Source: Anaerolineae bacterium (GTDB taxonomy: Bacteria > Chloroflexota > Anaerolineae > Anaerolineales > Anaerolineaceae). From it: a DNA stretch of 62,423 nucleotides. The first letter of the stretch is position 1; each line of letters begins with the position of its first letter. The notes beneath the pieces were generated by a model, which searched no databases, had not been told where the DNA came from, and was given only the letters and a program-made list of their open reading frames with translations. Location: contig JABLWW010000018.1 in the NCBI GenBank assembly GCA_013178295.1, forward strand, positions 1 to 62,423, in the 5' to 3' direction. Positions 1-62,423 of this stretch are shown piece by piece. A program made the translations under genes and the position numbers.

Positions 1-417
1 GTCGCTCCCCTCGCGGGGGGCGTGGATTGAAACTCCTAGCTTCACTAATAGATGAGTATGGCATAATGTCGCTCCCCTCGCGGGGGGCGTGGATTGAAAC
101 TTACGAGTTGAAATGCCCTAGTTTGGTAGACGAGTCGCTCCCCTCGCGGGGGGCGTGGATTGAAACTTACGAGTTGAAATGCCCTAGTTTGGTAGACGAG
201 TCGCTCCCCTCGCGGGGGGCGTGGATTGAAACAATCCGGGATAGGCTTGGGCGGAGCACCGACTTGTCGCTCCCCTCGCGGGGGGCGTGGATTGAAACAG
301 GAGATGGAGTAACAGTACCCCAACCGACAGGAGGTCGCTCCCCTCGCGGGGGGCGTGGATTGAAACGTCGCTACCCAGAATCATAGAGAGGGACATCGAG
401 GTCGCTCCCCTCGCGGG
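1..417 (+). CRISPR. CRISPR array, trailer end, type I-C-like repeat
   Basis: Six full 33-nt repeats start at 1, 68, 134, 200, 266 and 334; each begins GTCGCTCCCC and ends GTGGATTGAAAC. A seventh, truncated copy lies at 401-417 (first 17 nt only, then divergence). Spacers are 34-67, 101-133, 167-199, 233-265, 299-333 and 367-400 (33-35 nt). The ATTGAAAC 3' end is typical of type I-C repeats and sets transcription left to right, so the leader and any cas genes should lie left of the window; the degenerate repeat marks the old, leader-distal end. The repeat has an internal palindromic stem (CTCCCCTCGCGGGGGG). Spacers 2 and 3 are identical. The window begins exactly on a repeat base, so the array very likely continues beyond it. 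Confidence 0.97.
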
Positions 418-481
418 TGCAACAAGAGCTGCTTAAATCATCGCTCCGCTGCCGCGCGGCACAAACTGCAAATCCCCGCCC

Positions 482-1306
482 CTAAAGGGTGGGGAGAACG
501 TCATCAACGCATGGCTCAGATGGATGGGGTTGGTGCTTGGGGCTGGCTTGACGGCGCACACGCCTGGAAAAGACCCAATAGAGCTGCACCGTGCGCCAGA
601 ATGCCACCGCTGCCATGCCGTGTGCCAGAACGGCAAACAATGGCGGCGTTTGCAGGGTGTAATAGTTCCAGCACAGCCGCGTCGTCCCCCAGCGTTCCAA
701 AAAGTAGCCCAGCCCTGCCCCGGCGATGAAGGTGAGGGTCATGGCGCGCTTGTCGGTGGGGGTGAGGATCAGAAACGCACACAGCAAAAGCGCCATCCGC
801 GTCAAGGATTTGTCCACGCTGACCCACACAAAGGGGATCATGATGGCATAGAAACTGGCAAAGAGCAGCCAGTAGAGCACAGCAAAGAGCCGGTCGGGCA
901 GACGGCGGGTCAGGTGGTTGAGGGCGCGGTAGAGGCGGTCAATGGACAGGCTGGCGATTGGCCAGGCAGGGATGATCCACAGCGGCGGGCGTTCAAAGGT
1001 GTAGTAATACCACAGATTGGTCTGCGTGCCCCAGCTTTCAATCACCAGTCCCCCGGCAAAACCCACCAGCACGATGGGCAGGTCGGTTTTGATGTTGGCG
1101 TTTGCCATGATGAGCAGCGACATGGCGGCAAAGTTGCCCAGCAGCAGCCAGTCAATTTGCCACCAGATGGGAATCTCGGGGTTGAAGGTGTTGAGATATT
1201 CCACCACCAGCGGCCACCAGATATAACCGATGAGAAAGAGCAGCGCCACAAACGCGCTCATCATGTAGTAACTGGTGCGGTTCCAGCGCAGGTAGCGTTT
1301 GAGCAT
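482..1306 (-). CDS. Multi-pass membrane protein with internal duplication
   Basis: A 274-aa protein with about seven hydrophobic helices and a basic, Pro-rich C-terminal tail (around residues 247-265). I do not recognise the family. Two segments about 114 residues apart resemble each other: residues 82-110 contain GLVIESWGTQTNLWYYYTF.RPPL and residues 196-223 contain GYFLERWGTTRLCWNYYTL.TPPL, giving a shared pattern E-x-W-G-T-x4-W-x-Y-Y-T-x3-P-P-L. The protein therefore looks like a tandem duplication of a three- or four-helix unit, with the conserved Glu/Trp/Tyr near a membrane face. Only 5 bp separate it from the nucleoside-phosphorylase-like gene upstream on the same strand, so the two are probably cotranscribed. 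Function unknown. Confidence 0.8.
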   Translation of the reverse strand: MLKRYLRWNRTSYYMMSAFVALLFLIGYIWWPLVVEYLNTFNPEIPIWWQIDWLLLGNFAAMSLLIMANANIKTDLPIVLVGFAGGLVIESWGTQTNLWYYYTFERPPLWIIPAWPIASLSIDRLYRALNHLTRRLPDRLFAVLYWLLFASFYAIMIPFVWVSVDKSLTRMALLLCAFLILTPTDKRAMTLTFIAGAGLGYFLERWGTTRLCWNYYTLQTPPLFAVLAHGMAAVAFWRTVQLYWVFSRRVRRQASPKHQPHPSEPCVDDVLPTL

Positions 1307-1311
1307 ACGGC

Positions 1312-3045
1312 TTACTTCACTGTGTAGCGGGTGGGTGTGCTTTGCCCGGCGCGCTCGATTTCTTTTTGCAGAATGCGGCGCAAAATGGCAAGCGAGGCGG
1401 CATAGGTCGAATCCATGCCAAAATAGGAAAGCGTCCCGGCACCCAGATTTTTGCCCTTGCTCAGCGGCGTGTCCGAAGCGTAATGCACAATTCCCAGATC
1501 AAACGGCAGCCCATAGAGATTGACGATTTCGTTCACCGGATGCCGTTTGGGGCGGTACATCTCATACACTGCCGAGAGGTAAGGTCCGGCTTCCATTTCG
1601 ATATCGGTATACCCCTCGCGGTAGATAACGTCCATGATGCGGGCGTTTTGCAAAAAGGTACCCAGCACGCTGACCGCTTTTTGATTATCCAGAACCGTGC
1701 CATAGACGAGATAAGGGGCAACGTCGGCGGCGCTGAAGGCATTTTGGAAGAGATAGGTGTTCTGCGAATGCTCATCGTGTACCACATTGGGGATCATCAC
1801 ATCCCCGATGACGCCGTTGAGCGTGGCAGCTTTGCCCATGATATATACTCCCAGAATCGGGTCGGCATGCTCGGCGACTTTGGTGAGGACGTTATAGGCT
1901 GCCAGCCCCAGCGGGTAATCAATGTTCAGGATGAGGGCGTCGCTGCGGCGCAGGAGGGTCATGTTTTCGGTTTGCAGACGCGGGTCAAGGTTTTCAAAAG
2001 GCAGGCGCGAGACCTCAATCACCTGTGCTTCCACATCCAGATAGTGCTCGCTGGGGATGCGCATGATGCCGCAGCGCTGTTCGTAGGCTTTCTGTTCCGC
2101 AATCAGGCGCTGCCCGTGTGGGCTTTGTTGATATTTTTTGAGCAGGTAGTAAAAGAAGTTCTCTTCGCCGCAGGCTGAATGACAGTTTTGGATGGACTGC
2201 CACTCCGCAAGCAGCGCAGCGTTTTCCTTCTCTTCCAGGAATTCCACCAGCGTTTGTTTGTACTGCAAGGCAAAGCCGGTTGCCAGGTTGAGGATGCTGT
2301 GGGTGTTGCTGGAGATGAAATACACCGGACGTTCGAGCAAATCGGGGCAGATGCGCTCGATGTTCTCCCACCAGGCGCGCGTCGAGCGCCAATACTCTGC
2401 CAGCGAGCCGCTCAACAAGCGTACTCGCAGGTCGCATTTTTGTTTCTGGATGGTGTAGAGGTTGGCGGCAAAGGCGCTGCCCCAAATGGTGCGCAGGCGT
2501 GCCAGGTCGTCCGTTTCCATGAGCAGGGCATTTGCCAGCGCTGAGAAGGCAGCCCCATCGGCAACGGCATCTTCGAGCTTCAGCGCGGGCGGCAGACGTT
2601 GCAGCAGCAGGTTGAGCTTGTTCCATTCGATTTGATAGGCGGTCAGGGTGGGGATGAGGTCTTCGATATCCGTGCGGCTGCCGATAAAACAGGCAAGCAC
2701 TCCGCTGGAGGGGTCAAAAAAACAGCGCCGTCGGCGGGCGCGGGCGCTGACTTCCTGCCAGCTTTCCACGTCATAACCGCGTTCGGCAAAGACCTTTGAG
2801 CTTTGCCCCAAGATAACCGAGCGTGTCTGTGGCATACACTCTGGCAGACGCAGAAGGGTGTAAATGAAGGCAGATGTGTCGGGTGACTGGCTGCGCGCTC
2901 CCTGATGCAGCAGCGAGTTCATTCCGGCGTGCACTTCTTCGAGCGTGCGGATGTCCACCTCGCTGGTGGCGCGCAGCAGCGAGAAGACGGTGCGCAGAAA
3001 AAGCTCGATTTCTTCGGATGCAGTTTTGGGTACGGTACGTTCCAT
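1312..3045 (-). CDS. Large protein with nucleoside-phosphorylase-like C-terminal domain
   Basis: A 577-aa soluble protein with no signal peptide. Roughly residues 360-575 look like the nucleoside phosphorylase / AMP nucleosidase fold: a segment GKAATLNGVIGDVMIPNVVH, like the glycine-rich and 'GD.v.p' signature of that superfamily, and later TDIEMEAGPYLSAVYEM, matching the substrate-binding EMEA motif. The first 350 residues are mainly helical and of unknown function; uncharacterised Chloroflexota proteins of this architecture exist (I believe annotated as DUF6909, from memory). Because the N-terminal part is not found in classic PNPs, the substrate cannot be assigned. It is probably cotranscribed with the membrane protein downstream and divergent from the macroglobulin gene. 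Confidence 0.75.
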   Translation of the reverse strand: MERTVPKTASEEIELFLRTVFSLLRATSEVDIRTLEEVHAGMNSLLHQGARSQSPDTSAFIYTLLRLPECMPQTRSVILGQSSKVFAERGYDVESWQEVSARARRRRCFFDPSSGVLACFIGSRTDIEDLIPTLTAYQIEWNKLNLLLQRLPPALKLEDAVADGAAFSALANALLMETDDLARLRTIWGSAFAANLYTIQKQKCDLRVRLLSGSLAEYWRSTRAWWENIERICPDLLERPVYFISSNTHSILNLATGFALQYKQTLVEFLEEKENAALLAEWQSIQNCHSACGEENFFYYLLKKYQQSPHGQRLIAEQKAYEQRCGIMRIPSEHYLDVEAQVIEVSRLPFENLDPRLQTENMTLLRRSDALILNIDYPLGLAAYNVLTKVAEHADPILGVYIMGKAATLNGVIGDVMIPNVVHDEHSQNTYLFQNAFSAADVAPYLVYGTVLDNQKAVSVLGTFLQNARIMDVIYREGYTDIEMEAGPYLSAVYEMYRPKRHPVNEIVNLYGLPFDLGIVHYASDTPLSKGKNLGAGTLSYFGMDSTYAASLAILRRILQKEIERAGQSTPTRYTVK

Positions 3046-3133
3046 CTTGACACACTCCCTTCTGACAGGTGGATATTATATCCCAGCCCGCGGCGCAGGG
3101 GTATTTTCATGGCAGTGTATCGTTTTGCAGGTT

Positions 3134-3161
3134 TTGGCGGGGAACCGAAAGACGGTATAAT
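3134..3161 (+). promoter_or_regulatory. Candidate sigma-70 promoter for the macroglobulin gene
   Basis: TTGGCG (3134-3139), 16 nt, then a perfect TATAAT (3156-3161), about 95 bp before the macroglobulin start in the divergent intergenic region. The -10 box is consensus; the -35 is a 4/6 match. Confidence 0.5.
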
Positions 3162-3257
3162 GCGTTAACAGATCAACGGATTCTTATGAAACGGTTGCTT
3201 TGCCGCGCATTGGTCGGGGTGTGCTGATATTGTGCGGCGAGGCTGAAATGAGGTGCT

Positions 3258-6200
3258 ATGATGAAATCTCAGCGAAACCGCAAGCGTGTAGTTGCATGGC
3301 TTTTGATGTTGGCGCTGCTGGCGAGCTGTGCTCCCCAAGCGGCGCCGCTGGCGACTACAATGACGCCTCCGGCAGCAGAGCAGACCCCGCCTGCCGCGCC
3401 AGCGTACACTCCTCCTGACCTTTCGGCTGTCGATGTCGAATCAGTCCCCCCGCAGGTGATTGATTACCGCCCGCTGCCGGAAGATCAGCCTGCTGCGGAT
3501 GCCGCCGTGGAGCTGGTCTTTGACCGCGCTATGGACACGCAAAGCGTCGAGAAGGCTTTCAGCATGACGGACGAAGACGGGCAGACGCTGCGCGGCAGTT
3601 TCGGCTGGCAGGGGAAGGAGCATCTGACGTTTCAGCCTGCCCGCCCGCTGCGGCAGGGTGCATATTACCGCGTTGTGCTGCAGCCCGCAGCGCGCTCGGC
3701 GGCAGGGGTGGAAATGGGCAATGCCTTCTCGTTCCGCTTTCGAACCGTCGCTTCGCTGGCGGTCAGTCAGACGTTGCCTGCCGATGGGCAGGTGGGTGTG
3801 GATGTCGATAGCGACATCACCGTCTTTTTCAACCGCCCGGTGGCGGCGCTGGGAATTGCTGAGGAGCAGGAAGACCTGCCCCAACCATTGACCTTTGACC
3901 CGCCGCTGGAAGGAACAGGGAGATGGGTGAGCACCTCTGTGTATGTCTTTCAGCCGCAAAAGCCGCTGACGAGCGCCACCACCTACCGCGCCAGCGTAGC
4001 AGCCGGGCTAAAGGATTCCAGCGGAGAGGCAGATATGGCAATGGCAGAAGCCTATACCTGGCGATTTACCACACTGCCTCCTGCTCTCTACAGCTTTGTG
4101 GTAGATGAAAAAGAGTATGACGTGTACGATCCAGGACAGGGGGCTGGGGTTTCGCTGTCGCCCAAGATCAAAATCGTCTTTACTCAGGCGATGGAACGCG
4201 CCAGCACACAGCGCGCTCTGCAGATCACCGATTCGGGCGGGCGTTTGCTGCCCTTCCGCGCCGTGTGGAGCGCTGACAGCCGTGTGCTCACCGTAACCCT
4301 GCAGCAGATGCTCAGCCTCGATTCGCCCTATACGCTGCAACTGAGCACAGACGCGCAAGCCGCCGATGGCGGTGCGCTGGCGAGCGCTCTCCAATGGGAA
4401 TTCCGCACGGTTACCGCTCCCGCTGTCGTTTCGACCTCTCCGGCAGATGGCGATGAAAATGCGGACATGTTCGTCTTTTCCATCCAGTTCAAGACGCCGA
4501 TGCGGGTTAATACCATCCCGGCGCGGGTCAGGTTCTCGCCATCCCTGCCAGGCAGACCGGGCGGGCAGCCGGACTGGTACTACGATGAGAGCAATAACAG
4601 CGCCACGTTTTATGGACTCAAGCCCTCGACGCAGTATACGGTTGAGATTCTGCCCGGTATGCAGGACGCGTATGGCAACTTGCTGCGCGAGGGAAAGACA
4701 GTGCGCTTTTCCACCGCCGCGGCTCATCCCAGTGCCTATCTGAATATGCTTTACCAGCCCATCTACCGCACCAGCGCCGAGCAGGCGTTTTATGTCTCTT
4801 ATACCAACGTAGAGAGTCTGGACTTTAAAATCTACCGTGTCAACCCCGCCGACCTGGCAAAGTTTGTCCCTGATGAAGACCGCAACTACACAAAGGAAAT
4901 GCTGGTAGCCGATTTTCGCTATACAACCAAAGGCAGACGGGATGAGGGTTCGCTGGACAAGGTGGAAATCCGCACGCTCAATGGTGAACCGCTGCCGCCG
5001 GGGGCATATTTTTTGACGCTTGACAGCCAAGATATTGAGCATGACAGCCAGTATCTGGACAGCCGCTATTTTGTGATTACGGATATCTTTTTGGCGTTCA
5101 AAAACAGTCCGGGCGATGCGCTGGTGTGGGCAACCGAGGCTGCCAGCGGCAAGCCGCTTGCCGGGCTAAAGCTCGAACTGTATGGGTTGAGCGGCAATGA
5201 GAAATGGGTTGGGCTGGGAAGCGGCGCAACCGATAAAGACGGCTTGCTGCATCTCAACGTTGACCCGGGGTATGAAACGCGCTATGCCGTCAGTGCGGAG
5301 GGGGAAGCGTTCACCTTTGCGCAAAGTAATTGGAATGAGGAAGTATCGCCGTACGCCTTTGGATACACGGATACCTTCTACGCTGGCGAAGGGTTCAACA
5401 CGTTAGCGTATATTTACACTGACCGCCCCATCTACCGTCCCGGACAGACGGTGTATTTCAAGGGCATTGTGCGCCGCGACGATGACCTCAACTACCTCCT
5501 GCCGGATTTGAAAGAGGTGGAAGTGCTGATTTACGATTACGACAAACAAGTCAGTCAGCAGGTGCTGCCGCTTTCGGCTTCGGGGACGTTTGACGGCTCT
5601 TTCACCCTTGCTGAAGAAGCCGCGCTGGGGACATACAGCGTGTGGGTCCGGCAGCCCGGCGAGGACGACCGAAACTATGGCGGGGTGGAGTTCAATGTGG
5701 CGGAGTACCGCAAACCTGAATTCCAGGTTGACCTGAGCGCCGACCCAACAAACTTGCTTTTGGGAGAAGCGTTCACGGCGCGGGTGGAGGCTTCGTACTA
5801 CTCTGGCGGGGCGCTTGACCAGGCGTCGGTCAGCTGGGTGTTGCGCGCCCGTCCGTTTGTCTATACCCCGCCGGAAGCCTACTCCGGCTACAGCTTTTCG
5901 AGCGCGGCGCTGGATGACGACTGGCGCGCCTACCGCTATGAATATGAGGGGCAAAAAGAAATTTCAAAAGGGCGGCTGGTGACGGATGAGAAAGGCGTGG
6001 CGGTTTTCAAAGTCCCGGTGGAGATTCCCACCACCAGCGCCAGCCAGCAGTTGACGCTGGAAGCCAACATTACCGATTTTTCCGGCAACCTGGTCAGCAG
6101 CCGGGTGGATGTTACCGCCCACCGCGCCGCGCTGTATGGCGGCATTCGCCCAAGCAAATACGTGGGCAAGGAGGGCGAGGAACAGACCTTTGAAGTGGTG

Positions 6201-9200
6201 GTGCTGGATTGGGATGGCGACCCGGTTGCAAATCAGACGGTCAGCGTGGCAATCAGCGAGCGCCAGTGGTACAGCGTGCAGAAACAAGACGCACAGGGTG
6301 TGCTGCGCTGGGAGACGAATGTCAAAGACGTCCCGGCGGGCACCTTCGACCAGGTAACGGATGCAGAGGGCAAGGCGGCGGTGCGTTTCACCCCGTCGAA
6401 AGGCGGCATCTACCGTGCGGTGGTAACGGTTACCGATGCGCAGGGCAGGGTCAACAAGTCGGCTGCCTATCTGTGGGTGGCGGGAGCCGGGTATATTCCC
6501 TGGCGGCAGTCAAGCGACCGCACGTTTCAGCTGGTGAGCGACCGCAGCAGCTATCAGCCGGGAATGAACGCCGAGATTCTCATCGCTTCCCCGTTTCAGG
6601 GGGAGGCGTATGCGCTGGTAACGGTGGAACGCGGCAAGGTACGTCAGAAAGAGGTGCTGCTTCTGACCAGCAATTCAACCATTTACCACCTGCCCATCGG
6701 TGAGGATATGGCTCCGGCGGTGTATGTCTCGGTAACGGTGGTCAAGGGCGTGGATGACACCAACCCGCTGCCATCGTTTAAGACCGCTATCACGCGCATC
6801 AACGTCTCCACCGAAAAGAAGGTGCTTCAGATGTCTCTGACGCCGGACCGCACCCAGGCAGCGCCGGGGGAAAAGGTTACCTATGCCATCCGCACGCTGG
6901 ATGCGGACGGCAAACCCGTGTCTGCCGAGCTTTCGCTGGCGTTGACCGACCTAGCGGTTCTGGCGCTGAGCGAGCCGAACAGCCCGCCGCTGGAGACGTT
7001 CTTTTACGGGATGCGCGGTCTTTCGGTACGCACCATCCTTTCGCATTCGATGAATGTGGATGCGTATAACGCCATGCTCAACGAGATGGTGGAGGGGCGG
7101 GCAATGGGCGATGGCGGAAAGGAGAGTCCGTATCTGGGGGTAGTGGGGGTACGTCAGAAATTTGAGGATACCGCCTACTGGAACGCTCTGGTGCAGACGG
7201 ATGAACAGGGCAAGGCAGAGGTAACCATTACCCTGCCGGATAATCTGACCACCTGGCGTATGGATGCCCGCGCGGTTACCAACGATACACTGGTGGGCGA
7301 AACCACCAGTGACATTATCAGCCGCAAGGCGCTGATGGTGCGCCCGCAAACGCCGCGCTTTTTTGTTATCGGCGACCAGGCGCAGGTGGCGGCGGCTGTT
7401 CACAACGACACGGGCAAAGCGTTGACCATCACCGCCAGTCTGGAGGCAAAAGGGGTAGAACTGTTGGATAAAGCCGATCAGGAAGTGGTGCTGCAGAGCG
7501 GGCAACAGGCGTTGGTCACATGGAGGGTGCGCGTCCCGCCGGACAGCCAGCGCGCTGACCTGCTCTTCCGCGCCCAGGGCGGCGGGTATGCGGATTCTTC
7601 GCTGCCGCCGCTGGGAACGCTGGAAGGACAGGGGATTCCCATCTACCGCTATCAGGCGCCGGAAACGGTGGGCACCTCTGGCGAGGTAGGCGCAGCCGAG
7701 ACGCGCAGCGAGTTGATCTACCTGCCGCGCCGCTATCAGGTCAGTTCGGGTAATCTCCGTGTTCAGATTGAGCCTTCGCTGGCGGCGGGGATGGAGAGCG
7801 GTCTGGAATATCTGGAAACGTATGCCTATCAGAGTGTGGATGTCAATGTTTCGCGCATCCTGCCGTCCGCGGCACTGCTGCGGGCATTGCAAACCTCAGG
7901 TTTTGAGGATAAAAGCCTGGCGGAGAAACTCGACCGCCAGGTGAGCGCCTCGCTGCAGCAGCTTTACAACCAGCAGAATTACGATGGCGGCTGGGGCTGG
8001 TGGAGCGGGATGGAGAGCGACCCGCTGGTCAGCACCTATGTGCTGCTGGGAATGGCAGAGATGCTCGACAGCGGTTACACGGTGGATGAGAATGCTCTGG
8101 AGAATGGACTGGGCTACCTCAGGGATCAGATGGAGCAGCTAGAGGGTGATCAGGGGCTTTCTCCTCTTGTGCGCAGCAACCGTCAGGCGTTTATGCTCTA
8201 CACGCTTGCCCGTCACGGCAGCTATTACTTTGCGTTGATTGACAGGCTTTACGAGCAGCGGCTGACGCTTTCGCTGCACGCCAGGGCTTTTCTGGCACAG
8301 GCGATTCATCTGCTCAACCCACAGGACGAGCGATCGAAAACCCTGGTTTCGGAGCTGGAAGCCGCAGCAACACGCTCTGCCAGCGGCGCCAGCTGGGAAG
8401 AAAAAGACCCCGACCCATGGAACTGGAACACTGACACGCGTACCACCGCCATTGTCCTGCATGCGCTGGTGCAGATTGACCCGCAGAGCAGTATGACGGT
8501 CAACGGCATCCGCTGGCTGATGCACCACCGCCGCAATGGCTGCTGGCTGGGGACATACGAAACCGCCTGGGTGTTGACCACACTGGCAAACTGGCTGGAA
8601 GTGAGCGGCGAATTGAAAGCCAATTATGCGTATGCCTTGTCGCTCAACGGCAAGACGCTGCAGGAAGGGCAGGTCAACCAGCAAAACCTGCGCGATGTCC
8701 GCGCACTGCGTGTGGATATTGCCGATCTGCTGACAGACGGGGCGAACCGTCTGGTCTTTGGGCGCAGCGATGGCGAGGGCAGGATGTATTACAGTGCGTT
8801 TTTGACGCTTGACCTGCCAGTGGATCAGATTCAGCCGCTCGATCAGGGTTTTTCCATCAGTCGGCGCTATTTCCGTCAGAGCGACCCCGACAAGCCGATC
8901 AACACCGCCGCAGCGGGCGAGATTCTAGAAGCCGAGCTGACCATTGTGGTGCCCAACAGGCTGCACTATGTGATGATCACCGACCCGCTGCCAGCAGGCT
9001 TGGAAGCTGTAGACAGCACGCTCAAGACAAGTTCGCAGGGCAGCCCGTATCAGTCGTTTGATTGGGGGCGCTTTGACAGGGAGGGCTGGGGATGGTGGTA
9101 CTTCCGCCATGTGGAACTGCGCGATGAAAAAGTTGCCCTGTTTGCCGATTGGCTGCCAGCCGGAATCTATATCTACCGCTATCGTGTGCGCGCCGTCACC

Positions 9201-9296
9201 CCTGGCACGTATCAGGTCATCCCGCCCACCGGGCAGGAGGTGTACTTTGCCGATGTGTATGCGCGCGGGGCGGGCAGCGTGTTTGTGGTGAGGTAA
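3258..9296 (+). CDS. Alpha-2-macroglobulin-like lipoprotein, thioester motif lost
   Basis: A 2012-aa protein. Residues 1-24 are a lipoprotein signal with lipobox LLASC (Cys24), followed by a Pro/Thr/Ala-rich tether and at least three SbsA-type Ig-like domains ('PADGxxxVxxDxxITVxFNRP'). Then come the bacterial macroglobulin MG domains ('YIYTDRPIYRPGQTVYFKG' near 720), the A2M core ('ITLPDNLTTWRMDARAVT' near 1320) and the alpha-helical thioester domain ('YDGGWGWW'). Family members normally carry CxEQ inside Y.YGCxEQ.. SRxLP; here residues 1522-1536 read YAYQSVDVNVSRILP, so the Cys, Glu and Gln are all absent and no thioester can form. It should act as a periplasmic or cell-surface protease trap by conformation only, or as a scaffold. 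It converges on pbpC with a 16-bp gap; A2M and PbpC genes are also neighbours in Escherichia coli. Confidence 0.9.
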   Translation: MMKSQRNRKRVVAWLLMLALLASCAPQAAPLATTMTPPAAEQTPPAAPAYTPPDLSAVDVESVPPQVIDYRPLPEDQPAADAAVELVFDRAMDTQSVEKAFSMTDEDGQTLRGSFGWQGKEHLTFQPARPLRQGAYYRVVLQPAARSAAGVEMGNAFSFRFRTVASLAVSQTLPADGQVGVDVDSDITVFFNRPVAALGIAEEQEDLPQPLTFDPPLEGTGRWVSTSVYVFQPQKPLTSATTYRASVAAGLKDSSGEADMAMAEAYTWRFTTLPPALYSFVVDEKEYDVYDPGQGAGVSLSPKIKIVFTQAMERASTQRALQITDSGGRLLPFRAVWSADSRVLTVTLQQMLSLDSPYTLQLSTDAQAADGGALASALQWEFRTVTAPAVVSTSPADGDENADMFVFSIQFKTPMRVNTIPARVRFSPSLPGRPGGQPDWYYDESNNSATFYGLKPSTQYTVEILPGMQDAYGNLLREGKTVRFSTAAAHPSAYLNMLYQPIYRTSAEQAFYVSYTNVESLDFKIYRVNPADLAKFVPDEDRNYTKEMLVADFRYTTKGRRDEGSLDKVEIRTLNGEPLPPGAYFLTLDSQDIEHDSQYLDSRYFVITDIFLAFKNSPGDALVWATEAASGKPLAGLKLELYGLSGNEKWVGLGSGATDKDGLLHLNVDPGYETRYAVSAEGEAFTFAQSNWNEEVSPYAFGYTDTFYAGEGFNTLAYIYTDRPIYRPGQTVYFKGIVRRDDDLNYLLPDLKEVEVLIYDYDKQVSQQVLPLSASGTFDGSFTLAEEAALGTYSVWVRQPGEDDRNYGGVEFNVAEYRKPEFQVDLSADPTNLLLGEAFTARVEASYYSGGALDQASVSWVLRARPFVYTPPEAYSGYSFSSAALDDDWRAYRYEYEGQKEISKGRLVTDEKGVAVFKVPVEIPTTSASQQLTLEANITDFSGNLVSSRVDVTAHRAALYGGIRPSKYVGKEGEEQTFEVVVLDWDGDPVANQTVSVAISERQWYSVQKQDAQGVLRWETNVKDVPAGTFDQVTDAEGKAAVRFTPSKGGIYRAVVTVTDAQGRVNKSAAYLWVAGAGYIPWRQSSDRTFQLVSDRSSYQPGMNAEILIASPFQGEAYALVTVERGKVRQKEVLLLTSNSTIYHLPIGEDMAPAVYVSVTVVKGVDDTNPLPSFKTAITRINVSTEKKVLQMSLTPDRTQAAPGEKVTYAIRTLDADGKPVSAELSLALTDLAVLALSEPNSPPLETFFYGMRGLSVRTILSHSMNVDAYNAMLNEMVEGRAMGDGGKESPYLGVVGVRQKFEDTAYWNALVQTDEQGKAEVTITLPDNLTTWRMDARAVTNDTLVGETTSDIISRKALMVRPQTPRFFVIGDQAQVAAAVHNDTGKALTITASLEAKGVELLDKADQEVVLQSGQQALVTWRVRVPPDSQRADLLFRAQGGGYADSSLPPLGTLEGQGIPIYRYQAPETVGTSGEVGAAETRSELIYLPRRYQVSSGNLRVQIEPSLAAGMESGLEYLETYAYQSVDVNVSRILPSAALLRALQTSGFEDKSLAEKLDRQVSASLQQLYNQQNYDGGWGWWSGMESDPLVSTYVLLGMAEMLDSGYTVDENALENGLGYLRDQMEQLEGDQGLSPLVRSNRQAFMLYTLARHGSYYFALIDRLYEQRLTLSLHARAFLAQAIHLLNPQDERSKTLVSELEAAATRSASGASWEEKDPDPWNWNTDTRTTAIVLHALVQIDPQSSMTVNGIRWLMHHRRNGCWLGTYETAWVLTTLANWLEVSGELKANYAYALSLNGKTLQEGQVNQQNLRDVRALRVDIADLLTDGANRLVFGRSDGEGRMYYSAFLTLDLPVDQIQPLDQGFSISRRYFRQSDPDKPINTAAAGEILEAELTIVVPNRLHYVMITDPLPAGLEAVDSTLKTSSQGSPYQSFDWGRFDREGWGWWYFRHVELRDEKVALFADWLPAGIYIYRYRVRAVTPGTYQVIPPTGQEVYFADVYARGAGSVFVVR

Positions 9297-9312
9297 AAGC
9301 GCGCTGAGAAGA

Positions 9313-11811
9313 TTATGGCATTGCCTGCACGCTAAAATGGACGGGCGGGCTTGTGATGCGTTTGCCATCTGCGCCCTCTGCCTGCGCCCATACGGTGTGG
9401 CTGCCGGGCGCAAGTTGCCACCATGCGGTGTAGGGCGGCTGGGAGGTGGTCTCCAGCGCCTTGTTGTTCAGATAGATGACCACATTGCTCAAACCGGCGG
9501 CGGCGCTGGCTTCCAGGCGTATTTGCTGGCTCTCGGCGGGCAGGCGGGGCGAGATGGTGTACAGCGCGCCCTCTCCCGGCGAGACGATGATCAGCCCTGC
9601 CTGCGCTGTCTGGGCTGGCGCAGCCGCTGACTGTCCTTGCAGCAAATCTGCCCATAGCAGCAGACCGCGCTGCCGTGCCCATGCCGCAGCTTGCGGCGGC
9701 AGGTCAAGGGCAATGACCTCCATGCGCCGTTCGGGCGGCGTCTGCTCGCTGGCGAGCGTCCCGCTGGCGGTGTCAATCAACACGCGGCGCACCATCGTGT
9801 CCGTTTGTTGTGGCAGGGTGCCCTCGATAAACCACTCCAGTTTGCGCTGGGTGCAGGCTGCGCTGGGGAGCATCCCCGAAAGGGCACAGACCTCTGCCTG
9901 CACCAAACCAGGGGGGCGCTCAAATGCCTGCGGGGGTTTTCCTGCCAGCAGCCTGCGCATGACAACATGCCAGATGGGTGCCGCCCCGCCCAGCCCGGTG
10001 ATGTTGTACATGGGTTCGTTTTTGGTGTTGCCCACCCACACGCCCACTGCCAGATCAGGGGTATAACCCAGCGTCCAGTTATCGTGAAAATTGGAGGTGG
10101 TGCCTGTTTTGGCGGCTGCCGGTTGCCCGATGTTGAGCGCGCTGTGCGCTGGAAAACCCAAACGGCGGGCGTTGTCGTCGCTGAGAATGTCTGAAATGAG
10201 CCATGCGACGCGCGCATCCAGAACGCGCGCCGCGTTGGGCTGCGGCGCGGTGTAGAGCGTCTTTCCGTCTGCGCTGTGGATATCGAGGATAAAAACGGGC
10301 TGCACACGGTAGCCGCCGTTTGCCAGCGCAGCGTAGGCAGCCGTCAGATCGAGCAGACGCACCTGCCCGCCGCCCAGCGCCAGGGCAATGTCGGCATCTT
10401 CCAGCGAGAGGGTATCCACGCCCAGCGTGTGCATCAGACGGATAAAATTTTCCAGCCCCAGATGATGCAGCGTGATGACAGCCGGGATGTTGAGCGAGGA
10501 AGCCAGCGCTTCGCGCACCAGCACCGGACCGTTTTCCTGGTTGTTGAAGTTTGTCGGGGTGTAGAGTTTGCCGTCGCGCGTCTGAAAGTGGGTGCTTACG
10601 TCCAGAATCATCGTAGCGGCAGTCCATGGCTGAGGCGCAGCGGGGTCGAGCGCCAGCGCGTAGAGAAAGGGTTTGAGCGCCGATCCGGGCTGGCGCGGCA
10701 TGATTGCCATGTTGATGGCGCCGTTGTGCCGGGCGTCAAAGTAATCGGGGCTGCCAACCATTGCCAGCACCTCGCCGCTGTGCGGGTCAAGCGCCACAAC
10801 CGCGGCATTGTTGACATTGTGTTTTGCCCCGCTTTTGCGCAGTTTTTCCAGCTGATCAGCGACTGCTTTTTCGGCGCTGCGCTGGGCGTTGAGGTCAAGC
10901 GTGGTGCGCACCACCAGCCCGCCGCTTTCGAGGATTTCTTGCGGGGTGTAAAGGCGGTCTATCGAAGAACGCACCAGCATCACAAAGTGCGGCGCCTGCA
11001 TGGGGTAGGGGGCACTTGCCAGCGCCAGCGGCTGTTGATCGGCAGATCGACGCTGTTCGGAGGTGATGTAGCCTTGTTTTTCCATCAACCCCAGCACCAT
11101 TGCCCGCCGCTGTTGGGCGGCTTCCGGGTTGGTGAAGGGGTTATACAGGGCTGGCGCCTGCGGCAGACCGGCAAGCAGGGCGCATTCCGCCAGGCTGAGC
11201 TGTTCCACAGGTTTGCCAAAGTATGTGCGCGCCGCGGCTTCGGCGCCGTAGGTCATCCCGCCGTAGTAGGTCTGATTGAGGTACAGTGCCAGGATTTCGT
11301 CTTTGGTGTAGCGCTGGGTGATTTGCCAGGCGAGCACGGCTTCGCGCAGCTTGCGCCGCAGGCTGCGCTGGCTGCGCTCGGCGGGGGTCATCAGCAGCGT
11401 ACGGGCAACCTGCTGGGTGATGGTGCTGCCGCCAGCAAGTACCTCGCCGCCGCGCAGGTTGATCCACAGAGCGCGCAGAACGCCGAACGCGTCCACGCCC
11501 GGGTTCTGGTAGAAGCTTTTATCCTCGGTAGCGATGGTTGCCTGACGCAGGGCAGGCGGGATGCGTTCCAGCGGCAGGCTGATCTGGCGTCCGCCCTGCG
11601 GGTCGAGAACCTCGTAAAGCACCTGCCCGTTGCGGTCGGTGATGCGCACGCTGGGGGTTTGCACGCGCCAGTGTTCCGGGTCAATGGCAGGCAGGTCTGT
11701 CAGCGCCCACAGACACCACGCAGCAGCAAGCAGAAAAAGGGTTGCTGCCGCAGCGAGTATGAAGCTGAACACACGCCCAAAGCGGGCAGGTCTTGCGCTG
11801 CTTTGACGCAT
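9313..11811 (-). CDS. pbpC: Penicillin-binding protein 1C (glycosyltransferase/transpeptidase)
   Basis: An 832-aa bifunctional class A PBP. One N-terminal membrane helix lies at about 15-37. The GT51 domain has the catalytic Glu96 in ATEDKSFYQNPGVD and the GGSTITQQ motif. The transpeptidase domain has SxxK at Ser377-Lys380 (PGSALKPF), SxN in SSLNIPAV and KTGT at about 568-571. The C-terminal 90 residues (SPGEGALYTI... NNK..E... W.L.PG.HT) match the C-terminal domain specific to PbpC. This domain order, with its convergent macroglobulin neighbour, is why I call it PBP1C and not 1A. It polymerises and crosslinks peptidoglycan at the outer face of the membrane; association with the macroglobulin partner is inferred from the E. 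coli precedent. Confidence 0.92.
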   Translation of the reverse strand: MRQSSARPARFGRVFSFILAAAATLFLLAAAWCLWALTDLPAIDPEHWRVQTPSVRITDRNGQVLYEVLDPQGGRQISLPLERIPPALRQATIATEDKSFYQNPGVDAFGVLRALWINLRGGEVLAGGSTITQQVARTLLMTPAERSQRSLRRKLREAVLAWQITQRYTKDEILALYLNQTYYGGMTYGAEAAARTYFGKPVEQLSLAECALLAGLPQAPALYNPFTNPEAAQQRRAMVLGLMEKQGYITSEQRRSADQQPLALASAPYPMQAPHFVMLVRSSIDRLYTPQEILESGGLVVRTTLDLNAQRSAEKAVADQLEKLRKSGAKHNVNNAAVVALDPHSGEVLAMVGSPDYFDARHNGAINMAIMPRQPGSALKPFLYALALDPAAPQPWTAATMILDVSTHFQTRDGKLYTPTNFNNQENGPVLVREALASSLNIPAVITLHHLGLENFIRLMHTLGVDTLSLEDADIALALGGGQVRLLDLTAAYAALANGGYRVQPVFILDIHSADGKTLYTAPQPNAARVLDARVAWLISDILSDDNARRLGFPAHSALNIGQPAAAKTGTTSNFHDNWTLGYTPDLAVGVWVGNTKNEPMYNITGLGGAAPIWHVVMRRLLAGKPPQAFERPPGLVQAEVCALSGMLPSAACTQRKLEWFIEGTLPQQTDTMVRRVLIDTASGTLASEQTPPERRMEVIALDLPPQAAAWARQRGLLLWADLLQGQSAAAPAQTAQAGLIIVSPGEGALYTISPRLPAESQQIRLEASAAAGLSNVVIYLNNKALETTSQPPYTAWWQLAPGSHTVWAQAEGADGKRITSPPVHFSVQAMP

Positions 11812-11939
11812 AGCTTGATTTTAACGGCATTTGGCGCTGGGGCGGCGGGGGAAGTGAAACCCTGCCCCTGTGCTGCTGTGAGGGGATCATTGTTTCCAAA
11901 ACAAAATTTGCAGGCGGGGACTTGTGCAAGCAGAACAGT

Positions 11940-12659
11940 TTATACAGAAAATAACGGCAAAGGTGTTTGATCCCACGTTTGCCCATCGAGTACTCGTCCT
12001 GCCTTTTTTTTATTTATCCCCCCCCATTGTTTGAAGAAGAAGGGTACTCTATTGGCAAGGCATTGATCACGAATTTCGCGCACCCATTCAATCTTAATAG
12101 GACGTGCATATGGTCCCGACTCACCGCCGACAATAACCCAGTGAATCCCTTTCAGACTCAAGGTTGGAATAGGACCTAAAAGAGGTTCTAGCGACAAGAA
12201 CTTTATCCTTGCGCGGGTTTTTTGTAAGTAATCAATCCGATAGGCGTAATCCTGGTTTTCAACACTGACACCCATCCAGACATTTCCAGGCCATTCCAAG
12301 ATGGGATCAAGTTCAAGCAATCGTTCGGCACGCTTGGTAAGAATTTGGAAAGTATGCCAATGGGCACGGCGCATGACATCAAAGATACTCAAAATAAATG
12401 CAACAGGAGCGCTCTCGTGAAACAGATCGCTCATTGAATTGACAAAAATCATTTGAGGTTTATGCCACGATAATGGCTCGTTGAGTACCTCGGGGTGCAA
12501 CGTAAGTGTAAAACCATTTTGGTACTTCTCTTGCCCCATTGCCTTTAGCCGTTCTGCCATACGTTCTGCATAGCAATGTTTGCAACCCGCACTGATTTTA
12601 TTACAGCCTGTCAAGGGGTTCCATGTTGATTCTGTCCATTCAATGGATGATTTACTCAC
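11940..12659 (-). CDS. DUF5131 (phage Gp37/Gp68-type) three-Cys-motif protein
   Basis: A 239-aa protein with a GTG start. The N-terminus [15 protein letters not shown] and the cysteine cluster C-x6-C-x2-C ([11 protein letters not shown], residues about 19-29) followed by YAERMAER are the signature of the Gp37/Gp68 (DUF5131, 'three-Cys motif') family, which looks like a remote radical-SAM relative. Other family blocks present are [29 protein letters not shown] and VGGESGP.ARP. The biochemical reaction is unknown; radical-SAM chemistry is inference. It lies 54 bp downstream of tcmP on the same strand, and the two families are known to occur together. Base composition is clearly more AT-rich than in the flanking pbpC, suggesting horizontal transfer. 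Confidence 0.9.
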
Positions 12660-12713
12660 GGTTATGCCTTTTGAGTATCAAAACCTATAATTATTATAGC
12701 GCAAAAATTCTAT

Positions 12714-13574
12714 TTATAACAATTTCATTTGCCCGTTTGCCATCTTTCTTGTTACGTCTTTCCAAAACTTGTTGCCGAGTGATGATTTGCAAACAAAAAG
12801 AAGGCGATATAATGGAGCATCTTTTGAGTTTTTGAACACAGGCTCATCCAATGGGTCGTCCACTTGATAACCAAAAGCTTTCAGTTTGCTTTTATAGTAG
12901 TCGAGAAGCGGACGGTGTAAAGATGTACCCACTGATAGATGTTGGCAGTATATATCGCGCCAATGGGTGTCACCAAAGAAATTATCAATGGGAGTTTGGG
13001 GTGATATGTTAATTTCTCTTGGAGCTTCCCTGCTAATTCCCATCTGCGGATAGTAAATGATCATATCAGTGCGCAATTGTGCAAGACGTTCAACCGTGTG
13101 CCAGTTTAATTCCAAGCCGTGTGGATCAAGAAATGCAAGATTGAGTGAAGTCCAGGTGTTCGGTATATAAACCTGGTTTTCCTTTTCGATAGTTTGAGCA
13201 ACCTCTTCCACCACTATGTTCGCATCGCCTACTTGGAAAGAAATTTTTCCATATTCTAGGAAAGTTGCGCATCGCTTTTTTAGTGTCTCAATGTTTTCCA
13301 GGTCAATATCTGAAAAAAAGTATTTGTCAAAAGTTTTCTCTTGACTTATTGCAATAAGCGGCGAACCTTTCAAAATTTTCCCATTTGGTAATCTATTTTT
13401 CCCCGGACCGCTAAATAAATCAATATAATTGATCGCACGCCATTGTTTCTCGCTCATCGATACGATGAAACGGTGAAGGTACTGTGATAAAAAATATAAC
13501 TTATTTTCTACCCATTCCCCAGCATCGCGGATCAGCAGCCCATCATCATCCGATTCCAAAAATTGTTTGTTCAT
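12714..13574 (-). CDS. tcmP: Three-Cys-motif partner protein TcmP
   Basis: A 286-aa protein. INYIDLFSGPGKNRL (about 48-62) resembles a methyltransferase-like nucleotide/SAM-binding start, followed by an acidic strand end (FFSDID), a GDAN block and LAFLDPHGLELNW, all family hallmarks of the three-Cys-motif partner (TcmP, TIGR04474). The family is named for its co-occurrence with Gp37/Gp68 proteins, exactly as here. Function is unknown; the DLFSGPG and DPHG blocks suggest a Rossmann-type methyltransferase fold (inference). The region is AT-rich with codon use unlike the neighbours, consistent with a transferred two-gene cassette. The ATG at 13572-13574 has only a weak ribosome-binding site. Confidence 0.9.
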   Translation of the reverse strand: MNKQFLESDDDGLLIRDAGEWVENKLYFLSQYLHRFIVSMSEKQWRAINYIDLFSGPGKNRLPNGKILKGSPLIAISQEKTFDKYFFSDIDLENIETLKKRCATFLEYGKISFQVGDANIVVEEVAQTIEKENQVYIPNTWTSLNLAFLDPHGLELNWHTVERLAQLRTDMIIYYPQMGISREAPREINISPQTPIDNFFGDTHWRDIYCQHLSVGTSLHRPLLDYYKSKLKAFGYQVDDPLDEPVFKNSKDAPLYRLLFVCKSSLGNKFWKDVTRKMANGQMKLL

Positions 13575-13907
13575 GTTTGCTCTACCATAGATTCCGCCGC
13601 TACGCGCTGCGACCCACGCGGCAGGGCTGACTTGCCTGTAGGGTTAAGTATACAGCAAATCTCTTTTGACGTAAGGCTGAAAAAGCGGCAGAGTTGGGTA
13701 TGATTTGATTGTGATTTTCGACATTTTCAATCAAGAGGTAAATATTTGCAGGGGATGGTCTTGGCTGTGTTTATTGATGCCTTAAATCAAGGTTAACAAT
13801 ACAAATACATTTTCATAACAAAAAGTTCTCGTTTTGAGGTAAGATATAGGGGAATTGACCGGCGCGTCAATCGTGTTTTCTAAAAACTTGACAATAAGGA
13901 GAGAAAA
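13575..13907. promoter_or_regulatory. Divergent intergenic region with a small operator-like dyad
   Basis: A 333-bp AT-rich spacer between tcmP (minus) and the phnD-like gene (plus). No gene is visible. A perfect 6-bp inverted repeat ATTGAC-N6-GTCAAT lies at 13854-13871, about 35 bp upstream of the phnD-like start, and an AAGGAGAG ribosome-binding site precedes that ATG. No convincing -35/-10 pair could be fixed. The dyad is a candidate operator only. Confidence 0.35.
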
Positions 13908-15035
13908 ATGTTCAAGAGAGTGTTTTTTGTTGTTCTAGCGCTTGTTGTTGTGTTGAGCATGGCGCTTGCCGCTTGCCAGCCAGCGCCTGCACCGACCGAA
14001 GTTCCCCCCACCGAGGCGCCCCCGCCGACCGAAGTTCCCCCCACCGAGGCGCCCCCGCCGCCGCCCACTGCCACTCCTGAGCCTGAAATTGGCAGCGCGG
14101 AGAACCCGATTAAGGTGTTGTTTGTTCCTTCGGTGGATGCTCAGGCGATTGTTGCAGGCGGCGAAATTATGGCAAAAGCCCTCAATGAAGCCACCGGTTT
14201 GACTTTTGAGGTGAGCGTCCCAACCTCGTATGCTGCGACAATTGAAGAGATGTGCGCTTCGCCGAAAAACTCGATGGGCTTTATCCCCGCCTTGGGATAT
14301 GTTTTAGCAAACCAGTTGTGCGGCGTTGATGTTGGCATTAAAGCGGTGCGTTATGGTTCAGCGGTCTATTGGGCGCAGTTTTTGGTGGCGCGCGATAGCG
14401 AGTACAAAACCTTGCAGGATTTGGCTGGTAAAAAATGGGGGCTGACAGACCCCGGCTCAACTTCAGGCTACATGGTGCCTTTGGTGATGCTGCAGGAGGC
14501 TGGCGTGGAAGTTGGCGAAAAGGTTGAGACGGGCGGACATCCGCAAGCGGTCAAAGCAGTTTATAACGGTGAAGTGGATTTTGCCACCACCTTCTACACC
14601 CCGCCGCTGAAGCCTGAAGGCGAGGAACCCTGGAAGGAAGGCGATCCCCCGGATATCCCTGACGAGCTGCTGGATCAGTGTGCGGTTACCGAAGACGGCA
14701 AGGGTATTGAATGCGGCGGATGGAAGGTATTGGATGCCCGTATCAATATTCGCGAGGAGGCTCCGGATGTCATTCAGAAGGTGCGCATTTTGACAATCTC
14801 GCAGGGTATTCCCAATGATACCCTGTCATTTGGCCCGGAATTCCCGGCGGATGTGCGCGAGAAAATCATTGCCGCCTTGTTAGATTTTTCCAAGACGGAT
14901 AGCTGGAAAGAATCGATCGGGAGCAAGGATTTCTATAACTGGACCGGCATCACCGAAGCCAAAGACGAAGAATACGACTTTGTGCGCAAAATGGTTGAGG
15001 CGGTCGGAATTACTCTGGAAAGCTTAGGCAAATAA
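13908..15035 (+). CDS. phnD: Phosphonate-type ABC transporter substrate-binding lipoprotein
   Basis: A 375-aa lipoprotein with a hydrophobic signal and lipobox ALAAC (Cys near residue 23), then a Pro/Thr/Glu linker built from a duplicated 11-residue unit (TEVPPTEAPPP). The mature domain is PhnD-like: IKVLFVPSVDA..., LNEATGLTFEV.VPTSYAATIEEMC, WGLTDPGSTSGYMVPLVML, FATTFYTPP. It would capture the ligand outside the membrane and deliver it to the PhnC/PhnE-like proteins encoded next. The true substrate is uncertain: PhnD homologues bind phosphonates, phosphite or unrelated small ligands, and no phosphonate-degradation (C-P lyase) genes are nearby, while corrinoid methyl-transfer genes are. Confidence 0.85.
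   Translation: MFKRVFFVVLALVVVLSMALAACQPAPAPTEVPPTEAPPPTEVPPTEAPPPPPTATPEPEIGSAENPIKVLFVPSVDAQAIVAGGEIMAKALNEATGLTFEVSVPTSYAATIEEMCASPKNSMGFIPALGYVLANQLCGVDVGIKAVRYGSAVYWAQFLVARDSEYKTLQDLAGKKWGLTDPGSTSGYMVPLVMLQEAGVEVGEKVETGGHPQAVKAVYNGEVDFATTFYTPPLKPEGEEPWKEGDPPDIPDELLDQCAVTEDGKGIECGGWKVLDARINIREEAPDVIQKVRILTISQGIPNDTLSFGPEFPADVREKIIAALLDFSKTDSWKESIGSKDFYNWTGITEAKDEEYDFVRKMVEAVGITLESLGK
13994..14059 (+). repeat. Perfect 33-bp tandem duplication in the phnD-like linker
   Basis: Two identical in-frame 33-bp units (13994-14026 and 14027-14059) encode the repeated TEVPPTEAPPP linker between the lipid anchor and the binding domain. The identity implies a recent slippage or unequal-exchange event. 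Confidence 0.9.
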
Positions 15036-15051
15036 ACTTTACGCTCAAATG

Positions 15052-15090
15052 TCCCGGACAGAGCTAGCACAATACCCGCTCTGTCCGGGA
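15052..15090 (+). terminator. Strong hairpin between phnD-like and phnC-like genes
   Basis: A perfect 13-bp stem (TCCCGGACAGAGC, 15052-15064; GCTCTGTCCGGGA, 15078-15090) with a 13-nt loop, followed by TGTTATTATG with only a weak T tract. It sits 16 bp after the binding-protein stop. Partial termination or 3'-end stabilisation here would make the binding protein more abundant than the membrane components, as is common in ABC operons (inference). Confidence 0.7.
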
Positions 15091-15174
15091 TGTTATTATG
15101 TGTGTTTGCTGTTCGTTTTTTGTGCTGCTGTTACAAGAGGGTTTCCGTTTAAAACAGGATTTGAGATATAGATC

Positions 15175-15924
15175 ATGCTTGAGGTGCGTGAGCTTACTAA
15201 GATTTATGAGGGCGGCGTACTGGCGTTGGATCGGGTTAGCTTTGAAGTGCCCAAGGGGCAGTTCCTGGCAGTAATTGGTTTGAGCGGGTCGGGAAAATCA
15301 ACTCTGCTGCGCTGTATCAATCGCCTTGTTGATCCCACCAGTGGAAAAATTATCTGGGATGGCTATGATATTACAGCTGCCTCGCAGGATGAAATGCGCC
15401 ACGTACGGCGTAAAATAGGCATGGTTTTTCAACATTTTAACCTGGTGGCGCGTTCATCGGTGTTGACCAATGTGCTGGCAGGAAGATTGGGATATGTTAA
15501 CCCGTTTTGGAGTCTGATCAATCGTTTTTCAAGAGCTGATGTTGAAAAGGCACTGGGCGAACTGGAGCGGGTTGGGATACGCGACAAGGCAATGGTGCGG
15601 GCTGATGAGCTGAGCGGCGGGCAACAGCAGCGGGTGGGGATTGCACGCGCAATGATGCAGGAGCCGCAAATGATCCTCGCCGATGAACCAGTTGCCAGCC
15701 TGGATCCAGTTTTAGCGCACAGCATTATGCAATATTTGGAACAGGTTAACAAGGAAGGCGTAACAGTATTGTGTAGCCTGCATTTTTTAGATTTGGTGCA
15801 CCGCTACGCAAATCGGGTGATCGCTTTAAACCAGGGGAAACTGGTATTTGATGGTCTTCCGACAGAGATTGACGATGAAAAGTTTAAAGAAATCTATGGA
15901 CGGGAAGCCGAGCGGGTTGGGTAA
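15175..15924 (+). CDS. phnC: Phosphonate-type ABC transporter ATP-binding protein
   Basis: A 249-aa ABC ATPase: Walker [12 protein letters not shown] (about 38-48), Q-loop [23 protein letters not shown], signature [14 protein letters not shown] and Walker [14 protein letters not shown], then the switch His in [12 protein letters not shown]. The [17 protein letters not shown] stretch after the Q-loop is characteristic of PhnC. It powers import with the permease encoded immediately downstream (7 bp from this stop to the chosen start). Confidence 0.92.
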
Positions 15925-15931
15925 GATCGCC

Positions 15932-17755
15932 ATGTTTGTACGCAATTCCCGCCAGATGCTTAAATCAATTGGCTTGGGGGCGGCTATTTTTGCTGGATTG
16001 GTGATTTATGCTTATGGCTTTCAGGTTACCAAAGTTAATCTTCAGGAAACAAAATCTGAACGCCGTCAGACACAGTTAGTGCGCATTCTGCGTGCGCTTG
16101 CCAAGCCAGATTTGTTGACGTATCAGTACAAAGAGTTTGAAGTCAATGCCCCCATCATGGTGCCTTGCCCGCCTGAGGGATATACATCCCCAGCGGTGGA
16201 TACCAGTCAGCCGTATATGCTCATTACGCCCCCGTGCGCCGCGCCCGGTGATATGGTGGTGGTGGAAGGGTTTCACTTTCAGCCAAATCAAAGCGGACCG
16301 CTGAGTTTTATCCCTCCTAGCGGGGTTAAGCTCAATTTGGGAACAATACAGACAGATGAAGATGGACGCTTCCGCCTTGAGGTGAAATTGCCCAAACGTG
16401 AGGCAAATGAGGTCAATTATATCCGCGGCGTTACCCGGCAGCGGGTTGGCATGCCACAGCTTTCGCAAACTGCGCGTGACACGTGGGATAAAATTGTCGA
16501 GACGGTTTTTCTGGCATTGCTTGCAACGACCATTGGAACGCTGATAGCTATTCCATTGAGCTTTTTTGCCGCCCAAAACCTGATGAAAGATATTACCAGC
16601 CCGCTGACGAGTGTGGCATTGAACATCTTGGCGCTCCCGCTGGGGTTTTATCTGGGGGGAAAGCTGGCGGCATGGGTTGCAGCCCTAATGCGTCCTGCGC
16701 TGCAAATGCCGCTGGTAATGCTGGCAGGAATAGGCGTTGGGGTGGCAGTCATGGTTGGCGGGATACGTTGGGCGCTGCCGCAGCAAGAAGAAAGCGTCAA
16801 GCCTTCTCTGTTTGTGCTGGTTTTGCGCGGGGCGGCTATCGCCGCGGCGCTGCTTGCAGGAATTTTTAGTCTGTTTCTGCTTTCCAGTCTGGCAATGGTA
16901 GTTGGGGATAAGCTGGCTAAGGCTTTGGGAGCTTTTGGTTTTCTGGGGCTGTTTATTGCAGACCTGGGGGAAATTCTTAATATGGCGCTGGTAGCGCTGG
17001 TCTCGCTGGCAGGTGCAGGGGTTTTCGCTGCGTATGCCGGGCAGCTTGGAAATCGGATAGCTCGGCAAACGACGCCTTTGCTTGCCAAACCATTGAGCGT
17101 TTTGCTTTCTGCGCTAGCGGGCGCTGTGCTTCTGGTGTTAACTTTGCAAGCGATTGATTGGTTTTATCAGATTGGCGACCCCAGAATCACTTTATGGGCG
17201 CCAGCGGTTATCGGCGGGGCAGCAGGGCTGCTTCTGGCATTCCTTTGCCGTCCCAACCAGGAATTGCCGGTGGGAATGGTGATCTATTTTATTGCGCGCA
17301 CCATTTTTAACGCACTGCGCTCAATTGAATCGCTGGTCATGGTGATCGTCTTTGCTGTGTGGGTGGGAATTGGCCCCTTTGCTGGCGTCCTGGCGCTTTC
17401 GCTGCATACAATTGCCGCGCTTGCCAAGCTCTATTCAGAACAGGTAGAGAGTATTCTGCCTGGCCCGGTGGAGGCGGTGAAGGCTACCGGCGCTAACCGT
17501 TTGCAGACGATCGTCTATGCCGTCATCCCTCAAATTATTCCGCCGTATATCTCTTTTACCATGTACCGTTGGGATATCAACGTACGTATGTCCACCATCA
17601 TTGGTTTTGCTGGCGGCGGCGGAATTGGGTTTCTGTTGCAGCAAAATATCAACCTGCTGAACTACCGCGCGGCTAGCGCACAGATGCTTGCCATTGCCAT
17701 TGTGGTGGCTTCGATGGATTACCTGAGCGCCAAAATGCGCGAGCGCACCATTTGA
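15932..17755 (+). CDS. phnE: PhnE-like ABC permease with extra periplasmic and membrane domains
   Basis: About 607 aa, roughly twice the usual PhnE length (260-300). Order: a TM helix (about 12-30); an extracytoplasmic domain (about 31-170) with an Ig/TIG-like segment GDMVVVEGFHFQPNQSGPLSF; the start of the permease core (TARDTWDKIVETVFLALLATTIGT); an inserted block of about 200 residues with five or six extra helices; then the rest of the permease with a normal EAA loop (PVEAVKATGANRLQTIVYAVIPQ) and FAGGGGIGFLL near the end. So the insertion splits one permease domain. The frame is open from 15848, but that start would overlap phnC by 77 bp; ATG 15932 is preferred although its ribosome-binding site is weak. 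The extra parts could bind ligand or the substrate-binding protein (inference). Confidence 0.85.
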   Translation: MFVRNSRQMLKSIGLGAAIFAGLVIYAYGFQVTKVNLQETKSERRQTQLVRILRALAKPDLLTYQYKEFEVNAPIMVPCPPEGYTSPAVDTSQPYMLITPPCAAPGDMVVVEGFHFQPNQSGPLSFIPPSGVKLNLGTIQTDEDGRFRLEVKLPKREANEVNYIRGVTRQRVGMPQLSQTARDTWDKIVETVFLALLATTIGTLIAIPLSFFAAQNLMKDITSPLTSVALNILALPLGFYLGGKLAAWVAALMRPALQMPLVMLAGIGVGVAVMVGGIRWALPQQEESVKPSLFVLVLRGAAIAAALLAGIFSLFLLSSLAMVVGDKLAKALGAFGFLGLFIADLGEILNMALVALVSLAGAGVFAAYAGQLGNRIARQTTPLLAKPLSVLLSALAGAVLLVLTLQAIDWFYQIGDPRITLWAPAVIGGAAGLLLAFLCRPNQELPVGMVIYFIARTIFNALRSIESLVMVIVFAVWVGIGPFAGVLALSLHTIAALAKLYSEQVESILPGPVEAVKATGANRLQTIVYAVIPQIIPPYISFTMYRWDINVRMSTIIGFAGGGGIGFLLQQNINLLNYRAASAQMLAIAIVVASMDYLSAKMRERTI

Positions 17756-17840
17756 GTGATTGACTGCCTCGCCTTCAGTATTGGGGTTGCCAAAGTGGGG
17801 TGGGGCGTGTTTTGTAATGTTCGGCCTCAAGAGATGTGGC

Positions 17841-17888
17841 TCGATATAGTTTAACTGTCTTATATGTATTGATAATATCGAGTATAAT
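17841..17888 (+). promoter_or_regulatory. Promoter and dyad upstream of the corrinoid-protein gene
   Basis: A perfect TATAAT lies at 17883-17888, 30 bp before the corrinoid-protein ATG. Just upstream, TCGATAT (17841-17847) and ATATCGA (17875-17881) form a 7-bp inverted repeat that brackets the expected -35 position. This suggests the methyltransferase genes have their own regulated promoter apart from the transporter. No cobalamin-riboswitch-like structure was seen in the 162-bp gap. Confidence 0.45.
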
Positions 17889-17917
17889 CGTAGCCATATT
17901 TTATGGAGGTGAAACGG

Positions 17918-18553
17918 ATGGAAGAGGTGCTTAAGGAAATCTTTCAAAGCATCATTGACGGGGATCAAAAGCTGACGCCTCAAAAGGTGCAGGAAGCGCT
18001 GGATGCCGGGCTGGAGCCGGGCTATATCCTGAATGAAGGCATGGTGGCAGCCATGAGCGAGGTGGGGCGTCTGTTTGAGGAAGGCGAGTATTTTGTTCCC
18101 GAGATGCTGATTGCTGCCCGCGCTATGCAAGCCGGTCTGGCGGTGCTCAAACCCAAGATGGTGGAAGCCAATATTCAGTCAATCGGCAAGGTGGTGGCGG
18201 GTACGGTCAAAGGCGACCTGCATGATATTGGCAAGAATCTGGTGTGTATGATGCTGGAGGGCGCAGCTTTTGAAATCATTGATTTGGGTTCGGATGTGCC
18301 TCCTGAGAAATTTGTGGAAGCGGTGGAGAAAAACGGTGCCAACATTGTTGCCATGTCGGCTTTGCTGACAACCACCATGCCCAACATGAAGACAACCATC
18401 GAAGCGCTCAAAGCTGCCGGGCTGCGCGGTAAGGTCAAGGTCATGGTGGGCGGTGCGCCCCTCACGGCGAAATATGCCGAGGAGATTGGCGCCGATGGGT
18501 ATGCACCGGATGCCAGCCGGGCGGTGGCGCTGGCAAAAGACCTGGTGAGCTGA
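17918..18553 (+). CDS. Corrinoid (B12-binding) methyl-carrier protein
   Basis: A 211-aa MtmC/MtbC/MttC-type corrinoid protein. The N-terminal helical cap (residues 1-88, LEPGYILNEGMVAAMSEVG, FVPEMLIAARAM) is followed by the B12 domain with the axial-ligand motif D100-x-H102-x2-G105 (GDLHDIGKN), SALLTTTM and VGGAPLT. It carries the methyl group on cobalt between a donor-specific methyltransferase and an acceptor enzyme. The start is ATG 17918 because GGAGGTG at 17905-17911 is its ribosome-binding site; the frame's earlier ATG (17903) overlaps that site. Homocysteine methyltransferase and corrinoid-activator genes follow on the same strand. Confidence 0.93.
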   Translation: MEEVLKEIFQSIIDGDQKLTPQKVQEALDAGLEPGYILNEGMVAAMSEVGRLFEEGEYFVPEMLIAARAMQAGLAVLKPKMVEANIQSIGKVVAGTVKGDLHDIGKNLVCMMLEGAAFEIIDLGSDVPPEKFVEAVEKNGANIVAMSALLTTTMPNMKTTIEALKAAGLRGKVKVMVGGAPLTAKYAEEIGADGYAPDASRAVALAKDLVS

Positions 18554-18591
18554 TCCGCCTGTTGCGGCGGCAGCTGTAGACGCGCAGCTGG

Positions 18592-18615
18592 CTTGCGGGG
18601 GAAGCAAACCGCAAG
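18592..18615 (+). terminator. Weak hairpin between corrinoid and methyltransferase genes
   Basis: CTTGCGG (18592-18598) pairs with CCGCAAG (18609-18615) around a 10-nt loop, followed by the T-rich GCTTTGTTGTGTTC. It may cause partial termination and keep the corrinoid carrier in excess over the methyltransferase. Confidence 0.3.
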
Positions 18616-18719
18616 GCTTTGTTGTGTTCTAATTTGTGTTCGGATCGTGAGGTCTGACAGGAGGGTTGCCTGTCGGGCGATATAAAAGCAAATCATAATA
18701 TGTTTGGGGAGGTGGTAAG

Positions 18720-19604
18720 ATGGCAGGGTTGTCGTTTCTGGAGCGTTTGAAAGCTGGTGAAATCCTGGTAGCCGATGGCGCCACGGGCACCAATTTGCAG
18801 GCGCGCGGTTTGCCTACTGGCACCCCAACTGAGGCGTGGTTGTTTGACCGCCCGGACGAGGTGGTGCGGCTGGAGCGGGAGTTTGTCCAGGCGGGGGCGG
18901 ATATTATCCTGACCAACACCTTTGGCGGGACGGCGGTCAAACTGCAGGGACACGGCTGGGGCGAGCGCATGGCAGAGGTCAACCGGCGGGCGGTGGAGCT
19001 GGCGCGCCAGGCGGTGGGCGATGCAGATGTTTTTGTCGCCGGTTCGATTGGACCTACTGGACAGCTGCTCAAGCCGATGGGCAGCATGGAGCCCGAAGAG
19101 GCAGAAGCGCAATTTGCCGCGCAGGCGCGTGTGCTGGCTGAAGCCGGGGTGGATTTTCTGGTTATCGAAACCCAGTTTGATTTGGGAGAAGCCACTGCGG
19201 CGGTGAAGGGGGTGCGTTCGGTTTGCTCGCTGCCGCTGGTGGTTTCCTTCAGCTACGATCGCGGCACACGCACCATGATGGGCGTTCGACCACAAAAGAT
19301 GGCGCAGGAGATGTCCGCTCTGGATGTGGATGTGCTGGGGATCAACTGCGGGCGCAGCCTGGACGATAATCTCAGCGCGCTCCAGGAGCTGGCAGCGTCC
19401 GCCAGGTTGCCCATTTGGTTTAAGCCCAACGCCGGGCTGCCAAAACTGGACGAGGAGAACCGTCCAATATATGATGTGACCCCGGAGATGATGGGGGCCT
19501 ACACCAACACCTGGATCGCCGAAGGAGCGCGCATTGTGGGCGGCTGTTGCGGTACCACGCCGCAGCATTTGCAAGCTATCGCAACCGTAGTCAAAAACCG
19601 CTAA
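18720..19604 (+). CDS. Homocysteine S-methyltransferase family protein
   Basis: A 294-aa TIM-barrel enzyme of the S-methyl_trans family, corresponding to the homocysteine module of MetH. It starts GEILVADGATGTNLQARGL, continues with DIILTNTFGG and SIGPTG, and has the three Zn/thiol cysteines: Cys210 (GINCG) and Cys276-Cys277 (VGGCCGT). A clear GGGGAGGTGG ribosome-binding site precedes the ATG. With the corrinoid protein before it and the activator after it, it should move a methyl group between methyl-cobalamin and homocysteine or a similar thiol. Neither a pterin-binding methyltransferase domain nor an MttB/MtmB-type donor enzyme is encoded nearby, so the methyl donor is unknown. Confidence 0.9.
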   Translation: MAGLSFLERLKAGEILVADGATGTNLQARGLPTGTPTEAWLFDRPDEVVRLEREFVQAGADIILTNTFGGTAVKLQGHGWGERMAEVNRRAVELARQAVGDADVFVAGSIGPTGQLLKPMGSMEPEEAEAQFAAQARVLAEAGVDFLVIETQFDLGEATAAVKGVRSVCSLPLVVSFSYDRGTRTMMGVRPQKMAQEMSALDVDVLGINCGRSLDDNLSALQELAASARLPIWFKPNAGLPKLDEENRPIYDVTPEMMGAYTNTWIAEGARIVGGCCGTTPQHLQAIATVVKNR

Positions 19605-19616
19605 TCGTATTTTTCA

Positions 19617-21467
19617 ATGTCCCGGCAACCGCGCAAACACCTGGTGATCCTCGAACCGGCAGGTCGGCGGGTTGAGGTGGAAGAAGGTGTTAACCTGCTG
19701 GCTGCAGCGCAGCAGGCGGGTGTTGACCTGGTTGCTGCCTGTGGGGGGGTGGGTATTTGCGGTTTGTGCCGTTTGCGGCTGGTGAGCGGCAAACTTTCAG
19801 CGTTGACTGCCTCAGAGGAGGAGCATCTGCCGCCGCAGGATATCCTGGATGGCTTTCGTCTGGCGTGCCAGGCGCATCCTTTGAGCGACGTTACGGTGGA
19901 AATTCCTCCCGAGTCGCTGCCGCGGGCGCAGAAAATGCTTCTGGAGGGAAGAGAGGCGCAGGTGACGCCAGAGCCTGTTGTCTGCGGGGTGGAGGTGTGT
20001 TTGCCGCCGCCCAGTCAGGAAGACCTGCGGGCAGATTTTACGCGGGTGCGCGAGGCGCTTGCGGCGGGCGAGCATCCGCTTGAGGTGAATCTGGATACTA
20101 CCGCCGTGCGGCTGATTGCCGAACCTCTCCGTCGTCAGGAATGGGCAGGGCGGCTGGCGCTGCGCACTTCCCACAATGGCGCCCATCTGGTTTCGGTGCT
20201 GCGTGCTGGCGCGCCGTTGGTTGGTCTGGCGGTGGATTTGGGTTCAACCAAGATTGCCGTTTACCTGGTGAATCTGGAAAACGGGGGCACGCTTGCCAGC
20301 GCCGGGGTGATGAACCCACAGATTGCTTATGGCGAGGATGTGGTCAGCCGCATTGCTTTTGCCAATCAGGGGGCAGAAAATCTGCGGCTGTTGCAAACCC
20401 GCGTGGTGGAAGCGCTCAACACGACCATCGCCGATTTGCGCCGTCAGACGGGCATCTCTCAGGAGCAGATTGTGGACGCGGTGGTGGTGGGCAACACTGC
20501 CATGCATCATTTTCTGTGCGGTTTGCCGGTGCGTCAGCTGGGCTTGGCGCCTTATGTCCCGGCGGTTGCTGACCCGCTTGAGGTGCGCGCTGCCGAACTG
20601 GGATTGGAGATTGCGCGCGGGGCGTGGGTGTATCTGCCAGCCAACATTGCCGGTTACGTCGGGGCGGATCACACCGCGGCTTTGCTGGCTTCGCAGGCAT
20701 ACACGGGCGATAAGACCATGATCCTGGTGGACATTGGCACCAATACCGAAATCAGTCTGGCAAAGCGCGGTCGGCTGTTGACCTGTTCTACCGCCTCTGG
20801 ACCGGCTTTTGAGGGGGCGCATATTCATGACGGAATGCGCGCTGCGTCTGGGGCGGTGGAAAGCGTGCACATTGGCAATGACGGGGTGCAGGTCAGCACG
20901 GTGGGCGGGTCGCCAGCGGTGGGCATCTGCGGGACGGGCATCCTCAAAGCGATCTCTGAAATGCTGGATAAAGGGATTGTTGACCGGCGCGGCGCCTTGC
21001 GCAAACGCGGTGCGTATACCACATGGTTTAACGAGAACGCTGAGTTTGTGCTCGTTCCCGCTGAAAAAAGCGGTCATGGCAGACAGGTGGTGGTCACGCG
21101 CCGCGATGTGCATGAGATACAGCTTGCCAAAGCCGCCATCCGCGCCGGTATCGAAATTTTGCTGGCAGAAGCAGGCATTGCCGCGCTGCGGGTCGAGCAG
21201 TGGGTGGTTGCCGGGGCGTTTGGCACGTTTCTCGATATTGGCAGCGCGGTGCGGGTGGGGATGTTTCCGGATGTGCCGCGGGGTTATTTTCACCAGGTGG
21301 GCAACGCTGCCGGGATGGGCGCCAAGCAGATGCTGCTTTCGCGGCGCAAACGCACCGAGGCAGCCCGTCTTGCCAAACGGGTGCGCTATATCGAGCTGAC
21401 GGCTTACGCGGATTTTACGGAAAAGTTTATGGAAATGATGTACTTCCCTGCCTATAATGAGCCATAA
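19617..21467 (+). CDS. Reductive activator of corrinoid protein (2Fe-2S plus ASKHA)
   Basis: A 616-aa protein. The N-terminus is a 2Fe-2S ferredoxin domain with Cys42, Cys48, Cys51 and Cys84 (CGGVGICGLC...LACQAH). After a linker comes the RACo-type middle and C-terminal ASKHA ATPase domain: GLAVDLGSTKIAVYLVNL, NTAMHHFLCGLP, ILVDIGTNTEISL, CSTASGPAFEGAHI and VVAGAFGTFLDI. Family members use ATP to drive reduction of inactivated Co(II) corrinoid to Co(I). It follows the methyltransferase gene by 12 bp without a strong ribosome-binding site, suggesting translational coupling. Its partner here is very probably the 211-aa corrinoid protein. Confidence 0.92.
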   Translation: MSRQPRKHLVILEPAGRRVEVEEGVNLLAAAQQAGVDLVAACGGVGICGLCRLRLVSGKLSALTASEEEHLPPQDILDGFRLACQAHPLSDVTVEIPPESLPRAQKMLLEGREAQVTPEPVVCGVEVCLPPPSQEDLRADFTRVREALAAGEHPLEVNLDTTAVRLIAEPLRRQEWAGRLALRTSHNGAHLVSVLRAGAPLVGLAVDLGSTKIAVYLVNLENGGTLASAGVMNPQIAYGEDVVSRIAFANQGAENLRLLQTRVVEALNTTIADLRRQTGISQEQIVDAVVVGNTAMHHFLCGLPVRQLGLAPYVPAVADPLEVRAAELGLEIARGAWVYLPANIAGYVGADHTAALLASQAYTGDKTMILVDIGTNTEISLAKRGRLLTCSTASGPAFEGAHIHDGMRAASGAVESVHIGNDGVQVSTVGGSPAVGICGTGILKAISEMLDKGIVDRRGALRKRGAYTTWFNENAEFVLVPAEKSGHGRQVVVTRRDVHEIQLAKAAIRAGIEILLAEAGIAALRVEQWVVAGAFGTFLDIGSAVRVGMFPDVPRGYFHQVGNAAGMGAKQMLLSRRKRTEAARLAKRVRYIELTAYADFTEKFMEMMYFPAYNEP

Positions 21468-21492
21468 CGGCTGGGTTTGATATGAGTCCTCT

Positions 21493-23310
21493 ATGAAACC
21501 GAAATCATTCTCGAGGTGGGAGCCTTTTTTGGTAATCAGCATTCTCCTGTGGGGGAGTTATTTTATTTACCGTATGTGGTTTCGGTTTGATGTGCTGGAG
21601 GCGGGAATTACGCTGCTGCTGGGGTTGAATGCCTGGTACTACACGCGGCGCTGGAAGCGGCTCATGCAGCAAAAAGTGCAGGCAGAGGAAACACTGCGCG
21701 GACGTGAAGAGCGTTTGCGCCATGCCGAAGCGCAAGTGCGGGCGTTGTATCAATCGGAATGCGAACAGCGCTACCTGGCACAGATGCTGGGCGAAGTCTC
21801 TTCTGCGCTGACTTCCACGCTCAATTTTGAACAGATTCTTGACCGCTTGCTTGAGCAAATTGAACGAATCGTGCCTTATGATACTGCCAGCGTCTTGCTG
21901 GTGCACGGCGACCATGCGGTTGTGGCGCGCACGCGCGGCTTTGAGCGCATTGATGCCAGCCTGCCGGGGCGGCTTGAATCGCGTTCGATACCTATTGTCC
22001 CCGATATGGCATTACACCGCTTGTATGTGAGCGGGAAGCCGCTGGTTGTTGCCGATGTAACCCTTGACCCGACCTGGCAGTACTTGGAAGAATCTCGACA
22101 TGTTCGCTGTTGGGCGGGGGCGCCGGTCATTGCACAAAACCATGTCATTGCCTTTCTTTGCCTCGACCGAAGCGTGCCCGACAGCTACACCCAGCGGGAT
22201 GCTGACCTGCTGGCGGCTTTTTCCGGACATGCTGCCCTGGCAATGCAGAACGCGCTGTTTTTTGAAGCCGCACAGACGCGCGCTAACGAAGCCGAAATCC
22301 TGCGTCAGGCTTCCATCGCTCTGCTGGATGCGCAGACGATAGACGATACGCTGAAAATAGTTCTCTCTTTTGTTGGCAAGGTCGTGCCGTATGATAACGC
22401 GTCTATTTTTCTCCTGCAGGAGGAAGGCTTGCTGCTGGCAGCCACCAGCGGGCAGCTGACTTCGCAGGAATATGTCGGGCAGATTTTTCCGAAGGATGAC
22501 CCGTTGTTCGTAGAAATTGGGCGTTTGCGCAAACCGCTTGTTCTCGAAGATGCCCAGCTTGACCCGCGCTTTCAGGGCTGGGGTGATACCTTTCAGGTGC
22601 ACGGCTGGATTGGCGCGCCCTTTGTGTACCATGACCAGCTGATTGGTTATCTGACGATTGACAGCCTCAAGGTGGGGGCTTATAGCCAGGCGGATGCCAA
22701 TATAGCACAGCTGTTTGCCAATGAAGCTGCCATTGCCATCCAGAATGCGCTGCTATTTGAGCAGGTGCGGCAGATGGCGATCACCGACCCGCTGACGGGG
22801 TTGTTTGACCGTCAGTATTTCTTTGAGGTGGCTGAACGCGAGTTTCAGCGTTCGCAGCGCTATGGCAGCAATATTTCACTGCTCATTCTCGACCTGGATT
22901 ATTTCAAGCAGGTCAACGATACTTATGGGCATCTGATCGGTGATGAGGCGCTGCGTTGTCTGGCAAAGGAATGCCTCACTGGTCTGCGCGAGGTGGATAC
23001 GGTGGCGCGCTATGGCGGCGAGGAGTTTGTCATCCTTATGCCCGAAACGCCGCTGCACAGGGCGTTACAGGTCGCCGAACGTGTGCTTGCCAATATTGTC
23101 CGTCAGCCGTTCCGCATCAATGATCTTGAGATTACGCTGTCTGCCAGCATCGGACTGGCAAGCCGTGATGAACAGTGCTTTGACCTGGAAACGCTGATTT
23201 CGCGGGCTGACCGTGCGCTGTACATCGCCAAGAATTCAGGACGCGGCAGAATTGTCGCCTGGTCGCTTGCCGAAGAACACAACGGCAATCTGATGGAGGC
23301 GGAAAAGTAA
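21493..23310 (+). CDS. Membrane diguanylate cyclase with two GAF domains
   Basis: A 605-aa protein: two N-terminal membrane helices (about 10-50), a short coiled coil (55-95), GAF1 (about 105-255), GAF2 (about 270-420) and a C-terminal GGDEF domain (about 430-590). The active-site motif is GGEEF at 508-512, and the allosteric inhibitory site RxxD (Arg499-Asp502) lies in the canonical position, so the enzyme should make cyclic di-GMP and be product-inhibited. The GAF domains resemble each other (IVPYDTASVLL / VVPYDNASIFL), suggesting duplication. No EAL/HD-GYP partner is near. It starts 25 bp after the corrinoid activator but is functionally unrelated as far as I can see. Confidence 0.93.
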   Translation: MKPKSFSRWEPFLVISILLWGSYFIYRMWFRFDVLEAGITLLLGLNAWYYTRRWKRLMQQKVQAEETLRGREERLRHAEAQVRALYQSECEQRYLAQMLGEVSSALTSTLNFEQILDRLLEQIERIVPYDTASVLLVHGDHAVVARTRGFERIDASLPGRLESRSIPIVPDMALHRLYVSGKPLVVADVTLDPTWQYLEESRHVRCWAGAPVIAQNHVIAFLCLDRSVPDSYTQRDADLLAAFSGHAALAMQNALFFEAAQTRANEAEILRQASIALLDAQTIDDTLKIVLSFVGKVVPYDNASIFLLQEEGLLLAATSGQLTSQEYVGQIFPKDDPLFVEIGRLRKPLVLEDAQLDPRFQGWGDTFQVHGWIGAPFVYHDQLIGYLTIDSLKVGAYSQADANIAQLFANEAAIAIQNALLFEQVRQMAITDPLTGLFDRQYFFEVAEREFQRSQRYGSNISLLILDLDYFKQVNDTYGHLIGDEALRCLAKECLTGLREVDTVARYGGEEFVILMPETPLHRALQVAERVLANIVRQPFRINDLEITLSASIGLASRDEQCFDLETLISRADRALYIAKNSGRGRIVAWSLAEEHNGNLMEAEK

Positions 23311-23322
23311 ACCCTTGGCGGG

Positions 23323-24249
23323 CTATTCTTGCGGCGGCTCAGAGGGGAGAGGGGTTGGTTCAGGGTGCACGGTAACATCTGAATTGGGGACGATGTTTTG
23401 CACTGCCTGTTCGACCAGTTCGGTAATCTGGTGGGCTTCTTCAAGCGGCTGGCTGCCGTCAACCAGGATGTGCGTATCCACAAACAGATGGGCGCCCATA
23501 TAGCGCAGGCGCACATTATGACAGTTATCCACCCCGGGCACGGCTTCCACGGCGCTGGTGATCTTCTCTGCTAGCCCCTGCGGGGCGGCATCCAGTAACG
23601 CCTGGACGGTGCGTATGCCCAATTCAATGCTGACGTAAATCACGATCAGCGCCACGCCCAGCGCGGCGACGGCATCCGCTTTGTGCAGAAAGCGCAGGTT
23701 TGGCACCCACTCGCCGATTTTGACAAACAACAGCCCGGCGATAACCACACTCGAACTCCAGATATCAGTGCTGAAGTGCAGTGCGTCGGCTTCCAGCGCC
23801 TGGCTGTTGTGCTTGCGCGCGGCACGATAAAGGACGCGCGAGCGGGTAATATCCACAATGATGGACACAAACATGACCAGAAAAGCCCAGATGCTGACTT
23901 CGATCTCTACCTGCTTGAAGAAAATGCGCTGCACGGCTTCGTAAATGATCCAGCCGCAGGTAACCAGCAGCAGCAGGGTTTCAAAAAGGGCGGAAAGGTT
24001 TTCCACTTTGCCGTGCCCGTACAGGTGGGCGCGGTCGGCTGGTTTGCCTGAGAGACGCACCGCCAGGAAGGTAACCAACGCGGCAACCAGGTCAAGGGCG
24101 GAGTGGGCAGCTTCGGCAAGGATGCCCAGACTGCCGGTAATTACGCCAACGATGATTTTCAGCGTGGTCAGCGCCACTGCGGCAATCACCGAACTGAGCG
24201 CGGCGTCGCTTTTTTCTTTTTCAGCAATCAGACGTGTATCGGCGGTCAC
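23323..24249 (-). CDS. Cation diffusion facilitator family transporter
   Basis: A 308-aa protein with six membrane helices and a C-terminal cytoplasmic metallochaperone-like domain. The transport-site motifs are HxxxD in TM2 (AEAAHSALDLVAA) and HxxxD in TM5 (ADALHFSTD), with the family motif LYGHGKVENLSALF after TM2. The His/Asp site favours Zn(II) or a similar divalent metal, exchanged for protons out of the cytoplasm. It converges on the diguanylate cyclase gene. The 272 bp upstream (24250-24521) hold no clear gene; a minor CAGGGT...ACCCTG dyad lies at 24291-24308. Confidence 0.92.
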   Translation of the reverse strand: MTADTRLIAEKEKSDAALSSVIAAVALTTLKIIVGVITGSLGILAEAAHSALDLVAALVTFLAVRLSGKPADRAHLYGHGKVENLSALFETLLLLVTCGWIIYEAVQRIFFKQVEIEVSIWAFLVMFVSIIVDITRSRVLYRAARKHNSQALEADALHFSTDIWSSSVVIAGLLFVKIGEWVPNLRFLHKADAVAALGVALIVIYVSIELGIRTVQALLDAAPQGLAEKITSAVEAVPGVDNCHNVRLRYMGAHLFVDTHILVDGSQPLEEAHQITELVEQAVQNIVPNSDVTVHPEPTPLPSEPPQE

Positions 24250-24521
24250 TTTTTATCCATTTTCAACAAAGTAACAAAATTGCTTGGCGGCAGGGTGATA
24301 ATACCCTGGTATTCTTTCAACTCCAGCAGGTGGCTGTTCCCAGAAACGATGTAAAAAACATTGCTAAACAGGGGAGATTCTATCACGGAATGGTCATTTT
24401 TTTTGACCGCGTTCAGCTTTTTTTAGGCTCAATCACAGCAATCACCATACAGAACTCTCCCAAATGGGTATTTCATGTTCTCGGCAATCTTATCCCTATC
24501 TGAAATGGGGGCAAAAGACTT

Positions 24522-26450
24522 TCATCCTCCAGTTTGCCCAGCTTCCACCCCGTTCTTCTCAAACTGACTGTTATATAGTTCGGCATAGAAGCCATTGCGC
24601 GCCAGCAGATCATTGTGTGTACCCTGTTCCACAATATTGCCATCGCGTAATACCAGAATCAAATCGGCGTTGCGGATGGTAGAGAGCCGATGGGCGATGA
24701 TAAAGCTGGTACGTCCCTGCATCAGTTTGTCCATCGCCTCGCGGATAAGCAATTCGGTATGCGTATCCACCGAACTGGTCGCTTCGTCCAGAATTAGCAT
24801 TGCCGGGTCTGTCAGGATGGCGCGGGCAATCGTCAGAAGCTGTTTTTGCCCTTGCGAGATGTTGGTAACTTCTTCATTCAGCTCCATCTGATAGCCTTCC
24901 GGCAGGGTGCGGATAAAGTGGTCAATCTGAGCAGCTTTGGCGGCGGCGGCGGCTTGGCTTTCATCGGCATCTTCGCGCCCGTAGCGGATGTTATCCAGAA
25001 TACTACCGTTGAACAGCCAGGTGTCTTGCAGCACCATGCCGAACATGCAGCGCAAATCTGCCCGGCGGTATTCTTTGATGTTGTGTCCGTCAACCAGAAT
25101 TTCGCCTTGATTGACATCGTAGAAACGCATCAGCAATTTGACCAGCGTGGTCTTTCCGGCGCCGGTTGGACCAACGATGGCAACCTTTTGCCCGGGTTTG
25201 ATGGTTGCCGAAAAGCCGCGAATGATCGGCTGGTTGGGCAGATAACCGAAATGCACATTGCGGAACTCCACCTGTCCGGTGATGTGTTCTGCGCTGAGCG
25301 GGCTTTCGGTTTCAGGGGGTTCTTCTTCCTCTGCCAGAAATTCAAAGACGCGCTCGGCCGCGGCGATGGTCTGTTGGAGAACGTTGGAGATGTTTGCCAG
25401 TTGGGTGATGGGCTGGGTGAACGAGCGCACATATTGAATAAACGCTTGAATGTCGCCGATGGTGATCAACTGGCGGATCGCCAGCCAGACGCCCAGGATA
25501 ACCACCACCACATATCCCAAATTGCCAATCAGGTTCATCACCGGCATCATGATTCCGGAGAGAAACTGCGCCTTCCACGCCACACGCTCAAGCGCGGTAT
25601 TGTATGCATCGAACTTGCGCAGGCTTTTTTCTTCTCCGTTAAAGGCTTTGATAATGGTGTGTCCGCCGAACATCTCTTCCACATGTCCGTTGACATGACC
25701 AATATATTCCTGCTGCTGGCTGAAAAAACGCTGCGACTGGCGGATGATAAGCGTTACCACCCCCATCGCGAGCGGCACGATGAGCAGTGCGGCAAGCGTC
25801 ATCTGCCAGCTGATGCTCAACATCACTACCAGCACCCCCACCACCGTTACCAGCGAAGTTACCATCTGCATCAGGCTTTGGTTGAGCGTTTGATTAATCG
25901 TGTCCACGTCATTGGTCAGGCGCGAAAGCACCTCGCCGTGTGTGGTGCCGTCAAAGTAGCGGAAAGGCATGCGCTGGATTTTCTCCATGACGTCCTTGCG
26001 CAGCTGATAGGTGATTTGCACGGCAACGTCGGTCATCAGCCAGCCCTGCACAAAGGCGAGCACTGAGGAGAAAAGATACAGCCCCAGCACGGTAAGGAGA
26101 ATGCGTTCGATAGCGGCAAAGTCAATCCCGCCCGTGGCGGAGATTTGCGCCATCACGCCTTCAAAGAGTTTGGTGGTTGCCCCACCGAGGATTTTTGGGC
26201 CAATGATGGAAAAGACGGTTGAGCCGATTGACAAAAGCAAAACCAACACAATGGTCAATTTGTGTATGCCGAGATAGGCAATGAGTTTACGCAGCGTGCC
26301 TTTCAAATCACGCGGCTTTTCTACTTTTCCAAAGGGGAGATGTCCGCCGGGAGGTCCGCCGCCGAAGGGTCCGCGTCCGCCAATGACTGGTGGGCGCCCC
26401 GCAGGAAGATTGCGAAAACCATTGCCAGAGGGTCGAGGTGTCGTTGTCAT
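24522..26450 (-). CDS. ABC exporter subunit B (active Walker B, atypical signature)
   Basis: A 642-aa half-transporter with a Pro/Gly-rich cytoplasmic leader, six membrane helices and an ATPase domain: Walker A GPTGAGKTTLV, signature ISQGQKQLLTIARA (not LSGGQ) and Walker B MLILDEATSSVD with the catalytic Glu. The start is ATG 26450: it overlaps the upstream exporter gene by ATGA (26447-26450), a typical coupled junction; the open frame extends further but would overlap 97 bp. With the partner encoded just before it, this makes an asymmetric heterodimeric exporter. Confidence 0.93.
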   Translation of the reverse strand: MTTTPRPSGNGFRNLPAGRPPVIGGRGPFGGGPPGGHLPFGKVEKPRDLKGTLRKLIAYLGIHKLTIVLVLLLSIGSTVFSIIGPKILGGATTKLFEGVMAQISATGGIDFAAIERILLTVLGLYLFSSVLAFVQGWLMTDVAVQITYQLRKDVMEKIQRMPFRYFDGTTHGEVLSRLTNDVDTINQTLNQSLMQMVTSLVTVVGVLVVMLSISWQMTLAALLIVPLAMGVVTLIIRQSQRFFSQQQEYIGHVNGHVEEMFGGHTIIKAFNGEEKSLRKFDAYNTALERVAWKAQFLSGIMMPVMNLIGNLGYVVVVILGVWLAIRQLITIGDIQAFIQYVRSFTQPITQLANISNVLQQTIAAAERVFEFLAEEEEPPETESPLSAEHITGQVEFRNVHFGYLPNQPIIRGFSATIKPGQKVAIVGPTGAGKTTLVKLLMRFYDVNQGEILVDGHNIKEYRRADLRCMFGMVLQDTWLFNGSILDNIRYGREDADESQAAAAAKAAQIDHFIRTLPEGYQMELNEEVTNISQGQKQLLTIARAILTDPAMLILDEATSSVDTHTELLIREAMDKLMQGRTSFIIAHRLSTIRNADLILVLRDGNIVEQGTHNDLLARNGFYAELYNSQFEKNGVEAGQTGG

Positions 26451-28699
26451 ACCAATGTCTCCTCTCGCAGTTTGAGCTGTGACAGGGCAATTTCTCGGTA
26501 AACCGCGCATTTGCGTAGCAGTTCCTCGTGGGTATCGGCGCACAGCAAACGCCCTTCATCCAGCACCAGAATCTGGTCGGCGTCCTTGATGGTGGCGACA
26601 CGTTGTGAAACGATGATGACCGTACTGCCGCGCACGCTCTGTTTGAGCGCACGGCGCAGGCGGGCGTCGGTTTGGTAATCCAGTGCCGAAAAGCTGTCAT
26701 CGAAGATGTAAATCGGCGGACGTTTTGCCAGCGCGCGGGCAATACTCAGCCGCTGGCGCTGACCGCCGGAAAAGTTGACCCCACCCTGCGATACCGGCGT
26801 TGTCAGCCCATCGGGTTGGGTAAGGATAAAATCGGCCGCCTGTGCGGTTTCCAGCGCCTGCCGCAGGGTTTCCTCGGCGGCATCTTCGGCGGCATAGCGC
26901 AGGTTGCTTTCCACCGTCCCGCTGAACAGGTTGCTTTGCTGCGGGACATAGCCAATTTTGTCGCGCAGGTCGCTCAGACGCACCTGGCGGATGTCCACCC
27001 CGTCCATGTAAATGGCACCTTCGGTAACATCATAGAAACGCAGAATCAGGTTGACCAGTGTGGACTTCCCGGAGCCGGTGGTGCCGATGATGCCCACCGT
27101 TTGACCGGCGGGAATGGTGAAGGTAAGGTTGTGTAAAACATCTTCTTCGGCGTCAGGGTAGCGGAAAGAGACCTGCCGAAACTCGATGCGCCCGCGAAAG
27201 GGTTCGGGGAAGGTTTTGGGGTGTGGCGGGTCGAGAATGGTTAAATTGGTCTCCAACACATCTGCCACGCGGTTGGCAGCCACCCCGGCGCGCGGCAGCA
27301 AAATGAACAACATGGAAAGCATCATGAAGGCAAAGACAATCTGCATGGCATATTGCATGAACGCCATCATATCGCCGACCTGCAGCCGCATTTGCGCTAC
27401 CTGCTGCCCGCCAGCCCAGATGATGAGCACCGAAAGACCGTTCATCAGCAGCATCATCAGCGGCATCATGGCAACAAAAGTGCGGTTGACAAACAGCGTG
27501 GTCTGCGTCAGTTCGCGGTTCGCCCGATCGAAGCGCTGGGTCTCATACGTCTCGCGGTTGAAGGCGCGCACCACCATCATGCCGGAGAGGTTCTCGCGGG
27601 CAATCAGGTTCAGGCGGTCCATCAGCGCCTGAATGATCCTGAAGCGCGGCGTAACAATGCTGAAGATGGTTGTGACGATCCCAAGCAGGACAATCACCGC
27701 CAGCGCAATGACCCACCACATCGAGGCGCTTTTGGTGAGAGCGCGCAGGATGCCGCCGATGCCGATAATTGGGGCGTAAATGACCATCCGCATCATGATC
27801 ATGACGGCAATCTGAATCTGGCTGATGTCGTTGGTGGAACGGGTGATGAGTGAAGCGATGGAGAAGCGCTCCAACTCGGCGCTTGAGAAGCGCATCACCT
27901 TTTCAAAGAGAAAACGACGCAGGTCGCGCGCCAGCCCGGCGGCCGTACGCGCCGAAAGAAAACCGACGGTAATGGTGGCAATTGCGGATACCAGTGCAAT
28001 GAGCAGCATCTGCCCGCCAACGCGCAGGATGTAAGTGTTTTGCAGACGCAGGGTGTCCATGCCCAGCGCCTCGTATTCGGCTTTGACCGCCCGCGCGGCC
28101 GCCTGCGTAAGCGCTTTTTCGCCGCCAATTGCTGCGAAGCGCTCGCGAACGGCGGAGCGGATTTGCATCCGCTGGGCTTCGGGCAGACGGCTGAGCAGCG
28201 CAAAAACATCCGCACCGGGGGGGAGTTTGGAAGGATCAAAATTGCCCATGGAAGGCAGCAGGGCGCTTGATGCCGCTGGATTGGTCATCATCTGTTCGAT
28301 TCCCGTGACGATGACCAGGCTTTCCCCCATGAATGGGGTGAGCTGTTGCGCGGCGGTGGCGCCGCTATCCTGCAGGATATAGAGCGGCTGTTCTGCCAGC
28401 GCCGGGTATTGGGCACGGTAAGTTTCAACATTCGGCGTTGTATTGTCTATTTGCCGGTAATACATCTGCATCATTGCCTGTTCATCTTTGTTCAGAAAAA
28501 GCAGCAGATGTTCAAAAGTATTTTGCCGCAGCGCCTGTGGAACAGTGCTTTCCACACCGCCTTGCTGGATGCCGATATTGATGATGTGCGACATGTAATC
28601 AGGCAGTGCCAGATCGGCGTTTGCCTGAAGAAACAACAAGACAATATTGAGCAGGATGAAAGGTAAAAAGGGTTTGAGATACTTCAGAATACGTAGCAT
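26447..28699 (-). CDS. ABC exporter subunit A (degenerate Walker B, large ectodomain)
   Basis: A 750-aa half-transporter. Between TM1 and TM2 there is an insertion of roughly 170 residues (QQGGVESTVPQ... to about residue 215), probably extracytoplasmic, as seen in a MarR-linked exporter group common in Firmicutes. ATPase motifs: Walker A GTTGSGKSTLV, signature FSGGQRQRLSIARA (canonical) and Walker B IYIFDDSFSALD with Asp in place of the catalytic Glu. So this chain carries the degenerate Walker B and subunit B the degenerate signature; both fall in the same composite site, as in TM287/288. The start is ATG 28699, with TTGGAG upstream and no overlap with marR. Likely substrates are drugs or lipophilic compounds. 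Confidence 0.92.
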   Translation of the reverse strand: MLRILKYLKPFLPFILLNIVLLFLQANADLALPDYMSHIINIGIQQGGVESTVPQALRQNTFEHLLLFLNKDEQAMMQMYYRQIDNTTPNVETYRAQYPALAEQPLYILQDSGATAAQQLTPFMGESLVIVTGIEQMMTNPAASSALLPSMGNFDPSKLPPGADVFALLSRLPEAQRMQIRSAVRERFAAIGGEKALTQAAARAVKAEYEALGMDTLRLQNTYILRVGGQMLLIALVSAIATITVGFLSARTAAGLARDLRRFLFEKVMRFSSAELERFSIASLITRSTNDISQIQIAVMIMMRMVIYAPIIGIGGILRALTKSASMWWVIALAVIVLLGIVTTIFSIVTPRFRIIQALMDRLNLIARENLSGMMVVRAFNRETYETQRFDRANRELTQTTLFVNRTFVAMMPLMMLLMNGLSVLIIWAGGQQVAQMRLQVGDMMAFMQYAMQIVFAFMMLSMLFILLPRAGVAANRVADVLETNLTILDPPHPKTFPEPFRGRIEFRQVSFRYPDAEEDVLHNLTFTIPAGQTVGIIGTTGSGKSTLVNLILRFYDVTEGAIYMDGVDIRQVRLSDLRDKIGYVPQQSNLFSGTVESNLRYAAEDAAEETLRQALETAQAADFILTQPDGLTTPVSQGGVNFSGGQRQRLSIARALAKRPPIYIFDDSFSALDYQTDARLRRALKQSVRGSTVIIVSQRVATIKDADQILVLDEGRLLCADTHEELLRKCAVYREIALSQLKLREETLV

Positions 28700-28724
28700 G
28701 ATACGGAATACTCCAATGGATGCT

Positions 28725-29168
28725 TCAATGCAAATTGGTCGTCTTTTCAATCAAGATGTGCAGCGCCTCGCTGACCTTTTGGCGTTCTTCATCGTTGAGC
28801 CGCTCAATCAGGGTCTGTATCCAGCGCTGGCGCGCCTGCAAGCCTTCTTGCAAAATGCGCTGACCTTTTTCGCTCAGGGCGAGCTGTTTATTGCGCCGAT
28901 CTTGCGGATGTTCGCTGCGGATGACCAGACCCTGTTGCACCAGCCGGTCAAGCAGCTGGCTGGAAGCGGCGCTGGTGATCCCTAGCTCGTCGCTGATGCT
29001 CGAGATGTTGCAATCATCACGGTAGTGAATCTGGCGCAGCGCCATCATTTGCGACATGGACAGCCCCTGACTTTTTGCATAGCGCCAGAAATCATGCATG
29101 GACAGACGCATCAATTGCTCAATCGCTTTTCTAAATGTCTCTAGACAGGTTTCCATTGAGACGCTCAT
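28725..29168 (-). CDS. MarR family transcriptional regulator
   Basis: A 147-aa winged-helix protein: ISSISDELGITSAASSQLLDRLVQQGLV is the recognition helix region and HPQDRRNKQLALSEKG the wing, with helical dimerisation ends. It is the first gene of the minus-strand unit with the two ABC exporter genes (25 bp to the first), and a nested palindromic AT-rich region lies directly upstream. It most likely represses its own operon and is released by the compounds the exporter removes (inference from the family). Confidence 0.93.
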   Translation of the reverse strand: MSVSMETCLETFRKAIEQLMRLSMHDFWRYAKSQGLSMSQMMALRQIHYRDDCNISSISDELGITSAASSQLLDRLVQQGLVIRSEHPQDRRNKQLALSEKGQRILQEGLQARQRWIQTLIERLNDEERQKVSEALHILIEKTTNLH

Positions 29169-29175
29169 CTTGTTA

Positions 29176-29224
29176 GTTACCTAAATATTTAATAGGGCTT
29201 ATATATTAAATTTGTTTTGGTAAC
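29176..29224. promoter_or_regulatory. Nested inverted repeats upstream of marR
   Basis: GTTACC (29176-29181) pairs with GGTAAC (29219-29224), and inside it ATTTAAT (29187-29193) pairs with ATTAAAT (29205-29211). The region starts 8 bp upstream of the marR start codon, is very AT-rich and lies between divergent genes, the expected place and form for a MarR dimer operator. Confidence 0.6.
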
Positions 29225-29311
29225 TTGTCAAGACAAAAGCGACAGAGAATGTTTGGGTACGGGTATATAATCAAAAAAAGATTTTGTTGCGATACAGAAA
29301 GCTGGTGCATT

Positions 29312-30733
29312 ATGAAGAAAATCCTTGTGTTTCTTCTGCTGCTTTTTCTGCTGATACCCCCTTCGGCGGTGTTGGCGGATGTTGCCCCGCCGTATTTTCC
29401 GCCGGGCGCCAACCCGCAGCCGGGTGCTGAGGCAACGCAGGTGCGCATGGTGGCCGAAACGGTGCTGATAGAGGTACAAAATGATACCCGACCGGGGAGT
29501 CTGGCAAGCGCACGCATCCGCGCCGATTTCACCATGCACAACCTGGGCGGTGTGGATGAGCAACTGGCGGTGCGCTTTCCCATCAGCGCCAGCAATGGGC
29601 GCGGCGAGTTTCCGGAAATTACCGACATGGTCATCACGGTCAATGGCAGGCAAGTTAACTGGCGGCGGGCAAACTATCCGGCGTTGCGCTACGCCGACGT
29701 GCTGCTTCCCTGGGCGGAGTTTGATGTGCAATTCCCTGCCGCAAAGGACACACTGATTCAGGTGGCGTATACTCTAAAGGGGACGGGCTATCCGCCTTAC
29801 ACAGCCTTCTATTATGTTTTGGAGACTGGCGCGGGGTGGAAGGGCAGCATTGGCAGTGCCGACATCATCCTGCGGCTTCCCTATGCAGCCACCCCGCAGA
29901 ATGTCGTCCTGGATATGCAGATTGGCTGGGCTTCTACCACCCCCGGCGCCGTTTTTGAAGGCAACGAAGCGCGCTGGCATTTTGAGGATTTTGAGCCTGG
30001 CGAAGATGGTCTTGTGCAGAACATGGAATTTGTCCTGGTCACGCCGGCTGCCTGGCAGGCGGTGCTCAAAGCGCAGCAAGAGACAAACCGCAACCCCGGC
30101 GACGGCGAAGCCTGGGGGCGGCTGGGCAGGGCGTATAAGCAGATTTTCTTTGTGAACAAGGGTTACCGTGAGGATGACGGTGGACGCGAGCTTTACGATT
30201 TGAGCCTCAAAGCATACCAAAAATGCCTTGAAATTCTGCCGGGCGATGCCCAGTGGCACGCCGGTTTTGCCGATTTACTGGTGAGCAAGTCGTACTGGGA
30301 ATCCTGGGGGCAGGGACCAACCACAGTGACCTTGCGGGGGATAGAGGAAATCCACACTGCGCTGCAACTGGCGCCCAATGATCCCAAAGTGCGCGAAATT
30401 GCCGCCAGCATCTCTTCCATGTTCCCGGAGGCGATGCTGGAGGTGGAAGACGGCTACGATTTTCCCTGGCTGACACAGACGCCGGTGTTCTCTCTGCCCA
30501 CGCAGACGCCTGTGATGGTCTTTACGCCATCAGCGACCAGCACACCCGAAGCAGCAACGCCTACAGACACACCTGCACCGTCGGCTTCCGACACGCCTGC
30601 TGTGGTAGTAACATCCCCGGTCACGCCGCCGCCTTCAAAATCGCCGCTTTGCGCCTCGGCGGCGCTTGTCCCCGCTGTGGCGGTTATCGGAGGGATGGCG
30701 AGCGCGCTGCACCGCAGGCGGCGCGGCAGGTAG
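29312..30733 (+). CDS. Secreted protein with Ser/Thr/Pro-rich stalk and C-terminal anchor
   Basis: A 473-aa protein. A signal peptide (residues 1-22, MKKILVFLLLLFLLIPPS, cleaved near VLA-DV) is followed by a beta-rich domain of unknown family (about 25-245; DVAPPYFPPGANPQPG, FTMHNLGGVDEQLAVRFP), a TPR-like helical part (about 270-370; PGDGEAWGRLGRAYKQ) and a Thr/Pro-rich stalk (about 385-445). The end reads SKSPLCASAALVPAVAVIGG then ALHRRRRGR: a short motif, a hydrophobic helix and a basic tail, the layout of a sorting or membrane-anchor signal. The start is ATG 29312 because the signal peptide begins there; the frame is open from 29225. Function unknown. Confidence 0.85.
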   Translation: MKKILVFLLLLFLLIPPSAVLADVAPPYFPPGANPQPGAEATQVRMVAETVLIEVQNDTRPGSLASARIRADFTMHNLGGVDEQLAVRFPISASNGRGEFPEITDMVITVNGRQVNWRRANYPALRYADVLLPWAEFDVQFPAAKDTLIQVAYTLKGTGYPPYTAFYYVLETGAGWKGSIGSADIILRLPYAATPQNVVLDMQIGWASTTPGAVFEGNEARWHFEDFEPGEDGLVQNMEFVLVTPAAWQAVLKAQQETNRNPGDGEAWGRLGRAYKQIFFVNKGYREDDGGRELYDLSLKAYQKCLEILPGDAQWHAGFADLLVSKSYWESWGQGPTTVTLRGIEEIHTALQLAPNDPKVREIAASISSMFPEAMLEVEDGYDFPWLTQTPVFSLPTQTPVMVFTPSATSTPEAATPTDTPAPSASDTPAVVVTSPVTPPPSKSPLCASAALVPAVAVIGGMASALHRRRRGR

Positions 30734-30762
30734 GTTGGGACGCAGGCGCTGTCCTGGATCAG

Positions 30763-31695
30763 CTATTCGGACGCCCGGTTGACCTCAATGGTGATATGGG
30801 CGAGATGCGGAATGTCCGTCAAAAGGGTTTTGTAATACCCGGCTGGCTGGGGGTGCGGCGTTTCAAGCGCAATCTCCGCGGCAAGGTACTGACTGTCCAG
30901 GTGCCAGAGATGCAGATCAGTGACGCGGCTTTGCCCCTCGTTTTGCAGGATGGCGTAGATGCGGTTGGCGGTCTGTGAGTCGGCGCGGCTGTCGAGCAGG
31001 ATAGCGGCGGTGGGTTTGATCAGGTCGAGCGACCAGCGGGTGATGACCGCCGCGCCAGCCAATCCCATGAGCGCGTCCATCCATACCCATCCGAACACCT
31101 TGCCCGTCGTCAGGGCAAAGATTGCCAGCAGTGAGGTGAGCGCATCTGCCAGCACGTGCAGATAGGCTGCCCGCAGGTTATGGTCGTGATGCAGGTGTGT
31201 GTGGTGCGCTTCGTCGTGGCTGGAAGATAGGTGCGCGTGTTTGCCGCCGGTCAGCAGGAACGCGCTGAGCAGGTTGACCAGCAGCCCCAGCACGGCAACC
31301 AGGATCGCTTCGTCAAATTGAATGGTGCGCGGGTTGAACAGCCGCCCAATCGATTCGGATGCCATCAGCAGGGCAACCACCAAAAGCACAACAGCACTGG
31401 TATATCCGCCCAAAACGCTCACTTTTCCGCTGCCAAAGGTGAACCTGGGATTATGAGCGTTGCGACGCGAGAAAACGTATGCAAACAGCGAGATGCCCAG
31501 CGCTCCGGCGTGTGTGCCCATGTGCCAGCCGTCTGCCAGCAGCGCCATTGACCCGAATTTCCAACCGGCGGCGATCTCGATGATCATCATTATCAGGGTG
31601 AGCAGGACAACATGCCGCGTTCTGCGCTCGTTTTGGACGTCTGTGCTGCCGAAATGATGGGTATGGGCTGGGGTGTTGTTGGATGAGAAAGACAT
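30763..31695 (-). CDS. DmeF/CzcD-like cation diffusion facilitator
   Basis: About 310 aa, six membrane helices. TM2 carries HxxxH (ADGWHMGTHAG) and TM5 HxxxD (LHVLADALTS), with a histidine-rich cytoplasmic loop between TM4 and TM5 (GGKHAHLSSSHDEAHHTHLHHDH) and a His-rich N-terminus. This combination fits the DmeF branch, which exports Co(II)/Ni(II); the substrate is inferred. It is distinct from the HxxxD/HxxxD facilitator at 23.3-24.2 kb. The ATG at 31693-31695 is chosen; an upstream ATG at 31731 would overlap the DUF1786 gene by 16 bp. Confidence 0.88.
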   Translation of the reverse strand: MSFSSNNTPAHTHHFGSTDVQNERRTRHVVLLTLIMMIIEIAAGWKFGSMALLADGWHMGTHAGALGISLFAYVFSRRNAHNPRFTFGSGKVSVLGGYTSAVVLLVVALLMASESIGRLFNPRTIQFDEAILVAVLGLLVNLLSAFLLTGGKHAHLSSSHDEAHHTHLHHDHNLRAAYLHVLADALTSLLAIFALTTGKVFGWVWMDALMGLAGAAVITRWSLDLIKPTAAILLDSRADSQTANRIYAILQNEGQSRVTDLHLWHLDSQYLAAEIALETPHPQPAGYYKTLLTDIPHLAHITIEVNRASE

Positions 31696-31715
31696 ATTTG
31701 CTGCGGGGTCAGTGG

Positions 31716-32861
31716 TCAGTCTGCGTCCCATGGGGCGCGCTGGTTGGCGTGGGGGCTGGTCAGCGCAGGGCAGATGTGTTCGTACAAGCTGGGGATGAGA
31801 TCGGCGGTGGCAGCCAGCAGACCAAAACAGCCGGTGATCATCATATCGCCGAAGGGGGCGGCAAAATACGGGCGCAGAGCCGAGTCGGCCATCAGCGAGC
31901 GGCGCGGTCCGGTAACTGCTACACCGTAATCATCAGCGGGGAAGCCCAGCGGCTGGTCATGGTAGATGAGCGCGCCGTGCCCCTGGTCGCCAAAGACATG
32001 GGCGTGCGTCAGACTGCCGTCTGCCAGCGAGATCAGCAGGCGGTCGAGTTTGGCGCAATCGAGAAAGCCGGTGTGGTGTTCAAAAAGACCCTCGATGCCC
32101 GTCGGACCGAGACGGAAGGCGAGCGTGTGGAAGTTGCCGACGTTGGCAATCATCACGCGCTGTCGTGTGCGGATGCGCGGGTCAAACGTGGCGCCCAGCA
32201 CGGCGGCGGGGGCGGTGTCCATCACCACCAGCGGAAAATCCAGCGCCCCAGCCGAGCGCGCCACTGCCTGCAGACGGGTCATATCAGCTGGGATGTCATT
32301 TGACAAAAAGGCAAAGGCGCTCAGGCGGTTGGATGTGCGGATTTGCCGGTCAAGGTAGTCAAAGCGGAACTGACGGTCAGAGTAATCGGGTGGCGAATTG
32401 CCATGATCAAATACTGCCACAGCCGCAGCGGCAAGGTCAGACAGCGAAATGCCAAAAAGCTCGAAGGCGGCGGCGATAGCGGCAAAGTCAAAATCTTTCA
32501 TTTCGATGTGCACGACGGACGAGGGCAAACGGGCGGCTTCGTCCTCGCTGATCACGGTTACACCGCTGGCGCGCACTGCGTCCAGGTCATCGTTGAAGCT
32601 GCGGGCGGCGTCGGGTGTGGCATAGAGTGGCAAAGCGGCGCGCAGGTGGTCTTCGGCTGCCCACTGGCTCGGTCCGCCGCCCATGATGACCCCGCTGAGC
32701 AGGACGGGTTGACCGCGCTGCGTGGCTTGCTGGATGCGCCGCCGCACCATCATGGTGGGAGAGGGGAGAATCAGTTTGTAGCCGTTTTCGACGCCTAACA
32801 GCGAATCGAAAAGGAAAATATCCTGTGTTCCGGTGCCAATATCAACGGTGAGAATTTTCAT
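31716..32861 (-). CDS. DUF1786 family ASKHA-fold protein
   Basis: A 381-aa protein. The N-terminal MKILTVDIGTGTQDIFLFD is an ASKHA phosphate-1 loop as in actin/Hsp70-type ATPases; later VSLADGSLTHAHVFGDQGHG and VAVTGPRR match the DUF1786 family, found mainly in archaea and anaerobes. Biochemical role unknown. The ATG at 32861 is preferred over the earlier frame start because AAGGAG lies 8 nt upstream. It may be cotranscribed with the DmeF-like gene that follows after about 20 bp. Confidence 0.82.
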   Translation of the reverse strand: MKILTVDIGTGTQDIFLFDSLLGVENGYKLILPSPTMMVRRRIQQATQRGQPVLLSGVIMGGGPSQWAAEDHLRAALPLYATPDAARSFNDDLDAVRASGVTVISEDEAARLPSSVVHIEMKDFDFAAIAAAFELFGISLSDLAAAAVAVFDHGNSPPDYSDRQFRFDYLDRQIRTSNRLSAFAFLSNDIPADMTRLQAVARSAGALDFPLVVMDTAPAAVLGATFDPRIRTRQRVMIANVGNFHTLAFRLGPTGIEGLFEHHTGFLDCAKLDRLLISLADGSLTHAHVFGDQGHGALIYHDQPLGFPADDYGVAVTGPRRSLMADSALRPYFAAPFGDMMITGCFGLLAATADLIPSLYEHICPALTSPHANQRAPWDAD

Positions 32862-32927
32862 GTTGTGCGCTCCTTGCTGCAAGAGTATATCAGATACCTG
32901 AAGAATTCTTCAACATGGCAGTTGTGC

Positions 32928-32962
32928 TATAATAACAGTATGACCGTATGACTTTTTGGAGG
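32928..32962 (+). promoter_or_regulatory. Promoter, direct repeat and RBS of toxin-antitoxin module 1
   Basis: An extended -10 (TGCTATAAT, 32925-32933) is followed by two direct copies GTATGAC (32938-32944 and 32946-32952; 8-bp period) and then GGAGG (32958-32962). The repeats overlap the start of transcription, as expected for autorepression by the AbrB-type antitoxin. Confidence 0.5.
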
Positions 32963-32967
32963 TTCTT

Positions 32968-33384
32968 GTGATCACGACCGTTCGAGTTCAGGAAAAAGGA
33001 CAGGTAACTATCCCTCAGCGGATTCGCCGTCAGCTTAATCTCAAAAGGGGTGATTTGGTGACCTTTGTTACTACAGAGCAGGGGGTTCTGATCAAAACGC
33101 TGGAGATGGCTATCGAAGAGTTATTTGAAGCTCTGCGCAAAAGTCTAGAAACCAGAGGCATACATCTGGAATCTGTGCTGGAGCGGGTTCAAACAACCAG
33201 AGCAGATGCGTTGACGCGTGAATTTGGGTTGACAATCTCAGAAACGGAGATGTTGTATCAGGCGCTGCAATTAAAAGCCCAATTGGCGGTTGAGACGATT
33301 CGTTCCAGCACCAAAAGTTTTGGGCTTGATCAGATAACGGATGAGGAAATCGAAGCTGAGATAAGAGCGGCGCGGAAACGATAA
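32968..33384 (+). CDS. AbrB/SpoVT-type antitoxin
   Basis: A 138-aa protein with a GTG start (32968) set by GGAGG 5 nt upstream; an in-frame TTG at 32956 sits on the ribosome-binding site. The N-terminal swapped-hairpin DNA-binding domain is classic (VQEKGQVTIPQRIRRQLNLKRGD, residues about 5-28). The long helical C-terminus (about 45-138) presumably holds the toxin. The PIN gene starts 3 bp after its stop. It should neutralise the toxin and repress the pair. Confidence 0.88.
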   Translation: MITTVRVQEKGQVTIPQRIRRQLNLKRGDLVTFVTTEQGVLIKTLEMAIEELFEALRKSLETRGIHLESVLERVQTTRADALTREFGLTISETEMLYQALQLKAQLAVETIRSSTKSFGLDQITDEEIEAEIRAARKR

Positions 33385-33387
33385 ACC

Positions 33388-33801
33388 ATGCTGGTTGTCA
33401 TTGATACGAATGTCTTGGTTTCAGCTTTGCTTCGGCAAAACAGCGCACCTGGAAAAATTTTGGATCTTGTTTTGAGCGGTACACTGCGGGTTGTATTAGA
33501 TATTCGCGTTCTCACAGAATATCAGAGTGTATTGCAACGTCCGAGATTTCAGCTGGCACCAGAGCAGGTCAAAGCTGTGTTGAACTTTATCAGCGTTTCG
33601 GGATGCTGGTTTGACAGCCAACCTTTACACATAGCAAAAGAAGATATTCCTGATATAGATGATTTACCATTTGCCGAGCTGGCGGTGAGCAGCGGCGCAG
33701 CTGCTTTAATCACCGGGAACGTCAAACATTACCCTTACTTGGGTAAATTCTCGGTCAAAGTTTTGACGCCCCAGATGTTTTTATCTGAATTTGATGTTTG
33801 A
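33388..33801 (+). CDS. PIN-domain ribonuclease toxin (TIGR00305 type)
   Basis: A 137-aa PIN protein: MLVVIDTNVLVSALL gives the first metal-binding Asp (Asp6), TEYQSVLQRP contains the conserved Glu, and DIDDLPFAELAVSSGAAALITGN supplies the further acidic residues, with TGN in place of the more usual TGD. Such toxins cleave RNA when the antitoxin is lost. It is adjacent to, and in order after, its antitoxin. It converges with the ferredoxin gene with no spacing at all (33801/33802). Confidence 0.9.
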   Translation: MLVVIDTNVLVSALLRQNSAPGKILDLVLSGTLRVVLDIRVLTEYQSVLQRPRFQLAPEQVKAVLNFISVSGCWFDSQPLHIAKEDIPDIDDLPFAELAVSSGAAALITGNVKHYPYLGKFSVKVLTPQMFLSEFDV

Positions 33802-34308
33802 TTAAACCTCAGACTGCTTGCGCCTCAGGCTGCGCACTTCCATGATCAGCGCTTTGGGCACGGCGATGGTGATGACGGCCGTGTGATCGTATTTTTCTGG
33901 GTTGACCACGCGCAGCACCCGCGCAGTGCACACCGCCTCTCCAGCGCGGTTCAGCCCATCAACAAGATCGCCTTTTTGAGGCAGTGGCAGATATTCGTAG
34001 GGAAGGGTTACCGTGCCTTCAGTCTCTGAGTAAGTGGCATCCACCACAAAAATCGCCTGACCGGGGCAGGCGGCAACGCACAGAGCGCACCCGCTGCACT
34101 TTTCTTCTTCCAAAACGGGTAGTTCGATGATATTCTCGCCAATGTGGATGGCACCTTTGGCGCAGGCGGTTTCGCAGGGGTTGCAGGGGATTTCCTGTGC
34201 GCACTCGATCACAACAACCGGGCCTTTTGCCAGACGTTCAGGGGTGGGAACCCCAGGCAGTTTTTGCAGTTCATCCTGACTGAGATAGCCGTTTTTTAGT
34301 AGCGCCAT
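33802..34308 (-). CDS. Double-cluster 4Fe-4S ferredoxin subunit
   Basis: A 168-aa protein. Two cysteine clusters lie at about 36-80: CAQEIPCNPCETAC and CSGCALCVAACPG, enough for two [4Fe-4S] centres. The C-terminal part is a small beta domain (PLPQKGDLVDGLNRAG). The ATG is at 34306-34308, overlapping the FAD subunit gene by 13 bp; the open frame upstream of it is antisense-like noise. It works with the FAD and 2Fe-2S subunits encoded before it. Confidence 0.9.
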   Translation of the reverse strand: MALLKNGYLSQDELQKLPGVPTPERLAKGPVVVIECAQEIPCNPCETACAKGAIHIGENIIELPVLEEEKCSGCALCVAACPGQAIFVVDATYSETEGTVTLPYEYLPLPQKGDLVDGLNRAGEAVCTARVLRVVNPEKYDHTAVITIAVPKALIMEVRSLRRKQSEV

Positions 34309-35396
34309 TTTCCGCCTCCAAATGCCAGTTGTTCTTTGATCTCTTTGCGTGCTTCGCCAAAGGGGCCTTCGCGTAGCTGATTCAGCCGTTTGCGGATGAC
34401 GGTTTTCTGTTCTTCCGCTGCAGCGGGAGAAAGATACCCCAGCGACTCGGCGGCGGCGACACCTGCCAGACGTCCCTCTTCGATGGCAGTGCTGGCTTCT
34501 TCGATGCCCGCCAGATCGCCAGCGATATATAATCCTGAGCGCGTGGTTTCCATATTTTCGTTGTGCAGCGGCATCCATCCGCCAAACTGCGGAATGTAGG
34601 TGAAATCTACCCCAGCCATCCACGCCAGTTCTGCTAGAGGCGAAAGTCCGCACGCCAGACAGATGACATCCACGTCCAATGTCCGCTCGCTGCCGGGAAT
34701 GGGCTTCCAGTTTTCATCCAGCGAGACGAGCACAGCTTGCTCAACCGTCTCTTTGCCCAGCGCTTCTTTGACGGTGGTCGAAACCAGGATGGGCACGCCG
34801 CGCCGCGCCACCTTGCTGGCGTGTACGGCATAGCCGCCGATGCGCGGGGCGGCTTCTACCAGCGCAACCACCTCGGCGCCTGCCTGAAGCAGCTGATAGC
34901 TGACAATCAGTCCGACATTGCCCGAACCGACCATGAGGATGCGTTTGCCGGGCAGAACGCGGTGGACGTTGACCAAGGTCTGAATGGCACCGGCGCCCAT
35001 CACACCTGCCAGAGTCCATCCGGGGAAGGCGAGGGCGTTTTCCACCGCACCGGTCGCCAGCAGCACCTTTTTGGGTTGCAGGTGCAGGTTGCGTTTGCCG
35101 TTCTGGATGATGCCCAGATCGAGGTTCTCAAAGATGCCCCACACCACCGAATTGAGCATGACCTCTGCGCCGCATTTTTCGACTTCATCAAGAAGCTGAT
35201 AGCCAATATCAATCCCGCGCACGCCAGCGTAGTGTTCTTTGGAGCCAAAGAATTTGTGAATTTGCTTGAAAAGCTGTCCGCCGGGTTTTTCGTTTTCGTC
35301 AATCAGCGTCACCTGCACACCGGCGCGGGCGGCTTCGATGGCTGCCGAAAGCCCCGCCGGTCCTGCGCCAACGATGGCAAATTCTGTCTCTCTCAT
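34296..35396 (-). CDS. FAD/NAD(P)-dependent oxidoreductase subunit
   Basis: A 366-aa flavoprotein of the pyridine-nucleotide-disulfide type. The FAD motif is FAIVGAGPAGLSAAIEAARAG, the second nucleotide motif ILMVGSGNVGLIVSYQLLQAG, and the C-terminal FAD contact GLYIAGDLAGIEEASTAIEEG. It resembles the alpha subunits of dye-linked proline/hydroxyproline dehydrogenases and of bacterial sarcosine-oxidase-like complexes. The start is ATG 35396, which overlaps the 2Fe-2S gene by ATGA. The catalytic amino-acid-oxidising (beta) subunit normally found with this trio is not in the window. Confidence 0.9.
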   Translation of the reverse strand: MRETEFAIVGAGPAGLSAAIEAARAGVQVTLIDENEKPGGQLFKQIHKFFGSKEHYAGVRGIDIGYQLLDEVEKCGAEVMLNSVVWGIFENLDLGIIQNGKRNLHLQPKKVLLATGAVENALAFPGWTLAGVMGAGAIQTLVNVHRVLPGKRILMVGSGNVGLIVSYQLLQAGAEVVALVEAAPRIGGYAVHASKVARRGVPILVSTTVKEALGKETVEQAVLVSLDENWKPIPGSERTLDVDVICLACGLSPLAELAWMAGVDFTYIPQFGGWMPLHNENMETTRSGLYIAGDLAGIEEASTAIEEGRLAGVAAAESLGYLSPAAAEEQKTVIRKRLNQLREGPFGEARKEIKEQLAFGGGKWRY

Positions 35397-35731
35397 GGCT
35401 GCATCTCCTGCGGCTTGCCCAAACCTACCTGCGTCTGAATCTTCATCCCGGCTTTGACCGGCGTGATGCAGGTACGCACGTTGGGAATGCCGTCCACGAT
35501 CATCATGCAGTCGGTACAGCGCCCGATAGCGCAAAAGACACCCCGCGCTTCGTGCCTTTTAGTGGTGTAGCGAAAAACGCGGATACCTGCCGCCAGCAGT
35601 GCGGCGGCGATTGGCTCGCCCTCAAAGGCAGAAATGGTCTTGCCGTCCACTTCGATTTCGACAGGTTTTCCCTGTTGGATTTCACCCAGAATGGGATGTT
35701 GCAAAATACGGTATGTTTCCACTGGTTTCAC
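35393..35731 (-). CDS. 2Fe-2S-binding subunit
   Basis: A 112-aa protein of the Fer2_4 type: VDGKTISAFEGEPIAAALLAAG followed by GVFCAIGRCTDCMMIVDG and a last Cys in VRTCITPV, giving four cysteines for a [2Fe-2S] centre. It is the first gene of the three-gene electron-transfer unit on the minus strand and is divergent from proS. Confidence 0.9.
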   Translation of the reverse strand: MKPVETYRILQHPILGEIQQGKPVEIEVDGKTISAFEGEPIAAALLAAGIRVFRYTTKRHEARGVFCAIGRCTDCMMIVDGIPNVRTCITPVKAGMKIQTQVGLGKPQEMQP

Positions 35732-35858
35732 CTCGCGCGGCTAATTATACCTGTTTTCTTTCATCTTCTTTTTTCCCTAAATGGTAGGGTTTTGCTGGTA
35801 TGGATTTGCAAAAAAACGGTTAAAATAAGGGCATTATTTTCTTGAGGAGCAATCATTC

Positions 35859-37616
35859 ATGAGACTGAGCCAATATTTTGGAAGTACATTGCGCGAAGCG
35901 CCCTCTGATGCGGAGGTAACCAGCCACAAGCTGCTGCTGCGGGCTGGATATATTTGTCAGCTGGGGGCGGGCATCTTCAGCTATCTGCATTTTGCGCACC
36001 GCTCGCTTACCAAGATCGAAAACATCATGCGCGAGGAAATCAACGCCATTGGCGGGCAGGAAATCACCATGCCGGTCATTCACCCTGCCGATGTTTGGAA
36101 GGAGACCGGGCGCTGGTATCAGATTGGTTCGGAGATGGGGCGTTTTTACGATAAAAATAACCACGATATGGTGCTGGCGATGACGCACGAGGAGGTAGTG
36201 GCGGATATTACCCGCAAGCATGTGCGTTCGTACCGCCAGCTTCCCATGCTGGTCTATCACATCCAAACCAAGTGGCGTGATGACCCCCGCCCGCGGGCTG
36301 GTTTGATCCGCGTGCGCGAATTCACCATGAAGGACAGCTACTCACTCGACCGCGACGAGGAGGGGCTGGATAAACAATACCGCGCCCACTATCAGGCGTA
36401 TTACAACATCTTTCACCGCTGCGGCATCCCGGTGGTTTCGGTCAAATCGGATGTAGGGATGATGGGCGGCAAGATGGCGCACGAGTTTATGTATCTTACC
36501 CCGATTGGCGAGGATACGCTGGTGCTGTGCGATTCGTGCGGGTACACTGCCAACCGTCAGGTGGCGGTTTTCCGCAAACCGGCTGCCGCGCCGGAGCCAC
36601 TGCAGGAGATGCAGCCGGTGGAAACGCCGCACACGTCCACCATCGAAGATTTAGCGAAGTTTCTCAATATTCCCAAAAGCAAAACCGCCAAAGCCGTGTT
36701 TATGGTGGCGACCATCACCGAAGGGCAGGAAGATGTGAGCAAATTCGTCTTTGCGGTGGTGCGCGGCGATATGGAGGTCAACGAGACCAAGCTTGCCAAC
36801 GCGGTCAAAGCCAAGGCGCTGCGTCCGGCGCATGAGGAGGAGATTGTGGAGGTGGGAGCTGTGCCAGGATACGCCTCTCCGGTGGGGTTGAAGGATGTGC
36901 TGGTAGTGGTGGATGAGATGGTTCCCCAATCGCCCAACCTAGTGGCGGGCGCCAACCGCGAGGGCTATCACCTGCGCAATGTCAACTACGGACGCGACTA
37001 CACCGCCAGTATTGTGGCGGATATTGCCCTGGCAGAGGATGGGCATGCCTGCGCCGTTTGTGGTTCTGCGCTGCGCACAGCGCGCGGTGTGGAGGTGGGC
37101 AACATCTTCAAGCTGGGAACGCGCTACAGTGATGCGCTGGGCTGCACCTATCTGGATGAGAACGGCGAAGCCAAGCCGGTGATTATGGGTTCGTATGGCA
37201 TTGGCAGCGGACGGTTGCTTGCCTGTGTGGCGGAGGAGCACAACGACGCGTATGGGCTTAAACTGCCCATTACCGTAGCACCGTATCAGGTGCATTTGAT
37301 CGCGCTCAAGGGCGGTGAAGCGGTTGCCGAACAGCTGTATGCCGACCTGACCAAAGCGGGGATCGAGGTGCTCTTTGACGACCGCGAGGATATGACCGCC
37401 GGGGTGCGCTTTAACGACGCCGACCTGATCGGTTTGCCGCTGCGGGTAACGGTCAGCGAGCGCGGGTTGAAGGAGAATCAGGTTGAAATCAAACGACGCG
37501 CCAGCGGTGAGGTGTTCATGGCGGCGCTCGCGGAAATCGAGGCGCGTCTCAAGGCGGAGATCAAACGGCTGGAAGACGAGATTATGGCGAAGGTGGTGGA
37601 GGTGCCGTACCGCTAG
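35859..37616 (+). CDS. proS: Prolyl-tRNA synthetase, bacterial type with editing domain
   Basis: A 585-aa class II synthetase. Motif 2 TKWRDDPRPRAGLIRVREF, motif 3 near GSYGIGSGRLLACVAEEH, and a central INS editing domain (about 225-385; HTSTIEDLAKFLNIPKSKTAKAVF) show the bacterial form that clears Ala-tRNA(Pro). The C-terminal anticodon-binding domain begins at ITVAPYQVHLIAL. A GAGGAG ribosome-binding site precedes the ATG. The 3' end overlaps the convergent lipoprotein gene by 35 bp. Confidence 0.97.
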   Translation: MRLSQYFGSTLREAPSDAEVTSHKLLLRAGYICQLGAGIFSYLHFAHRSLTKIENIMREEINAIGGQEITMPVIHPADVWKETGRWYQIGSEMGRFYDKNNHDMVLAMTHEEVVADITRKHVRSYRQLPMLVYHIQTKWRDDPRPRAGLIRVREFTMKDSYSLDRDEEGLDKQYRAHYQAYYNIFHRCGIPVVSVKSDVGMMGGKMAHEFMYLTPIGEDTLVLCDSCGYTANRQVAVFRKPAAAPEPLQEMQPVETPHTSTIEDLAKFLNIPKSKTAKAVFMVATITEGQEDVSKFVFAVVRGDMEVNETKLANAVKAKALRPAHEEEIVEVGAVPGYASPVGLKDVLVVVDEMVPQSPNLVAGANREGYHLRNVNYGRDYTASIVADIALAEDGHACAVCGSALRTARGVEVGNIFKLGTRYSDALGCTYLDENGEAKPVIMGSYGIGSGRLLACVAEEHNDAYGLKLPITVAPYQVHLIALKGGEAVAEQLYADLTKAGIEVLFDDREDMTAGVRFNDADLIGLPLRVTVSERGLKENQVEIKRRASGEVFMAALAEIEARLKAEIKRLEDEIMAKVVEVPYR

Positions 37617-38826
37617 GCATGTTTTGCTTCCATGCCATTAGCCAGTTGCCGTCGGGAAGCTGGATGACAGAGGGATCGGCGGCGATGTTGCCAGGCTGCG
37701 CCTTGATGCGCGCGCCTTCTTCCTCTCTCCAGGTGTCGCCGCCGTCAGCGGAGATCAGACTGGCGATGCGACCGCCGGGGGCAGTAACATAGAGACGCAG
37801 CGCGCCACCCGGCAGGACGGTCAATTCGGGCACGCCGCCGCTCTTGACCACTACGCCGTTTTCGGTGAAGCTACCGCCGTCCTCGCTGCGGGCAAGCACG
37901 GTCTCCATGCCGCGTGAAAGTGCCATCAGCCAGCTGCCGTCGGGCAGATAAACCACGCTGGGGTCGGTGATTCCGACCAGAGTGATACGCTCGCCCATGT
38001 CCACGCCAAAATATGTGCCATCCGAGGTGCCCATGGCGCTGTAGATGGAATGTGGATCGTCTAGTTTTATGGGGTGGGTGGCGCCAAAGAAAAACAGGCG
38101 CGTCACTGCGTTAGGGATAACAACAAGGTCGGGATCAACCATTTTTTGTGTGGGGGGATAGTCGAAGTTCAGTTCCACATCTTCCCACGCTTCAGGCTGG
38201 TAATAAGCAGGGGGCAGCCCCTCGCTCTGCGGTGGAATGCTATCCCAGGGGTGAAACGCTTCAGGACGCAGACGGATGGCTCCCAGGTTATCCGCTGCGC
38301 CATCCACAAAGTAGATCATCAGGTCTCCGCTTTCCAGCAGGGCAATTTCGGGCACAGAAGCGTGCTGGCGGATGGGGTTGGGGAATGTCTCCCAGTTCAA
38401 CCCGTCGGCGCTGCGGGCGAGCATGATTTGATGATAATACGGTCCTTGATCGGGCATCGCGCCTTGCGGCGGCTGCTCGTTTGTGCGGGGCTGGCTGGGG
38501 GCGGCGAGACCGCAATCCTGCATGGCTGGTTCTTCCTGCGGAGTGGGAGGGCGTTGAAAACTGGTGATGGCTTGGAAAGCTTCTTCTCCCCAGTTTTTTA
38601 GCAGACAGTCCTTCTGCTCGGCGTTCAGGTTTTCAAAGGGATTGAAAGGCGGTTTTTCGCCGCTCGGTAGCGGCTGTGGGGGTGTTTTGATTGGCGCTGT
38701 CGGGATGACAGGCGAGGGCGGCGCTGTGACTGGCGCAGGAGGGGAATTGGGCGCGGTTTGGGTGCCGCAGGCAAGCACAAGGGCGGCAAGCAGAGAGAGA
38801 AGCGCGACACGAGAGTTTTTTGACAT
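37582..38826 (-). CDS. Sialidase/BNR-fold-like lipoprotein
   Basis: A 414-aa lipoprotein with lipobox LVLAC (Cys near 20), a Pro-rich tether (about 22-60) and an acidic helix that includes the PFNPFENLNAEQKDCLLKNWG segment (about 60-84). The rest has Asp-box-like repeats typical of six-bladed exo-sialidase-like propellers (ARSADGLNWET, ARSEDGGSFTENG, SADGGDTWREE) and DPSVVYLPDGSWLMA / DPSVIQLPDGNWLMA, an internal repeat. Enzyme activity is not demonstrable from sequence. The last 35 bp are antisense to the proS 3' end, giving the C-terminus SGTAPPPPSP. Confidence 0.82.
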   Translation of the reverse strand: MSKNSRVALLSLLAALVLACGTQTAPNSPPAPVTAPPSPVIPTAPIKTPPQPLPSGEKPPFNPFENLNAEQKDCLLKNWGEEAFQAITSFQRPPTPQEEPAMQDCGLAAPSQPRTNEQPPQGAMPDQGPYYHQIMLARSADGLNWETFPNPIRQHASVPEIALLESGDLMIYFVDGAADNLGAIRLRPEAFHPWDSIPPQSEGLPPAYYQPEAWEDVELNFDYPPTQKMVDPDLVVIPNAVTRLFFFGATHPIKLDDPHSIYSAMGTSDGTYFGVDMGERITLVGITDPSVVYLPDGSWLMALSRGMETVLARSEDGGSFTENGVVVKSGGVPELTVLPGGALRLYVTAPGGRIASLISADGGDTWREEEGARIKAQPGNIAADPSVIQLPDGNWLMAWKQNMPSGTAPPPPSP

Positions 38827-38972
38827 TGAAAGCCTTTCTGTTGACCTTTGTTCACATCAGTATAGCTTATTTTGGCGTTTCAATTTGTGATACGATTGAT
38901 GCCTACCCAACCTTTTGCCATCGGCGAGGCTATATACAGTAAGATGTGCGCGCATTGGATCAATCATGGAGG

Positions 38973-39536
38973 ATGATGGACGAACGGACGGCGATTCAGC
39001 GTCTGAAGACGGGTGATATGAACGCATTGGAGTTTGTGGTGCTGCGCTATCAGGTGAAAGCCTTGCGGACTGCCAACTTCATCACCCGTGATCTTAAGCT
39101 GGCAGAAGACGTTGTGCAGGACTGCTTTTTGCGCCTGCCGCGCGCTGTTCGCAGCTTTGATGCTTCCCGTCCGTTTGAGCCCTGGCTGATGCGTGTGGTT
39201 GTCCGTGCCGCGGTGAAAGCCGCCCAAAGCGATGACAGGAATGTGCGCGCTGGCGCTGAAGCGGATGCAACATGGCTGGAGAACCTTTTGGGGGGTGCGC
39301 CGTCTGCCGAGGACGAGGTTGAGGCGCTGGAATTTCAGCGCCGCGTGCTCGAGGCATTACAAAGCCTTTCACCCCGCCAGCGGGCTGTGCTGGTACAGCG
39401 CTATTTTTTGGGCTGGAGCGAAAAGGAAATGTCCGCTGAGCTTGGCGTTGCTGCGGGGACGGTCAAATGGCTGTTGAACCGCGCCCGTTCCCGCATGCAG
39501 GCAGTGTTTCGCAAAGGAGCGCAGGATGAACGCTGA
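38973..39536 (+). CDS. ECF-type RNA polymerase sigma factor
   Basis: About 187 aa. Region 2 is NALEFVVLRYQ...AEDVVQDCFLRL and region 4 LSPRQRAVLVQRYFLGWSEKEMSAELGVAAGTVKWLLNRAR. The exact start is uncertain: ATGs at 38973 and 38976 both follow TGGAGG closely, and a GTG at 38946 is also in frame. Its stop overlaps the next gene by 11 bp, the usual coupling between a sigma factor and its membrane regulator. Confidence 0.92.
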   Translation: MMDERTAIQRLKTGDMNALEFVVLRYQVKALRTANFITRDLKLAEDVVQDCFLRLPRAVRSFDASRPFEPWLMRVVVRAAVKAAQSDDRNVRAGAEADATWLENLLGGAPSAEDEVEALEFQRRVLEALQSLSPRQRAVLVQRYFLGWSEKEMSAELGVAAGTVKWLLNRARSRMQAVFRKGAQDER

Positions 39537-41547
39537 AGAGCGCTTGAAAATGGCTTTGCAATCCATCGCCCGCCGTGAAGTGCCCGATCACACAAACCTC
39601 TGGCCGCAGATTGCGGCGCGCCTTGAACAAAAGGAGATGACGAACATGAGACCTCAATGGAGATTGATCTGGACGATTTTGCTCGTTCTCATCGGGCTGG
39701 CGCTGATCAGCGGTGCAGCGTATGCCTTGTATCACTACTTTAGGGATGATGCAGGGCTGGAGGCGGTCAGTCAGGCGGGGCTGGTGAGCGAGATGAACGT
39801 CACTGCGCCGCCCGCGGCGCTGCCCACTGCAACACCCCTGCTGCCTGCAGTGCCGCTGGGAGAAACGCAAACGCGGCAGGGTGTTGCTATCACCCTGAAC
39901 TGGGTCTATCTGAGTGATATGTGGCAGGCAATTGGTTTCTCTGTAAATGGTTTGCCCAATGACCTGCGGCTTGACATCCCGCAGCTTGATTTTGGCAGGC
40001 TTCAGCCCGAGCAGTACAGCGGCGCAGGGATGACGCTTTCTCAAACCGAAAACGGTCTGGAGGGCAGATACGTTGTGTATCAGATTGTGCGCGATATGGC
40101 AACCTTTGAAGTTGGGGAGACGCTGACGGATGTGTCTGTGGCAATCCCTCTTCTGGATGCGCAGGATCGGGTGGTGGATGTCTTTCGTTTCGCTGCGCCG
40201 CAGGTGCGCGTCAACCTTGCGCCTTACGGTGGAGGGAATGTGTATCTGACGCGCGTCAGCGGTGTGGAAGTGCGCCTGGAATGGGTGATTCTGACGCCGC
40301 ATCAGACGCGCGCAAAGCTCTGCCGTGCAGCCTCTGCCGATCGCCCGAATCTGGAAAAGGCGGTTCTATATCTGTCTAAAGAGATGGATGGCATTTGGGT
40401 AGGGGATGGTGTGCCTGCCCAGCGCGCTGCGGCTGTGGATGAGGGCGACCAGCGCTGCGTTGAGGTGGTGTTCCCGTCCGCTGTGCCGAATGCCAAAGCT
40501 TTGCGGCTGGTGGTGGATGGTGTCGAGGGCGAGTCGGCGGATTCATCGCGGGGATGGCAATTTGTTGTGCTTACCTTGCCCCAGCACGTTGTCATCCCAG
40601 GCATTACCCCGCTGGCATCGCAGACGATTAACGATGTCAAAGTTACCCTGCTGCAGGCGTATGTTGACGCGCTGCGGGCGGCGGTTGCGTTTCGCGTGGA
40701 AAGTGCGGCAGGTGCGCAGCCCCCGGCGGTTGGTGTGGAGCTAATCAACGCGCAGGGAGAGATGGTCAACAGCGGCGGGTTCTCGATGCGCATGGATGAA
40801 AATGATCCGAGCATCTATCTTGTTTCGCTTGGCTTTGAAGAGCCATTGAACGCTGGCACGCACGGCATCGGCAGCTTTCAGGGAAGTCTGCATGTGGTCA
40901 TTGATCCCTGGTCGCCTCAGGGCGGGCAGGTGTTTGCCTTTGATCTTGATTTGCCGCTTTACCCAGCGCTGACGCTGACGCCGCGGCAGTCGCTTGTTTC
41001 GCAGGGGCTGGAAATGCGTCTGGAGAAGCTGGAAATCACGCCGTCCTTTACCCGCGTCTTTCTGTGTTATCAAAAACCCAGCCCGGCGGATTGGGGAATA
41101 TATGACCGCGATGTTACTCTCCAAATTGGGCAGACGCAGACGCAAGTTCAGGACTATGCGCTGATTTCAGATTCGGATTATGGGATGAACGAGCGCCCGC
41201 CGTGGGCAACGTTTTCCGCTGAAGGACGCTGTGTCAGGCTGGGGTTTGCGCTGGGGCATCACCAGCAGCCCGAAATGCTGACGTTGAGCGTGCATGGGCT
41301 ATCACAAAGTATGCCGGAGGTCATTCCGCATGAGGAGCTTGCGGCAGCAAATGAGATATTGCGCCAGCAGGGCATCCAGATTGACTGGGAGACTTTTCAG
41401 GGCAGCGGCGGCGGGGGCGGTGGACCGCGTGTTGTGCAAAAGCCAGACGGAATGCAGGATGATGAAGCCCTTGAAAAATTCTATCAAGCGCTTGGCTACC
41501 GCTTTGAGGCGGAGAACTGGGTCTTTACAGTAGAACTTAATCCTTGA
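39526..41547 (+). CDS. Membrane-anchored putative anti-sigma factor with four beta repeats
   Basis: A 673-aa protein. Residues 1-45 are a short cytoplasmic helix region suited to hold a sigma factor (LWPQIAARLEQKE), 46-68 is one membrane helix, and the rest is outside. The outer part shows four related units at about 120-residue spacing, each with a strand like G-V-x-[IV]-x-L-x-W-V-x-L near 117, 242, 367 and 491 (QGVAITLNWVYLSD, SGVEVRLEWVILTP, NDVKVTLLQAYVDA, QGLEMRLEKLEITP). I infer DUF4179-like sensing domains. There is no zinc HxxxCxxC motif at the N-terminus, so it is not a ZAS-type anti-sigma. It overlaps the sigma gene by 11 bp. Confidence 0.75.
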   Translation: MNAEERLKMALQSIARREVPDHTNLWPQIAARLEQKEMTNMRPQWRLIWTILLVLIGLALISGAAYALYHYFRDDAGLEAVSQAGLVSEMNVTAPPAALPTATPLLPAVPLGETQTRQGVAITLNWVYLSDMWQAIGFSVNGLPNDLRLDIPQLDFGRLQPEQYSGAGMTLSQTENGLEGRYVVYQIVRDMATFEVGETLTDVSVAIPLLDAQDRVVDVFRFAAPQVRVNLAPYGGGNVYLTRVSGVEVRLEWVILTPHQTRAKLCRAASADRPNLEKAVLYLSKEMDGIWVGDGVPAQRAAAVDEGDQRCVEVVFPSAVPNAKALRLVVDGVEGESADSSRGWQFVVLTLPQHVVIPGITPLASQTINDVKVTLLQAYVDALRAAVAFRVESAAGAQPPAVGVELINAQGEMVNSGGFSMRMDENDPSIYLVSLGFEEPLNAGTHGIGSFQGSLHVVIDPWSPQGGQVFAFDLDLPLYPALTLTPRQSLVSQGLEMRLEKLEITPSFTRVFLCYQKPSPADWGIYDRDVTLQIGQTQTQVQDYALISDSDYGMNERPPWATFSAEGRCVRLGFALGHHQQPEMLTLSVHGLSQSMPEVIPHEELAAANEILRQQGIQIDWETFQGSGGGGGGPRVVQKPDGMQDDEALEKFYQALGYRFEAENWVFTVELNP

Positions 41548-41582
41548 CAGATGCGGGTCTTCTGCACTGCCTGGCTTTCTGA

Positions 41583-43142
41583 TCAGCCGCCTGCTTTCCC
41601 CGCCATGCGCCGCAGGGCATGATACAGCGGGCGCAGGCGCGGGTACATTTGCAGATAGACGCTGTGGTACAGGTCGTCGTAGATGCGCTGACGGGCGGGG
41701 TTGGGTTCAAACGTCTCACCCAAACGCGTCATTTCTCTGACGGCTGTTTGAAAATTGGGGTGGATGCCTGCGCCAACGGCGGCATCAATGGCTGCGCCAA
41801 GTCCGGAGGCTTCATATATATGAGGGCGTGAAGCGGGCAGCCCAAAGATATCGGCGGTAAGCTGCATGGCGGCATCGCTCTGGCTGCCGCCGCCTGAAAC
41901 GCGCAGCTCGCGGATGACAACCCCGCTGCGCTGGACTGTGCGCTCTGCCCCTTCACGCAGTGCATAAGCCAGCCCCTCAAGGATGGCGCGGTAGATGTGG
42001 GCGCGGGTATGTGTGTCGTTAAAGCCTACAATGGCGCCGCGCGCCTCGGGTCCCGGATAGCGCAGACCCGGCGACCAGAAAGGCTGCAACACCAGCCCGT
42101 TGCACCCCGGCGGGACGGCTTTGACCAGATCTTCAAACAGCGTCTCGGTTTCCAGCCCGCGCTGCTTTGCCAGGGTTTGCTCGCGCAGCCCAAATTCCTG
42201 TTTGAACCAGCTGACCATCCAATACCCGCGATAGACTTGTACCTCCAGCGTGTAGGCGGAGGGGACGGCGGAGGGGTAGGGCGGGATGAGCGGGATAACC
42301 TCGATATAGCGGCGGTGGGTGGTGTTGATGGTGGCAGTGGTGCCGTAACTGAGACATCCGATGTGCGATTCCAGACAGCCGCAGCCGATGACCTCGCAGG
42401 CTTTGTCGGCGGCGGCGGCGATCAGCGGCAGCCCGGCAGGGATGCCGCTTTCGACGGAGGCTTGGGGGGTGATTTCTCCCAGCGGGCTGGCGGGCGGGAT
42501 CAGATCGGGCAGCATGGCGGCGTCCATCGGCACCGCCTGCCATTTCCAATCCCATTTGTTTGCCCAGCGCTGGGTTTTATAGTCGAAAGGAACATAGCCC
42601 ACCTGACAGCCGATCGAATCGACAAAGCGCCCGGTGAGGCGGTATGTCAGATAGCCGGAGAGGAACAGATATTTATAGGTGGCGTTCCATATTTGCGGCT
42701 GATAGGTGCGCAGCCAGTTGGCTTCAGCTTCTGCCTGAAGATAGGCGGCGGTTTCGCTGGCGCCTGCCAGCGCAAAGGCGATGCCCCACAAACCGCCGAT
42801 GGGGGGCAGCCCCTCAGTACGGCGCTGGTCAAGCCAGACGATTGCCGGACGCAGCGGGTTGCCGTTTTGATCCACGTTGACGATGGTCGAGCGCTGGGTG
42901 GTGAGCGCGACGGCGGCGACGCTTTCGCGCTGCACGCCCGGCTGCTGCCAGACCTGCTGACATGCCTGGCACAGCGCGTCCCAAAAGACCTGCACATCCT
43001 GCTCCGCCAGACCGGGTGCGGTGGAGTAGTAAGGCTCAAAGGGGACACGGGCGCGGGCGATCAGGTTGCCGCGCGGGTCAAAAAGCAGGGCACGCACCGA
43101 TTGGGTGCCGTTATCAATGGCAAGCAGGTTTTCAGGGGACAT
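41583..43142 (-). CDS. FGGY-family carbohydrate (glycerol-like) kinase
   Basis: A 519-aa kinase of the FGGY family: [15 protein letters not shown] (phosphate-1 loop), [18 protein letters not shown], and the C-terminal [22 protein letters not shown] plus [16 protein letters not shown]. Substrate not certain; the presence of GlpD and an AGPS-like enzyme upstream on the same strand suggests glycerol or a related triose/tetrose polyol. Two toxin-antitoxin modules separate it from those genes. Confidence 0.9.
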
Positions 43143-43264
43143 GATCTATAGCGATTCTACATCATTTTATACTGTATGGATGTGGGAGTGTAATCCTGTT
43201 TGTCTATTAGACTATCCTCATGTCCCCACAAAAATTATCCAACATCACGATTGTGGTCAGTGGG

Positions 43265-43660
43265 TCAAGGTGTATTTTGAGCAATGTTAAGATAATTGTA
43301 CGCAGCATTTAAGAAATCTTTTGCCTGATTGATCAATTCCTGCGCTTCGTCGAGGTTAAACTCAATCTGAATGCCATAATCGCCAATGTTACGCCGGTCA
43401 AAAGCGTTCAGCAGCCAGCGGTGGTAGCGCGGGTCGAGGATGTTCGTCTTGGCGAAATGTTCTCCATAGGCTGCCTGTACTTTTCCATGTTTGCTGTAGT
43501 GAATCCCCTTTTCGTTGAGCAGAGCTTCGGCGACATAGAACATCGCATAATAGGCACGTCCAATTGAGAACTGCACAAGACTTTCATCATCCAGCAGTTT
43601 CTCTGCCGCAAGGATCGCTTTCTCAGCCTTATTCAGCAGGTCAAGGGTGCCTGCGTTCAT
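43265..43660 (-). CDS. HEPN-domain toxin of an MNT-HEPN pair
   Basis: A 131-aa all-alpha HEPN protein: AEKLLDDESLVQFSIGRAYYAMFYVAEALL and a C-terminal helix DEAQELINQAKDFLNAAYNYL. It carries the R-x-Y-Y-A-M-F-Y variant typical of MNT-linked HEPN proteins. It overlaps the nucleotidyltransferase gene by ATGA (43657-43660). Members of such pairs act as RNase toxins that the MNT partner silences by adding AMP (established for HepT/MntA). Confidence 0.9.
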   Translation of the reverse strand: MNAGTLDLLNKAEKAILAAEKLLDDESLVQFSIGRAYYAMFYVAEALLNEKGIHYSKHGKVQAAYGEHFAKTNILDPRYHRWLLNAFDRRNIGDYGIQIEFNLDEAQELINQAKDFLNAAYNYLNIAQNTP

Positions 43661-43968
43661 ATTGCAACAGCCTCAGAACGAATGTTGAGAAAAAGCGGCA
43701 ACTGGCTGTGATTCCACTGGTCGAGGTCGCAAAACACGCGGCTGACGGTCAGGTTGTATTTAAGCGAGATGCTGCTGATGAGTTCACCAGTGCGTTCAAT
43801 TTCCTCGCCGTATCGCCTGAGATGTTCAAGAACAATGACCACATCCACATCAGAATCATCGCTTTGCTCGCCGCGCGCATAGGAACCAAACAGATACACT
43901 CCTTTGAGAGTGTCTCCGTAAATAGCGCGAAGACCCTGTTTGAGTTCCTGTGTCAAAAGTTGCAGCAT
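43657..43968 (-). CDS. MNT nucleotidyltransferase-type antitoxin
   Basis: A 103-aa minimal nucleotidyltransferase with the full active site GSYARGEQSDDSDVDVVIV (GSxARG then D-x-D) at about 29-47, so catalysis is likely retained. The ATG is at 43966-43968; a GTG just before it (43969-43971) is also in frame. The promoter's -10 box ends only 8 bp from the start codon, which leaves no room for a leader. Confidence 0.9.
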   Translation of the reverse strand: MLQLLTQELKQGLRAIYGDTLKGVYLFGSYARGEQSDDSDVDVVIVLEHLRRYGEEIERTGELISSISLKYNLTVSRVFCDLDQWNHSQLPLFLNIRSEAVAI

Positions 43969-43976
43969 CACTGGAT

Positions 43977-44005
43977 ATTGTAGAATAATCCTGACGTTAT
44001 GACAA
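43977..44005 (-). promoter_or_regulatory. Promoter of the MNT-HEPN pair, apparently leaderless
   Basis: Read on the minus strand: TTGTCA (44000-44005), 17 nt, TACAAT (43977-43982). Transcription would begin near 43970, at or within 2 nt of the GTG/ATG start codons, so the mRNA should be leaderless. Confidence 0.6.
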
Positions 44006-44076
44006 GCGGTTCCAACCCCAAGCTGCTACTGGGGGGCTTCTCCACGCTGTAGAGTTTTATGGAGAATTCGGGCTCC

Positions 44077-44538
44077 TCATGCTCGAAAGGTGTAAAAATT
44101 ATCCAATACGACAATTGGGATCAACGGATCAAGATGTTCCAGGCGGCGGTCATTGGTGATAAACGCCTCGGCGTGGTGCAATCGGCAGGCGGCTACTTGC
44201 AGCGCATCCGGCGGGCGCAGGGCGAATTTTGCGCGCAATTGGGCGGCATGGCGGGCAATTTCACGGTCAATGGGGACAATGCTCAGGTTGGGAAAGTGGA
44301 AAAGCAGGGTTTCATACTGACGCGCAATGTCCTGTCTGCCAAGCTGCCAGGGTTTTACAGTTAGTTCCATCAAGGTGATCACTGAGGTTACTGCGCGCCA
44401 GCGGTTTTGCTCAATGCTGTTGAGCAGTTCTTCTGTCAGGGGGGCGTAGTTGGGATGTGCTTCCAGATGGTAAATGAGGATCGAAGTATCCAGTCCAACG
44501 CAAGAAAAGGCAGCTATGCGTTCGCTGAGTCTGCCCAT
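44077..44538 (-). CDS. PIN-domain (VapC-like) toxin
   Basis: A 153-aa PIN protein: GLDTSILIYHLEAHP (first Asp), TSVITLMELTVKPW (Glu), RPPDALQVAACRLHHAEAFITNDRRL (Asp and TND motif). All acidic metal ligands appear present. It overlaps its AbrB-type antitoxin gene by 25 bp (44514-44538), so the two are translationally linked. It differs in subfamily from the PIN toxin at 33.4 kb. Confidence 0.9.
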   Translation of the reverse strand: MGRLSERIAAFSCVGLDTSILIYHLEAHPNYAPLTEELLNSIEQNRWRAVTSVITLMELTVKPWQLGRQDIARQYETLLFHFPNLSIVPIDREIARHAAQLRAKFALRPPDALQVAACRLHHAEAFITNDRRLEHLDPLIPIVVLDNFYTFRA

Positions 44539-44771
44539 GCGTTGCGTTCCTTATCCAGATCATATTGGGCGGTGGAGTCTTCCCAGATGCTTTTGTGCAG
44601 TCCTGCCAGGTGGCGGGTGTAGCTGGCGGGCTTGGGGATCAGGATGATCATCCCATCCTGGATATCCACGAGGAGTCTGTCACCGCTCTGGATGTTGAGT
44701 TGCTGGCGGGCGAGTTGGGGTACGGCAATCTGATAGCGTTTGCTGACTTTAACACTTAAATTTTCAGTCAT
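44514..44771 (-). CDS. AbrB-type antitoxin of the second PIN module
   Basis: An 85-aa protein with the swapped-hairpin domain SVKVSKRYQIAVPQLARQQLNIQSGDRLLVDIQDGMIIL (residues about 6-44) and a short C-terminal toxin-binding helix (HKSIWEDSTAQYDLDKERNAW). Its promoter region holds an 8-bp palindrome next to a perfect -10, consistent with autorepression. Confidence 0.9.
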   Translation of the reverse strand: MTENLSVKVSKRYQIAVPQLARQQLNIQSGDRLLVDIQDGMIILIPKPASYTRHLAGLHKSIWEDSTAQYDLDKERNAWADSANA

Positions 44772-44782
44772 GGCATCCTTTC

Positions 44783-44838
44783 GCTAAGCAAAAAACAATT
44801 TCTGCTTAGCATTATAATCCAGATGTTGCAAAATGCAA
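44783..44838 (-). promoter_or_regulatory. Promoter and palindromic operator of toxin-antitoxin module 2
   Basis: On the minus strand: TTGCAT (44833-44838), 16 nt, perfect TATAAT (44811-44816), then directly GCTAAGCA-N12-TGCTTAGC (44783-44790 / 44803-44810), ending 12 bp before the antitoxin ATG. The arms cover the transcription start, an ideal repressor position. Confidence 0.75.
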
Positions 44839-44842
44839 GCGC

Positions 44843-46573
44843 TCACAGTCCCCAGCGTTTGGCGCGCTGCTCGGGGGTCATATCCAGCCCCAAGGTGCCG
44901 CCGGGGTTCATGATGTTGTGGGGGTCAAAGTGCTTTTTCAGGGCGCGCAGGACGTCCATCTGGGCGCTTCCGATGTTTTCTTCCAGCCATGGGGCAGTCT
45001 GTTTGCCGATGCCGTGATGATGGCTGATGGCGGCGCCGTTTTGCTGGATGACCTCGAGGATGCCGTAGAGCAGTTCAAGATAGTCGCGCATGCTGCTAAG
45101 GCGGGTAATGAAGATAAAATACAGGTTGCTGCCCTGCGGGTAAGCGTGCGAGAGGTGGGTCATGCAAATGGTGTTCGGGCGGCTTTTGAGATATGCCCGC
45201 ACGGCGCTGTGCACTTTTTCAGCCTGCGACCAGGTGACGGCGCATTCGAGCGTGTCAATGATAATGCCGTAATCGAGCAGGTCTTCGCGCAGATAGGGGT
45301 CGCGGAAGCGGTCTTTTTCCCAGCGCTGGGTGACGTTGAACGCCGAAAGGGGGAAGGCGCGGTAATCGCGGCAGATTTGTGCCACGCGCTGCGCCAGGTT
45401 GCGGGCAAAGCCGCGCTCGCCGTCGGTGCAGCCAAGCAGGAGGCACTTCTCCATTTGCGCATAGCCGAGACGTCTCAACAACCCGTCTGCCGGGGTGCCC
45501 TCCACGCCGTAGAGCTTCATGGCGACTTCGGTCTCCTCGGGGTCGGAAAGGCGGAACACGGAGGGGAATCCGGCTTCGCACTGCATGATCTCGCGGCAGG
45601 CGTTCAGCCCGTCCTGCCAGGTGCGGAACATATAGCTGAAATTGCGCCGGTTGTGCGGCATAAAGCGGAATACTTTGAGCGTGGCGGCGGTCAGTACCCC
45701 AAAGGCGCCCTCGCTGCCAATCATGATTTGATCAATATCCGCTCCAGTGGCGTGGCGCGGCCAAGGGCTGGTCTGAATAATCCCGGCAGGCGTGACGTAT
45801 TCCTGTGCCAGGACAAGATCCTCGATTTTGCCGTAGTAGGTCGAATTTTGTCCTGCGCCGCGGGTCACAATCCAGCCGCCCACGCTGGAATATTCAAACG
45901 ACTGGGGAAAGTGCCCGCAGGTATAACGCCGGGCAGCATGTAGCCGCTCGGGCGCCTGGTTGAGGGTCGCCTCCAGTTCAGGACCCCACATTCCGGCTTC
46001 CACTGTGATGGTTTGGTCACTTTCGTTGAAGGCGAGCACGCGCTTCATGTGAATATTCATATCCAGCGTGACGCCGCCGCACACGGCTTCCATGCCGCGC
46101 GTGACGCTGGATCCGCCGCCAAACACGTAAAGCGGTATTCTGTGCTCGTTGCAGTAGCGCACAATGCTGACAATATCCTCGCGCTGGCGCGGGCGCAGGA
46201 CGATGTCGGGGATGTTTTCGATGGTCTTTTGCCGCAGACGGAGCAAATCCACCATCGTTTTGCCATACGAGGCTTTGAGGCGGGTGTAGGTATCTGTCAG
46301 GGCGTTTTCGCTGCCCACCATGCCGGTGAGGGTTTGGAGGTGGACGGTGCTGAGGCGCGGCGGAACGTCCACGTCCACTGTTTCCAAACCGAGGGAATGC
46401 GGCTGGCGAAAATCGTCATCGCACATGTGCAGGGCGCTTTTGAGCAGGGCATACAAACGGTGGTTGGGGTGCTTGTGCTCGTTGGGGTCGCCCCACTTGA
46501 AAAGCGAGCGGTACGAGCGCGGTGGTAGCTGTCCTTCGTACCAGGCGGGGGTGAAAGCGTGATCTTTTGACAT
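44843..46573 (-). CDS. Alkyldihydroxyacetonephosphate synthase-like flavoprotein
   Basis: A 576-aa FAD_binding_4 oxidoreductase: PRQREDIVSIVRYCNEHRIPLYVFGGGSSVTRG is the FAD-binding start, VGGWIVTRGAGQNSTYYGKIEDLV follows, and the C-terminal HHHG triple-His motif (AISHHHGIGKQTAPWL, about residue 518) is the hallmark that separates AGPS from lactate/glycolate oxidases, which have a single His. In eukaryotes and myxobacteria this enzyme exchanges the acyl chain of acyl-DHAP for a fatty alcohol, starting ether lipids. The start is ATG 46573 with AAAGGGG upstream; the open frame further upstream overlaps glpD. A fatty-alcohol source is not encoded here. Confidence 0.82.
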   Translation of the reverse strand: MSKDHAFTPAWYEGQLPPRSYRSLFKWGDPNEHKHPNHRLYALLKSALHMCDDDFRQPHSLGLETVDVDVPPRLSTVHLQTLTGMVGSENALTDTYTRLKASYGKTMVDLLRLRQKTIENIPDIVLRPRQREDIVSIVRYCNEHRIPLYVFGGGSSVTRGMEAVCGGVTLDMNIHMKRVLAFNESDQTITVEAGMWGPELEATLNQAPERLHAARRYTCGHFPQSFEYSSVGGWIVTRGAGQNSTYYGKIEDLVLAQEYVTPAGIIQTSPWPRHATGADIDQIMIGSEGAFGVLTAATLKVFRFMPHNRRNFSYMFRTWQDGLNACREIMQCEAGFPSVFRLSDPEETEVAMKLYGVEGTPADGLLRRLGYAQMEKCLLLGCTDGERGFARNLAQRVAQICRDYRAFPLSAFNVTQRWEKDRFRDPYLREDLLDYGIIIDTLECAVTWSQAEKVHSAVRAYLKSRPNTICMTHLSHAYPQGSNLYFIFITRLSSMRDYLELLYGILEVIQQNGAAISHHHGIGKQTAPWLEENIGSAQMDVLRALKKHFDPHNIMNPGGTLGLDMTPEQRAKRWGL

Positions 46574-46637
46574 GGGAACCCCTTTCTTGAGAAAATGGTT
46601 TGGGGCAAATCCAAACATCAGGACGCCCCTGTCAAAA

Positions 46638-48230
46638 CTACGCTGCGGCGCCGGGACTGTAATGCGTCTGCCAGATACGCCGATAGCGATCTTCTTCCTG
46701 CTGCCATCGGGCGTCATCCCAGCCCAGCTCCGGTTGGCAGATGGCGCGGATGGCTGACATGTGTGTTTGCCCGCCCTGCGGCAGGAGCAGCCCCAGCCGC
46801 ACGCGGCGCAGCAGCAAATCATCGAGGTGGATCACCCCCTCACAGCGCGCTGCCCAGCGCAGTTCTGCCCACAGGTGCGCCAGCGGTTCGATGGCGGTCA
46901 GTTCGTCTTTTGGGCAGTGCTCGAGGATATCCAGCGCTTCGGCGGCGTAGCGCCCTGCCAGGTGCAGCCAGAGGGTGTCGTCCAGCGTCAGCCCGCGCGG
47001 TTTGGGCGGCAGGGGGTTGAAAAACGGCAGGCGCGCCTCCAGGTTGAGGTCTCTGCCGAGCAGGGCAGAGGCGGCTTGCAGTGTTTGCAGCGCCATACGC
47101 CGAAAGATGGTCAGCTTGCCGCCGGTGACGGTTAGCAGCCCTTCCTCCTGCCAGATGGCATGGCGGCGCGATTCTTTGGAGGGGTGCGCCGCTCCGCCAG
47201 GAATGATGGGGCGCACACCGGCAAAGGTGGCAATCACGTCCTGTGCGCCGAGTTCCAGACTTGGAAAGAGGGCGCGCCCGGCTTCCAAAAGATAATCGAA
47301 CTCTTCGGCGCTGATGACCGGCTCCTCTTTGCCGGGCTGGGGGGTGTGGTCAATATCGGTGGTGCCGATCAGGGTGACGCCTTCCCAGGGGATGACAAAC
47401 AGAGCGCGCTGGTCTCTAGGATGGATGAGGGTGATGGCAGCCTTGAGCGGCAGCCGTTGCTGTGGGAACACCAGATGGCTGCCGCGCTGTTTGCGCAGGC
47501 GCGGCGGGGCGTTGACGTATTGGCGGATGTCATCGGTCCATGGCCCGCTGGCGTTGATCACCAGGCGTGCGGCAATTTCCAGGGCGCGCCCCTCTCTGCT
47601 TGGGGAACGGTCTTGCAGCACAACCCCGCACACCCTGCCGGAGGACGTGCGCAGCAGCCCCGTCACGGCGGCATAATTGATTGCCGCCGCGCCGTCTTGA
47701 ACGGCTTCGCGCAGCAGCCGCAGCACCATGCGGCTGTCGTCCACCGCCGCGTCGCCGTAGCTGTGTCCGTCAATCAACCCGTTGGGGTTGAGCTGCGGAC
47801 AGAGGACAAGCAGTTTGCGGCGTGCATAGCAGCGGTGATCCCATTTGGGCGCCATCAGGTCGTAGATGAAAATGCCGGTGCGCATTTTCCATCCGGCAAA
47901 ACGGTCGGAGGTGTAGGTGGGGAAGATGAACTGCAGCGGGGTAACCAGATGCGGCGCTTCCTTGAGCAAGCGCTCACGCTCTTTGACCGATTCGCTGACC
48001 ACGTCGAATTGGGCATTGCGCAGGTAGCGCAGTCCGCCGTGCACCAGTTTGGAGGATCGGCTGGAGGTGCCAAAGGAAAAGTCGCCCGCCTCTACCAGCA
48101 GCGCCTCCAGCCCGGCGCGGCGGGCAGCCCGCAGCAGCCCGGCGCCGGTGACGCCGCCGCCGATGATGATCACGTCCCAGGTGCGGTCGAGTGCCGACCA
48201 GAGATGTTCACGCCAGTTGCCGCTCCACAT
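46638..48230 (-). CDS. glpD: Aerobic-type glycerol-3-phosphate dehydrogenase
   Basis: A 530-aa FAD enzyme: WDVIIIGGGVTGAGLLRAARRAGL (FAD fold), SFGTSSRSSKLVHGGLRYL (family signature), INASGPWTDDIRQY and TIIGTTDIDHTP-like segment (VTLIGTTDIDHTPQPG). It oxidises glycerol-3-phosphate to DHAP, passing electrons to quinone. The gene begins 3 bp after the stop of the FadR-like regulator, and the AGPS-like gene follows after 64 bp. DHAP production is metabolically consistent with the next enzyme. Confidence 0.93.
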   Translation of the reverse strand: MWSGNWREHLWSALDRTWDVIIIGGGVTGAGLLRAARRAGLEALLVEAGDFSFGTSSRSSKLVHGGLRYLRNAQFDVVSESVKERERLLKEAPHLVTPLQFIFPTYTSDRFAGWKMRTGIFIYDLMAPKWDHRCYARRKLLVLCPQLNPNGLIDGHSYGDAAVDDSRMVLRLLREAVQDGAAAINYAAVTGLLRTSSGRVCGVVLQDRSPSREGRALEIAARLVINASGPWTDDIRQYVNAPPRLRKQRGSHLVFPQQRLPLKAAITLIHPRDQRALFVIPWEGVTLIGTTDIDHTPQPGKEEPVISAEEFDYLLEAGRALFPSLELGAQDVIATFAGVRPIIPGGAAHPSKESRRHAIWQEEGLLTVTGGKLTIFRRMALQTLQAASALLGRDLNLEARLPFFNPLPPKPRGLTLDDTLWLHLAGRYAAEALDILEHCPKDELTAIEPLAHLWAELRWAARCEGVIHLDDLLLRRVRLGLLLPQGGQTHMSAIRAICQPELGWDDARWQQEEDRYRRIWQTHYSPGAAA

Positions 48231-48233
48231 AGC

Positions 48234-48944
48234 TTATATCTCCTTTGGCAAAGACGATTGAGAAACCTGCTGCCAGAAGCGCATACTCTCCGCCATCACC
48301 TGGCGGGTGAGCGTTTCGGCGGCGTCCTCGTCCGCCTGGCGGGCGCAGTCAAGCAGCTTCTGATAAAACTGCTGCGAATAGGCGCGGGCGGCGGGCAGGG
48401 CAAAATAGCGTTTGCCCATGATGGCATACAGCTCGCAAAACCCGTTGAGAATGAGCGTGAACACCGGATTGCGTGAGGCAATCGTCAGCGAGCGGTGTAA
48501 CTCCCAGTCGGCTTGGGTGTAGGCTTCGGGCGTATCTGCCAGATCGGGGTATGTTGCCAGCAGTTGGGCGATGGACTCTGCATCGTTGTGAATTGCCAGG
48601 CGCGTGTAGGCAGGTGCCAGCAGACAGCGGATAGAAAGCAGGTTGGGGATAAAATCCTGCGGCAGGTGGTCTTGCCGCCGGGCGATGTGCGCCAGGACGG
48701 CAAGATTGCCCTCCACCCAGTAGTTACGCACGCGGGTGGGCTTGCCGTGGCGGATTTCCAGCCAGCCGTCGCGCGCCAGTCTTTGCAGCGTTTCGCGCAG
48801 TGTGGGGCGGGTAACACCCAGCAGGGCAGCCAGTTCGCGCTCGGCGGGGAGGTTGCTGTCAATGGGAAACTGCCCGTCGAGGATGGCTTGCAGCAGACGG
48901 TGTTCGGTCAGTTCGGCGGGTTTTGGCGGGGGTGTCCAGTGCAT
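48234..48944 (-). CDS. FadR-like GntR-family regulator
   Basis: A 236-aa protein. The winged helix is remarkably FadR-like: LPAERELAALLGVTRPTLRE, LQRLARDGWLEIRHGKPTRV, keeping the residues that contact DNA in E. coli FadR (the Arg residues of TLRE..LQRLARDGW and the His-Gly of HGKPT). The C-terminal domain is the all-helical FCD/FadR ligand domain; acyl-CoA binding is inferred, not shown. The start is ATG 48944 with AAAGGAG upstream (a TTG at 48950 is also in frame). It is the first gene of the glpD/AGPS unit. Confidence 0.9.
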   Translation of the reverse strand: MHWTPPPKPAELTEHRLLQAILDGQFPIDSNLPAERELAALLGVTRPTLRETLQRLARDGWLEIRHGKPTRVRNYWVEGNLAVLAHIARRQDHLPQDFIPNLLSIRCLLAPAYTRLAIHNDAESIAQLLATYPDLADTPEAYTQADWELHRSLTIASRNPVFTLILNGFCELYAIMGKRYFALPAARAYSQQFYQKLLDCARQADEDAAETLTRQVMAESMRFWQQVSQSSLPKEI

Positions 48945-48971
48945 TGGCAAAAACTCCTTTGGGATAATGGT

Positions 48972-48988
48972 AAGAGGTCATACCAGTT
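48972..48988 (-). promoter_or_regulatory. FadR-type operator upstream of the FadR-like gene
   Basis: On the minus strand the site reads AACTGGTATGACCTCTT, matching the classical 17-bp FadR site layout (A-x-C-TGGT-x3-ACC-x-G/x-TT) in nearly all positions; the core GGT-N3-ACC is symmetric. It lies 28 bp upstream of the regulator's start codon, so it could block its own promoter. Confidence 0.7.
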
Positions 48989-49044
48989 ACAGTATAGCGA
49001 TTTTCAATGCGTTTGTCAATCGCTTCACCCGCGTTTCGCATTTA

Positions 49045-49053
49045 TGCTACAAT
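49045..49053 (+). promoter_or_regulatory. Extended -10 promoter of the ParA-like gene
   Basis: TGCTACAAT (49045-49053) is an extended -10 element, 60 bp before the ParA-like ATG. No good -35 hexamer at 16-18 bp, as is common with extended -10 promoters. Confidence 0.45.
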
Positions 49054-49113
49054 GTACCTGTGAAGTGCGCTTGGGTTCGCGAACATGACAACATATTTTG
49101 ATGGAGTGAACTG

Positions 49114-49881
49114 ATGAAAGTCCTGGCAATCGCAAATCATAAAGGGGGGACGGGGAAAACCACCACCGCCGCCAATCTGGGCGCCATTCTGGCGCAAAAG
49201 GGATGCCGTGTGCTGTTGATTGACCTTGACCCGCAAGCCAGCCTGACCGGTGCCACCGGAACGGGCGATTGCGAGGGGCGCAGTCTGGCGGAGGTGCTGG
49301 GCGGGGCGCAACCTGGCAAGCTCTCCCTATCCGATATCATCACCCCGGTTGCGGAGAATCTGGATATTTGCCCTTCGGACCTGGCACTTGCCAATGTGGA
49401 GATGGGATTGAGTTCGCGGCTGGGGCGTGAGACAGTGCTCAGAAAGGCGCTGGCTGCCCTGCACGATCACTATGACCTGACCATCATTGACTGCCCGCCA
49501 GCGGTGGGGCTGCTGACCACCAATGGGCTGGCGGCGGCGGACGCAGTGCTGATTCCCTGCCAGCCGTCTATCCTTGATCTGCGCGGTGTGCGGCTGGTGC
49601 TCGATTCGCTGGAGACAGTGCGCGCCGAACTCAACCCTGCCTTGTATCTGCTGGGCATTCTGGTCACGTTTTATGACGGGCGCATGACCTACCACCGCGA
49701 AGCGGTGGAAACCATCAAGCGGGCGGGGCTGCCTGTGCTGCCAGTGATGATCGGACGCTCGGTGCGCGTTTCGGAAGCGGCTGGGGCGGGCATGCCGCTG
49801 ACCGAGTACGAGCCGAATAACCCACAGACGCAAGCCTACCGCGATCTGGCGGTTGAAGTGGAGAATTGGCTGGCAAAATGA
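49114..49881 (+). CDS. ParA/MinD-type ATPase
   Basis: A 255-aa ParA-family protein with the deviant Walker A ANHKGGTGKTTTAANLG (signature Lys in KGGTGKT, about 10-16), switch I LLIDLDPQASLTGATG, and Walker B-like LTIIDCPPAVGLLTTNGL. Normally such proteins segregate DNA with ParB, or position other cargo. No ParB or parS site is evident; instead its stop overlaps the next gene's start by ATGA (49878-49881). Composition is host-like and GC-rich, in contrast to that next gene. Confidence 0.92.
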   Translation: MKVLAIANHKGGTGKTTTAANLGAILAQKGCRVLLIDLDPQASLTGATGTGDCEGRSLAEVLGGAQPGKLSLSDIITPVAENLDICPSDLALANVEMGLSSRLGRETVLRKALAALHDHYDLTIIDCPPAVGLLTTNGLAAADAVLIPCQPSILDLRGVRLVLDSLETVRAELNPALYLLGILVTFYDGRMTYHREAVETIKRAGLPVLPVMIGRSVRVSEAAGAGMPLTEYEPNNPQTQAYRDLAVEVENWLAK

Positions 49882-51626
49882 CAGCGACCATTCGATCTAG
49901 TGTGTTGCTGACGAATATTCGCATCAAAAACTTTAAACGCTTTGATGAGGTTGAATTTGATCTGGGAAAGAATGTGGTTCTCATTGGGCCCAACAACTCA
50001 GGAAAAACAACAGCGCTTCAAGCTCTGGCGTTATGGGACGTAGGGCTAAAGAAATGGATTGAGAAGCGTGGAAGTGGTGAAGCAGGCCAGAGGCCGGGTG
50101 TAACGGTCAACCGCCGTGACCTGACAGCTATACCGATTCCGGATGCAAATCTCTTGTGGCGGAATTTGCATGTTAGGAATGTAGATAGATCGCGCGGCGG
50201 CCGTTATACACAAAATGTGCGCATCGAGATTTGTGTAGAGGGTATCGCTCGCGGCAAAATATGGCAATGTGGTTTGGAATTTGATTACGCCAACAATGAA
50301 TCTTTTTATTGCCGCCCACTGGCAGATGCAGGTGCTAAGAATTCCACACGAATGCCTATCCCCGAAGAAGCTAAAGAGATTGCGTTAGCATATCTTCCAC
50401 CTATGTCTGGCCTTGCAGAAAGAGAGTTTGTAAAACAGCCTGGCGAAATAGCTTTCCTAATTGGGCAAGGCCAAACAGCGCAGGTGTTAAGAAATTTATG
50501 TTACAACGTTCTCGCTAAAGAGAAGTGGGGGGATCTTGTTGTTCATCTAAAGAAGTTATTTGGTGTTGATTTACAAAAACCCGAGTTGCTTCCCGAACGT
50601 GGAGAAATTATATTGTCCTATAAACAGCCAGATGGAAAAATTTTGGATATCTCGACATCTGGGCGCGGTTTGCAGCAGACATTGCTTCTTTTAGCGTATT
50701 TATACTCCAATCCTGGCTCGGTCTTGCTGTTGGATGAGCCGGATGCGCATCTGGAGATCCTTAGGCAAAGACAAATTTATCATCTGATCACGTCTGTGGC
50801 TGAGGAACAAGGCTCACAAATCATTGCTGCCAGCCATTCGGAAGTGGTGTTGAATGAGGCTGCAGATCGTGATGTGGTGGTTGCATTTGTGGGAAAGCCT
50901 CATCGTATCGATGGGCGTGCAAGTCAGGTGCTTAAGTCATTAACTGAATTGGGTTTTGACCAGTACTATCAGGCGGAGCAAAAAGGCTGGGTGCTTTATC
51001 TGGAAGGATCAACTGACTTGGCAATATTGCAGGCTTTTGCTAATACGCTTAATCACCCGGCTTCTGAGTTGTTGCAAAACGCTTTTGTTTTCTACGTTGG
51101 CGGAAATATTCCTGAAAAAGCCAGAAGTCATTTTTATGGGCTTTTAGAAGCCAAACGTGATTTGATAGGTATTGCCATTTTTGACCGGATTGATAAGGCT
51201 TTACAGATGAATACTCCTCTGATCGAGTTAATGTGGAAACGCAGGGAGATTGAGAATTACCTGGTGTCGGAAGAGGTATTGATGGCTTATGCGGAAATTG
51301 GATTGGAAAGAGACTTGCTTGGGTATCCAGAGATTGAAAAGCGGCGAAATGCAATGAAAGACTCTATCGAAAGTGTATCTAGAGCTTTGAAAACTTTGGG
51401 AAAAGCAGATCCATGGTCTGAAGATATAAAAGCGAGCGATGATTTTCTTGATCCCCTTTTCGAACGATACTATGAGAAATTACAACTCCCTAACCTTCTT
51501 AGAAAAAGCGGCTATTATGAGTTAGCTTCGTTGGTTCCAAAAGAGCTGATAGATTCAGAAGTAATTGAAAAATTGGACGCCATTGTTGATGTGGCGAAAA
51601 AAGCGCATCCCCCGAGCATAATTTAA
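49878..51626 (+). CDS. OLD-like ATP-dependent nuclease (AAA ATPase plus TOPRIM-like)
   Basis: A 582-aa protein. The ABC/SMC-like ATPase part has Walker A GPNNSGKTT (37-45), ISTSGRGLQQTLLLLAYL in place of the signature and Walker B SVLLLDEPDAHLE with the H-loop AASHSEVV. The C-terminal part starts with WVLYLEGSTDLAILQAFA (TOPRIM Glu), then IAIFDRID (D-x2-D; atypical against the usual DxD) and WKRREIENYLV, a block recurring in OLD-type proteins. Overcoming-lysogenisation-defect nucleases defend against phages in several systems. It is AT-richer than its ParA-like partner, hinting at a different origin. The ATG at 49878 overlaps the preceding stop. Confidence 0.85.
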   Translation: MTATIRSSVLLTNIRIKNFKRFDEVEFDLGKNVVLIGPNNSGKTTALQALALWDVGLKKWIEKRGSGEAGQRPGVTVNRRDLTAIPIPDANLLWRNLHVRNVDRSRGGRYTQNVRIEICVEGIARGKIWQCGLEFDYANNESFYCRPLADAGAKNSTRMPIPEEAKEIALAYLPPMSGLAEREFVKQPGEIAFLIGQGQTAQVLRNLCYNVLAKEKWGDLVVHLKKLFGVDLQKPELLPERGEIILSYKQPDGKILDISTSGRGLQQTLLLLAYLYSNPGSVLLLDEPDAHLEILRQRQIYHLITSVAEEQGSQIIAASHSEVVLNEAADRDVVVAFVGKPHRIDGRASQVLKSLTELGFDQYYQAEQKGWVLYLEGSTDLAILQAFANTLNHPASELLQNAFVFYVGGNIPEKARSHFYGLLEAKRDLIGIAIFDRIDKALQMNTPLIELMWKRREIENYLVSEEVLMAYAEIGLERDLLGYPEIEKRRNAMKDSIESVSRALKTLGKADPWSEDIKASDDFLDPLFERYYEKLQLPNLLRKSGYYELASLVPKELIDSEVIEKLDAIVDVAKKAHPPSII

Positions 51627-51650
51627 AAAATCATTACAGAGGAAAGGCTC

Positions 51651-52880
51651 TTGGATAATAAGATCCTTTGTCAAAAAGAGGTTGAGTGCCTGCGGGAAGA
51701 CGACCTGCGCTATGTGGCGCAGACCACGCCTTTTGGCAAGTCGCTAGTCTTTGTCCGTTCGCAGGGATGTATGCTGTGGGACGCCGAGGGCAAAAGCTAT
51801 CTTGATTTTATTTCAGGGATTGCGGTCAATAATGTCGGGCATACGCATCCTGAAGTGGTGCAAGCTATCTGCGATCAGGCGCAACGCATGTTGCACGCTA
51901 CTGTGTTTGGCAAGGCAGTTATCCCACCGCAGGTGGAGCTGGCGCGCCGTCTGGCGCAATTGACGCCGCATGGGCTGGAGACTATTTTCTTCACCAACAG
52001 CGGGACAGAAGCCATCGAAGGCGCCATCAAGCTGGCGCGGCGGGCAACGGGCAGACACGGGATTGTTGCCTTTGAGGGTGCGTTTCATGGGCGCACCTGC
52101 GGGGCGCTTTCGATTTCGTGGCGCGAGGTCTATCGCAAGCCGTTTGAGCCGCTGCTGCCGGGGGTAACCTTTGTCCCTTTCAACGATCTCGAAGCCGCCC
52201 GGCGGGCGGTGACGGATGCGGTGGGGATGGTGATTGTCGAGCCGATCCAGGGCGAAGGCGGAGTACACGTGCCTTCGGATGACTTTCTGCCCGGGCTGCG
52301 CCAGCTTTGCGATGCACGCGGGGCATTTCTCGTGCTGGATGAGATACAGACCGGCTTTGGGCGCACGGGGCGCTTTTTTGCCTGCGAGCACTGGGGGGTG
52401 GTGCCGGATATCCTGGTGGTGGCGAAAGCTATTGGTGGTGGGATGCCGTTGGGCGGGTTTATCAGCAGACCCGAGGTGATGCGTTTGCTCACCGACCCGC
52501 CGCTTGCGCACATGACCACCTTTGGCGGGCATCCGGTCTCATGCGCCGCCGGGTTGGCGAGTCTCAACATCATTCTGCGCGAGCGGCTGGTTGCGCGCGC
52601 TGATCAGCTTGGCGTGCACATCCAGGAGAGGCTGCGCCAGATGCAGCGCAAATACGCCGTGATCAAAGATGTACGCGGCAAAGGGCTGATGATCGGGTTG
52701 GAGTTTGCCAGCGCCGAAGAGACAAAGCGCATTGTGCAGCGCGCCCAGGAGTTGGGGTTGATCCTCAGTTGGAGCATCTATTCCGGCGGGACGGTGCGCA
52801 TTGCGCCGCCGTTGGTGATCACGGAGGACGAGGTGCAGCGCGGGCTGGCGCTCCTTGAGCAAGCCATCCAGAGTGCATAA
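51651..52880 (+). CDS. Class III aminotransferase (acetylornithine/GABA type)
   Basis: A 409-aa PLP enzyme with a TTG start (51651) preceded by GAGGAAAGG. Landmarks: SGIAVNNVGHTHPEVV, FFTNSGTEAIEGAIKLAR (phosphate binding), IVEPIQGEGGVHVP, LDEIQTGFGRTG, and the PLP lysine in VVAKAIGGGMPLGG. It transfers an amino group from an omega-amino donor; the donor cannot be read from sequence. It seems to stand alone. The 123 bp after it (52881-53003) show nothing. Confidence 0.92.
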   Translation: MDNKILCQKEVECLREDDLRYVAQTTPFGKSLVFVRSQGCMLWDAEGKSYLDFISGIAVNNVGHTHPEVVQAICDQAQRMLHATVFGKAVIPPQVELARRLAQLTPHGLETIFFTNSGTEAIEGAIKLARRATGRHGIVAFEGAFHGRTCGALSISWREVYRKPFEPLLPGVTFVPFNDLEAARRAVTDAVGMVIVEPIQGEGGVHVPSDDFLPGLRQLCDARGAFLVLDEIQTGFGRTGRFFACEHWGVVPDILVVAKAIGGGMPLGGFISRPEVMRLLTDPPLAHMTTFGGHPVSCAAGLASLNIILRERLVARADQLGVHIQERLRQMQRKYAVIKDVRGKGLMIGLEFASAEETKRIVQRAQELGLILSWSIYSGGTVRIAPPLVITEDEVQRGLALLEQAIQSA

Positions 52881-53003
52881 CTTGCGGGCGTTTTAGCCTA
52901 CGACCCCCAGACCTCGTTTGCAAGGGAAGGGAGCTGTGCTATCGGCGGATAGATTTTGTAAGGTGGGCTAGTGCCGCGCCTGCTATTTTGCCGCGTTGAT
53001 TGG

Positions 53004-53516
53004 TTATGCGGGGAACAAAATGGCTTCTGGAGGCATACGTCCTTTGGGGCGCTCGATGAGTTCGATGGTAACGCCAATGGCGTTTTCTGTATCCAAATAG
53101 GCATAGTACCCGTCTCCATCAAGCCCAAAACCGCTGCCTTCCATGATCACTTCAAAACCCGCGCGTTTGGCTTCTGCCAGTGCTTCTTCCATGTTTTCGA
53201 CCAGCACACCAAAATGATGCACGCCGTAGCCGTGTTCCTTGACAAAATCCGCATAAATTGTGCTACCTTCTACGATCTCAATTAACTCGACGCGCATGTC
53301 GCCAAAATAGGATAGCGCCACCCGCATCTTGTATTCGGCGGGTTTGCCGTGATAGGTCATTTTTTTGACCAGCGGCTTAGCGTAGGTGTAAATATGCCAG
53401 TTGCCAATGCCAAACTGCTTCCAATAATTTTCGACTGCCTCTTCCAAATGGGGTACCAGGATGGCTAGCTGAGCAATGCCGTTTTTGAGAAAATCAACCT
53501 TTTTCGCATTTGTCAT
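53004..53516 (-). CDS. VOC-family (glyoxalase/epimerase-like) protein
   Basis: A 170-aa protein with two beta-alpha-beta-beta-beta modules: IAQLAILVPHLEEAVENYWKQFG and VHHFGVLVENMEEALAEAKRAGFE, with metal-ligand candidates in the second His (GVHHFGV) and Glu (VTIELIE). It resembles methylmalonyl-CoA epimerase/Glyoxalase_4 relatives, but the substrate is unknown. It follows ptsI after 40 bp on the same strand and may be the last gene of the PTS operon. Confidence 0.85.
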   Translation of the reverse strand: MTNAKKVDFLKNGIAQLAILVPHLEEAVENYWKQFGIGNWHIYTYAKPLVKKMTYHGKPAEYKMRVALSYFGDMRVELIEIVEGSTIYADFVKEHGYGVHHFGVLVENMEEALAEAKRAGFEVIMEGSGFGLDGDGYYAYLDTENAIGVTIELIERPKGRMPPEAILFPA

Positions 53517-53556
53517 GGTTCAAGGAATCTAAATGTAGGTTGAAAGCGGGTCGGGT

Positions 53557-55275
53557 TTAATTGGGCAGCAGACTCTTGAGATAGTTAATCACCTCAATAT
53601 GGCTTCCCATAGACAGGGCCTGTTGAGCAACTTCTTTGGCGCGTGCAAGCGACCACTGCCGGATGGTCTGCTTGACGCCTGGGATGTTCGGCGCAGCCAT
53701 GCTGAACTCATCCAGTCCCATACCGAGCAGCAATGGAACTGCCATTTTCTCCCCCGCAAGCTCGCCGCAAAGACCGACCCACTTGCCGTTTTTGTGGGCT
53801 TCTTCAATTGTGATTGCAATCAGTTTAAGCACAGCAGGGTTATAGGGACTTGCCAGCGCCGCCACGCGGTCGTTTGTTCTGTCCACAGCCAAAGTGTACT
53901 GGGTAAGGTCGTTTGTCCCGATGCTGAAGAAATCCACAATGGGTGCCAGATGGCCAGTCAGCAACGCGGCGGAGGGTACCTCGATCATGATGCCAAATTG
54001 CACTTTGCTGGCAATAGCTTTTCCCTGCGCGGTCAGGCGGGAGCGCACCTCGTCAAAAATTTCTCGGGCGCGTTTCACCTCCTGCACACCGGAGACCATT
54101 GGCAGCATGATACGCAGGTCGGCGTTTACGCCTGCCAAGAGCAGGGCTTCAAATTGGTTAGCGAGAATATCTGGTCGTTCCCAAATCATACGGATGCCGC
54201 GCCAGCCGAGAAAGGGATTGGCTTCTTCTTTCAGTCCCAGATAGGGAACGCTTTTATCACCGCCGATATCCAGCGTACGAACCACCAACGGACGCCCATC
54301 CAGGATGTCCATCACCTTTTTGTAAATGAAAATCTGTTCGTCCAGGTTGAGCAGCTCCGTGCGGTCCAGATACAGAAATTCTGTGCGAAAAAGACCAACA
54401 CCTTCTGCGCCCATTTCTACCGCTTTTTCAGCATCTTCAATTCCGCCGATGTTTGCTACTACCTCGACCCTGTGTCCATCCAAAGTAGCGGCAGGCTGAT
54501 TTTTTGCAGAAAGTAATGCCTGACGTTCTGCCTCCCACAAACGGCGCTTCTCTTTGGCCGTTTCCAATTCATCCAGAGCGGGACCAAAGACTACCTCTCC
54601 ATTTTCTCCGTCAAGAATCGTGAGCGTGTCGTTTTCTATTTCGTTGTAATCGAACGCCACACTGACGACAGCCGGGACTCCCAAACTGCGGGCAAGAATG
54701 GCAGTATGCGAAGTGGGCCCGCCTTTGGCAGTACACAACCCAAGAATTTTAGTCTTGTCAAATTGCACTGTATCCGATGGGGTCAGATCGTCTGCAATGA
54801 TAATGGAGGGCTGACTCAAAGCTTCTGTGAGACCTTCTTCTTTACCTTGCAGGCAGCGTAATAAGCGGTCAGCCACATCTTTGATATCCTGAGCGCGGGC
54901 TTTGAAGTATGGATCGTCCAGTTCAGCGAAGGCGGCGGCGGCTTCATCGAAGGTGGTTTTTACCGCTGCTTCGGCGTTCAGGTTGCGGCACAATATAGCG
55001 TTTTTGATGTCGTTCATCATCTCAACGTCATCCAGGAATTCGCGGTGTGCCTGAAAAATTGCCGCTTCTGCTTCGCCGATATCCTTAAGAGTTTTTTCTT
55101 CCAGTGCCAGAAGCTGACGACGAGCCAGGTTCATCGCCGCGTTCAAACGCATCCACTCTGCTTGTGGGTCATTGACGCGTTCCATACTTACAGCGCCAGC
55201 TTTTACTGGATGGTAAATCCAGGCTGGGCCATAACCAATCCCGGGCGAAGCAGGTATTCCTTGGTAGCGGCGCAT
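53557..55275 (-). CDS. ptsI: PTS Enzyme I (PEP-protein phosphotransferase)
   Basis: A 572-aa Enzyme I. The phosphorylated His is in GGPTSHTAILARSLGVPAV, the PEP-binding part in FRTEFLYLDR, RTLDIGGDKSVPYLG and FFSIGTNDLTQY, and the catalytic Cys in VGLCGELAGE. It takes phosphate from PEP and gives it to HPr, encoded 2 bp upstream. Its place inside a glucitol-type PTS operon shows it is dedicated to, or at least coexpressed with, this transporter. Confidence 0.96.
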   Translation of the reverse strand: MRRYQGIPASPGIGYGPAWIYHPVKAGAVSMERVNDPQAEWMRLNAAMNLARRQLLALEEKTLKDIGEAEAAIFQAHREFLDDVEMMNDIKNAILCRNLNAEAAVKTTFDEAAAAFAELDDPYFKARAQDIKDVADRLLRCLQGKEEGLTEALSQPSIIIADDLTPSDTVQFDKTKILGLCTAKGGPTSHTAILARSLGVPAVVSVAFDYNEIENDTLTILDGENGEVVFGPALDELETAKEKRRLWEAERQALLSAKNQPAATLDGHRVEVVANIGGIEDAEKAVEMGAEGVGLFRTEFLYLDRTELLNLDEQIFIYKKVMDILDGRPLVVRTLDIGGDKSVPYLGLKEEANPFLGWRGIRMIWERPDILANQFEALLLAGVNADLRIMLPMVSGVQEVKRAREIFDEVRSRLTAQGKAIASKVQFGIMIEVPSAALLTGHLAPIVDFFSIGTNDLTQYTLAVDRTNDRVAALASPYNPAVLKLIAITIEEAHKNGKWVGLCGELAGEKMAVPLLLGMGLDEFSMAAPNIPGVKQTIRQWSLARAKEVAQQALSMGSHIEVINYLKSLLPN

Positions 55276-55277
55276 AT

Positions 55278-55556
55278 TTACTCCTCGCTTGAAAAGTTAT
55301 TTTGAATGAGCCTTTCGAGCGCATCAAGAACTTGTTGAGAATCTGGACCTTCGGAGACAATGCGAATAGTTTGTCCTTTTGTAACCGATAGCAGCATCAA
55401 TTTCACCGGGCTGGCGCCGTTGGCAGGTCCTTTTCCTGTGGAAATATTGTAAACTTGGACATCGGCGTTATATAATTTGACCGTTTTGACAAATTGCGCA
55501 AGCGGTCTGGCGTGTAGTCCTGCGTCATGTTGGATGGTGAGACTGATTTCGGGCAT
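55278..55556 (-). CDS. ptsH: HPr phosphocarrier protein
   Basis: A 92-aa HPr. The active His is in HDAGLHARPLAQFV (His15-type position), and NGASPVKLMLLSVTKGQTI is the regulatory-Ser region, where the usual K-S-I/L is altered to A-S-P; HPr kinase regulation is therefore doubtful. It passes phosphate from Enzyme I to IIA-glucitol. Confidence 0.95.
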   Translation of the reverse strand: MPEISLTIQHDAGLHARPLAQFVKTVKLYNADVQVYNISTGKGPANGASPVKLMLLSVTKGQTIRIVSEGPDSQQVLDALERLIQNNFSSEE

Positions 55557-55568
55557 ATCTCTCCTTGC

Positions 55569-56195
55569 TCAATAAGCGGCTATGCTGATTTCACACAGAC
55601 GGTTGACGAGAGCGGCGCGCGCCAAAGTGGACTGCGGGGTCTCGCCCCAAACGAACAAACCGCAGCCGCGGATCAGGATAGCATGATTTTCGGGGATGAG
55701 CTTTCTTAGGGTGTCATCGTCGGGCGTGGAGCAGGTTATTCTGTCAATGGCTTCTTCGGCATCTTCAAAGAGGGCAAAATCTGGCAGTGCCATCTTGTGA
55801 GCCATAATCATAGACGCCACTGGCTGACATAATATAGCAAAATTGGCATTCGTGAGGTTATAAGCCAGACAGTGCCAACCCACCCGTCGGCTTGGGATCA
55901 CACTGGTTACGGTTTTTCCGTTGTTGAGGTTGAGGATGGCAAAGTCTCCCTCGCTGAGTGTTGCAAAGGAGGTGTTTAGGGCGTTGATTGCCATTTTGCC
56001 ACCAGATAAGCGCATGCTGAGCTCGCTTAAAAAACCCGCCGACAGATTCTCTTCAAACACAAGGCGGGCTGTTTCGACCAGAATTTTTCGGGTGGGACGG
56101 GGAATGAGAATATCGCGGGTTTTTGCATCGACCCGAGATTGCGTACTAACAAGGTTAACCACATCTCTGGATGCTTTGCTTAAGCGGTCGAACAT
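55569..56195 (-). CDS. Degenerate class II aldolase/adducin-like protein
   Basis: A 208-aa protein with the class II aldolase fold pattern: TARLVFEENLSAGFLSELSMRL, EGDFAILNLNNGK, and VPSRRVGWH-like block. But the Zn ligands are missing: the usual HxH (avvHtHp) reads AILCQPV, and the later His (lrnHGl..wG) reads IRGCGLFVWGE. So it is probably not a metal aldolase; it may bind a sugar phosphate non-catalytically or have a new reaction. ATG 56195 is chosen, as GAGG lies just upstream. It is in the PTS operon, 12 bp before HPr. Confidence 0.7.
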   Translation of the reverse strand: MFDRLSKASRDVVNLVSTQSRVDAKTRDILIPRPTRKILVETARLVFEENLSAGFLSELSMRLSGGKMAINALNTSFATLSEGDFAILNLNNGKTVTSVIPSRRVGWHCLAYNLTNANFAILCQPVASMIMAHKMALPDFALFEDAEEAIDRITCSTPDDDTLRKLIPENHAILIRGCGLFVWGETPQSTLARAALVNRLCEISIAAY

Positions 56196-56210
56196 GCAAA
56201 ACCTCGTTTT

Positions 56211-56252
56211 GTTTAGCCCGGGGAAAAACACTATTTGCTCCCCGGGCTAAAC
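56211..56252 (-). other. Perfect 14-bp intra-operon hairpin
   Basis: GTTTAGCCCGGGGA (56211-56224) pairs fully with TCCCCGGGCTAAAC (56239-56252) around a 14-nt loop, between the SAF oxidoreductase stop and the aldolase-like start. No U tract follows on the minus strand, so RNA stabilisation or processing is more likely than termination. Confidence 0.75.
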
Positions 56253-56257
56253 ATTGT

Positions 56258-57568
56258 TCAGTGTGTTGAAGACGCAACCATCTTGTCCTGCAATTTGCGC
56301 AGGTGAAAGATCGTCTGATTTTCATCCAACTCCACCTCATCATAATGCAGGGGTTCGCCTTTTTTGATATCTTTGATGACAGTAGCGCCAACGCTGATGC
56401 CCAGCGGGACAAGTCCTTCACGTTGGGTTATCTTTGCTTTTTCGATGCAACCATAGACCGTATAGCCGCCCAAGTAGTCAATTTTTTCTCCGGTTTTGAG
56501 GTCGCGTTTGGCAATGGCGATGGTTTCTGCGACTGGTGGGCGCAGTGTGTTCAGGGTGACTTCGCCGTATAGGTAAGCGCGGGCGATGGCGATGGGCGTT
56601 TCAAGGTTACAAAGATGATATGGGCGGTACAGTGCCCAATAGTTGCCGTGACCATTGACTTTTAGATATCTGAGGTCGGCAATGATTTTGGGCTGGTCGG
56701 TGGTGATGATGATGAATACACCGGGAGCGATATCCCCCACTGCGTAATCAACCACATATTTTTGACTCATAATACCGCCGTCGGTCTTTGGGACATAGAC
56801 CTTTGCCAGGTCTTTGAGGGCAACTTGCGGGCCGTGAGCGCCGCGCACATCGGGCACATAGCCAATACCATTTCCAATAGAAGTCATTTCGACCATCGTT
56901 TTTGTGCCGTCCACAAAGGAAGCCAGCATTTTTGCACTGGCATTCACGGCTTTTGCTCTGGCTGCCAAAGTGTCCGGGTTTGCGCTGGGGTCAAGTGGAT
57001 TGTTCTTCCCTTTAACTACGGACACGATTTCAAAGCCAAGCGCGTCAGCAAAATCGTATAACTCTTTGAGCGTTCCCGGCTCATCTCCTGTGGTGAGGGT
57101 GTAAACATTGCCGGTAGTTTGCGCCATCTTTGCCAGATAAAACCCCACCGTGCAGTCGGTTTCTACGTTCATGTTGACGATGTGTTTTCCGGCAAGGATG
57201 GCTTGATGGCAGACCACCGCGCCAACTTCTGGGATGCCAGTGCACTCAACCAGCACATCAATTTCGGGGATGTTGACGATTAATTCGGAAGAATGGCTGG
57301 CTATGCGTTTGCCTTGCTCAATGAGCTTTCCTGCCTTGAGGGGGTCGTTCTCTTCCTGAACGACAATGGACGGATCAACACTGGCTTCCTGGTAAGCCAT
57401 TTTTGCCCGATTGGGGATGACATCTGCCACGGCGACAATGCGCATACCGACCATCTTTTCGATTTGGCTGATAAGCCCGGTACCCATTTGACCAGCGCCA
57501 ACCAGCCCAACGCGCAAGGGTGCGCCGCTGGTTTGTTCATTTTCACGCAATAAATCTTTTAGAGACAT
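56258..57568 (-). CDS. SAF-domain NAD(P)-dependent oxidoreductase
   Basis: A 436-aa protein. The N-terminal Rossmann fold is LRVGLVGAGQMGTGLISQIEK (20-40), with TGIPEVGAVVCHQAILAGKHIVNMN in the homoserine-dehydrogenase-like region, and the C-terminal 100 residues form a SAF domain (TIAIAKRDLKTGEKIDYLGGYTVYG, IKKGEPLHYDEVELDE). This architecture includes the Brucella DXR-like (DRL) protein, from memory. In this operon it would take the place of sorbitol-6-phosphate dehydrogenase (SrlD), which is absent, and oxidise or isomerise the imported polyol phosphate. GAGGAAAT precedes the ATG. Confidence 0.85.
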   Translation of the reverse strand: MSLKDLLRENEQTSGAPLRVGLVGAGQMGTGLISQIEKMVGMRIVAVADVIPNRAKMAYQEASVDPSIVVQEENDPLKAGKLIEQGKRIASHSSELIVNIPEIDVLVECTGIPEVGAVVCHQAILAGKHIVNMNVETDCTVGFYLAKMAQTTGNVYTLTTGDEPGTLKELYDFADALGFEIVSVVKGKNNPLDPSANPDTLAARAKAVNASAKMLASFVDGTKTMVEMTSIGNGIGYVPDVRGAHGPQVALKDLAKVYVPKTDGGIMSQKYVVDYAVGDIAPGVFIIITTDQPKIIADLRYLKVNGHGNYWALYRPYHLCNLETPIAIARAYLYGEVTLNTLRPPVAETIAIAKRDLKTGEKIDYLGGYTVYGCIEKAKITQREGLVPLGISVGATVIKDIKKGEPLHYDEVELDENQTIFHLRKLQDKMVASSTH

Positions 57569-57580
57569 ATTTCCTCAATT

Positions 57581-57940
57581 TCAATCATAAATCATAATTT
57601 TTTCACCAACTTGTATGGGCGGCAGTGGCTTCTCCTCCAAACACACATCTCCTGGCATTTCTACGCTTGTGTTGCCGTTGAATTTGAGCACCAGGTGCCC
57701 CAAATTGGCGAGGTTGGTATTAGCAACTTCGCCAATTGCGAGTACCTTGTAAGATGACTCTCCGATTTGTACTGAATCGTTAACGGCAAGCGGTTTGATC
57801 AGATTTTTGCCGTCATGAATGATGGCAAATTCCATCAATTCTTCGGGCGCGCTTTCGCCAAAAAGAATCAGGATGTGGTTTTCGATAAATTCAGAAACCA
57901 TCGGCCCGATAAAGGTAACGTTTGCCTGATATTTGATCAT
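57581..57940 (-). CDS. srlB: PTS glucitol/sorbitol-type IIA component
   Basis: A 119-aa protein of the SrlB family: ILILFGESAPEELMEFAIIHDGK contains the phosphoryl-accepting His, followed by IGESSYKVLAIGEVANTNLANLGHLVLKFNG. It receives phosphate from HPr and passes it to IIB. The ATG is at 57938-57940; a longer open frame adds 34 unlikely residues. Confidence 0.93.
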   Translation of the reverse strand: MIKYQANVTFIGPMVSEFIENHILILFGESAPEELMEFAIIHDGKNLIKPLAVNDSVQIGESSYKVLAIGEVANTNLANLGHLVLKFNGNTSVEMPGDVCLEEKPLPPIQVGEKIMIYD

Positions 57941-58106
57941 ATAATCACCAGAATAAGGAGAGTAGGCAAAAAAATTTAACATCACAAAGATAAGCGCCGG
58001 AACAACAGTCTTTTGGGGATAAACGCGGCCGGCGCTCATCATATTTTGTTATTCTTTTTTGCCCCTGGGTCATCAGCAAAGAGGATCAGGGGAGGATTGC
58101 TGGCGA

Positions 58107-58490
58107 TTATTCGATCAATTCAATGTCTTCCACCCGAACCCCTGAGCAGAATAACTCTTCGGTAATAAAGCGGAACAAGGGACCGGATGGCGAGGTTGGG
58201 TAAATATCCACCGTCGGCACTTTCTTCATGGGGTAAACGCCAACGCGTGCCGTACCGCCGCAGTCGATCACGGCTACGGCAATTTCTTCAAAAGCCGCCT
58301 TGGATTTAAAGCCATCGAACGGGGTTCCACCGGTCAAGTCCGCAATGCGTTGGGCAACCGGATGTATCCCGCCGCCTGTTACCGAGTAAATCAGGTCGCG
58401 ACCGGGTTTTGGTTCAATGACTAAGGGCCCGCCCCAACCTTTAGGTCCTTTTTTGATGCGGACTTTACGGTATTTTTTTTCTTCCGCCAT
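58107..58490 (-). CDS. srlE: PTS glucitol-type IIB component (split from SrlE)
   Basis: A 127-aa protein equal to the N-terminal half of SrlE: GPKGWGGPLVI, IYSVTGGGIHPVAQRIADLTG, VAVIDCGGTARVGVYPMKKVPTVDI; the Cys of DCGG is the likely phosphorylation site. In E. coli this domain is fused to the second IIC half; here they are separate genes with a hairpin between. The last residues (VRVEDIELIE) add a short acidic tail. Confidence 0.92.
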   Translation of the reverse strand: MAEEKKYRKVRIKKGPKGWGGPLVIEPKPGRDLIYSVTGGGIHPVAQRIADLTGGTPFDGFKSKAAFEEIAVAVIDCGGTARVGVYPMKKVPTVDIYPTSPSGPLFRFITEELFCSGVRVEDIELIE

Positions 58491-58589
58491 ATTATCAACT
58501 CCTTGATTAAGATACGATATAATTAACCTGATAAGGTGTCTGGCAGTCCGTTCATGGCGATGAGGAAGACTGCCGGTCTCCCTTTCCTC

Positions 58590-58620
58590 CGCCGGTTGCG
58601 GTTGTTGACCGCAACCGGCG
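58590..58620 (-). other. Perfect 13-bp hairpin between IIC2 and IIB genes
   Basis: CGCCGGTTGCGGT (58590-58602) pairs fully with ACCGCAACCGGCG (58608-58620), 5-nt loop, no U tract. It lies in the 166-bp gap where SrlE is split and could stabilise or process the mRNA. Confidence 0.75.
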
Positions 58621-58656
58621 CTCCATGGGGAAGAAAGGAAGGTAGAGGGTTACACT

Positions 58657-59190
58657 TTATAGACCAAAGCTTGCCAGCCAGGCAATAATCACTGCAATAG
58701 GACCGGTGATCAAACGGGAGAACAATACCGCTGGCACGCCTACTTCCACTGTTTCAGGTTCTGCTTCGCCCAGCGCAAGACCAACGGGGATGAAGTCGCA
58801 GCCAACTTGAGGATTGATAGCGAAGAGGGCGGGCAGCGCGGTAGCTACTGGCAGGGTTTTATTGGCAAACAGCGTTCCCAGCAGGGTGCCGATGATCTGT
58901 GCAATAACTGCGCCGGGTCCCAAAAGAGGTGATAAGACAGGCAGCCCAATGATCAGAGACATGATGACCAGACCAATGGGATTATTGGCAAGCGGCTGCA
59001 GCGCTTTAGCCAGCAGGTCGCCAACGCCGGTAACCAGGATGAGGCCAATCACGAATGAGATGAACGCCATGAAGGGCAAGATGTTCTTAATCACCTGGTC
59101 AATCGAATCACGTCCGGCTTGATAGAGGGCGCCAACAACTTTACCAACGCCGCGCCCGATTTTTTCGAGGAATTTGGTTATGCCTTTCAT
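58657..59190 (-). CDS. PTS glucitol-type IIC2 component (SrlE C-terminal half)
   Basis: A 177-aa membrane protein: IKNILPFMAFISFVIGLILVTGVGD, GLPVLSPLLGPGAVIAQIIGT, LFAINPQVGCDFIPVGLALGEAEPETVEVGVPAVL. These match the membrane part of SrlE. With SrlA it forms the transport channel. The ATG at 59190 is preferred to 59196. Confidence 0.92.
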   Translation of the reverse strand: MKGITKFLEKIGRGVGKVVGALYQAGRDSIDQVIKNILPFMAFISFVIGLILVTGVGDLLAKALQPLANNPIGLVIMSLIIGLPVLSPLLGPGAVIAQIIGTLLGTLFANKTLPVATALPALFAINPQVGCDFIPVGLALGEAEPETVEVGVPAVLFSRLITGPIAVIIAWLASFGL

Positions 59191-59203
59191 TATCAAGTCT
59201 CCT

Positions 59204-59734
59204 TTATGCTGCTTCTTTCTTCCACATAATGGCGGTGATGCGTTCGGTTACAATGCCGCGGATCAGAATGACAACCAGACCGACCAGCAAATAGCGGACA
59301 GCAAGTGCTGCCACAGCCTCATGCCCATAAGCTTGTTCCACACCCTGAGCAATGCCCATCCAGACGAATAACTCCCCGGGGTTGACGTGGGGAAAGATTC
59401 CAAGCGGCGGGTGTACAAACGAAACTGCTGAATCGTAGAAGGCGGGTTTGAGTTTCTCGGGCAGAAAGCGCCCCATGGTGTATGCCATTGGGTTGCACAA
59501 AACAAACACCGAAACGAATGGGAGCACAACATATCGCAGGGGAATATATAGCACACCCGGTTTGGCTGCAAATTTACCCAGGGCATCCACTCTTTCAGGC
59601 CCGATGAGGGCAATAAGCGCATTGACTGCGGTCATCAGAACGATTACCAGGGGAATAATTCCGGTAACCAGACTGGTGAAGACCTCGCCGCCTTTTTGAA
59701 AGATGCCGATAAACCATATAGCTGCTTGTACCAT
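59204..59734 (-). CDS. srlA: PTS glucitol-type IIC component
   Basis: A 176-aa SrlA-family membrane protein: GIFQKGGEVFTSLVTGIIPLVIVLMTAVNALI, FLCNPMAYTMGRFLPEK-like block (VFVLCNPMAYTMG), FVHPPLGIFPHVNPGELFVWMGIAQGVE. It forms the substrate path with IIC2. It is the first transport gene, after gutM, in the operon. Confidence 0.94.
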   Translation of the reverse strand: MVQAAIWFIGIFQKGGEVFTSLVTGIIPLVIVLMTAVNALIALIGPERVDALGKFAAKPGVLYIPLRYVVLPFVSVFVLCNPMAYTMGRFLPEKLKPAFYDSAVSFVHPPLGIFPHVNPGELFVWMGIAQGVEQAYGHEAVAALAVRYLLVGLVVILIRGIVTERITAIMWKKEAA

Positions 59735-59828
59735 TGCGAGATTCCTCCTTAGAAGAGATTAGATGAAATACAAACGAAACAAATTTTTTACACAGAAGTT
59801 GAAAGTAATGTATTTATCTATGATGAAT

Positions 59829-60320
59829 TTATATTGCTGCCTCCTTTCTTCCACAACATGCGTCTGTGTTAATTGGCTGGCTAGTAGTGGCAGTTTCCAG
59901 TTCGGAAACGCTGGTTGTGTCGTTGCCAGCCTTCGCTGCTTTATCTGCAATATCCTGGCGGTGTTTTAATGCGTTGCGAAGCGCCAAAAGCAGTTTCTTA
60001 TTGATTTGTAAGTCAATCTGGTCGTCCAAAAGGTCGCTGATAGGACGCCCGGCAAGTCCAGGAATTGGCTTGAGCCCTGCCAGAATAGTCCAGCCGGATA
60101 ATTGCTCAGCGTGAACGATGCGTTCATTCTGGTCAATGACCAGAGCGGCGTAAACCCGTCTTTTCCATGCCGAACCTTCCATGCCAATCCAGACCAGCCC
60201 ATCACGGCGCAGCTGCGCTATTCGCTTATAGTATCGTCGTAGCTGCCAGTAGGAGAAGCCAAACTGGATCAGCCAAGCAATCCCCAGCATCAAAATGATT
60301 GCCGAAGCAGCTGAATTCAT
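59829..60320 (-). CDS. gutM: GutM-type glucitol operon activator
   Basis: A 163-aa protein: an N-terminal hydrophobic helix (residues 8-25), then WQLRRYYKRIAQLRRDGLVWIGMEGSAWKRRVYAALVID and VHAEQLSGWTILAGLKPIPGLAGRPISDLL, all GutM family features. GutM activates glucitol operons in E. coli; with its membrane helix it may sense transporter state. The C-terminal 30 residues are unconserved and end in a Cys pair (DACCGRKE). Confidence 0.9.
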   Translation of the reverse strand: MNSAASAIILMLGIAWLIQFGFSYWQLRRYYKRIAQLRRDGLVWIGMEGSAWKRRVYAALVIDQNERIVHAEQLSGWTILAGLKPIPGLAGRPISDLLDDQIDLQINKKLLLALRNALKHRQDIADKAAKAGNDTTSVSELETATTSQPINTDACCGRKEAAI

Positions 60321-60348
60321 CTAAGTGTGCCCTTTCCGTTTGTCCACA

Positions 60349-61341
60349 TTAGCGCATTCCCATCCTTTTTAAGATTTGTAAAACGCCGGTAGCGGCTTCC
60401 TCGTCGGTTACCAGCATGTTGATCAGTTCTGCCCGCGCTGCGCCAATAATGGGCAGGATAACCGCATGTCCGCCAGCAATTGCCAGCTTTAATGGGATGA
60501 CAGTCAGTTCCTCGGCGGTAATCCCAATCACGCGCCTGGTCAAAGGAATATCCAACAAATTTCCATAAAGATCAAATCCTCTGGCACACACGTCCCCAAC
60601 CGCGCCATTTTGTTCCAATTCCTCAAGCTGTTCCACGGTAAGATAACCAGCCTGGAGCAGGCTGGAGTGCTCGGGGTCAAGAGAGTCTAATTCGAGCAGT
60701 GCCAGTTCAATGTTGGCAAACTGTTCCAGAACCTTCTGAATATGAGGGTCTCTGATGAGCGCGTCGCGGGTGGCTTCGCTATCAACTACAGCAGGGGCTG
60801 GCAAGGGTGTGTAATAGCCAATGAGGGCACGGGCAAGGTTACGGGCTAGCTCCTGTCCGTCCATTTGCGTGCTCAACGATTGGATCGAGCCGGTCATCTG
60901 AACTACATGCACACCAAAGACTGTTCCCGGGCGCATTGCATTGATGGTTTCATAGACCGCCGGGCCCCAAGTGACGCCGATGGTCATATTGTTGTGCACG
61001 AGTTCTTCAACTAGTCTGGCGGCAAGGTTTCCCAAATGGCGCAGCCGCTGCGGGTATCCGTGGATGCTGTGCACCATCACTCGCACGGCTTTGAGGTTAA
61101 GCAGCTCTTCCAACTCGCGCTCCATATCGGTGCGCCGTCGGTGCGGATGGTGAATGCGGACTTCAATGATCCCCTGCTTACGGGCTTCGAGAAGCAGACG
61201 GGATATCATCGAAGGCGAGTATCCTGTCCGCGTTGCTATCTCTGTTTGGGTCAGCCCGTCTTCAAAATGCAGGGCAGCGATCTCGGCAAGAAATGCCAAC
61301 CTGTCTGCATTCTGACTACCGCTTGTTGAGGGTTTGCTCAT
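60349..61341 (-). CDS. SorC-family sugar-responsive regulator
   Basis: A 330-aa protein with an N-terminal helix-turn-helix (GLTQTEIATRTGYSPSMISRLLLEARKQGIIEV, about 29-61) and a SorC/CggR-type sugar-phosphate-binding domain (TIGVTWGPAVYETINAM, VHVVQMTGSI, ARGFDLYGN, VIGITAEEL.V, VILPIIGAARAELINMLVTDEEAA). As first gene of the operon, it probably responds to the phosphorylated PTS product and binds the dyads just upstream. Confidence 0.93.
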   Translation of the reverse strand: MSKPSTSGSQNADRLAFLAEIAALHFEDGLTQTEIATRTGYSPSMISRLLLEARKQGIIEVRIHHPHRRRTDMERELEELLNLKAVRVMVHSIHGYPQRLRHLGNLAARLVEELVHNNMTIGVTWGPAVYETINAMRPGTVFGVHVVQMTGSIQSLSTQMDGQELARNLARALIGYYTPLPAPAVVDSEATRDALIRDPHIQKVLEQFANIELALLELDSLDPEHSSLLQAGYLTVEQLEELEQNGAVGDVCARGFDLYGNLLDIPLTRRVIGITAEELTVIPLKLAIAGGHAVILPIIGAARAELINMLVTDEEAATGVLQILKRMGMR

Positions 61342-61345
61342 AACT

Positions 61346-61452
61346 ATTCAAAATTGTGAATCACCTGTGGAAATTATGAATATTATAAAGAATTGTAAAA
61401 TTCATGTCAATAGGTTCACGAAAATTGTTGCAAAAGATTCATAAAATTGAAT
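61346..61452. promoter_or_regulatory. Two matching dyad operators upstream of the sorC gene
   Basis: Two copies of ATTCA-N6-TGAAT lie at 61346-61361 and 61437-61452 (centres 91 bp apart). AAATTGTGAAT (61351-61361) is also echoed by AAATTATGAAT (61371-61381), exactly 20 bp on, and GAATT-N4-AATTC lies at 61390-61403. The cluster fits a cooperative or looping operator for the tetrameric SorC family. Confidence 0.6.
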
Positions 61453-61563
61453 CAGTGAAGAGAGAAAATATGCCAAATCTGTGGGTCAAATCTCCTGCGA
61501 GGGGGCAAATGCCCTGCCTGAGGCGGGTACAGAAAGGCGGGAGGGATATGTTATGCTCTGATT

Positions 61564-61734
61564 ATGCGTGATTCGTCTTTCAAAGTTTTCGCCATTGCTG
61601 CGGAAAAGGGCGTCTTGACGCCAGCGCAGAAGCGGCATTTGCTGATCAACATCTGTAAAAAAACGTATCCGCCCCGGCAGCGGAAGCGATATTGCGTTTC
61701 TTTACCGGAGGACTGCCATGCAAACCTGGTCTGA
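61564..61734 (+). CDS. Small hypothetical protein upstream of the nucleotidyltransferase
   Basis: A 56-aa reading frame (MRDSSFKVFAIAAEKGVLT...) overlapping the next gene by 17 bp. A basic segment RHLLINICKKTYPPRQRKR is visible; no family recognised. It may be a decayed remnant of the partner gene of the nucleotidyltransferase. Low support. Confidence 0.3.
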   Translation: MRDSSFKVFAIAAEKGVLTPAQKRHLLINICKKTYPPRQRKRYCVSLPEDCHANLV

Positions 61735-62233
61735 TCTCAGACAGATACTAACGGGCATCTGCTGGGCGGTTGTTGGCGGTGTTGCCACGCGTGCCTACAT
61801 GCCCGAGCGTTCCACATAGGACATGGATATCCTTGTGCATCCACAGGATAGCCAGCAAGCCATCCAGAAAATGGTGCAGGCAGGCTACGAAATTGTCTCC
61901 GAACCAGCCATCCCAGGCAAAGTTGTGCGCTCCCCTGAAGGCACAGAAGTAGATATCCTCTTCGGAAATGCTCTTTGGGCTGGCGAGGCGTTGAAAAACA
62001 CGCGTCAGGATGCCGCCGGTTTTCCGGTTCTTGATTTGCCCTACTTGGTGTTGATGAAAATCGAAACCGCGCACACCCAGGATATTAGCGATGTGGCGCG
62101 CATGCTGGCGCTGGCGAGCGAGCATGACCTTGAACGCGTGCGTGCGGTTGTTCAGCGCTACGCCGTGGATGCTGTCGAGGACCCCGAGTCACTGATCTAT
62201 TTGGGGAAAATGGAGCTGGGAGGAGTCTCCTAA
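61718..62233 (+). pseudogene. Nucleotidyltransferase-fold gene interrupted by an amber codon
   Basis: From ATG 61718 (GGAGG upstream) the frame reads a nucleotidyltransferase start, AVVGGVATRAYMPERST, then TAG at 61817-61819, then DMDILVHPQDSQQAIQ and on to 62233 without further stops. GG-x-A...R-x-T-x-D-x-D-I-L is the canonical motif of AbiEii-like and related nucleotidyltransferases, and the stop sits exactly at the variable x in T-x-D, where one base change would restore Lys, Gln or Glu. It is thus a freshly inactivated gene, a read-through gene or a sequencing error. A start at ATG 61823 could yield the rest, without the GG motif. Confidence 0.8.
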
Positions 62234-62251
62234 GGGAAAACCCAGACTCTA

Positions 62252-62286
62252 CCTCTCACCCCTGCTTGCACGGCAGGGGTGAGAGG
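62252..62286. terminator. Bidirectional terminator-like hairpin
   Basis: CCTCTCACCCCTGC (62252-62265) pairs perfectly with GCAGGGGTGAGAGG (62273-62286), loop 7 nt, between convergent genes. No long T tract on either side, but position and stem suit a shared terminator. Confidence 0.6.
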
Positions 62287-62303
62287 GGTATCTTACCTAC
62301 GGA

Positions 62304-62423
62304 TTACTTTTTCTTCAAGATAATTCTGGCGTCCACCACCTTGAGACCTTTGCCCTCTTCGTAGAGCAGGACAGGGTTGGCGTCGGTCTCGGCGATTTCG
62401 TCCATCAGGTCGGTCACCATCTG
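62304..62423 (-). CDS. C-terminal end of an ADP-forming acyl-CoA synthetase (partial)
   Basis: The last 39 residues of a minus-strand protein that runs off the right edge: MVTDLMDEIAETDANPVLLY then EEGKGLKVVDARIILKKK. The E-x-DxNPV...G...VDARI pattern is the C-terminal signature of the ATP-grasp subunit of ADP-forming acetate/acyl-CoA ligases, which make ATP from acyl-CoA in fermenters. Confidence 0.8.
   Translation of the reverse strand, partial: QMVTDLMDEIAETDANPVLLYEEGKGLKVVDARIILKKK

Follow-up and report, generated by a model that had tools for sequence, protein, structure and literature searches.

A glucitol-type phosphotransferase operon with a DXR-II-type enzyme in an Anaerolineae bacterium and its proposed role in the breakdown of methylerythritol

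In an Anaerolineae bacterium, a glucitol-type phosphotransferase (PTS) operon includes an enzyme that, judged from its sequence, is a type II DXP reductoisomerase (DXR-II), and the bacterium may use the operon to import and degrade 2-C-methyl-D-erythritol (ME) or a closely similar branched polyol; the probability of this reading is put at about 0.55. The window (the whole analysed stretch of 62,423 nucleotides, contig JABLWW010000018.1) has the eleven genes in one minus-strand run at 53004-61341, with intergenic gaps of 2-166 bp when the preferred starts are used (Table 1). Their order is SorC, GutM, IIC (SrlA), EIIBC C-terminal part, EIIBC N-terminal part (IIB), IIA, DRL/SAF, aldolase-like, HPr, EI, and VOC, and all eleven genes named in a preliminary description of this DNA are confirmed in the strand and order given there. 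The starts of the EIIBC C-terminal part (ATG 59190) and the aldolase-like gene (ATG 56192) have been corrected from the sequence, and IIA probably starts at 57940, the inner ATG where the family match opens, rather than at 58042.

Table 1. Genes of the PTS operon in the window
Feature	Coordinates	Strand	Evidence
SorC/DeoR-type sugar-binding regulator	60349..61341	-	NCBIfam DeoR E 7e-59, LsrR E 2e-33, both under cut-off
GutM	59829..60320	-	Pfam GutM E 6.9e-22
Glucitol-type PTS IIC (SrlA)	59204..59734	-	Pfam EII-GUT E 3.5e-71; NCBIfam SrlA above cut-off
EIIBC-Gut C-terminal part, own gene	58657..59190	-	Pfam EIIBC-GUT_C E 2.9e-44
IIB part of EIIBC-Gut	58107..58490	-	Pfam EIIBC-GUT_N E 1.4e-49; IDCGG motif
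PTS IIA	57581..57940	-	Pfam PTSIIA_gutA E 3.6e-36, match starts at residue 37 in long ORF
DRL/SAF oxidoreductase, DXR-II type	56258..57568	-	Pfam DRL_cat E 8.7e-59; PDB 3upl E 2.5e-99
Class II aldolase-like protein	55569..56192	-	Pfam Aldolase_II E 6.9e-19
HPr	55278..55556	-	Pfam E 1.1e-21
PTS enzyme I	53557..55275	-	NCBIfam TIGR01417 601 bits, cut-off 342
VOC-family protein	53004..53516	-	Pfam Glyoxalase_4 E 2.7e-17; PDB 3gm5 E 4e-19

The IIC, IIB, EIIBC C-terminal part, and IIA all match Gut-family models above Pfam cut-offs, and the usual motifs are present in EI, HPr, and IIB; we take the His and Cys of the EI motifs, the His of HPr, and the Cys of IIB to be the active-site residues. EI and HPr had been considered an extra, dedicated set; however, no second EI (ptsI) and no second HPr (ptsH) was found in the whole 3.95 Mb, 97.8% complete genome, and the operon copies are the only ones found. 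The other PEP-utilizer match in the genome reads as a pyruvate phosphate dikinase. The glucitol/sorbitol PTS operon of Escherichia coli consists of srlAEB, gutM, and srlD. The window operon has the same IIC, IIBC, IIA, and GutM families, but its EIIBC is split over two genes, it has a SorC regulator and its own EI and HPr, and a DXR-II takes the place of SrlD; the reported absence of SrlD holds for the eleven-gene run, in which no SrlD-like SDR was found. Upstream of sorC is a candidate operator region (61376..61453) with the palindrome GATTCATAAAATTGAATC (61436-61453) and an inverted repeat (61376-61405); 0.02 occurrences are expected by chance in the window.

The SAF protein had been described as a DRL-family oxidoreductase acting on the polyol phosphate. 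The family assignment stands and the PTS product is the most likely substrate of the enzyme. Within the family the DRL belongs to the DXR-II type, and therefore it is expected to rearrange the carbon skeleton of a branched polyol phosphate rather than simply dehydrogenate it. The protein matches the Brucella DXR-II structures 3upl and 3upy over its full length (residues 13-434 for 3upl) and shares with them the substrate and interface residues Lys191, Lys193, Thr229, and Arg320, all of which are kept. It differs from the Brucella enzyme in adjoining a transporter, in belonging to a genome without detected DXR-I, IspF, or IspG, and in its predicted catabolic direction. Among 62 aligned rows of PTS-linked DRL homologues, K191 and K193 are present in every row and T229 in 60; H250 and V351, which are also typical of DXR-II and kept in the window protein, are present in 39 and 26, respectively. 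The set formed by Lys191, Lys193, Thr229, and Arg320 has been lost from many DRL genes of Chloroflexota that are not accompanied by a PTS.

A neighbourhood search for a SAF oxidoreductase with a glucitol PTS elsewhere covered 400 Chloroflexota genomes, with the PTS called by an EII-GUT match above cut-off; 14 genomes have a glucitol PTS by this measure, and in all 14 the distance between EII-GUT and a DRL_cat gene is 2.4-2.9 kb. PTS-DRL operons of kindred type are found across four phyla overall, and isolates that carry the operon include Salibacterium halotolerans, Planococcus glaciei, and Virgibacillus subterraneus. A SorC homologue is present in 47 of 80 related loci, while VOC homologues are present in two (L058 and L110); the VOC protein may be an epimerase or lyase. 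The related operons of the four phyla often have E1-alpha, E1-beta, and E2, and sometimes E3, of the pyruvate/acetoin dehydrogenase type (E1-alpha in 46/80, E1-beta in 45/80, and E2 in 41/80 named loci). These have the same domains as acetoin and pyruvate dehydrogenase E1-E2-E3 complexes, for example E1_dh, Transket_pyr/C, and lipoyl-E3-binding-acyltransferase in L039, but they are linked to DRL and are predicted to cleave DXP. The L039 E1-alpha is under both PDH equivalog cut-offs and the L039 E1-beta is over a PDH subfamily cut-off. Some loci have other combinations: the DRL gene adjoins E1 with no PTS in the DNA examined in L074, L075, and L096.

The window operon itself does not have E1/E2, but the genome has a SorC-E1-alpha-E1-beta-E2 operon on a separate contig (C4), in which E1 and E2 are identified by BLAST similarity. 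Candidate palindromes are found in both the window and C4 operons, although their sequences are not the same. In a phylogenetic tree, the C4 E1-beta and eight copies from Chloroflexota operons are sisters (SH-aLRT 99); a single clean clade of operon E1-betas was not obtained, and some other E1-beta paralogues of the window genome fall among those of other phyla. The C4 E1/E2 is likely orthologous to that of the related operons, and the downstream step is probably performed by such a thiamine-dependent complex coded elsewhere in the genome, not by the aldolase-like protein.

Nine genomes, mostly of two lineages, have between them 10 loci in which IspD, whose substrate is MEP, belongs to the same-strand run. 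IspG was found in 34 of the 54 distinct operon genomes searched and not in the other 20; 12 of the 34 have an IspD near the operon, as do none of the 20. The MEP pathway is absent from some operon-bearing genomes that are 95-99% complete.

In the proposed pathway, the PTS would import ME and deliver it as MEP, which DXR-II working in reverse would oxidise and rearrange to DXP, an unbranched ketose, while NADP is reduced. The DXR equilibrium favours MEP, and reverse flux therefore needs a pull. A pyruvate/acetoin dehydrogenase-type E1/E2/E3 complex would then cleave DXP to acetyl-CoA and D-glyceraldehyde 3-phosphate, giving NADH, a step suggested by the conserved linkage, by the chemistry (like acetoin, DXP is an acyloin), and by the likely orthologous complex on the other contig. 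Purified PDH forms 1-deoxyxylulose, according to the discussion of PMC3424233. SorC, from its family, would sense a phosphorylated intermediate, and where a genome has an MEP pathway, an operon-borne IspD could channel MEP into isoprenoid synthesis. Counted against the ME pathway are the variability of H250 and V351, the location of E1/E2 outside the window operon, the mixed E1-beta clades, the L039 E1-beta score over a PDH cut-off, the occurrence of IspD mostly in two lineages, and the presence of IspG in 34 of the 54 operon genomes searched. In the D-apionate pathway, an oxidoisomerase also turns a branched carbon skeleton linear for catabolism; the window operon would have this in common with it but would act on another substrate, and the D-apionate pathway does not have a PTS.

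Another branched polyol such as apiitol is an unlikely substrate, but the least unlikely of the alternatives: the PTS would give apiitol phosphate, which DRL would convert to xylulose or ribulose 5-phosphate for the pentose phosphate pathway. The DXR-II reaction type would suit such a substrate, and for operons such as L062 and L111, which have PTS and DRL, the DNA examined showed no E1/E2. However, the frequent E1/E2 would be unexplained (cleavage of a normal ketose phosphate would yield glycolyl-CoA), as would IspD, and the DXR-II enzymes tested in the relevant part of PMC3847144 make MEP. It is improbable that DRL simply dehydrogenates a linear polyol phosphate such as glucitol 6-phosphate or xylitol phosphate; the transporter belongs to the glucitol family and DRL has an NAD-binding domain in common with plain dehydrogenases, but the substrate-anchoring residues of DXR-II are retained and E1/E2 and IspD would be without a role. 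Sorbitol in particular is unlikely given these same features, which support the earlier suggestion of a different substrate.

More doubtful still is a role in isoprenoid supply, with DRL turning DXP into MEP or with imported ME recovered as MEP to feed the MEP pathway. Such a role is consistent with the IspD in some operons, with the MEP-forming activity for which DXR-II is known (PMC3847144), and with Hakubella, which has SorC-DRL-E1-E2 with no PTS in the DNA examined and has IspG; biosynthetic use is possible in the 34 operon genomes with IspG. It does not account for the 20 without IspG, and in the window genome MEP would be a dead end, since a profile search did not find IspF or IspG there (with either model, 9 of 14 control genomes gave a match to the family) and the C-terminal DXR-I model had no match. 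A single PF02670 match (33/129 positions, 22.9 bits, cut-off 21.7) reads as an aspartate-semialdehyde dehydrogenase rather than DXR-I. HMG-CoA reductase is present; HMG-CoA synthase had no match in the window genome with a model that also misses two archaeal controls. With HMG-CoA reductase and without DXR-I, IspF, or IspG, the organism therefore probably uses the mevalonate pathway, and its DXR-II would not have an isoprenoid role.

The aldolase-like protein has the class II fold (model pLDDT 88.7, best fold match 2opi, E 5.7e-13). Fuculose-phosphate aldolase has three metal-binding histidines; the first and third are absent in 8 of 8 aligned aldolase-like members, and the remaining ligand is Gln in the window protein. 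Its gene comes straight after DRL here and at several loci of Chloroflexota, but cleavage of the DRL product by this protein, with E1/E2 unconnected to the pathway, is very improbable given the lost ligands and its confinement, among the 87 loci examined, to Chloroflexota loci, five of which (L035, L039, L054, L056, and L061) also have E1.

No bacterial route consuming methylerythritol, and nothing linking DXR-II with a sorbitol phosphotransferase, was found in open-licence PMC literature, in keeping with the new route proposed earlier. In the portion of PMC3847144 concerned, DXR-II is catalogued as an isoprenoid enzyme with a distribution unexplained by other traits, occurring also where the MEP pathway is missing, and part of PMC13001223 restates this distribution. 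The operon suggests a direct explanation for it that can be tested, namely that DXR-II is a polyol catabolic enzyme. Tentatively, and at slightly less than even odds, DXR-II may be primarily catabolic, with isoprenoid synthesis a secondary recruitment and a widespread SorC/PTS/DXR-II/E1-E2-E3 route that yields acetyl-CoA and glyceraldehyde 3-phosphate from ME by way of MEP and DXP and that, in some bacteria, branches through IspD to isoprenoids. If the proposed pathway is true, DXP cleavage by a pyruvate/acetoin-type complex would be a natural reaction, and the operon would be a source of a transporter and enzymes with which to supply MEP-pathway intermediates from outside the cell.

Eleven genes form one run on the minus strand with intergenic gaps of 2-166 bp, encoding in order a SorC/DeoR-type regulator, GutM, PTS IIC, the EIIBC halves (two genes), IIA, the DRL/SAF oxidoreductase, a class II aldolase-like protein, HPr, EI, and a VOC-family protein. 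Every PTS protein exceeds its Pfam cut-off, bearing out the preliminary description of a complete glucitol-type PTS with its own EI and HPr, and the usual motifs of EI, HPr, and IIB are found. The EI and HPr had also been regarded as dedicated to this system; both are indeed in the operon, but each is the single copy found in a search of the whole Chloroflexota genome (G000; 3.95 Mb, 97.8% complete, 4.95% contamination). A second PEP-utilizer match was rejected as an EI, since on inspection of its sequence it reads as pyruvate phosphate dikinase.

The aldolase-like protein has a predicted class II aldolase fold (model pLDDT 88.7; best match 2opi) and is 21-30% identical to seven relatives. At the alignment positions presumed to be metal ligands, the first and third histidines are missing in 8/8 aligned members, and Gln replaces the second in the window protein. 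Among 87 loci clustered, this protein is in Chloroflexota loci only; it is taken as non-enzymatic or repurposed. Homologues of the VOC protein lie near DRL genes in loci L058 and L110 (the latter from a spirochaete), and an epimerase is a guess for its function.

The SAF oxidoreductase, described earlier as DRL-like, is more exactly a type II DXP reductoisomerase (DXR-II), judging from its sequence. Its closest solved structures are 3upl (E 2.5e-99) and 3upy (E 2.8e-99), and the passages cited from PMC3847144 identify 3upy as the Brucella DXR-II, converting DXP to 2-C-methyl-D-erythritol 4-phosphate (MEP), with Lys191, Lys193, and Thr229 as substrate anchors and Arg320, Tyr322, Glu174, and Phe178 at its dimer interface. 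The window protein retains all seven, and it also has Gly121, His250, and Val351. The PTS-linked homologues give 62 rows from 61 loci, since one locus carries two DRL genes; K191 and K193 are each kept in 62/62 of these rows and T229 in 60/62; the corresponding counts in 13 Chloroflexota DRL genes without PTS are 8, 6, and 2. Against a strict DXR-II reading, V351 is kept in only 26/62 and H250 in 39/62 of the PTS-linked rows.

Coordinates of the operon and related features
Feature	Location	Strand	Content
Window operon	61341-53004	minus	eleven genes
DRL/SAF oxidoreductase	56258-57568	minus	predicted DXR-II
E1/E2 run of G000	contig C4, near 129 kb		SorC-E1-alpha-E1-beta-E2
Second DRL of G000	L034:5707-11693 (contig C20, ~112.7-118.7 kb)		PfkB kinase - GntR/UTRA regulator - split transketolase N + C - DRL - xylose-isomerase-like TIM barrel
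Further split transketolase pair of G000	L143:10707-14577 (contig C20, ~133.7-137.6 kb)		adjoins an E1-alpha/E1-beta pair
Small conserved protein, example	L091:11383-11727		~114 residues, CxxC pairs
IspD in same-strand run	L042, L043 = L072, L071, L106, L112, L120, L122, L127, L133		10 loci, 9 genomes

DRL_cat is present in 79/400 Chloroflexota genomes and EII-GUT over its cut-off in 14/400, leaving out matches below cut-off in G082 and G139. In 14/14 the two domains share a contig, with 2.4-2.9 kb between their starts, although these are not 14 independent cases because eight share one family (f30), five of them one genus. The pairing of SAF oxidoreductase and gut PTS recurs outside this genome, as the preliminary description had thought worth checking: gut-PTS genes are within 6 kb of DRL in 54 of the best 80 of at least 575 confirmed candidate loci (Bacillota 25, Chloroflexota 14, Actinomycetota 12, Spirochaetota 3), a share biased by the PTS-linked profile used for retrieval and including L081 solely through a 42% IIB match on the opposite strand. 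A galactitol-type PTS IIC, which may serve as a further transporter for a related polyol, also occurs in DRL loci L042, L045, L054, L059, L070, L111 (domain confirmed), L116, and L126. The small CxxC protein is near DRL in 19 loci.

Thiamine-complex genes accompany DRL as well, with E1-alpha in 46, E1-beta in 45, and E2 in 41 of the same best 80 of at least 575 loci, taken whole. Flanks of 6 kb or more on each side of DRL are available in 45 loci. IIC or IIB lies within 6 kb in 34 of these, and 28/34 have E1-beta within the same distance; among the remaining 11, E1/E2 is present in four Salibacterium loci (IIA near) and absent in all seven without a gut-PTS gene. Three loci with shorter flanks (L074, L075, L096) have DRL and E1 with no gut-PTS gene within the stretch covered, and L074, from Hakubella, reads SorC-DRL-E1-alpha-E1-beta-E2, then the start of a likely E3. 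An E3 cluster is in 21/87 loci, its domains confirmed for one. Domains were also confirmed for the E1/E2 proteins of locus L039, where pyruvate dehydrogenase models do not tell the substrate because E1-alpha is below both equivalog cut-offs (356 vs 394 and 253 vs 411 bits) and E1-beta above a subfamily cut-off (367 vs 321 bits). With nine E1-alpha genes of 2-oxoacid/acetoin dehydrogenase type in the 3.95 Mb of G000, an E1-alpha should seldom lie within a few kb of a given gene by chance. Of the paralogues whose surroundings were read, several adjoin SorC regulators, SDRs, or transketolases.

One of the nine E1-alpha paralogues is on contig C4, and the E1-alpha, E1-beta, and E2 there are 56, 71, and 44% identical to the L039 operon proteins. 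In a quick tree without bootstrap, this E1-beta is placed as the sister of a group of eight Chloroflexota operon E1-betas (SH-aLRT 99). The seven other G000 E1-betas included in the tree branch away from it, most of them on long branches and some within the operon copies from other phyla; the operon E1-betas as a whole are therefore not one clade. G343, from the same family as G000, has E1/E2 inside the PTS operon and an E1-beta outside the Chloroflexota operon group. In G000 the module thus seems to be divided between two operons, each headed by SorC, whose candidate operators differ.

Profile searches of G000 did not find DXR-I, IspF, or IspG; as a control, each of the four MEP-pathway models matched members of its family in 9-10 of 14 genomes. 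HMG-CoA reductase is present, and no isoprenoid use for DXR-II is apparent. The same mismatch, DXR-II present while the MEP pathway is missing, applies to Chloroflexus and Finegoldia, whose DXR-II enzymes were active in complementation tests; the passages cited propose ancient redundancy and gene loss as its cause and mention no catabolic role (PMC3847144).

IspD homologues are in 13/87 loci (11 of the best 80 of at least 575, plus L042 and L043 from seven additional Chloroflexota loci). Outside the same-strand runs, IspD is on the opposite strand in L066 and L117 and more than 5 kb away in L116. For the ten scored, ispD (TIGR00453) was the best model, ahead of ribitol-5-phosphate cytidylyltransferase; L042, L071, and L116 passed its cut-off of 181, the other seven reached 135-180 bits, and L043 passed in separate scoring. 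IspG was present in 34 and not found in 20 of 54 distinct genomes searched (55 handles). IspD is near the operon in 12/34 genomes with IspG and 0/20 without (two-sided p 0.002), or 9/34 and 0/20 for same-strand runs only (one-sided p 0.01), values that overstate the support because most carriers come from two lineages (Actinomycetota, Ktedonobacteria). Completeness is unknown for several of the 20, which are metagenome bins; the four with known completeness (G343, G372, G150, G118) are 95-99% complete. The IspD of these operons points to MEP.

The second DRL of G000 retains all three anchors (K, K, and T), and L131 has the same transketolase pair with a sister DRL; this arrangement may be a variant fed by a kinase and using a different thiamine enzyme. 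DRL without gut PTS accompanies an FGGY kinase and a zinc alcohol dehydrogenase in L078, L089, L094, L104, and L110, possibly a kinase-based variant.

The gene content, enzyme classes, and linkages are established from sequence. A MEP-acting enzyme, a MEP/DXP enzyme, polyol-phosphorylating uptake, and a complex potentially able to cleave an acyloin fit one pathway. We infer that the PTS would take up 2-C-methyl-D-erythritol and phosphorylate it to MEP, that DXR-II would run in reverse to form DXP, and that the E1/E2-type complex would cleave this acyloin to acetyl-CoA and glyceraldehyde 3-phosphate. The DXR equilibrium favours MEP, and reverse flux would require downstream pull. The pyruvate dehydrogenase class can handle the DXP skeleton, because, according to the passages cited, the purified enzyme makes 1-deoxyxylulose out of pyruvate and glyceraldehyde, and a mutant AceE raised DXP about 20-fold in vivo (PMC3424233). 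Breakdown of 2-C-methyl-D-erythritol by the whole pathway is a prediction. The families themselves are known, and no description of this combination was found in the open-licence literature searched.
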